IMG/VR virus record: IMGVR_UViG_3300036398_003121 | Span: 1 to 24,508 of that record | DNA: 24,508 nucleotides | Origin: a virus | Reading direction: 5' to 3' (one strand) | Shown: piece after piece, positions 1 through 24,508 of the stretch | How the letters are laid out: every line of letters starts with the position of its first letter | How positions within the stretch are numbered: the stretch's first letter is position 1 | Notes under the pieces: generated by a model | Database searches by the model: none | Seen by the model: only the letters and a program-made list of their open reading frames with translations | What the model was told of the DNA's origin: nothing | Translations under genes and position numbers: made by a program

Positions 1-1
1 T

Positions 2-301
2 AATATTATTGGGGATGATAAACATTTCTTAATTTTTTCTGACGATATTAAATGGTGTGAAGAAAACTTTAATTTCTTAAAAAATAAAACATTTATATCG
101 GGTAATTTAGATTATGAAGATTTATACCTAATGTCAATGTGTAAAAATAATATATTAGCAAATTCAACATTTAGCTGGTGGGGAGCTTGGATGAATCAAA
201 ATGAAAATAAACAAGTCATTATACCTTCAAAATGGTTTGGAGTTTCCAATTCACATTTGAATACTAATGACTTATATTGTGATAAATGGATTAAATTATG
301 A
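2..301 (+). CDS. GT11-type fucosyl/colitosyltransferase, C-terminal fragment (5' truncated by window edge)
   Basis: An open frame enters at the left edge and stops with TGA at 299-301. About 99 C-terminal residues are visible. They contain the motif ANSTFSWWGAW, characteristic of the GT11 alpha-1,2-fucosyltransferase family, preceded by a region (FLIFSDDIKWCEENF) resembling the GT11 acceptor-side segment. Family members transfer L-fucose, or L-colitose in WbgN-type enzymes, from the GDP-sugar to galactose-containing glycans. The stop overlaps the ATG of the next gene, so the two are probably translationally coupled. The downstream genes make GDP-deoxyhexoses, which fits a GDP-fucose or GDP-colitose donor. 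The N-terminal half with the HxRRxD site lies outside the window. The family call is firm; donor and acceptor are inferred. Confidence 0.8.
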   Translation, partial: NIIGDDKHFLIFSDDIKWCEENFNFLKNKTFISGNLDYEDLYLMSMCKNNILANSTFSWWGAWMNQNENKQVIIPSKWFGVSNSHLNTNDLYCDKWIKL

Positions 302-1218
302 AAATATTAGTTACAGGCTCAAATGGATTATTAGGAAGAGCATTAAAAAAAGTTTTAGGTGATGGTCACGTATACCACACAAGAAAAGATGTTGATTTAA
401 CAAATTATGAAGAAACATTTAAATACTTTCAAGATAAAGTATTAAATGAAGGTGTGGATACCGTTATTCATACCGCAGCTAAAGTTGGTGGTGTTAATGC
501 GAACATGAACAATAACCAAACATTTTTTAATGACAACTACATTATTAATAGTAATGTAATTAAAGCGTGTTCAATTCTTCAAATTGATAATTTTGTAAAT
601 ATATTATCAACTTGCATTTTCCCACATGAGAATATTGTCTATCCATTAACCTCAGACCAAATTGATAAAGGAGCTCCACACCCATCAAATTATGGGTACT
701 CATATGCTAAAAGATTATCAGGATATGAAACACAAATCTTTAGGGATGTTTTAAAGAAAAATTGGTACTCAGTAGTACCAACAAATCTTTATGGACCTTA
801 TGACAATTTTAATTTAGAAGATAGTCATTTAATCCCTGGTATGATTCACAGAGCATATTTAGCAAAACAAAACAATGAAAAATTTGTTATTTGGGGGGAT
901 GGTTCACCATTAAGACAGTTTGTTTATTCAGAAGATATGGCAAAATTAATTGTGTGGTCTTTAACTAATTGGAATTCTGAAAAACATTGTATGATGATAG
1001 ATGAGACCGAAGTTTCTGTGATGGAGGTTGCAAATATAATCACCAAAAAATTTGGATTTAATGATAACGATTTAGTGTTTGACGAAACTAAACCAAGAGG
1101 TCAATTTAGAAAACCAGCGGCGTCAGATATTAAAGATTTTGAGTTTAAGCCAATTGAAGAGGGTATTAATGAAACTATCGATTGGTTTATAAACAATTAC
1201 GAAAACGCTAGAAAATGA
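298..1218 (+). CDS. fcl: GDP-L-fucose synthase-type epimerase/reductase (Fcl/WcaG; possibly ColC-like)
   Basis: 306-aa SDR-family protein. Members convert GDP-4-keto-6-deoxy-D-mannose to GDP-L-fucose by 3,5-epimerisation and NADPH reduction; the related ColC acts in the same way on the 3-deoxy intermediate to give GDP-L-colitose. Visible signatures are the Rossmann motif TGSNGLLG at residues 6-13, the Ser/Cys pair S104 and C106, YxxxK at Y134-K138 inside GYSYAKR, and H177 in DSHLIPG. All match the catalytic Ser, Cys, Tyr/Lys and His of Fcl, so both epimerase and reductase steps look intact. Length is normal. The C-terminus (ending NNYENARK) closely recalls the animal FX/TSTA3 form. The start ATG overlaps the preceding stop, and the end overlaps the ColD-like gene. 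Fucose versus colitose product cannot be decided from sequence alone. Confidence 0.88.
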   Translation: MKILVTGSNGLLGRALKKVLGDGHVYHTRKDVDLTNYEETFKYFQDKVLNEGVDTVIHTAAKVGGVNANMNNNQTFFNDNYIINSNVIKACSILQIDNFVNILSTCIFPHENIVYPLTSDQIDKGAPHPSNYGYSYAKRLSGYETQIFRDVLKKNWYSVVPTNLYGPYDNFNLEDSHLIPGMIHRAYLAKQNNEKFVIWGDGSPLRQFVYSEDMAKLIVWSLTNWNSEKHCMMIDETEVSVMEVANIITKKFGFNDNDLVFDETKPRGQFRKPAASDIKDFEFKPIEEGINETIDWFINNYENARK

Positions 1219-2375
1219 AAAAAATAGATTTAATTCAAGATACAATTGACAATCAAGATATTGACAATTTAATTCAATGGTTAAAGGAATATCCAAGATT
1301 AACTAAAGGACCTAAAACAATTGAGTTTGAAACAAAATGGTGTGAATGGTTAGGGTCCAAATATTCAATATTTGTGAATTCTGGTTCATCCGCGAATTTA
1401 CTTATGTTATACGCTCTAAGAGTACTTAACAAAATGAAGAATAATAAAGTTTGTGTTCCTGCGTTATGTTGGGCAACTGACTTATCACCAGTACTTCAGT
1501 TTGATATGAAACCTTTATTAATTGATTGTAATTTAGATAATTTATCAATTGATTTAAAACATTTAGAAGAGGTGTTTAAAACAGAACAACCATCAGTTTT
1601 ACTATTAGTTTCGGTATTAGGATTGTCACCTGACATGGATTCAATAGTTGAGTTATGCCAAAAATATGATGTGATTTTACTTGAGGATAATTGCGAATCT
1701 CAAGGGACTAAATTTAAAGGAACTAAGTTAGGTAACTTTGGATTGATGTCTTCATTTTCAACATATTTTGGTCATACGATGTCCACAATTGAGGGTGGTG
1801 TTATTACAACAAATGATGAGGAGATTTACCATACATTATTACAACTTAGAAGTCATGGATGGGATAGAGATTTACCTGAGTCAAAACAACAAGAATTAAG
1901 AAAAGAATGGGAAATTTCGGATTTCTCAGCACTTTACACATTTTACATACCAGGGTTCAATTTAAGAAGTACAGATTTACAAGCACAACTTGGAATCCAA
2001 CAATTGTTAAAAGTTGACGGAATGATTAGTAATCGATTCCAAAATTTCCTATATTATAAATCAAGGTTGGAGGGTAAAATTTGGTTTCCAAAAACATTTA
2101 ATGATGAGTTTACATCAAATTTTGCAATTCCTGTTATTACTAAAACACCTGAAGACAAACAAAGATTAATAAAGGAGTTAGAAGAAAATAACATTGCCTG
2201 TAGACCTTTAATTTCAGGGTCTATGGGAACACAACCATTTTATAAAAAATTGTATGGTGAAAATAAATTACCTAATTGTTCTATAATCGATGAACGAGGA
2301 GTTTATGTTCCAAACCATGATAAGATGACAAAAGAAGATATCGATAGAGTTTGTGATATCTTACTAAAATATTAA
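1215..2375 (+). CDS. ColD-like PLP-dependent sugar 3-dehydratase (DegT/DnrJ/EryC1 family, catalytic Lys replaced by His)
   Basis: 386-aa fold-type-I PLP enzyme. NSGSSANLLM (55-64) is the phosphate-binding loop and LLEDNCES (155-162) carries the PLP-nitrogen aspartate (D158). The usual Schiff-base lysine is replaced: the segment YFGHTMSTIEGG has H187 at that site. This His is the hallmark of 3-dehydratases such as ColD (H188) and the CDP-sugar E1/RfbH enzymes, which remove the C3 hydroxyl instead of running a normal aminotransferase cycle. The LLEDNCES block, EEIYH, the RSHGWDRDLP block and the ACRPLISG block all resemble ColD as I remember it, and length and His position agree. The substrate in that family is GDP-4-keto-6-deoxy-D-mannose, the product of Gmd encoded two genes downstream. 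It overlaps fcl by 4 nt and is followed 3 nt later by the next gene. Confidence 0.8.
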   Translation: MKKIDLIQDTIDNQDIDNLIQWLKEYPRLTKGPKTIEFETKWCEWLGSKYSIFVNSGSSANLLMLYALRVLNKMKNNKVCVPALCWATDLSPVLQFDMKPLLIDCNLDNLSIDLKHLEEVFKTEQPSVLLLVSVLGLSPDMDSIVELCQKYDVILLEDNCESQGTKFKGTKLGNFGLMSSFSTYFGHTMSTIEGGVITTNDEEIYHTLLQLRSHGWDRDLPESKQQELRKEWEISDFSALYTFYIPGFNLRSTDLQAQLGIQQLLKVDGMISNRFQNFLYYKSRLEGKIWFPKTFNDEFTSNFAIPVITKTPEDKQRLIKELEENNIACRPLISGSMGTQPFYKKLYGENKLPNCSIIDERGVYVPNHDKMTKEDIDRVCDILLKY

Positions 2376-2378
2376 AAT

Positions 2379-3164
2379 ATGTTGAGATTTACAAAACCAG
2401 CAAGAGGCAAAGATATTCATCAGAGAGGATATTTTTCATACATTACTGAAGGGATTATTCACATTTATAATGCAAAGTTAAATCATCCAAACGAAAAATT
2501 TAAAGTTTATTTTGATTTATTCGACATATATGGATACGGTAAAGGAAACATTTTTGATGTTTGTTTTATTCAAGATACTGAAGATTATAAATTAAACTTT
2601 AATAGTTATTCCAACATTGAATGGTTGGATACACTGACTCGTTTTGACCCATATGATGAAACAACTTTCACCAAAGAAAAATTTGAAACTTGTGAACAAA
2701 TCATTAAAGAGCATTTGGTGTTAAACGATGAAATGAAAAATCTATTCTCATCAAGACATTCTCAAATTGATTTTACAAATACTATTGGATTCCATAGAAG
2801 AGCAACAGATATGATACTACATCATATTCCAACAATACCTTTGGATAATATTTTTAGTTCAATTGAACAAGAAGAATTTGAAAACATATTTTTAATGTCT
2901 GACAATGTAGACGATTTAAATAAATTCAAACAAAGATATGGTAATAGATTAATAACCTTTGACGAATTTAGTACTTCAGAGTTGGATAGTAACCCATTTT
3001 TTAAAATGAATAAAGATGAAGAATCAACTAAAAACCACATAAAAGAAATTGTGTTTGGTGCGTATACATTAGGGATGACAAAAAAATTATATTGTACAAA
3101 ATCTAATTTATCAACATTCTCAATATTATCAAACTCAAATTTAAACTATAAAAGATTAAATTAA
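2379..3164 (+). CDS. Putative fucosyltransferase-like glycosyltransferase (GT-B, HxRR motif)
   Basis: 261-aa protein that I do not recognise with certainty. Residues 137-144 read GFHRRATD, resembling the H-x-R-R/L-x-D nucleotide-sugar site of GT11, GT23/NodZ and O-fucosyltransferases. It is followed by a strand ending in MSDN (173-176), as in the SDD element of those families. A C-terminal segment with YCTKSNLSTFSIL (238-250) resembles the part where these enzymes close the GDP pocket. No signal peptide or membrane helix is visible, so it would act in the cytoplasm. It lies between the ColD-like and Gmd genes, with 3 nt on the left and 1 nt on the right. That position supports a role as a transferase of the GDP-sugar made here, or as an accessory of the pathway. 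An unrelated function remains possible. Confidence 0.5.
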   Translation: MLRFTKPARGKDIHQRGYFSYITEGIIHIYNAKLNHPNEKFKVYFDLFDIYGYGKGNIFDVCFIQDTEDYKLNFNSYSNIEWLDTLTRFDPYDETTFTKEKFETCEQIIKEHLVLNDEMKNLFSSRHSQIDFTNTIGFHRRATDMILHHIPTIPLDNIFSSIEQEEFENIFLMSDNVDDLNKFKQRYGNRLITFDEFSTSELDSNPFFKMNKDEESTKNHIKEIVFGAYTLGMTKKLYCTKSNLSTFSILSNSNLNYKRLN

Positions 3165-3165
3165 C

Positions 3166-4149
3166 ATGACAAAAAAAATTGCACTTATTACAGGAATAAA
3201 TGGACAAGATGGTTCGTATCTGGCGGAATTTTTAATTGGGAAAGATTATGAAGTTCACGGTACATTGAAAAGAAATTCAGTCGCTGAAAATCAAACCGCA
3301 AGATTGGATAGTATCTATACTCAAATCAATTTACACTATGCAGATTTAACTGATTTGTCTTCGTTAATTTCCGTTATTCAAAAAGTTAATCCTGATGAGA
3401 TTTACAATTTAGCCGCACAATCGCATGTTAGAATTTCATTTGACCAACCTATATACACAGCAAACGTCACTGGTCTTGGAACTCTTAACTTATTAGAGGC
3501 CGTTAAACTGATTAAACCATCAATTAAAATATACCAAGCATCGTCTTCCGAAATGTTTGGAAATTGTATTGATAAAGATGGATATCAAAGAGAAACAACC
3601 CCGATGAATCCAGTATCTCCATACGGATGTGCTAAAGTATATAGTTATAACATCGCAAGAAACTATAGAAACTCTTACGGTATGTTTATTTCTAATGGTA
3701 TTTTGTTTAATCACGAATCACCAAGAAGAGGTACAAATTTCGTAACAAATAAAGTTTGTAAAGAAGTTGTAAAAATACATTTAGGATTATCTAATGAACT
3801 TAAACTTGGTAATTTAGACGCAACAAGAGATTGGGGTCATGCTAAAGATTACGTAGAAGCCATGTGGATGATACTTCAACAAGATAAGTCCGATGATTAT
3901 GTATGTTCTACAGGTATTTCACATTCAGTTCAAGACTTATGTGAATACACTTTTTCTAAATTTGGATTAGATTATAAAAAATATGTTAAATCTGATGAGA
4001 AGTTTTTGAGACCCGAAGAACTTCATAATTTAAAAGGAGATTCTTCAAAATTAAAATCAATAACAGGATGGTCACCTAATTATACCTTTGAAACAATGCT
4101 CGACGAGATGTTAGAATATTGGATAAACTATTACACTAAAAATAAATAA
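3166..4149 (+). CDS. gmd: GDP-mannose 4,6-dehydratase
   Basis: 327-aa SDR enzyme that converts GDP-D-mannose to GDP-4-keto-6-deoxy-D-mannose, the shared precursor of GDP-fucose, GDP-colitose, GDP-rhamnose and GDP-perosamine. The N-terminal TGINGQDGSYLAEFL gives the GxxGxxG dinucleotide site (G10, G13, G16). LKRNS (35-39) is the NADP-preferring Arg region. NLAAQSHV (81-88), SSSEMFG (126-132, with the Ser/Thr and Glu catalytic residues) and YGCAK (Y153, K157) complete the active site. NHESPRRG (182-189) and LGNLDATRDWGHAKDYVEAMW are classic Gmd blocks. It is slightly shorter than cellular Gmd (about 345-370 aa) but has no missing core motif. It is the entry enzyme of this cassette and the most securely assigned gene in it. 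Its stop shares one base with the PhoH start (TAATG). Confidence 0.95.
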   Translation: MTKKIALITGINGQDGSYLAEFLIGKDYEVHGTLKRNSVAENQTARLDSIYTQINLHYADLTDLSSLISVIQKVNPDEIYNLAAQSHVRISFDQPIYTANVTGLGTLNLLEAVKLIKPSIKIYQASSSEMFGNCIDKDGYQRETTPMNPVSPYGCAKVYSYNIARNYRNSYGMFISNGILFNHESPRRGTNFVTNKVCKEVVKIHLGLSNELKLGNLDATRDWGHAKDYVEAMWMILQQDKSDDYVCSTGISHSVQDLCEYTFSKFGLDYKKYVKSDEKFLRPEELHNLKGDSSKLKSITGWSPNYTFETMLDEMLEYWINYYTKNK

Positions 4150-4901
4150 TGGCAACAAAACCAAGTAGAAAATCTCCAACACCAACACCTTTGGTACATG
4201 AAGAAAAAAACCCAAGAAGCAAAAAAGAAATCATTTGTTCAATCATAAAAAGAAAAACAAAAGAAAAGTTTTTAACTCAAACACAAAAAAATTATTATGA
4301 TGTTCTCACTTCAAGCGAAGTAACAATTTGTTCAGGACCTGCAGGTGTTGGTAAAAGTTATATCACAATGAAAGCGGCAATTGATTTATTATCAGACCCA
4401 AACACACCTTACGAAAAAATTATTATTGTAAGACCCGCAGTTGAAGCGGAAGAAAAATTAGGTAGTTTACCAGGTAATGTTGAAGAAAAATTAGACCCTT
4501 ATATTTTCCCTTCCTATTATTTGTTAAATAAAATTATTGGAAAAGAAACTAGAGAAAAATTAAAAGAACTTGAAGTGATTGAAGTCTTTGCATTAGCATT
4601 CATGAGAGGTATGAATATTGATAATTCTATTTTAATTTTTGAAGAGGGTCAAAATGCAACTCCAAGTCAAATGAAACTTTTATTAACAAGAATTGGATTT
4701 AATAGTAAATTTTTTATTTCAGGAGACGTTGAACAGTCGGACCGTTACAAAAACAAAACTCATAGCGGTTTATGGGATGCGATTGAAAAGTTTAGAGATT
4801 CAAGTGTAATTTCAACTTTTGAATTTAAAGATAAAAAAGACATTGTTAGAAATCCTTTAATCACTAAAATATTACAAAAATACGATAACGAAGTAGAATG
4901 A
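4149..4901 (+). CDS. phoH: PhoH-like ATPase
   Basis: 250-aa cytoplasmic P-loop protein of the PhoH family, a very common auxiliary gene in marine phages. Members are predicted ATPases, with links to RNA metabolism and phosphate stress; the phage role is unproven. The first 45 residues are a Lys/Pro-rich tail. Walker A is GPAGVGKS (63-70), followed by the PhoH block RPAVEAEEKLGSLPG (95-109). Walker B is ILIFEEGQNA, where most relatives have LDEAQN, so the usual Asp is Glu here. TRIG followed by FFISGDVEQSD near 190 is the sensor region. It overlaps gmd by 1 nt and the HAD-like gene by 4 nt, so it is part of the same array. Confidence 0.93.
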   Translation: MATKPSRKSPTPTPLVHEEKNPRSKKEIICSIIKRKTKEKFLTQTQKNYYDVLTSSEVTICSGPAGVGKSYITMKAAIDLLSDPNTPYEKIIIVRPAVEAEEKLGSLPGNVEEKLDPYIFPSYYLLNKIIGKETREKLKELEVIEVFALAFMRGMNIDNSILIFEEGQNATPSQMKLLLTRIGFNSKFFISGDVEQSDRYKNKTHSGLWDAIEKFRDSSVISTFEFKDKKDIVRNPLITKILQKYDNEVE

Positions 4902-5494
4902 GAATTGGTATAGAATTAAATGGAGTTTTGAGAGACACCCTTAAAAAAATCCAACAAGAATATGAAAAATGGTATTTAGAAAACCCATTTAAAGAAGATG
5001 AAGAAAAATCTGAATACGAAGTAATATCAGATTTAACCACATTAGACATTAGTAGTCACCTTAAATTTAAAGACGATGATGAATTATATAATTTTTTATA
5101 TAAAGAACATACTATGGAAATTTTTGGACATGCAGGGTCAGTTGAAAATTCAAGTATGATGGATTTTAATGAGTTTTACTTAGACTTGAGGGATAATCAC
5201 GATATATTAATCGTTTCGGATGAAATGGGTAAATCAAAACCAGCATCTTTATTCTTCATTTCAAAATTTGGATGTTTGGTTGAGACGGTTAAATTTTACA
5301 GTGAATCTACAATAAATTCACTTTGGGACTCCGTAGACGTTTTACTTACGGCAAATCCTAAACTATTATTAAATTACCCAAAAGGTAAAAGAGTTATTAA
5401 ATATGAGACATTATATAATACAGATATAAATATTGAACATTCAATAACCACTTTAAAAGATTTAAAAACAAAAATAACAGAACTATATGATTAA
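4898..5494 (+). CDS. HAD/5'-nucleotidase-like protein with degenerate active site
   Basis: 198-aa protein. The N-terminal strand MRIGIELNGVLRDT sits where HAD phosphatases and 5'(3')-deoxyribonucleotidases have DxDGVLxD. The nucleophile Asp is replaced by E6 and the acid/base Asp by N8. A hydrophobic strand ending in IVSDEMGKSKPASLFF (around 103-118) fits motifs II/III, with the Lys kept. DVLLTANPKLL (near 150) occupies the place of the acidic motif IV, but its Asp pair is gone. Hence the fold is recognisable but phosphatase chemistry is unlikely; it may bind a nucleotide or phosphosugar, or act as a regulator. The start overlaps phoH (ATGA) and the end overlaps the next gene by 8 nt. The HAD assignment rests on motif spacing only. 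Confidence 0.55.
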   Translation: MRIGIELNGVLRDTLKKIQQEYEKWYLENPFKEDEEKSEYEVISDLTTLDISSHLKFKDDDELYNFLYKEHTMEIFGHAGSVENSSMMDFNEFYLDLRDNHDILIVSDEMGKSKPASLFFISKFGCLVETVKFYSESTINSLWDSVDVLLTANPKLLLNYPKGKRVIKYETLYNTDINIEHSITTLKDLKTKITELYD

Positions 5495-5780
5495 GGTATT
5501 AGGTGAAAACTACTATTTCGATTTGGATAAAATTGAAGAATATTTAGACATGAGTATTAAACCTGATGAGGAAGTCGAAGAAGACGAATTTTCAGGTTCA
5601 ACTGACATGAAAATTAATATAATAAAATTTGAAATGGTTAAAATGTTAATGGATACCATTTTAACAGAACATGAGGAAATAGATGAGAAATTAGGTATGA
5701 AATCAAGTAATAATACCAGCATCCCATTTAGATTATCTTTCAATAGCTTATTAAATAAAAAACTTATAAATCACTATTAA
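5487..5780 (+). CDS. Small acidic hypothetical protein
   Basis: 97-aa protein with no motif I recognise. It has a short N-terminal strand (MIKVLGENYYFDLDKIEEYL), an acidic linker EEVEEDEF at about 28-35, then predicted helices rich in Ile, Met and Glu. No signal peptide or transmembrane segment is seen. The ATG overlaps the end of the HAD-like gene by 8 nt, and the following GT gene begins 1 nt after its stop, so it is co-translated with them. Coding is supported by the tight operon packing and codon usage like the neighbours. Function unknown. Confidence 0.6.
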   Translation: MIKVLGENYYFDLDKIEEYLDMSIKPDEEVEEDEFSGSTDMKINIIKFEMVKMLMDTILTEHEEIDEKLGMKSSNNTSIPFRLSFNSLLNKKLINHY

Positions 5781-5781
5781 T

Positions 5782-6834
5782 ATGGACGCATCGTTAAACG
5801 AAAAAGTAAAACTATCAATTCAAAATCTAAGAAATAAGAAATCAAGAATTTATTTCTTAGTACAAGACACTAAAGGAAACGCCAAAGCCTCTGTTAGATT
5901 AATTTATCAAATGGCAAAATCTCTTTTAGATTCAGGATTTAATCCAATAATTCTTCACGAGAAAAATGAATATGCTGGAGTTGTAGCTTGGATGGATGAA
6001 GAATATATGTCAATTCCTCATAAATCAATTGAAGGTCAAAATTTGGAAATTTCACCAGAAGATTTCATTATTGTACCTGAAATTTTTGGATTTATCATGG
6101 AACAGATTAAAAATTTACCTTGTGGTAAAATTGTTTTAACTCAAAATTATTCTCACATTGTTGAGACATTACAACCAGGACAAAGTTGGTCTCAATATGG
6201 CTTCTTTAAATGTATAACAACATCAAAAAAACAACAAGAGTATATTGAGAACGTGATGAGACAAACTAGTTTTGATATTGTTAAACCATTAATTACCGAC
6301 AGTTTTTATCCAAAAGAATTACCTCCAATGCCAATCATTGGTGTTCACACTAAAGAACAGGAAGATACAATTAACATCATTAAAACTTTTTATCTAAAAT
6401 TCCCACAATATAGATGGTTCACATTTAGAGATTTGAGAGGTCTTTCAGAAAAAGAATTTTCAAATTCTTTACGTGATTGTTTTGTCAGTGTTTGGATGGA
6501 CGAACAAAGTGGGTTTGGTACATTCCCATTAGAATCTATGGCATCAGGTGTTCCTGTTATTGGTAAAGTACCTTATACTCAACCTGAGTGGATGAATGAA
6601 GATAATGGTGTTTGGGTTAGTGACCCAAATATGATTTGTGATTTTATTGCAGACTTCATTCAGAATTGGTTAGAAGATAATATCAAACCTGAACTTTACG
6701 ATAACATGAAAAAAACAGTTGAAAACTACACAAATAAACAAGAATTTGACTCATCAGTTACTTCATTATTCGAAGAATATCTAAACATAAGAGCAAATTC
6801 ATTTGAAGAACAAATTTCTAAAACCGAAGAATAA
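5782..6834 (+). CDS. GT4/GT1-like glycosyltransferase (GT-B fold)
   Basis: 350-aa protein. The C-terminal half carries the GT4 nucleotide-sugar signature: SGFGTFPLESMASGVPVIG (about residues 243-261), with the E-x(7)-E-like position occupied by the Glu of PLES, followed by WMNEDNGVWVSDPN. The N-terminal half has strands and helices consistent with an acceptor-binding Rossmann domain (IYFLVQDTKGNAKASVRLIYQMAKSL resembles the loop that senses the sugar diphosphate). No membrane segment is visible, so it is a soluble retaining transferase. Donor and acceptor are not evident. It is directly followed by a GT2-like gene 1 nt after its stop, suggesting that both act on one glycan, on virion protein or on DNA. 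The family assignment is good, the role is open. Confidence 0.75.
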   Translation: MDASLNEKVKLSIQNLRNKKSRIYFLVQDTKGNAKASVRLIYQMAKSLLDSGFNPIILHEKNEYAGVVAWMDEEYMSIPHKSIEGQNLEISPEDFIIVPEIFGFIMEQIKNLPCGKIVLTQNYSHIVETLQPGQSWSQYGFFKCITTSKKQQEYIENVMRQTSFDIVKPLITDSFYPKELPPMPIIGVHTKEQEDTINIIKTFYLKFPQYRWFTFRDLRGLSEKEFSNSLRDCFVSVWMDEQSGFGTFPLESMASGVPVIGKVPYTQPEWMNEDNGVWVSDPNMICDFIADFIQNWLEDNIKPELYDNMKKTVENYTNKQEFDSSVTSLFEEYLNIRANSFEEQISKTEE

Positions 6835-6835
6835 T

Positions 6836-7642
6836 ATGAATACTAAATTATCATTATCAGTTATATTACCAATTAAATCGTCAAAAGCAAGAAATTTTGA
6901 TGAGTATTTTGAAAAGGCTATCGCATCAATTAAAACTCAATCAATTGAAATTGAAGAGTTAGTTATCGTTCATTCGTCAGAAGAATCGTTAGTTAATTTT
7001 TTAAATAATTATGATTTTGAATCTTTAAATGTTGTTAAATTATTGTGGGATAAAGACCCAAATTATTGTGAACAAGTAAACTATGGAATTAGTAACTCTA
7101 AAGGCACTTGGATTTCTTTGTTTGAATTTGATGACGAATACTCTTCTATTTGGTTTAAAAATGTTAAAAAATATGTTGACTCATATCCTAACGTACAAGC
7201 GTTTTTACCTGTAGTTGTTGAAACTGACGAAAAGGGTATGTTTGCAGGTTTTACAAATGAAGCAACTTTTGCTGCAAATTTCACACAAGAAATGGGATTC
7301 TTAACAAACGAAACATTACAAGATTATCAAAATTTCCAAACTGCTGGATGTGTCATTAAAAAATCAGTTATTGAAGATTTTGGAGGTTTTAAATCATCAA
7401 TTAAATTAACATTTGTTTATGAGTTCTTGCTAAGATTGACTTATAATTCGGTGTCTATAATGACAATACCTAAACTTGGTTACAAACACACTAACATGAG
7501 AGAAGGTTCTATATTTTGGAATTATAAATTTGGTGAAGAACAAATGTTAGAAGACGAAGTTAAATTTTGGGTTCAAACCGCAAAAAAAGAATATTTCTTT
7601 GTTGATGATAGAAACATAAAATATCAATCAGACAATGTATAA
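6836..7642 (+). CDS. GT2-like glycosyltransferase (GT-A fold)
   Basis: 268-aa protein. The N-terminus LSVILPIKSSKARNFDEYFEKAIASIKTQ is the classic GT2 opening (strand, then a helix with xSIxxQ), followed by ELVIVHSS. NYGISNSKGTWISLFEFDDEY (82-102) has the family pattern ending in the metal-binding DxD equivalent, here FDD/E at 98-101. A later GGF segment (FGGFKSSIKLTFVYEFLLRL) corresponds to the acceptor-loop region where GT2 enzymes carry their ED and base. I chose the ATG at 6836 over an upstream TTG at 6803: it starts right before the conserved strand and follows the previous stop by 1 nt. Its stop overlaps the sigma gene start (TAATG). Specificity unknown. Confidence 0.75.
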   Translation: MNTKLSLSVILPIKSSKARNFDEYFEKAIASIKTQSIEIEELVIVHSSEESLVNFLNNYDFESLNVVKLLWDKDPNYCEQVNYGISNSKGTWISLFEFDDEYSSIWFKNVKKYVDSYPNVQAFLPVVVETDEKGMFAGFTNEATFAANFTQEMGFLTNETLQDYQNFQTAGCVIKKSVIEDFGGFKSSIKLTFVYEFLLRLTYNSVSIMTIPKLGYKHTNMREGSIFWNYKFGEEQMLEDEVKFWVQTAKKEYFFVDDRNIKYQSDNV

Positions 7643-8391
7643 TGTTAGAAACTCTATCTGCAACAACAGAAGATGTTTCATCCAAAAAAAGAGGTAGAAA
7701 AACGGTAAATGTAAATTATTTTGATGTTAGAGAAGAGGATGCGGTTAGAAGTTTTTTATTAGCCGAAACCTCAGAAGAAAAGAACAAAATATATAATGAA
7801 TACTTACGAGGACCTCTCGATAAGATGATTTCATCTATCATACGAAGATATAAGTTATATCGGAAAGATATGGATTTTACTGAAATCCATTGTGATACTC
7901 ATTCATTCTTAATGACAAAGGTTGATAAGTTCAAACCTTCAAAAGAAAAAAAGGCATATTCGTATTTTGGTACAATCTGTAAAAATTATTTAATGGGTCA
8001 AATAATTAAAGACCAAAAAGAAATTAACAGAAAAGTATCTTATGAAGATATGTCTCAAAGTATTGAAGAAAGACCCGATATGATGTATCGTATTGATGAA
8101 GATGTTGTAGATACAACGGCAATCATTGCACAATATTTAAGAGAACTACGAGATTTTATTGAAACTGAAAATTTAAATGATAATGAAAAAAAATTAGGGT
8201 ACGCCCTAATTGATTTATTTGAAAATTATGAGGCAATATTCTCAAGTGCGGACAATAACAAATTTAATAAAAATGTTATTTTACTTTCATTAAGAGAAAT
8301 GACTAATTTAAGTACCAAAGAGATTCGTAGTTCAATTAAAAGGTTTAAAAAATTATATATTTTAATCCAATCTAAAATGAAAACTGATTAA
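7642..8391 (+). CDS. T4 gp55-like late-transcription sigma factor
   Basis: 249-aa protein resembling the minimal sigma-70-family factors of T4-like phages (gp55), which direct host RNA polymerase to late promoters together with the sliding clamp. The N-terminal 25 residues are basic and probably disordered. Residues about 48-125 form the sigma region-2-like helical bundle: LRGPLDKMISSIIRRYK, then HCDTHSFLMTKVDKFKPSKEKKAYSYFGTICKNYLMGQIIKDQ. This has the Phe/Lys/Pro followed by Tyr-Ser-Tyr-Phe block typical of phage sigma factors. A C-terminal helical part ends in a basic tail. It lies immediately upstream of the structural genes and of the first TATTTAT element (8396). Its own stop is followed by 15 nt of spacer. 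gp55 assignment is by motif and context. Confidence 0.72.
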   Translation: MLETLSATTEDVSSKKRGRKTVNVNYFDVREEDAVRSFLLAETSEEKNKIYNEYLRGPLDKMISSIIRRYKLYRKDMDFTEIHCDTHSFLMTKVDKFKPSKEKKAYSYFGTICKNYLMGQIIKDQKEINRKVSYEDMSQSIEERPDMMYRIDEDVVDTTAIIAQYLRELRDFIETENLNDNEKKLGYALIDLFENYEAIFSSADNNKFNKNVILLSLREMTNLSTKEIRSSIKRFKKLYILIQSKMKTD

Positions 8392-8395
8392 AAAG

Positions 8396-8402
8396 TATTT
8401 AT
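8396..8402 (+). promoter_or_regulatory. Candidate late-promoter element TATTTAT
   Basis: The element sits in the 15-nt gap between the sigma gene and the 8407 gene, in context AAAGTATTTATATATATG. Only 4 nt separate it from the ATG. If it is a -10 box the transcript would start at or inside the start codon, giving a leaderless message or implying an internal start. It shares sequence and orientation with six other elements in the window. Confidence 0.45.
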
Positions 8403-8406
8403 ATAT

Positions 8407-8775
8407 ATGCCAAGACCTCAACGCAAAGAAATTAATTTTACTAAAGATTCTATTTTATCTTTAATGCAGGAAATCTATAACGAACTTGTAGAACAAAGAC
8501 AAACTGCAATTAGAATTCAAAATAAAATGTTATCTATGTTAAAAGACCCAGGTGACATGATGACAATTGGTCCTGTTATTGAAAAACAACAAAAGATTGT
8601 TAACGAGTGTGTTGAAAAGAAAATTAGTTTATCTAAACTACAATCGAGTATTTGGGAAAAATCAAATAATAATAATACCGAATCTTTTTCACTTGCAGAT
8701 TTGGATGACGACTTAATTCAAAATCTGATTGACAAGGATGTTTCAAACGATGAAGAATCGTACAAAATGAAGTAA
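8407..8775 (+). CDS. Small helical hypothetical protein at head of virion block
   Basis: 122-aa, mostly helical protein with no recognised domain. Residues about 12-45 form an amphipathic helix (SILSLMQEIYNELVEQRQTA), then further helices; the C-terminus is acidic and ends in basic YKMK. There is no signal peptide or membrane segment. It follows the gp55-like gene by 15 nt containing a TATTTAT element, and the large structural gene starts 1 nt after its stop. That position makes a virion or assembly role likely, but nothing in the sequence proves it. The first ATG was taken; the next Met is residue 20. Confidence 0.65.
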   Translation: MPRPQRKEINFTKDSILSLMQEIYNELVEQRQTAIRIQNKMLSMLKDPGDMMTIGPVIEKQQKIVNECVEKKISLSKLQSSIWEKSNNNNTESFSLADLDDDLIQNLIDKDVSNDEESYKMK

Positions 8776-8776
8776 C

Positions 8777-10873
8777 ATGCCAGTAGATTTAAATCAAGGA
8801 TACGATAGTGCAAAGACCGATATATCTTCAATTAAGTCATACATTGAAGTATCTAAATCCGCAAAAAAATTAAAAAGTACTGCGGGTAATTCTGAGTCTC
8901 AAGGAATACCTGATATTGCATCAGGGTTAAATAAAATTGCGACACAACAAAAAAGATACTTAAGACAACCACCCAATTCATTTGACGAATTGTTAAACAT
9001 GATTGGATTGGCTAATGGTTCTGGTTCATCCACATTAGATTATTTAAAAAAGAAATTATTACAAACCGTTACAAAAATAGAGCCTGATATTAAGAGAATT
9101 ATTAGTCAGGAATCTATTCGTGCATTAGGTTGTTCTCAAGAACAAACATTTGAGGGATTTACGTCTTCAGAATTAGAAATTAATCCATTAGAAACTTTAC
9201 CTGTTGGTCAAGGTATATATGTCCCTGTACAATCAATGGATATTGCAAGCATTTTAAAAGTTGATACAAATTCTAAATTAGGTAAAGTAATCTACGAAAA
9301 ACCAACACCAAGTGTTTTACCAAATGAATTTAGACCTTATGGGGGATTAAAACCGTATCCAATGAATAAAGAGTTTTATTTAAGGTTGGCGGGGTTTAAC
9401 TCATCAAACTCATATAAAGGTCAATACGGTAAATACTATCAAGGAGTTTCAGGTCAAGACTTATTTGATTTCCAATATAGTCCAACTAACCAATTTGGAG
9501 TTGACCAACCTTGTTATCGAGTTGCTCTTATATCAAAGGTTAATCCCACCGCAACAATTACTGGTGGAACACAAAACAAAGTTGTAGATTTTTTAGAAGA
9601 TTATTATGCAACTATTAAATTATTTGATTCGGTAGATTTTACCGCAAACCTATTAAACGTACTTTCGGGAGCAATATCAATTAAGGCTAATTTAGGTTCG
9701 GATGAAATACAAAAACAATCACAATTTTTATTAGTCTTACAAAGAATATTAGGTTTATGTTTTGATTCAAGACGAGAAATTGATGTTAGTGGTGTTTCTA
9801 AAATTGCAGAACTTGACGGAGTAGATGAGTCATTTTTTGAATTAACTGAAGTAGATTTACGAAATATTGATGTAAGAATTAATAACATCCAAAATGGTGT
9901 TATGGAATTTGAGGCTTGTGATAATATTAAGTTACCTGTAGATTTTGAAACCATTATTGACGGATTAATTGGATTTAGAGAAAACGATGATTTAACTACT
10001 GAAGAACAAGTTCAAAATATTATCGATATAACTAATTCTTTATTTGAAAACCCAGATTGGAAAGTTTTTTTACCGACTAATGTTGATTTGCAAATTGCCG
10101 TTAATAAAGATATTATTAAACAAATTGCGGTAGCGGTTGCTGGGTCAGTATTAAGCCCAAAAGTATTATTTCCAATATTTGTATTATTGAGAGTAGTTCA
10201 AAATGATGCAACAGGATTATATAATCAAGCGGTAACATCGGCAAATACCTTTCTTCAAAGTGGTAACACCATTTCAGGTCAAGTTAACAACATAGTTAAT
10301 AACCAAGTTGATTTTTTAAAAACATTTGAATCTTTTAATATACAAGTTACATCCAAAATTGGTGCAATTTTTATTAAACAACTTTTTGAGTTATTAAAAA
10401 AAGATATAATTAATCTATTATCTTCTGTTGTTAAAGATATTGCAAAAGGTAGTTTAGATAAAAAATATTTAACAATTCAAAGATTAACCGATATTGCCTT
10501 AATACTTCAACAAGTTGCAAGAGGAGTTGATGATTATAGAAAATGTAAATCATTGGTTGATGATATTTTAATAATATTAAAATTGTTAAGTGGTCTTGCA
10601 ACTCCAGGTTCAAAAATACCTGCAGCATTACTATTATTAGCTGACTTTTTACCAGGTACATCGGCTGAAAGAACAACAATAAATACGATTAAGGTATTAC
10701 AATCTTTTGGAGTACCAACAGGGACATTGCCCGATGGTTCACCAAATTTAATGTTGTTGTATAATTTAGCATCAAATACTGCAGCTGAAAAAGAAAAGGC
10801 TCAAAATGGTAAAATACAGGCAATTGGATTATCTCCAGCGGGACCTGTTAAAATTAGTGGGGTGTATACGTAA
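8777..10873 (+). CDS. Large virion (probably baseplate/tail) structural protein
   Basis: 698-aa protein without enzymatic motifs. The N-terminal ~70 residues are helical and polar (SAKTDISSIKSYIEVSKSAKK). A central part has mixed strands with GGLKPYPMNKEFYLRLAGF and YGKYYQGVSGQDLFDFQY. From about residue 440 it is rich in hydrophobic helices (IAVAVAGSVLSPKVLFPIFVLL; LLKLLSGLATPGSKIPAALLLLADFLPG), unusual for a soluble protein and possibly buried in an oligomer or membrane-active. Size, position before a baseplate-like gene and late-gene context suggest a baseplate wedge or tail component. I cannot match it to a named T4 protein. The following small gene starts 1 nt after its stop. Confidence 0.6.
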   Translation: MPVDLNQGYDSAKTDISSIKSYIEVSKSAKKLKSTAGNSESQGIPDIASGLNKIATQQKRYLRQPPNSFDELLNMIGLANGSGSSTLDYLKKKLLQTVTKIEPDIKRIISQESIRALGCSQEQTFEGFTSSELEINPLETLPVGQGIYVPVQSMDIASILKVDTNSKLGKVIYEKPTPSVLPNEFRPYGGLKPYPMNKEFYLRLAGFNSSNSYKGQYGKYYQGVSGQDLFDFQYSPTNQFGVDQPCYRVALISKVNPTATITGGTQNKVVDFLEDYYATIKLFDSVDFTANLLNVLSGAISIKANLGSDEIQKQSQFLLVLQRILGLCFDSRREIDVSGVSKIAELDGVDESFFELTEVDLRNIDVRINNIQNGVMEFEACDNIKLPVDFETIIDGLIGFRENDDLTTEEQVQNIIDITNSLFENPDWKVFLPTNVDLQIAVNKDIIKQIAVAVAGSVLSPKVLFPIFVLLRVVQNDATGLYNQAVTSANTFLQSGNTISGQVNNIVNNQVDFLKTFESFNIQVTSKIGAIFIKQLFELLKKDIINLLSSVVKDIAKGSLDKKYLTIQRLTDIALILQQVARGVDDYRKCKSLVDDILIILKLLSGLATPGSKIPAALLLLADFLPGTSAERTTINTIKVLQSFGVPTGTLPDGSPNLMLLYNLASNTAAEKEKAQNGKIQAIGLSPAGPVKISGVYT

Positions 10874-10874
10874 T

Positions 10875-11078
10875 ATGAAAAAAGAAGAATTTGAAAGTAT
10901 TTTAAAATTACAGTCCGAATTAAAGGACCAAACAAACTCAAAATTAATTGAGGTTATGGATAAGCTAACTACAGAGTTTGACTTAACTAAAGATACTATA
11001 ATAAAATCAACATTATATTTGGACAAAGTTGAGGAATTATATAATAACATGCTTAAAGAATATCAATCAAGAAAATGA
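10875..11078 (+). CDS. Small coiled-coil protein between structural genes
   Basis: 67-aa protein, almost entirely predicted helix, with a heptad-like pattern of Leu/Ile (FESILKLQSEL, VEELYNNML) and a high Lys/Glu content. I took the ATG at 10875: it follows the preceding stop by 1 nt, whereas a longer in-frame version would start inside the 698-aa gene. Its TGA overlaps the ATGATG start of the 510-aa gene. It may be a chaperone or connector for one of the flanking virion proteins. Function is unknown. Confidence 0.65.
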   Translation: MKKEEFESILKLQSELKDQTNSKLIEVMDKLTTEFDLTKDTIIKSTLYLDKVEELYNNMLKEYQSRK

Positions 11079-12607
11079 TGCAAGATAATACAATATTTTT
11101 TCAGGTACAGGTGATGGACAATCAGGACCCGATGATGTTGGGTAGAATTCGAGCAAAGTTGCTTATTGATAATTACGATGATATTGTTAGGTCAATCACA
11201 GACCCCCCATGGAACGAACAAAAAGATGCTTGGACAACAAGAGACCCATTTGTTTTTAGTCCCCTTATGCCATATTTCATGTATCAAGTACCAAAGCCAA
11301 CAGAAATGGCTCAAATACTTTATACAAACAAAGATTTTAAGTATCAAAACCAATATTACATCCAAAACACGTTCTCAAGTCCAACAACAACAGGATATGA
11401 GTTTTATCAAGGTGGTAATAAATTTACAGGAACAGGAACACAATTAAAAAACCCAAAACCTTTAAAAAACCAAGATGGGACTTACACGGACCAAGCCGTA
11501 CATAAAGGAGTATTTCCTGAGCCAGGTGACAACGCATTATTAGGACGTGGAAGCGCTGACGTTGTTGTAAAACAAGATGAGGTTTTAATTAGAGCAGGTA
11601 AATTTAAAGGAACACAACTACAACCAAATATTGTACCTGTTGGAAATCAACAAAGAGGGTTTTTACAACTTTCAAGATTTAGCCAATCAAAAGTTCCATT
11701 ACCAAATAAGACTATTTTAGAAACAAATGAGGTAACCGTACAAGTAAAGTACTTGATAGAATGGACAATAACCAACCCTGAAAATACTCAAGACAAATTT
11801 GCGGGTACGGTATATCTTTATCAATTAAAACCTGATTTATCAACTAATTCAAAAAATTTAACAGTAGGTACATTTGTAAATGAAAACCTTAAATCGTTGG
11901 TTGCGTCTGAGTCGTTTAATTTATTAACAAAAACTGAAACCATTAAATTTATTAATGATTTTATTAAGACTTGTAATAGTCAGACATATACTGTTTCAGG
12001 AATTCAATTGTTTACAAGTGAACAAAATAAATTCCCAATTTTTTACAGACCAAACAATTTAACATATTCTCAAATCACATCATCATCAGTGACAGGGGCA
12101 ACCTCATCCGACGCTTACACAAATGTTTCAAGTATCTTTAATCAAATTAAATTAAAATCCGCACTTAAAGATGGTGGATATGGATTAATTTATGCGAAGA
12201 ATAAAGTTGGAAAACCTGTAAATATTAAAACAACCGTTGTACCTCAACAAACTTATTTAAATACTCAAACAACTTACGGGGCATTAGCAAGTGATACCCT
12301 TTATTTGTTATCACAATTATCGTCAATTCCTGGTAAGGGTAAAATAAACTTTGATGACACATTATATGGTATTTCATTAGATAATTTTGTTGATGAACTA
12401 TTACCAAAAACATCAAGTTTAGTTAGGGGTGAAGAACTTTTAGAACTACTTAATTTGATTGTTAGATTCTTAACAACCCATACTCACGCATATCCAGGTT
12501 TACCTCCTGTACCAGTTACTCAAGACGGTTCAAGTGTTGCAAACATGTTAACGGAGATGCAAAATGCCTATACCAAAATTCTTAATGGAAATATTCGACT
12601 TAATTGA
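11075..12607 (+). CDS. Baseplate hub/spike-like structural protein
   Basis: 510-aa protein. The first 35 residues (FFQVQVMDNQDPMMLGRIRAKLL) resemble the OB-fold start of phage baseplate proteins such as gp5 and Mu gp45/VgrG, which typically read 'x-V-D-x-x-D-P-x-x-x-G-R-V-x-V'. The C-terminus has LTTHTHAYPGLPPVPV, a His-rich turn often seen near the end of T4-like baseplate proteins. The middle is Thr/Asn/Gln-rich and beta-like. No lysozyme motif is visible. Two consecutive ATGs (11075, 11078) are possible starts, the first overlapping the upstream stop. I call it a baseplate protein from these features and from its place in the structural block; the exact T4 equivalent is not clear. Confidence 0.6.
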   Translation: MMQDNTIFFQVQVMDNQDPMMLGRIRAKLLIDNYDDIVRSITDPPWNEQKDAWTTRDPFVFSPLMPYFMYQVPKPTEMAQILYTNKDFKYQNQYYIQNTFSSPTTTGYEFYQGGNKFTGTGTQLKNPKPLKNQDGTYTDQAVHKGVFPEPGDNALLGRGSADVVVKQDEVLIRAGKFKGTQLQPNIVPVGNQQRGFLQLSRFSQSKVPLPNKTILETNEVTVQVKYLIEWTITNPENTQDKFAGTVYLYQLKPDLSTNSKNLTVGTFVNENLKSLVASESFNLLTKTETIKFINDFIKTCNSQTYTVSGIQLFTSEQNKFPIFYRPNNLTYSQITSSSVTGATSSDAYTNVSSIFNQIKLKSALKDGGYGLIYAKNKVGKPVNIKTTVVPQQTYLNTQTTYGALASDTLYLLSQLSSIPGKGKINFDDTLYGISLDNFVDELLPKTSSLVRGEELLELLNLIVRFLTTHTHAYPGLPPVPVTQDGSSVANMLTEMQNAYTKILNGNIRLN

Positions 12608-12614
12608 TATTTAT
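12608..12614 (+). promoter_or_regulatory. Candidate late-promoter element TATTTAT
   Basis: It begins right after the stop of the 510-aa gene (context TTGATATTTATATTAAAACG), 13 nt before the ATG at 12628. Orientation is the same as for other copies. The gap between genes here is larger than in the rest of the block, as expected if a new transcript starts. Confidence 0.55.
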
Positions 12615-12627
12615 ATTAAAACGATTA

Positions 12628-14151
12628 ATGTCAATTTTAAGGTCCTACATAGATAAGAATAATACTATCATCTCAAATTCATATGTTAATACGGGTAGAA
12701 ACCCTATTGTCGAGTTGAATTTTGGTGCGTCCGATTACGTAATTCCAAATTTTGGTTACACCCGTTTCTTATTTGATTTAGATTTAGACTTGTTGAGGGA
12801 AAACATTGCAACAGGTGTTGTTTCCACAGGATGTACAACAGGTATGACTCACGTTTTACAAATGACAAATACCTCATCATTTGATAATGAATTATTAAAT
12901 ACGTTCATGTCAAACGAAAGAAGGAGAGCAACTTCATTTGATTTAATCTTATTTAGAATCCCAAAAACATCAGGTTCAACAGGAAACCCACAAACTTGGG
13001 ATGAAGGTGTTGGTTATGATTATAATGATTTTAACCTAACAAAGAATAGTGCCAACGGTGGTTCAACACCACTTACATACGTAGATAGTCGTGCGTACTC
13101 GACTCGACCATCAAATTGGTATCAAACTACCACTATTAGTAATTGGTCTCAACCAGGGGTCTATAATAATAAGAATGAAGGTACCGTAAATTTCTCAGGT
13201 TTAACAATTGTTGCAAGACAACATTTTGAACTTGGTAATGAAGACCTTATCATGGATATGTCCAATGAAATTAATGGTTTATTAAATGGTTCAATAACTG
13301 GTGTTACTGGTTGGGGAATTGCGTATCTACCACAAATTGAAAACATAACAGGTTTAACCGACAGTTATAGTGTGGCATTCTTTTCGAGACATACACAAAC
13401 TTTCTATCAACCATTCCTTCAAACAACATACGACGACTTAATCAAAGACGACCGTAACATATTCTTGAAAAACCAAACAAATAAATTGTATTTATACATT
13501 TATCAAAATGGTGATTTCGCCAATTTAGATTCTGACCCTGTCGTTAGAATTGAAGACCGAAATGGTGATGCCGTACCAGGTATGGCAACATTATCAACTT
13601 GTTTACGAACAAGAGGTGTATATGAAGTAATAGTACCAAATGGATTCACAGGTGCAACCCCATGTCAATACTACGATGTTTGGTCAGGTTTAACAATAAA
13701 CGGACAAGCATTACCTAATGTCACTAATCAATTTGTATTACAACAAGTTACCGCAGGAATTCAAATTGGTTCAACATCTAAAGAACCAAGTAAATATGGA
13801 TTTGAGTTTTACGGTATATTACAAAACGAACAAATCCTTAATACCGACATTAGAAAGGTTGGGGTTACAATTAAAAAGGCGTATACAGGTCAAGCTCCGT
13901 TACAAGATGTATCAGCATTCTACAGAGTTTATGTTAGAGAAGGAACAACTGAAGTATTAGTTCAAGATTGGACACCTGTAAACAGAACACCAAATGAGTA
14001 TTATTTCATTTTTGATACAAGAGATAAAATACCTAATGACTATTATGTAGATATCCAAGTGAACACTTCAGGTGAGAAAGATACTTATAAGAAACAGTTG
14101 GCATTTAGTATTGTTAACTATAAAACAAACAACACATCATTTAGACAATAA
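12628..14151 (+). CDS. Virion structural protein (baseplate/neck/tail), beta-rich
   Basis: 507-aa protein beginning MSILRSYIDKNNTIISNSYVNTG. It is rich in Thr, Asn, Gly and aromatic residues, with many predicted strands and no catalytic motif. Blocks include ELNFGASDYVIPNFGYTRFLFDLDLD (N-terminal) and a C-terminal part with FYRVYVREGTTEVLVQDW and YYFIFDTRDKIPNDYYVDI that looks like one or more Ig-like or beta-sandwich modules. I took the ATG at 12628 rather than an upstream TTG at 12604: the latter overlaps the previous gene and would place the TATTTAT element inside the coding region. It could be a baseplate or neck component. It is followed 1 nt later by the KLTES-type gene. Confidence 0.6.
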   Translation: MSILRSYIDKNNTIISNSYVNTGRNPIVELNFGASDYVIPNFGYTRFLFDLDLDLLRENIATGVVSTGCTTGMTHVLQMTNTSSFDNELLNTFMSNERRRATSFDLILFRIPKTSGSTGNPQTWDEGVGYDYNDFNLTKNSANGGSTPLTYVDSRAYSTRPSNWYQTTTISNWSQPGVYNNKNEGTVNFSGLTIVARQHFELGNEDLIMDMSNEINGLLNGSITGVTGWGIAYLPQIENITGLTDSYSVAFFSRHTQTFYQPFLQTTYDDLIKDDRNIFLKNQTNKLYLYIYQNGDFANLDSDPVVRIEDRNGDAVPGMATLSTCLRTRGVYEVIVPNGFTGATPCQYYDVWSGLTINGQALPNVTNQFVLQQVTAGIQIGSTSKEPSKYGFEFYGILQNEQILNTDIRKVGVTIKKAYTGQAPLQDVSAFYRVYVREGTTEVLVQDWTPVNRTPNEYYFIFDTRDKIPNDYYVDIQVNTSGEKDTYKKQLAFSIVNYKTNNTSFRQ

Positions 14152-14152
14152 T

Positions 14153-14614
14153 ATGAAACCAGTAAAATTAACCGAATCAGATTTAAACCGAATAGTTAAA
14201 AAAGTTCTTTCAGAACAAGAAGATGCAAACTATATGTTCTTTTCAAATTTAAAACAAATGAAAAGACAATTAGAGATGATTATGGAAATGGACCCTGCAG
14301 AAGTAGACCATATTATTCAAAATGGACATGATTGGGCTGACGACCACATTTCTGAGGCTAAAACAAATATTGACCAAGTTTTTGATTTTTTAAAAAACGA
14401 ATTTGACAAAGAATCTCAGTATGTAGATTTTGAAGAAATGAATGAGGGAAGGAAAAAGACAGGTACTCCACTTTGTGCTAGAGGTAAATCTGCTGCCAAG
14501 TCAAAATTCAAAGTTTATCCTTCAGCATATGCTAACGGTTATGCGGTACAAGTATGTAAAGGTAAAATCAAAGGGTTAGACGGTAAGAAACGTTGTTCAG
14601 GTACTTATTGTTAA
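14153..14614 (+). CDS. KLTES-peptide protein with C-terminal Cys-containing phage domain
   Basis: 153-aa protein. The start at 14153 is chosen because the conserved N-terminal peptide KLTESDLNRIVKKVLSE begins at residue 4 and the ATG follows the preceding stop by 1 nt. The middle is helical and acidic. The C-terminal ~50 residues (LCARGKSAAKSKFKVYPSAY, then YAVQVCKGKIKGLDGKKRCS, ending YC) form a basic domain with four Cys. I recall this domain, with its 'fkVYPSAYANgyAvqvCKG' core, in many marine phage proteins of unknown role. A very similar KLTES peptide occurs inside the minus-strand protein ending at 15834. Its location at the end of the structural block suggests a virion-associated or packaged protein; this is inference. 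Confidence 0.65.
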   Translation: MKPVKLTESDLNRIVKKVLSEQEDANYMFFSNLKQMKRQLEMIMEMDPAEVDHIIQNGHDWADDHISEAKTNIDQVFDFLKNEFDKESQYVDFEEMNEGRKKTGTPLCARGKSAAKSKFKVYPSAYANGYAVQVCKGKIKGLDGKKRCSGTYC

Positions 14615-14651
14615 TTTTCCTCAAATTATTTTTTTATTTAAAAAATTCATG

Positions 14652-14659
14652 TATCTTTG
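14652..14659 (+). promoter_or_regulatory. Bacteroidota-type -7 box (TATCTTTG)
   Basis: TATCTTTG matches the TAnnTTTG -7 consensus of Bacteroidota housekeeping sigma promoters exactly. It lies 23 nt before the ATG at 14683 in a 68-nt AT-rich gap. The -33 TTG is not clear: only T-tracts are found about 20 nt upstream. It suggests that the small downstream operon is read by unmodified host polymerase. Confidence 0.5.
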
Positions 14660-14673
14660 TCAGTAAATACTGA
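14660..14673. repeat. 14-bp dyad TCAGTA-AA-TACTGA (candidate operator)
   Basis: The arms of 6 nt are perfectly inverted around an AA spacer. The dyad begins one base after the -7 box, so it covers the expected transcription start. A repressor bound here would block the promoter. No binding protein can be named from the window. Confidence 0.45.
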
Positions 14674-14682
14674 TATAAGACT

Positions 14683-15084
14683 ATGAAACACATTACCCAC
14701 AAGTTAAGAAGACTAATCCAACAAAAATATATTAAGTTGGCTCGACTTTCAAATCCCCAACTTAAAAAGTCCGCATACGAAAGAGATTGTATTGCAATTT
14801 GTAAAAAATTGATTGACAAAGATGAAACAATCTTATTGTTAACTCCAATCTCAAACAAACGATACATCAGAAACGAAGAACAACAAATTTTCGTAATTTT
14901 AGAAAATTACAGTGTTAAAGTAATCAACCATGTGTATTCATATACAGTATTCTTAGAAGATAAATCATGGCATTCGATTGTTAATTTATTCGATAATGAA
15001 GTTGAGTCAAGACGTATGGAGTTTGAAAAAGAAATTACTTCAAATATTAAGCATTCTCTTCAAAATATTTTACACAAGATATGA
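14683..15084 (+). CDS. Hypothetical protein of host-promoter islet
   Basis: 133-aa protein I do not recognise. The first 50 residues are very basic (KHITHKLRRLIQQKYIKLARL, KKSAYERDCIAICKK), followed by strands (ETILLLTPISNKRYIRNEEQQIFVILENYSVKVINHVYSYTVFLED) and a C-terminal helix. There is no signal peptide or membrane segment. It is the first gene behind a host-type promoter with a dyad and overlaps the next start by 4 nt (ATGATG/TGA), so the three genes up to 15837 probably form one operon. A nucleic-acid-binding or host-interaction role is possible but not shown. Confidence 0.6.
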   Translation: MKHITHKLRRLIQQKYIKLARLSNPQLKKSAYERDCIAICKKLIDKDETILLLTPISNKRYIRNEEQQIFVILENYSVKVINHVYSYTVFLEDKSWHSIVNLFDNEVESRRMEFEKEITSNIKHSLQNILHKI

Positions 15085-15368
15085 TGAAAACAAGTCCATT
15101 TAAAAAAACATTTTATTTTGGTTTAAGTATATTTTTAACACCAATTTTTATTGCAATTACAATAACTTTACTTACTTTTGTAAGTAGAAGTCCTAAAACA
15201 AAAAAAGTTGAGGTGAAAAAAGAAATTGTTTTTCCTCCTGATAATGTGATAGAACATGATACGGTTTACATTGAAAGACCAAAACCAAAATTGACACCTA
15301 AAATTGTCATAGAACCAAAAAAAATAGATACGGTAAAAGTTACTGATACATCTAACCAAATAAATTAA
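15081..15368 (+). CDS. Small single-pass membrane protein with Pro/Lys tail
   Basis: 95-aa protein. Residues about 9-34 (KKTFYFGLSIFLTPIFIAIT and onwards) are a hydrophobic transmembrane helix or uncleaved signal anchor. The rest is a charged, Pro-rich stretch (SPKTKKVEVKKEI; ERPKPKLTPKIVIEPKK) resembling the periplasm-spanning linkers of TonB-type or spanin-like proteins. A spanin or an envelope modifier is conceivable given the next gene has a signal peptide, but no holin or endolysin is visible nearby. It overlaps the preceding gene by 4 nt. Confidence 0.6.
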   Translation: MMKTSPFKKTFYFGLSIFLTPIFIAITITLLTFVSRSPKTKKVEVKKEIVFPPDNVIEHDTVYIERPKPKLTPKIVIEPKKIDTVKVTDTSNQIN

Positions 15369-15393
15369 TTAATTTAAACAACTACCTTTACCT

Positions 15394-15837
15394 ATGAAAA
15401 CAATCATCCTAACAATCGTACTTTTAATTTCAAATATTTTAATTGGTCAACACATCCCAAACATGGATACCACTAAAAGTATTCTTTTGGTTTCACATTA
15501 CCACTCAACTGACAAACCTATCTTATCGTTGTTAAAACGAAATCAAGACATTATTTTTTTCATTAATCTTGACGATAAAGATATTTTTACGTTTTGTGAC
15601 GCGGAATATTACTTTCACGCAAAAATTAAAGAATTAAATTTAGACTCTACAGGTCATATTCACATTTATTTCACTATTACCCATAAAAGAAGATTAGGTA
15701 CGACTAATATTGACGGTAAAATCTGTCATACAGTAGGGGATGAATTTTTTACAATGGTTATTGATAATAAAATGACCAAGCACACATCTATTAAATGTGA
15801 ATTTCACAAAGAAAAATTAATGAATGTTGATTATTAG
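15394..15837 (+). CDS. Secreted hypothetical protein with signal peptide
   Basis: 147-aa protein. The N-terminus MKTIILTIVLLISNILIGQH is a typical Sec signal peptide, with cleavage probably near IGQ, as in many Bacteroidota exported proteins. No lipobox Cys is present. The mature part has strands (KSILLVSHYHSTDKPILSLL; HIHIYFTITHKRRLGTT), two Cys (in TFCDAEYY and GKICHTV) and a third in SIKCEFH. No enzyme motif is seen. The preceding 25-nt gap contains TACCTTTA, a partial match to the -7 consensus. Its stop overlaps the convergent minus-strand gene by 3 nt. A role at the host envelope, such as superinfection exclusion, is possible but unproven. Confidence 0.6.
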   Translation: MKTIILTIVLLISNILIGQHIPNMDTTKSILLVSHYHSTDKPILSLLKRNQDIIFFINLDDKDIFTFCDAEYYFHAKIKELNLDSTGHIHIYFTITHKRRLGTTNIDGKICHTVGDEFFTMVIDNKMTKHTSIKCEFHKEKLMNVDY

Positions 15838-16955
15838 GATACTTTTGATGAACAAGATTTGAACCTTTTTGGAGAGTTTTTAATTAATTGACAAAATTGT
15901 GATAACCATTTTTTATCTAATTCTCCTTGTTTCATTTTATCTTCATCACTTAAATTGTAATCAATAGATTCTAAACCATGGTCAATTTTTTTGTCTTGAC
16001 AATTATAACTAATAGTTCGTGGACCTTCTTTCACACCATTTGCAATTATTGTTGGATATCCAAGGGTATCACATAACAATCTAACTTCAGTTACATTTGG
16101 ACTACTACCATCAATTTTTTTTCTATGACACATTTTGTTATATAAAATTGGGTCTAAATTTGATTCATTTTTACCGTCACATATAATAACCATAGATTCA
16201 GGTTTTTTCTTTAATAGACCAATTCTATTATTTTCTTGTTCTGACTCTTCTGTTAATACTTTTCTAACAAGATTGATTAATTCACTTTCAGTTAACTTTA
16301 TTGTCTTTTTCATTGATTCATTTTTTGGTTTGTACGACACCATTTTTGGTGAATTTCCCGTACCCGATTTATTATGACTTTTTTCGGCTTTTCTTTTTTG
16401 TTGACAAGCACTTCTTTTTTCAGAATCTGTCATTTTTGATGCAACACCAGCGGCTCTACATTTTGGATATCCTTTGTCAGACGCTTCAGGTCTACCACAT
16501 GGTGGATGTCCTCCACCTTCTTTTTTTCTACAGATATTAACCCAAGGACCTTTTGGTTGACTACTTCCTTTTGGTTTTTTCTTTGTTCCAAACCACACCG
16601 CCAAATCCTCCTTTAATGGTCCAACTGCTTGATGTATAATTTTTTCAGGGTTTTCAACATCACCTAAGTTACTTCCATCTTCATCATTTTGTCCTGTGTA
16701 GAAACTTTTTAGATATGCGTCAACTTGTGATATTTTATCCGTTCTTTTTTCAATTCTTGCTCTTTCTTCAGGAGTTTCTTTAAAATCCCCGTCAGCCTCT
16801 TCATACGCCAACTCAGCATTATCGTAACTATAAACAGAATCTGTAAATGGAGCAATTTGGTTTTCTTTCCATGGTTGTGGAGATAATACAATAGGTACTT
16901 TGAAATGACCAGCATTTCCTGAACCCGTTGCTTCACTAATTCTATTTCTTTTCAT
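15834..16955 (-). CDS. Multidomain KLTES-containing protein (possible fusion of two phage proteins)
   Basis: 373-aa protein with a mosaic layout. The N-terminus MKRNRISEATGSGNAGHFK (with ISE|A resembling a T4 prohead-protease site) is followed by a module with APFTDSVYSYDNAELAYEEADG. Residues 119-192 carry AVWFGTKKKPKG, then a Cys-containing block (ICRKKEGGGHPPCGRPEAS, YPKCRAAGVASKM, SEKRSACQQKRKAEK). I recall blocks like this in many phage and giant-virus proteins of unknown function. At residue 215 a new Met starts the KLTES peptide (IKLTESELINLVRKVLTEE), followed by a C-terminal domain with further Cys (VIICDGKN, NKMCHRKKI, RLLCDTLGYPTIIA, SQFCQLIKN). This internal start (16313) could give a second product of 159 aa. 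It is divergent from the 16987 gene and convergent with the secreted-protein gene. Confidence 0.6.
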   Translation of the reverse strand: MKRNRISEATGSGNAGHFKVPIVLSPQPWKENQIAPFTDSVYSYDNAELAYEEADGDFKETPEERARIEKRTDKISQVDAYLKSFYTGQNDEDGSNLGDVENPEKIIHQAVGPLKEDLAVWFGTKKKPKGSSQPKGPWVNICRKKEGGGHPPCGRPEASDKGYPKCRAAGVASKMTDSEKRSACQQKRKAEKSHNKSGTGNSPKMVSYKPKNESMKKTIKLTESELINLVRKVLTEESEQENNRIGLLKKKPESMVIICDGKNESNLDPILYNKMCHRKKIDGSSPNVTEVRLLCDTLGYPTIIANGVKEGPRTISYNCQDKKIDHGLESIDYNLSDEDKMKQGELDKKWLSQFCQLIKNSPKRFKSCSSKVS

Positions 16956-16964
16956 ATACTTACT

Positions 16965-16971
16965 ATAAATA
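16965..16971 (-). promoter_or_regulatory. Candidate late-promoter element in divergent 31-nt gap
   Basis: On the minus strand it reads TATTTAT, 9 nt upstream of the ATG of the 16955 gene. On the plus strand the same site reads TATAAATA (16964-16971), the T4 late consensus, 15 nt upstream of the 16987 ATG. One element may therefore serve both divergent genes. Confidence 0.5.
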
Positions 16972-16986
16972 TATCGTTAATACATT

Positions 16987-17193
16987 ATGGAACAAGAAAA
17001 ACAACCCATCGCATTTCTTTTTGAGGAAGTGGCAATATACAAACCTGAGGATGTCGATAACCTTATAGACGGATTAACTGAAGAACAAGCAAAGTTCATG
17101 TTAACACGGGCGGTTCAAATGGCACATAAACATGGTTTATATTCTCTTTCAGAGTCAGAATTAATATCCAAATCACTCAGAGTGTTAAAATAA
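16987..17193 (+). CDS. Small hypothetical protein, convergent with zinc-ribbon gene
   Basis: 68-aa acidic protein (EQEKQPIAFLFEEVAIYKPE at the N-terminus, then helices ending SKSLRVLK). No known domain. Codon use matches the neighbours. It starts 31 nt from the divergent 16955 gene and ends directly in the A-tract of a strong terminator, which supports it as a genuine single-gene unit. Confidence 0.65.
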   Translation: MEQEKQPIAFLFEEVAIYKPEDVDNLIDGLTEEQAKFMLTRAVQMAHKHGLYSLSESELISKSLRVLK

Positions 17194-17222
17194 AAAAGGG
17201 GTCTCACGGGACCCCTTTTTTT
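17192..17222. terminator. Bidirectional rho-independent terminator
   Basis: A GC stem GGGGTC/GACCCC (17198-17203 with 17210-17215) closes a TCACGG loop. It is flanked by six A on the left and seven T on the right. It lies between the 16987 gene (+) and the zinc-ribbon gene (-), which converge here, and works for both. Confidence 0.9.
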
Positions 17223-17227
17223 ATATC

Positions 17228-18022
17228 TTACAATTTGTTACCACAAGATGGACAAAACTTATATTTTGATTTTGTCTTGGTACCACATTCGGTACAATAA
17301 TGTTTAATATCTTCAGTGGTATTATTTTTATTACTTAATGGTAATATTTTTAAACTTATTTGATGTGATGCGAAATAGTTAAATTCTCCGTATGAATTAG
17401 TAAATTTTTGATTGGATTTTTCACCTTTTTCAACTCTACCCGTTTCAATAGATTTTTTAGATTTAACACTTCTAATATTTGGACCTTCAAATGTGTTAGT
17501 TACACCATTTGAATTTGTTAGGTGTGGTCCTGATAAAGATGTCACACTATATGTATTTGATGAGTTATTGGTAAAAGTCATATTACCATAATATGGAGAA
17601 CCTGTGTTAATAACTTGTGACCAACCAGTATTCCAATTGCCACCTGAAAGATGAGGATAATTAACTATTTGAGATTCATCATAAAACTCAACACTAACAT
17701 CCCCATTTAAGTCAATTGCGTCACGATTCTCGGACGTATCTTTAACTTCATAGGTACTGAACTCAAACTTGTTATTTGAGTCAAGGAAACGTTCTAAAAA
17801 CACCCTTTGACCTGGTCGAATAACAATCCCACTTGTCGAGATGTATTTACCATTAAGTTTGATTTTACAAAGTACTGATTTTTGTGTTGGATTATGAATT
17901 TCGAATTCGAAATTATCTTTGTCGTTAAGGAATACGACATTACCATTGTAGATTTTTAAACGCGACTTTTTCTTTGTGATGTGAGCTGTCGGCTTGCTCA
18001 CGCTAGTTGTTGTGTAATACAT
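17228..18022 (-). CDS. Zinc-ribbon protein downstream of capsid
   Basis: 264-aa protein. The C-terminal 24 residues have two CxxC knuckles (HYCTECGTKTKSKYKFCPSC), a rubredoxin-type zinc ribbon. The N-terminal ~110 residues form a beta-rich domain with FEFEIHNPTQKSVLCKIKLN and GIVIRPGQRVFLERFLD, a pattern I remember from uncharacterised phage and giant-virus proteins. The middle is Asn/Ser/Thr/Gly-rich (NTGSPYYGNMTFTNNSSNTY) and probably extended. No signal peptide is seen. Placement after the capsid gene, with its own promoter-like element and terminator, suggests a late-expressed virion or capsid-decorating protein, but no function is known to me. Confidence 0.65.
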   Translation of the reverse strand: MYYTTTSVSKPTAHITKKKSRLKIYNGNVVFLNDKDNFEFEIHNPTQKSVLCKIKLNGKYISTSGIVIRPGQRVFLERFLDSNNKFEFSTYEVKDTSENRDAIDLNGDVSVEFYDESQIVNYPHLSGGNWNTGWSQVINTGSPYYGNMTFTNNSSNTYSVTSLSGPHLTNSNGVTNTFEGPNIRSVKSKKSIETGRVEKGEKSNQKFTNSYGEFNYFASHQISLKILPLSNKNNTTEDIKHYCTECGTKTKSKYKFCPSCGNKL

Positions 18023-18128
18023 TTTTTTTTAATTTTAAAATAGTTAATGACTATGTTACCAATACCTTTGTGTCCGTGAATACTCTACAGCTTTTAAGGG
18101 CTGGGGACTGATAAACTAAAATCTAACA

Positions 18129-18135
18129 ATAAATA
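18129..18135 (-). promoter_or_regulatory. Candidate late-promoter element TATTTAT, zinc-ribbon gene
   Basis: Minus-strand context GGAGTATATTTATTGTTAG, located between the capsid terminator and the 18022 ATG, 106 nt upstream of the latter. Same orientation as the other copies; the distance is atypical. Confidence 0.45.
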
Positions 18136-18164
18136 TACTCCAACTTAAAATTGTGTAAACAAAA

Positions 18165-18190
18165 AAAGGAGACAATTTCTTGTCTCCTTT
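18165..18190 (-). terminator. Capsid-gene rho-independent terminator
   Basis: Perfect 10-bp stem AAAGGAGACA/TGTCTCCTTT with a 6-nt loop. On the minus strand it is followed by a T-tract. It lies 20 nt after the capsid stop codon and also has a weaker T-tract (TTTCTT) on the plus side. Confidence 0.9.
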
Positions 18191-18210
18191 CTTATAGGGT
18201 AAGATATTGA

Positions 18211-20013
18211 TTATCTCAATTCTCTTAAGTCGAATGTTCTTACTCCATCAACTGTGATACGTCCGTAGAAACGGTTGTTAACCATTTTCTTAGCGTAACG
18301 TGTCATAATACCTTTGATAGGTGTGAAGTTGAATGGATTGTACATTGTAGGTGTTAATTGTAGAGGTACATACGGTGCGTAGATGTAACCTGTGTCAAGT
18401 AAAGATGTACCTTTGTGACCCAACAACACTTGGTTTGGTGGGAAGTAAGGGTCTCTATACACTTGGTAACGACCTGCCAATGTACCAACTCTTTCAATAC
18501 CCATGTTGTATTGGTCTTGCTCAGGAGCCGCGTTTGATACGTGGAAGTATTCCAAGTCATCAAAGATAGCACTGATTTCAGAAGAAACAACAATCCAGTT
18601 AGCTCCACCTCTTAAGGTAGATTTGTGGATTTGAGCCGAAATTTGGTTGATAGCTGTAATCAATGTTTGATTCCAGTCTTTTTGAGTGTAAGGAACTGCA
18701 CTTGAACCAAGACGCTTCCATCCGTTGTAATCCCAACGTAAGTTCCAAGCCGCACCTTTACGTAAATCTCTTAAGATTTCACGGTCGATTTCAGCCGCAA
18801 CTTGCTCAGACAATAAAGCTGTTAATTCAGCTTCAGCGTCGATGTTGTGGAATGCTGCAACGTCTTGAGCCATTTCTGGTGACCATTGAGCTCTTAATTT
18901 TCTTTCTGTTACAGAAACTGTAACTGACATAAGGTCGAAAGATACCTCACCGATTCTATCTTCAAACTCTAAGTTTTTGTAGATTCTGTATTTAGCAGTA
19001 AATGCGTCGTTAACTGTTGTATCAGATGCAAATGTTGAACCTGTATAACCGTCCATAGAACCACCACAAGTGATACAAACTGGTACTTGTAAATCAACTT
19101 CTAAGTAAATTTTACCTTCAGTATCACATAAGTTGTCATATTGACCACCATCAGTTTTACTGTTAGGGAATACTAACGTTTCGTTGTTATTACCATATTG
19201 TACGATACCTTTACCATATCTTTGAGTTACAACTCTAAATAAGTAAGGGTTAGTTGTGTTACCTGATGTGAAAGCGTTACCAGTAGCACCATAAATAGTT
19301 AAATCAGATAAGAACGCTTCGTTGTCCATTGGTTGACCATCAGGACCGATTAATTTACCTGCTCCATCAGATGCAAAACCTGACATAACGATTAACACTT
19401 TTCTGTAATTATCCTCAGTATAAGCTGAAGGAACTAATTGGTCAGCTAACCATGAAACTGTTGTTACGTTTGCAGTTATTGCAGAAAATTGTCCTTTAGA
19501 ATAGTCGAACAATCCTGGAGGGTCCAAAGCTGGTTCGTTACCTTCGTAGAATCTATCGTAAAGGTCTTTAGTGTTATTGTAGTCATAACCACTGTTTGGT
19601 GTTTGTCCTGCCGCAGCGTTTGGTGAACCATAAGGTGCGTAGTGAATACCAGTATTCGCATTTGATTCATCAGTGTAAGCCTGAATGTTAGGTACGAAGT
19701 AGAATAATTTACCGATAGGTAAGTTCATAGCTTGTACAGAAACGATGTCGTTCGCTAATAATTTAGAGAATACACGTCTTACAATTGGGAAAACAACTGT
19801 TTCAAATGCACCTGTATCAGATGTAGATGATGCTTCGTTAATCAAGTACGATGCTTGGTTTTCGTATAATTGTGCTACGTTTTCTCTCATGTGACCTTTA
19901 AGACCCTCTAAGAATCCTAATTTGTCCCATTTGTTGATTGTGTCTTCTTTGATAACTTTAAGGTGTTTTAAACCGATGTTACCTACAAGACCTGATTCTA
20001 ATAATGCTCCCAT
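18211..20013 (-). CDS. Major capsid protein, T4 gp23 family
   Basis: 600-aa protein. The N-terminal delta region contains FLEGLKGHMRENVAQLYENQ and ends in SYLINEASSTSDTGAFETV; LINE|A (E60) matches the (L/I)xE|A/S/G consensus of T4 prohead protease gp21, near the position of gp23 cleavage (E65). The conserved core follows: VFPIVRRVFSKLLANDIVSV, then QAMNLPIGKLFYF, and later the blocks RAQWSPEMAQDVAAFHNIDA, LTALLSEQVAAEIDREILRD and NWIVVSSEISAIFDDLE with GRYQVYRDPYFP, all typical of gp23 HK97-fold subunits. Gly/Asn/Thr-rich loops near residues 200-310 are longer than in T4 (521 aa). It follows the scaffold gene after 42 nt and ends at its own terminator. It forms the head shell after cleavage. 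Confidence 0.95.
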   Translation of the reverse strand: MGALLESGLVGNIGLKHLKVIKEDTINKWDKLGFLEGLKGHMRENVAQLYENQASYLINEASSTSDTGAFETVVFPIVRRVFSKLLANDIVSVQAMNLPIGKLFYFVPNIQAYTDESNANTGIHYAPYGSPNAAAGQTPNSGYDYNNTKDLYDRFYEGNEPALDPPGLFDYSKGQFSAITANVTTVSWLADQLVPSAYTEDNYRKVLIVMSGFASDGAGKLIGPDGQPMDNEAFLSDLTIYGATGNAFTSGNTTNPYLFRVVTQRYGKGIVQYGNNNETLVFPNSKTDGGQYDNLCDTEGKIYLEVDLQVPVCITCGGSMDGYTGSTFASDTTVNDAFTAKYRIYKNLEFEDRIGEVSFDLMSVTVSVTERKLRAQWSPEMAQDVAAFHNIDAEAELTALLSEQVAAEIDREILRDLRKGAAWNLRWDYNGWKRLGSSAVPYTQKDWNQTLITAINQISAQIHKSTLRGGANWIVVSSEISAIFDDLEYFHVSNAAPEQDQYNMGIERVGTLAGRYQVYRDPYFPPNQVLLGHKGTSLLDTGYIYAPYVPLQLTPTMYNPFNFTPIKGIMTRYAKKMVNNRFYGRITVDGVRTFDLRELR

Positions 20014-20055
20014 TTTAGTATTTGTTTTGTTTTTAGTTTATTTTTATTTATTTTT

Positions 20056-21606
20056 TTAACCAATTTTACCCATTAAATCCTTCATTCTTAAGAATTGTGG
20101 ATTTTCATAAGTTTTTGATTCAATCAATGTTGTTGATGAACCTGTAGTAACAGTTTTGTTTAATTTTTGACCTACTGATTCATTAATTGATTTTGTATCT
20201 ACCTGAGATAATTCGTCTTTGATTGACTTATAAAGATTTTTAGATTCTTTTAAAGTTTCAACATCATCAAATCTTCTTAGGATATTTAATTTTTCTTTTT
20301 TAGTAGTTGAGTGTTCTGTGAACAATCTTGTAGCGTAAGCCAAGTTTGAATTAAAGATTGCAACTTCGTTAAGTTTTTCTCTAAATACATTCAATGCTTT
20401 TCTGTACTCTTCATTTTTTTCTCTCAACATTCTAACTTCTTCTTGGGTAGATTCAACTTTAACACCACTATTACTATAGTTATAGTTTCTGTTATTTGTG
20501 ATGCCCTTTCTTAATCCTCTACCTTCTTTGGAACCCATTCCGTATGTTCTAGCAGCTTCTTTAGTTTCTACTTTTTCAAAAGCTTTTTCTCCTTTAGAAT
20601 TTGTCATACCTTTTTTAGTGGTGAAATCTTCTTTACCTTTCATAGTTTTAGATTTGTCACCCTTATTCATTCCGTAATCACCTTCTTTAGTTTCTGCTTT
20701 AACAACTTTAGATTTTCCTTCCATATTTGCACCTTTCTTGTATTCGAATTTTGCTTTACCAGTACCTACTGATTTAGGACCTTGTTTTTTCTTTTCATCG
20801 AATCCGCCTTTAGCTTTATCTTTGTAAGAAAATTTAGGACCTGAGCCAATTCCAACACCCTTAGGTTTGTAAGTTTCATTTGTTAAATCGTCCATGTCGT
20901 CTTCTTCCATCATTTCGTCAGATTCTTCTTCCATCATGTCGTCTTCTTCCATCATGTCGTCAGATTCTTCTTCCATCATGTCGTCTTCATCATCTAATGT
21001 GATTTCATAAACAACTTCTTCATCATCGAAATCTTCCATATCTGATGAATCAACATCTGATACGTCACCACTATCAGAGAAAATAGCGTTAATAACGTCA
21101 TCAACTGATTCGTCTTGTTCGTCGTAATTCATATCATCTTCTTGCATTAATTCGTCTTCTTCAGACTCACCAAGCTTAACAAGATATTCTACGTCAGCAT
21201 CATCATCGGATAAATGAACGTTTTCACCATCTTTTTTAACAATGATACCGTCATCTTCACCCATAGCTTTGAATACTTTCAAGATTTCCTCGTCAGAAGC
21301 GTCAGTTAAATCTATTGGACTTTCTTCTGAATCCATGTCCATATCCATGTCCATATCCATGTCTTCTTCATCAGAACCCATTTCCATATCAACGTCCATT
21401 TCCATTTCATCGTTATCAGCATCCGTATCAACGTCTGCATCTACATCAATCTCCTCATCATCCTGTTCGGAAAGAGATTCTTTTACTAATTGGTTGATTT
21501 CCTCCTTCATTGTAGAAGCAAGTATTCCTTTTGCATTTTCGGCTATGACATCTTCAACTTGTTTCATTTGAATAAGAGCCTCTTGAACTAATTTGTTTTC
21601 TTTCAT
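20056..21606 (-). CDS. Prohead core scaffold (gp22-like), acidic repeat protein
   Basis: 516-aa protein between protease and capsid genes, the place of T4 gp22. The N-terminal ~50 residues are helical (KLVQEALIQMKQVEDVI, EEINQLVKESLSEQDDEE). Residues about 52-245 are extremely acidic, with Asp/Met/Glu repeats (DVDMEMGSDEEDMDMDM; a 14-residue unit DMMEEESDDMMEED repeated). Residues 248-370 are basic, Lys/Gly-rich and low complexity (KGVGIGSGPKFSYKDKAKG). Residues 385-460 are a coiled coil (VRMLREKNEEYRKALNVFRE). The C-terminus ends in FLRMKDLMGKIG, resembling scaffold C-termini that bind capsid. T4 gp22 is about 269 aa, so this is much larger owing to the repeats. It would be degraded by the prohead protease during maturation. 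Confidence 0.75.
   Translation of the reverse strand: MKENKLVQEALIQMKQVEDVIAENAKGILASTMKEEINQLVKESLSEQDDEEIDVDADVDTDADNDEMEMDVDMEMGSDEEDMDMDMDMDMDSEESPIDLTDASDEEILKVFKAMGEDDGIIVKKDGENVHLSDDDADVEYLVKLGESEEDELMQEDDMNYDEQDESVDDVINAIFSDSGDVSDVDSSDMEDFDDEEVVYEITLDDEDDMMEEESDDMMEEDDMMEEESDEMMEEDDMDDLTNETYKPKGVGIGSGPKFSYKDKAKGGFDEKKKQGPKSVGTGKAKFEYKKGANMEGKSKVVKAETKEGDYGMNKGDKSKTMKGKEDFTTKKGMTNSKGEKAFEKVETKEAARTYGMGSKEGRGLRKGITNNRNYNYSNSGVKVESTQEEVRMLREKNEEYRKALNVFREKLNEVAIFNSNLAYATRLFTEHSTTKKEKLNILRRFDDVETLKESKNLYKSIKDELSQVDTKSINESVGQKLNKTVTTGSSTTLIESKTYENPQFLRMKDLMGKIG
20899..20982 (-). repeat. 42-bp tandem repeat, two copies, in scaffold gene
   Basis: Two adjacent 42-bp units (20899-20940 and 20941-20982) differ at one base. 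They encode DMMEEESDEMMEED and DMMEEESDDMMEED. Shorter partial copies flank them, suggesting expansion by slippage or recombination in a disordered acidic region. Confidence 0.85.
21332..21363 (-). repeat. 12-bp tandem repeat encoding MDMD run in scaffold gene
   Basis: TCCATGTCCATA is repeated 2.7 times on the plus strand. On the coding strand it gives alternating Asp-Met. Confidence 0.85.
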
Positions 21607-21628
21607 GAAAATCTATTATTTTTACAAT

Positions 21629-21635
21629 ATAAATA
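21629..21635 (-). promoter_or_regulatory. Candidate late-promoter element TATTTAT, scaffold/capsid unit
   Basis: Minus-strand context ACACTATTTATATTG, 22 nt before the scaffold ATG and after the upstream terminator at 21713-21734. It would drive scaffold and capsid together. Confidence 0.6.
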
Positions 21636-21712
21636 GTGTCAAATAATAAAAAATTCACTTTTATGGTTATGTAATCTTATTTTTATTTTTACAAAAAGTT
21701 TAGAGCATAAAA

Positions 21713-21734
21713 AAAGTGGTTGTTAAACCACTTT
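21713..21734 (-). terminator. Terminator after DUF4494-like gene
   Basis: Perfect 9-bp stem AAAGTGGTT/AACCACTTT with a 4-nt loop, starting 5 nt after the DUF4494-like stop. On the minus strand it is followed by four more T. It separates the protease unit from the scaffold/capsid unit. A/T tracts on both sides make it bidirectional. Confidence 0.85.
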
Positions 21735-21739
21735 ATTTT

Positions 21740-21949
21740 TTATTCAATTACTTCATCAATTTTACTTTCTGATACTGAAGTTATCCTCCAATCATTTGTA
21801 AATCCTTGATACTTTTCCGTAACCTTAGCTTCAACATCGGTTACTGAGAATCCTTTAACAAGTTTCTCTTCTCTAATTTTTTTAATTTTACCAGTATTCT
21901 CGTCAGGTAAATCGTACTGAATTTTTGCTACAAAATATTTTTCGTCCAT
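21740..21949 (-). CDS. DUF4494-like small protein
   Basis: 69-aa protein: a strand with FVAKIQYDLPDENTGKIKK, then EEKLVKGFSVTDVEAKVTEK and a C-terminal strand WRITSVSESKIDEVI. This layout (YxxKVxYEK...K..EPYLVdAxSFTEAEaxi) recalls DUF4494, a family I know chiefly from Bacteroidota genomes, where it has no assigned function. In the head module it sits 6 nt after the protease gene and before a terminator, so it is co-expressed with the protease. It could have been taken from the host; the present role is unknown. Confidence 0.6.
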   Translation of the reverse strand: MDEKYFVAKIQYDLPDENTGKIKKIREEKLVKGFSVTDVEAKVTEKYQGFTNDWRITSVSESKIDEVIE

Positions 21950-21955
21950 AATTTA

Positions 21956-22678
21956 TTATTTTCCCAAATAATCGGTTAATTTTCTCATTAAGTCAACTCC
22001 TTTAGATTGAAATTCCGAATTTTCAGGTGATTTGTATTTTTTTTCTTCTTCCAAGTTTTCTTCATACTTGTCTCTATCATTAGGATTACCAAATAAGTAA
22101 GCTCCTGGTGTAGATGGAGATGATACCAAGTCAAAACAGATTAATTCGAAATCATCCTGTACTTCATTTCTTTCACCAACTTTTTTCAAAGAACCTACCC
22201 CTCTTGAAGAAACTCCCATAGTAACACCTTGTCTCATTAAGTTAGCCGCTTGGTCTCCTTTAGTAGAAACAATACCTCTTTCATGAAATCCTGGTGATGT
22301 TAACAATTTAAGTTTACCCATCAAGATATTTTTATCCCACCATATGTCTGTGATAATATGGGATACTCTATCCAAGTCAATTAAAGATGATTCAGGGTGA
22401 TTAAGTTCTGAAGTAGACAAACCTTTAGCAATTGCCTTTTTATAGTTCTCAGCTTCTCTCTTTAATATTCTCTCAGGATAAAATCTTCCATTTCTATTTG
22501 GTGTATCGTATTTCTGTAATACCGCATAAAATTCAAAAGGATTTCTATAATCTAATTCTTTTGCTTCTCTTAACATCTCGGCGTTACGAACATCTTTTGG
22601 TGATATCCAACCTGCATCGGTTTCAACCAATATTCCATGACCTACTTCACTTGCTTCTAAAATTCTTAATTGTTTCAT
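21956..22678 (-). CDS. Prohead core protease, T4 gp21 family
   Basis: 240-aa protein of the gp21/U35-like serine protease group with the herpesvirus-assemblin type fold. Signatures: YDTPNRNGRFYPERIL (about 54-69), the His of ELNHPESS (about 92-99), the GVSSRGVGSL block (about 153-162) with the catalytic Ser, and CFDLVSSPSTPGAYL (about 180-194). The N-terminus LRILE|ASEVG and other (L/I)xE sites fit self-cleavage. The enzyme matures the head by cutting scaffold and capsid proteins. T4 gp21 is of similar length (212 aa). It is separated from the next gene leftward by 6 nt and preceded by a TATTTAT element 14 nt upstream. Confidence 0.9.
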   Translation of the reverse strand: MKQLRILEASEVGHGILVETDAGWISPKDVRNAEMLREAKELDYRNPFEFYAVLQKYDTPNRNGRFYPERILKREAENYKKAIAKGLSTSELNHPESSLIDLDRVSHIITDIWWDKNILMGKLKLLTSPGFHERGIVSTKGDQAANLMRQGVTMGVSSRGVGSLKKVGERNEVQDDFELICFDLVSSPSTPGAYLFGNPNDRDKYEENLEEEKKYKSPENSEFQSKGVDLMRKLTDYLGK

Positions 22679-22692
22679 GAATTCGTTTTAAG

Positions 22693-22699
22693 ATAAATA
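22693..22699 (-). promoter_or_regulatory. Candidate late-promoter element TATTTAT, protease unit
   Basis: Minus-strand context CGTATATTTATCTTAAAACG, 14 nt upstream of the protease ATG, in the 45-nt gap after the 22724 gene. Confidence 0.6.
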
Positions 22700-22723
22700 T
22701 ACGATATAAGTATCTTTTTAAGG

Positions 22724-23155
22724 TTAATCGTTTTTTGATGGTGAAAAATCGAAGTATTTGTTTTGGATTACATTCTCTTTTACTATACTTTTGATAATTG
22801 TTTTAACTGAATTTTTAATTTCTTGAGATTTAAAATCCATTTCATTGTTGGTATATAAATTAACCTCTAAATTTAAAAAGGATTTTTTTCCGTGTGAAAT
22901 TCCACTTGTTCTTAGGTCTAAATCAACTATACTCTGTTCTTTGAATAATTCGTGGTTTATGGAGTTATAGACTGAATGTTTGATATCTCTACTTAAATTA
23001 CAGACAATTCGATTCCAATTGTCGTGTTCAAATTTTGGGGTTACCCATGATTGTATGTTTATGTATAACGATTTCAAATTTTTTGAATCTACCGTTCCGT
23101 ATACAGATTTAATTGGGTTGTAGAGATTTAACTTTACACTTTTTCCTTTTTTCAT
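22724..23155 (-). CDS. Conserved-looking hypothetical protein in head module
   Basis: 143-aa protein with mixed strand/helix structure and a basic N-terminus (KKGKSVKLNLYNPIKSVYG). FEHDNWNRIVCNLSRDIKHS and IVDLDLRTSGISHGKKSFLN are notable but match no family I know. No signal peptide or membrane segment. It is divergent from the bS21 gene, with a 98-nt gap containing an inverted repeat. The position between core protein and protease suggests a head-assembly role, which remains unproven. Confidence 0.6.
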   Translation of the reverse strand: MKKGKSVKLNLYNPIKSVYGTVDSKNLKSLYINIQSWVTPKFEHDNWNRIVCNLSRDIKHSVYNSINHELFKEQSIVDLDLRTSGISHGKKSFLNLEVNLYTNNEMDFKSQEIKNSVKTIIKSIVKENVIQNKYFDFSPSKND

Positions 23156-23183
23156 TAAGTTTCATGTTGTCAATGTTTATTTG

Positions 23184-23202
23184 TTTGTTAAAAAATAACA
23201 AA
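23184..23202. repeat. Inverted repeat TTTGTTA-AAAAA-TAACAAA in divergent gap
   Basis: Two perfect 7-nt arms around a 5-A spacer, 28 nt from the ATG of the minus-strand gene and 51 nt before the bS21 ATG. It may be an operator between divergent genes; it is too AT-rich to act as a terminator. Confidence 0.5.
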
Positions 23203-23253
23203 TTTTATAGGGATTGTCAAAAACTTTCAGAAAAATTAAGATATTTGTATTAT

Positions 23254-23442
23254 ATGTTAAAAGTAGATGTAAAAAAAGATGGGATAGAAAAAGCCCTAAA
23301 GACATTAAAGTCAAAAGTAATTAAAACTAAACAAAATCAGATGTTGTTTGGTAAGAAAGAATTTGTTAAAAAATCGGTGGAAAGAAGACAACAAAAGTTG
23401 AAAGCGTCTTACGTTCAAAAGATGAAATCTAAATTAGATTGA
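23254..23442 (+). CDS. rpsU: Phage-encoded ribosomal protein bS21
   Basis: 62-aa basic protein. MLKVDVKKDGIEKALKTLKS and the later blocks EFVKKSVERRQQKLKASYVQK match the bS21 layout: a strand, a helix with the 'aLkrlKrK' core, then 'fxKPSxxRRxxxxxAxxrxrK'. The usual length is 60-70 aa. bS21 binds the 30S platform next to the anti-Shine-Dalgarno tail of 16S rRNA and affects initiation; in Bacteroidota it helps hide that tail. The start ATG at 23254 was chosen because the bS21 homology begins there and no upstream residue fits. GATATTTG (23240-23247), 7 of 8 matching the -7 box, lies 6 nt before the ATG. It is on the opposite strand to the head genes and overlaps the end of the 24135 gene by 9 nt. 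Confidence 0.85.
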   Translation: MLKVDVKKDGIEKALKTLKSKVIKTKQNQMLFGKKEFVKKSVERRQQKLKASYVQKMKSKLD

Positions 23443-24135
23443 TTCTTCTAAGCCTTTTAACTTAAGGAAATTAAGCTGGTCAAATTTTTCGACTTTCAAT
23501 CTATCGATTGTTTCTGACAATTTTGTCTTAATTTCAAACTCGTTTTCGTTTTCTAAAAGAGTGTTCAATTTAGTTATTGTACTCTCTCTTAAAGTTTCAA
23601 ATTTTTCTTTAAGTAATGAAGTATCTTCAGACATTAATTGAATGAATTCTTTTTTTGCGGTTTCGTCAAGATTATCAATATAGTTATTCAAAGTGTGATT
23701 AGCAATAGAAATCATAGATTTTAAAGGAATGTTGATTGTTTCCTTTATGGTTGATTTTTTGTCTAACGTTAATGTTTGAATTAAATTTTTCTTAGATTTT
23801 AATCTCTCCATTAAATCTAACTTGTTTGTGTATACAAGAACATCAACGTCAGAATATTTGTTCTCAACGTTTTCAGTTACAGTTTTTGGAGTTTTAATTG
23901 ACGGTAATAGTTTTTGAATTAAACTAACACCTTCATCAAGAAAGTCTTTGGCGTCATTTTCAGTTAATCCTTGAGGTGTTGTTAATTGGTCGTATAAAGA
24001 ATATAATTTTGACATATTCTTATTGCTCAAAACATTGTGTTTGAACTCTTTTAACGATTTTTTAAACTCCTGCTCATTTTTGTAGGATTCTAATAAATTG
24101 TTTTCAATTATGGATTTAATTTGTCCGAAAGTCAT
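23434..24135 (-). CDS. Helical head/core protein candidate
   Basis: 233-aa, strongly helical protein. The N-terminus FGQIKSIIENNLLESYKNEQ resembles the capsid-targeting type of leader in T4 internal proteins (short amphipathic helix with LLE|S, a possible gp21 site). The rest has long charged helices (LKEKFETLRESTITKLNTLL). I took the ATG at 24135; an upstream in-frame TTG at 24150 adds only 5 residues and would approach the TATTTAT element. Position directly after the portal-like gene and before the protease corresponds to gp67/gp68 of T4, but those are smaller and I see no direct similarity. Confidence 0.6.
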   Translation of the reverse strand: MTFGQIKSIIENNLLESYKNEQEFKKSLKEFKHNVLSNKNMSKLYSLYDQLTTPQGLTENDAKDFLDEGVSLIQKLLPSIKTPKTVTENVENKYSDVDVLVYTNKLDLMERLKSKKNLIQTLTLDKKSTIKETINIPLKSMISIANHTLNNYIDNLDETAKKEFIQLMSEDTSLLKEKFETLRESTITKLNTLLENENEFEIKTKLSETIDRLKVEKFDQLNFLKLKGLEESI

Positions 24136-24151
24136 TTTGTCTGTTTTCAAT

Positions 24152-24158
24152 ATAAATA
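24152..24158 (-). promoter_or_regulatory. Candidate late-promoter element TATTTAT, core-protein unit
   Basis: It abuts the stop codon of the portal-like gene (24159), with minus-strand context GTAATATTTATATTGAAAAC, 16 nt before the ATG of the 24135 gene. Confidence 0.6.
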
Positions 24159-24506
24159 TTACGAGTTTAACAACTTATCTAATTCTTTTGAAATTTCTCC
24201 TAAAGAATCTTGACCTTGGTCTAAATTAAAAAATCTGTTTTGTTTTGCAAATCCACTTTCTAAAAGAATATTCATTCTTTCTTTTTTGGATTCAGGTGTA
24301 ACCTCACCTCCTGCTGGTGGAGTTTCTTCCGCCGCTGGTGGAGCTTCTTCACCCCCTGCAGGTGCGGTTTCAAATCCTCCGCCACCAAATGAAGGAACTG
24401 CCCCCATATCTTCATCTCCTGTGGTTGCCGCTGCAGTTGCAGTACCACCTGTAGTACTTCCGTATAACTTGTCAATATTATCAAATAAACCTGTTTTGGT
24501 AATAAC
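24159..24506 (-). CDS. Portal-like protein C-terminus (5' truncated by window edge)
   Basis: An open frame runs from the right window edge to a TAA at 24159-24161, about 115 residues. It begins ITKTGLFDNIDKLYGSTTGG, then a low-complexity Gly/Ala/Pro/Glu tail (GGEEAPPAAEETPPAGGEV), and ends in a conserved-looking helical part (ERMNILLESGFAKQNRFFNL, then SLGEISKELDKLL). Being first in the head module, upstream of core protein and protease, it corresponds to T4 gp20. T4-like portals often have a Gly-rich, acidic C-terminal tail. No diagnostic portal domain lies within the window, so the call rests on gene order. Confidence 0.5.
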   Translation of the reverse strand, partial: VITKTGLFDNIDKLYGSTTGGTATAAATTGDEDMGAVPSFGGGGFETAPAGGEEAPPAAEETPPAGGEVTPESKKERMNILLESGFAKQNRFFNLDQGQDSLGEISKELDKLLNS

Positions 24507-24508
24507 TG

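Follow-up and report, generated by a model that had tools for sequence, protein, structure and literature searches.

A candidate GDP-L-colitose gene cassette in a T4-like phage

Phages that carry Gmd and Fcl genes have been read in the literature as carrying genes for GDP-fucose (PMC9602691, in the part available). A 24,508-nucleotide stretch of viral DNA (IMG/VR record IMGVR_UViG_3300036398_003121, positions 1 to 24,508; hereafter the window) holds a gene for a PLP enzyme between genes of these two families, and this raises the question of whether the sugar made is GDP-L-fucose, GDP-L-colitose or both.

Gene content of the cassette and its recurrence

The cassette is carried by a T4-like phage, a PhoH gene adjoins it, and all of its genes run in the same direction (+). 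The original prediction of a GDP-deoxyhexose gene set was borne out, with the claimed genes present at their places, in one direction and with matches to the expected families. It had named GT11, Fcl/ColC, ColD-like and Gmd genes correctly but missed a fifth gene, of fucosyltransferase fold, between the ColD-like gene and Gmd, and it was wrong in ending the set with GT11, which is the first gene, upstream of the others and cut by the window start. Gene content, order, families, the exchange of His for Lys, conservation and linkage can be read directly from the sequences. The features, from 5' to 3', are:

2..301, + strand: GT11 transferase (fucosyl-/colitosyltransferase family), C-terminal 99 aa; Pfam GT11 E 2.7e-16, PHROG glycosyltransferase
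298..1218, + strand: Fcl/ColC-family 4-keto sugar epimerase/reductase, 306 aa; Epimerase family, nearest to eukaryotic-type GDP-L-fucose synthase
1215..2375, + strand: ColD-like enzyme, predicted PMP-dependent GDP-4-keto-6-deoxymannose 3-dehydratase, 386 aa; DegT/DnrJ family E 1e-67
1773..1775, + strand: codon of His187, at the site of the aminotransferase Schiff-base Lys and of ColD His188 in alignments
2379..3164, + strand: 261-aa protein, predicted FUT8/NodZ/POFUT fold from a structure model
3166..4149, + strand: Gmd, GDP-mannose 4,6-dehydratase, 327 aa; Pfam GDP_Man_Dehyd E 3.2e-121, TIGR01472 401 bits

The end of the Fcl/ColC-family gene and the start of the ColD-like gene overlap by four bases. 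The 5' part of the GT11 gene lies outside the window; the complete gene (260 aa) was found at L003:8305-9087, on a contig that shares 12.4 kb with the window (99.7% match) and in which the island of sugar genes starts about 8 kb further upstream. This GT11 was 28% identical to WbgN, and a GT10-like protein is also among the phage sugar genes. Along roughly half its length, the major capsid protein was 42-45% identical to that of the closest phages listed, which are of Microcystis, of Flavobacterium and uncultured.

Gmd scored slightly below the curated cut-off of TIGR01472 (401 versus 415 bits), cleared the Pfam model by far, and was 44-46% identical to the two Gmd proteins of E. coli O55. The 261-aa protein was modelled with moderate confidence (mean pLDDT 72.8), and its fold matched FUT8 (Z 17.1), NodZ (13.7) and POFUT2 (13.4), the next group reaching 8.3; judged from this model, it is probably a third GDP-fucose-type transferase.

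Calling a pathway of this kind unusual in a phage, as had been done originally, was too strong. Relatives of the ColD-like enzyme, not necessarily all of them His-type, are encoded by at least 560 viral stretches (tblastn E 1e-3). Among 71 distinct phage relatives, 55 had Gmd within three genes, 52 had an Fcl-family gene and 43 had both; Gmd was absent from 5 of 17 related records, all of them fragments. The gene set recurs in many related phages. A keyword search of the open-licence literature, mostly at listing level, turned up no paper reporting that a phage encodes a pathway to colitose or another 3,6-dideoxyhexose.

The ColD-like enzyme

The solved structures closest in sequence to the product of the 1215 gene were ColD entries (224 bits), followed by E1 (115 bits) and perosamine synthase (114 bits). 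The comparison of its predicted structure (mean pLDDT 95.1) with ColD, E1 and aminotransferases, which had been suggested as a check, gave the same order. All four top matches were ColD (Z 49.7-50.5, rmsd 1.9-2.1 over 373-374 residues), ahead of E1 (Z 47.4-47.5) and aminotransferases (46.5 and lower). A search of predicted viral structures returned distant PLP enzymes only, with 16-20% identity at the best ranks.

The claimed His at the Schiff-base Lys site was confirmed, since His187 aligns with ColD His188; Gly occupies position 186. Of 220 aligned rows (overlapping loci included), 184 had His and 35 had Lys at position 187, and one had a gap; all 70 phage ColD-like rows had His. The exchange of His for Lys is described as the mark of 3-dehydratases, and ColD and E1 as having no transferase activity (PMC8987622, in the part available). 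Residues at the positions of ColD W88, E162, H215, W217, R219 and R250 matched those of ColD in all 70 phage rows and differed from them in all three E1 rows. The four-cysteine (iron-sulphur) spacing of E1 occurred in 6/6 E1 rows and in none of 156 other His-type rows, those of 330 residues or fewer having been left out; it was not found in the window's enzyme, whose cysteines are spread out. Four cysteines within 15 residues were seen in three of those 156 rows, the window's enzyme not among them. The dN/dS ratio of the ColD-like gene, a rough one with dS near or above 1, was 0.048-0.079 between the window and six relatives, and the reading frames of the cassette are under purifying selection.

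Sequence and modelled fold support the assignment of the PLP enzyme as a His-type sugar 3-dehydratase that is nearest to ColD. Because of His187, the proximity to ColD in sequence and fold, the lack of the E1 cysteine cluster, purifying selection and linkage to Gmd, the original proposal that it removes the C3 hydroxyl of the Gmd product is well supported as a predicted activity.

In a carefully built tree of 52 hand-chosen rows, rooted by choice on E1 and Lys-type rows, the clade of O55 ColD (support 100/100) and the phage clade (100/99) were separate from each other, and the phage enzyme grouped with cyanophage enzymes and a bacterial clade from heptose-type clusters (97/94). A quick tree of 152 rows, rooted on Lys-type rows, was made by dropping near-copies at 90% (161 of 195 rows kept) and then nine Lys-type rows; in it the Lys-type rows fell outside the His-type rows. 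A placement with Lys-type aminotransferases, the outcome named beforehand as speaking against the prediction, did not occur in the trees. By sequence, the phage enzyme is a lineage of its own outside the bacterial O-antigen (Gmd-linked) ColD clade, and we call it ColD-like rather than ColD because it lies outside the clade of characterised ColD.

Heptose-type genes were present at the three loci inspected in the bacterial sister clade. The 33 heptose-type rows used as a control had the same residues as ColD at 10 of 12 compared positions, so these residues do not tell the sugar. We therefore rejected the conserved ColD residues as proof of substrate; they oppose E1 and aminotransferases and do not favour mannose over heptose. 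At 34 positions that tell bacterial ColD and the heptose-type clade apart, the phage rows sided with the heptose type at 13, with ColD at 10 and with neither at 11. The position of ColD W217 was Trp in 70/70 phage rows and 32/33 bacterial ColD rows versus Met or Leu in 33/33 heptose-type rows, and Gmd-linked cyanophage enzymes have Leu there.

The Fcl/ColC-family enzyme

The prediction of an Fcl/ColC-type enzyme held for the family of the 298 gene product, while phylogeny placed it with neither bacterial Fcl nor bacterial ColC. In a quick tree (rows of at least 270 residues; near-copies at 80% dropped, 135 of 190 kept) it fell into a phage clade of its own, and bacterial ColD-linked rows of the family likewise did not form one clade. 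Its top solved relatives were the GDP-L-fucose synthases 4e5y/4bkp (241 bits), with 1bsv at 130 bits; in sequence it is nearest to the eukaryotic-type GDP-fucose synthase. It failed the Fcl model NF047922 (500 bits) with 193 bits, E. coli Fcl and O55 ColC scoring 551 and 304.

Ser, Cys, Tyr, Lys and His are kept at the places of E. coli Fcl residues 107, 109, 136, 140 and 179, which we take to be catalytic; the same residues occur in nearly all ColC rows and are thus not decisive. The position of E. coli Fcl T164 was Cys in 20/20 bacterial ColC rows of the main clade, in 9/15 further Fcl-family proteins encoded at bacterial ColD loci and in 45/52 ColD-linked rows of another phage clade, and Thr in the window's protein and in 39/39 ColD-linked rows of its clade. 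A comparison of 12 independent pairs across the tree gave it no significance as a predictor of function (median p 1). Positions at which Fcl rows part from the main bacterial ColC clade were listed, and no residue signature for Fcl versus ColC was adopted, as none of the tested residues separated the functions after relatedness was accounted for.

A ColD-like gene lay within 3 kb of 35 of 37 close relatives and of 0/23 proteins at 38-48% identity, counts that lean to the ColD-linked group because the queries were built from Fcl-like proteins found beside ColD. It was missing nearby for two of the 37 close relatives and for 6 of 45 rows of the window's Fcl-like clade in a quick tree, and was not found elsewhere in those six records. 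Of the 15 loci in the window's group that extend upstream of the ColD-like gene, 13 have the Fcl-like gene immediately before it. The Fcl-like gene was the single epimerase/reductase gene of the Fcl family in 14/14 related records, and six contigs of 66-130 kb held no Epimerase-family gene besides it and Gmd. On this sequence evidence we propose that the 298 gene product is a GDP-L-colitose synthase, and perhaps a GDP-L-fucose synthase as well.

Proposed pathway, alternatives and known systems

We infer the individual reactions, the sugar in which they end and its acceptor as follows. The pathway would branch off host GDP-mannose, which Gmd would convert to GDP-4-keto-6-deoxy-D-mannose. The ColD-like enzyme, PMP-dependent and carrying His187 where aminotransferases have the Schiff-base Lys, would remove the C3 hydroxyl to give GDP-4-keto-3,6-dideoxymannose, and the Fcl-family enzyme would invert C5 and reduce C4 to give GDP-L-colitose. 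With this GDP-sugar as donor, the GT11, GT10-like and FUT8/NodZ-like proteins would then decorate a glycan that most likely sits at the surface of the infected cell. This route from host GDP-mannose to a GDP-L-colitose used by three transferases is the best explanation and in our judgement probably the correct one, with appreciable doubt. Judged from the genes, GDP-L-colitose is the likeliest product of the cassette; some GDP-L-fucose may be made beside it, because the Gmd product is also the natural substrate of the Fcl family.

That last possibility can be carried further. One Fcl-type enzyme might serve two full pathways, turning the Gmd product into GDP-L-fucose and that of ColD into GDP-L-colitose, with mixed donors for the three transferases. 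The GDP-L-fucose synthases nearest to the 298 gene product, the Fcl state at position 164 throughout the ColD-linked rows of the window's clade, the single Fcl-family gene per record and the good acceptance of GDP-fucose by the colitosyltransferase WbgN (PMC12723683, in the part available) would all fit, but a ColD-like gene beside 35/37 close relatives would be unexpected with fucose as the main product, and we regard this as unlikely, though deserving of attention. It is improbable that Gmd and the Fcl-like enzyme make only GDP-L-fucose and that the ColD-like product goes to another sugar, e.g. a 3,6-dideoxy-D-hexose, through a host reductase. The resemblance to true GDP-L-fucose synthases would suit such a split, as would phage loci of other clades with ColD and Gmd and no Fcl-family gene nearby (Gmd at 55 of 71, both at 43); against it stand the Fcl-like gene directly preceding ColD in 13/15 loci of the window's group and the six contigs without a further Epimerase-family reductase.

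The sister clade probably acts on a different GDP-sugar, for example a heptose derivative. Should the ColD-like enzyme do likewise, its grouping with a bacterial clade that has heptose-type genes at three inspected loci and the residues common to both would be explained. Heptose-type genes were, however, not seen in the window's cassette or upstream in L003, Gmd lies near 55/71 phage rows, and the W217 position is Trp in every phage row versus Met/Leu in every heptose-type row (although Leu in the cyanophage enzymes), which makes a heptose substrate very unlikely. The usual annotation, by which the enzyme would be a standard sugar aminotransferase and its product an amino sugar, has on its side the Pfam family (DegT/DnrJ/EryC1/StrS) and the label of the relatives; with His at 187 instead of Lys, Gly at 186, a tree rooted on Lys-type rows in which these lie outside those of His type, and an exchange that marks 3-dehydratases such as ColD and E1, which lack transferase activity (PMC8987622, in the part available), we give it hardly any credence.

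Returning to GDP-L-colitose, a wider reading, to which we grant slightly less than an even chance, is that T4-like phages have independently put together a colitose pathway of their own, joining an old phage lineage of ColD-like dehydratase to an epimerase/reductase recruited from the eukaryotic-type GDP-fucose-synthase branch. The colitose synthase would then have an origin separate from that of the bacterial enzyme, and as many as three kinds of GDP-fucose-type transferase would assemble a colitose glycan, specified by the phage, on infected cells or the virion. If the ColD-like gene works, many phages would make a 3,6-dideoxy sugar, instead of or besides fucose, and could use it to alter how infected cells appear to competing phages, or as a coat for their own particles. 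The label 'aminotransferase' in cultured cyanophages would then need correcting.

3,6-Dideoxy sugars are known from bacterial O-antigens (PMC8987622), and other dideoxy sugars are treated for giant viruses in PMC4691112, both sources being available in part. E. coli O55 has a colitose pathway (Gmd, ColD/WbdK, ColC and WbgN) that resembles the phage set. Both combine Gmd with a His-type enzyme of DegT fold, a member of the Fcl/ColC family and a GT11 transferase, and colC precedes colD with a four-base overlap, just as the corresponding genes do in the window. The O55 pathway differs in that the phage ColD-like enzyme (33% identical to O55 ColD) is of a separate lineage, that the phage Fcl-like protein is on another branch than O55 ColC, and that the phage genes lie beside PhoH and are joined by GT10-like and FUT8/NodZ-like proteins. 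E1 (CDP-4-keto-6-deoxyglucose 3-dehydrase, RfbH/DdhC) is likewise a His-type DegT-fold 3-dehydratase (Z 47.5 to the model), but differs from the window's enzyme in its score (115 versus 224 bits for ColD), its four-cysteine spacing and the six compared positions.

Among phages, Synechococcus phages ACG-2014f and S-CAM7 come close to the window, with Gmd, Fcl-family, His-type ColD-like and GT11 genes in this order and ColD-like enzymes 34% and 32% identical to the window's; their Fcl-family protein, unlike the window's, is near bacterial Fcl. The annotation names only nucleotide-sugar epimerases, an aminotransferase and a glycosyltransferase, and no pathway, although one S-CAM7 record labels the ColD-like gene a putative CDP-4-keto-6-deoxy-D-glucose-3-dehydrase. 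T4-like cyanophages such as S-SCSM1 carry Gmd, Fcl-family and fucosyltransferase-family genes, described as GDP-fucose genes, with fucose the only sugar named in the available part of the source (PMC9602691); unlike those sets, the window has a ColD-like gene between its Fcl-like gene and Gmd.

Cassette and neighboring genes

The original prediction described a cassette of Gmd, a ColD-like PLP enzyme, an Fcl/ColC-type epimerase/reductase and a GT11-type transferase, and this observation held in the window, a virus record of 24.5 kb (G000). The upstream genes can be read from three longer contigs of IMG/VR (L002-L004), which are 99.7% identical to the window across 12.4 kb.

2-4149, one strand: cassette, genes overlapping or tightly spaced, in the order GT11 transferase (C-terminal part), Fcl/ColC-family enzyme (298-1218), DegT-family PLP enzyme (1215-2375), 261-aa protein (2379-3164), Gmd (3166-4149); then PhoH
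5782-6834 and 6803-7642: two transferase-like genes behind PhoH (Pfam Glycos_transf_1, Glycos_transf_2)
18211-20013, minus strand: major head protein, matching T4-like phages
21956-22678, minus strand: head maturation protease
L003, upstream of the set: CmcI-type methyltransferase
L003, upstream: GT10-like protein (Pfam E 2.8e-4, under the gathering score; PDB alpha-1,3-fucosyltransferase E 2.7e-6)
L003, upstream, 5081-6879: Lys-type DegT-family protein (nearest ArnB), then PglD-like protein
L003, upstream: two GT2 proteins, a UDP-glucose/GDP-mannose dehydrogenase-like protein and one more transferase

The Fcl-like and PLP genes have four bases in common (1215-1218), and in E. coli O55 colC and colD overlap to the same extent. 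The pair at L003:5081-6879 perhaps points to an amino sugar alongside the deoxy sugar; this stretch differs among relatives, and the related contig L012 carries UDP-galactopyranose mutase there. The order of the two transferase-like genes and the genes behind them is kept in related loci.

The 261-aa protein passed no library cut-off and gave a weak NT5C match (E 0.0044). Its best model reached a moderate mean pLDDT of 72.8 (34-50 in the four others) and matched FUT8 (Z 17.1), NodZ (13.7) and POFUT2 (13.4), with the next group at 8.3. The motif H-R-R-A-T-D was present in nine of nine aligned copies. The protein may with caution be regarded as a third GDP-fucose-type transferase.

The ColD-like PLP enzyme

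Among solved relatives of the PLP enzyme, four ColD sequences scored 224-220 bits, followed by E1 (115) and perosamine synthase (114). The predicted model (mean pLDDT 95.1) was closest in fold to ColD (Z 49.7-50.5), then to E1 (47.4-47.5) and aminotransferases (46.5 and lower). His187 aligned with ColD His188, and bit scores, fold and alignment all agreed with the predicted ColD-like enzyme carrying His at the Schiff-base Lys site. Across 220 aligned rows (overlapping loci counted), 184 had His at this place, 35 had Lys and one had a gap. Six further ColD places (W88, E162, H215, W217, R219, R250), picked from the alignment and from background on the ColD structure, were as in ColD in 70 of 70 phage rows and different in all three E1 rows; the E1 cysteine spacing occurred in 6/6 E1 rows and 0/156 others. 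According to one review, ColD works with PMP and uses its His to bring about removal of the C3 hydroxyl; the reaction releases ammonium, and glutamate regenerates the cofactor (PMC8987622). Removal of the C3 hydroxyl from a GDP-sugar by the phage is well supported at the sequence level.

In a quick tree of 152 rows with a Lys-type root, E1 fell outside the ColD-like rows. A careful tree, built from 52 chosen rows with E1 and Lys-type sequences as the root, gave three lines: bacterial ColD, including O55 ColD (support 100/100); a phage clade that holds the window's enzyme and a single bacterial row (100/99); and a heptose-type clade of bacterial rows (100/99). Because the phage clade stood apart from bacterial ColD and joined the heptose-type clade and cyanophage enzymes (97/94), the window enzyme is a separate line, ColD-like in all tested features except descent. 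A position among Lys-type aminotransferases, which would have counted against the original prediction, was seen in neither tree, both having Lys-type rows in the root.

The heptose-type clade had 33 rows in the quick tree, all His-type and with no Gmd in the vicinity. Three of its loci were read (L097:3285-8874, L044:2366-8152, L078:1586-8164); they encode a GHMP kinase, a SIS-domain protein or nucleotidyltransferase, an Fcl-like protein and TPP proteins of the transketolase/E1 type. These clusters resemble GDP-heptose pathways with a TPP step and are not known to match a named pathway. As a control, this clade had the same residue as ColD at 10 of 12 compared positions, and therefore Gmd linkage, not residues, argues for a mannose-derived substrate.

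Linkage was counted for 71 distinct phage His-type proteins, from window-related contigs and the best 80 of at least 560 viral stretches encoding relatives in a ColD-alignment scan. In 55 of them Gmd lay at most three genes away; the corresponding counts were 52 for an Fcl-family gene and 43 for both. Anywhere in the locus, GT11 was found in 42 and GT10 in 34. With near-identical contigs included, Gmd was present in 12 of 17 window-related contigs and absent from 5, and of the 15 loci extending upstream of ColD, 13 had the Fcl-like gene immediately before it, the exceptions (L015, L016; ColD 52% identical) having it elsewhere.

In contigs L006 and L007, the 261-aa gene and Gmd are absent between ColD and PhoH (~11161-11206). 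A search of the two records, 39 and 107 kb long, gave no Gmd, so these phages may rely on host Gmd. Eight phage loci (L313, L315, L322, L328, L331, L345, L352, L357) carry a second, lower-scoring His-type PLP group (ColD model 235-250 bits) adjoining Gmd and an Fcl-family gene. ColD-like proteins of L026 (filed as a Lokiarchaeota MAG) and L027 (filed as a Deltaproteobacteria MAG), which share 71% and 62% identity with the window's enzyme, branch within the phage clade and may come from misbinned phage contigs.

The Fcl/ColC-family enzyme and the end product

Against a curated Fcl model (cut-off 500 bits), the Fcl-like protein scored 193, O55 ColC 304 and E. coli Fcl 551. Among solved structures it came closest to human GDP-L-fucose synthase (4e5y, 4bkp and 4b8w; 239-241 bits); 6aqy followed at 226, and 1bsv, E. 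coli Fcl, gave 130. A phage relative that lacks an adjacent ColD showed the same pattern (282 vs 145 bits), as did another phage clade (184 vs 140). For O55 ColC, in contrast, the closest entries were 7ll6/8du0 and the 1bws/1bsv group. In the phylogeny proposed for choosing between Fcl and ColC, a quick tree with 135 rows, the window's protein joined neither bacterial Fcl nor the main bacterial ColC clade, phage proteins forming their own groups, and ColD-linked bacterial rows were not a single clade either.

ColD linkage was surveyed in 134 distinct phage Fcl-family proteins, a sample leaning towards ColD-linked phages, from which the queries came.

ColD within 3 kb, by identity to the window's Fcl-like protein
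>=54%: 35 of 37
48-54%: 1 of 5
38-48%: 0 of 23 (six with a different, lower-scoring His-type enzyme)
<38%: 42 of 69

In the Fcl tree, ColD accompanied 39 of 45 rows of the window's clade and 5 of 27 of its sister clade; six window-clade contigs without ColD nearby lacked it on the whole record. All 14 window-like records had one Fcl-family gene, ignoring 18-19-bit matches that three of them show at Gmd's place. Six contigs measuring 66-130 kb (one without Gmd) had no Epimerase-family genes besides Fcl-like and Gmd. The ColD product, if ColD works, would have no alternative phage enzyme of that family.

Fcl and almost all ColC rows have the same catalytic residues, and none of the residues tested separated the two functions once relatedness was counted. 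GT11 is uninformative on sugar identity, since GDP-fucose is a good donor for the colitosyltransferase WbgN too (PMC12723683). On these grounds GDP-L-colitose would be the likeliest product, and GDP-L-fucose may be a second. Of the predicted GDP-colitose, not only GDP-fucose, C3-deoxygenation is the well-supported part, and colitose as end product is likely.

Probable gene exchange and comparison with known systems

In the pairs tested, ColD had dN/dS of 0.035-0.079 and Gmd of 0.03-0.12; dS was in many cases about 1 or higher. The window's Fcl-like protein was 61-64% identical to the copies of six relatives with ColD 82-88% identical; the six shared 80-93% with each other. For the 261-aa protein, identity was 64-67% between window and relatives and 84-91% among four relatives, with the L014 copy at 95%. 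The much lower similarity of these two genes (298-1218, 2379-3164) compared with ColD and Gmd suggests single-gene exchange, probably between phages.

Three papers assign cyanophage Gmd and Fcl to GDP-fucose or to the cell wall (PMC9602691, PMC10665884, PMC10611076). No phage colitose or 3,6-dideoxyhexose pathway was found in the open-licence papers searched. Synechococcus phages ACG-2014f and S-CAM7 carry consecutive genes for Gmd, an Fcl-family enzyme, a His-type ColD-like enzyme and GT11, and their records give the set no pathway name. The window's set is best read as a phage version of a bacterial O-antigen pathway, in which the two key enzymes, ColD-like and Fcl-like, belong to separate lines of their own.
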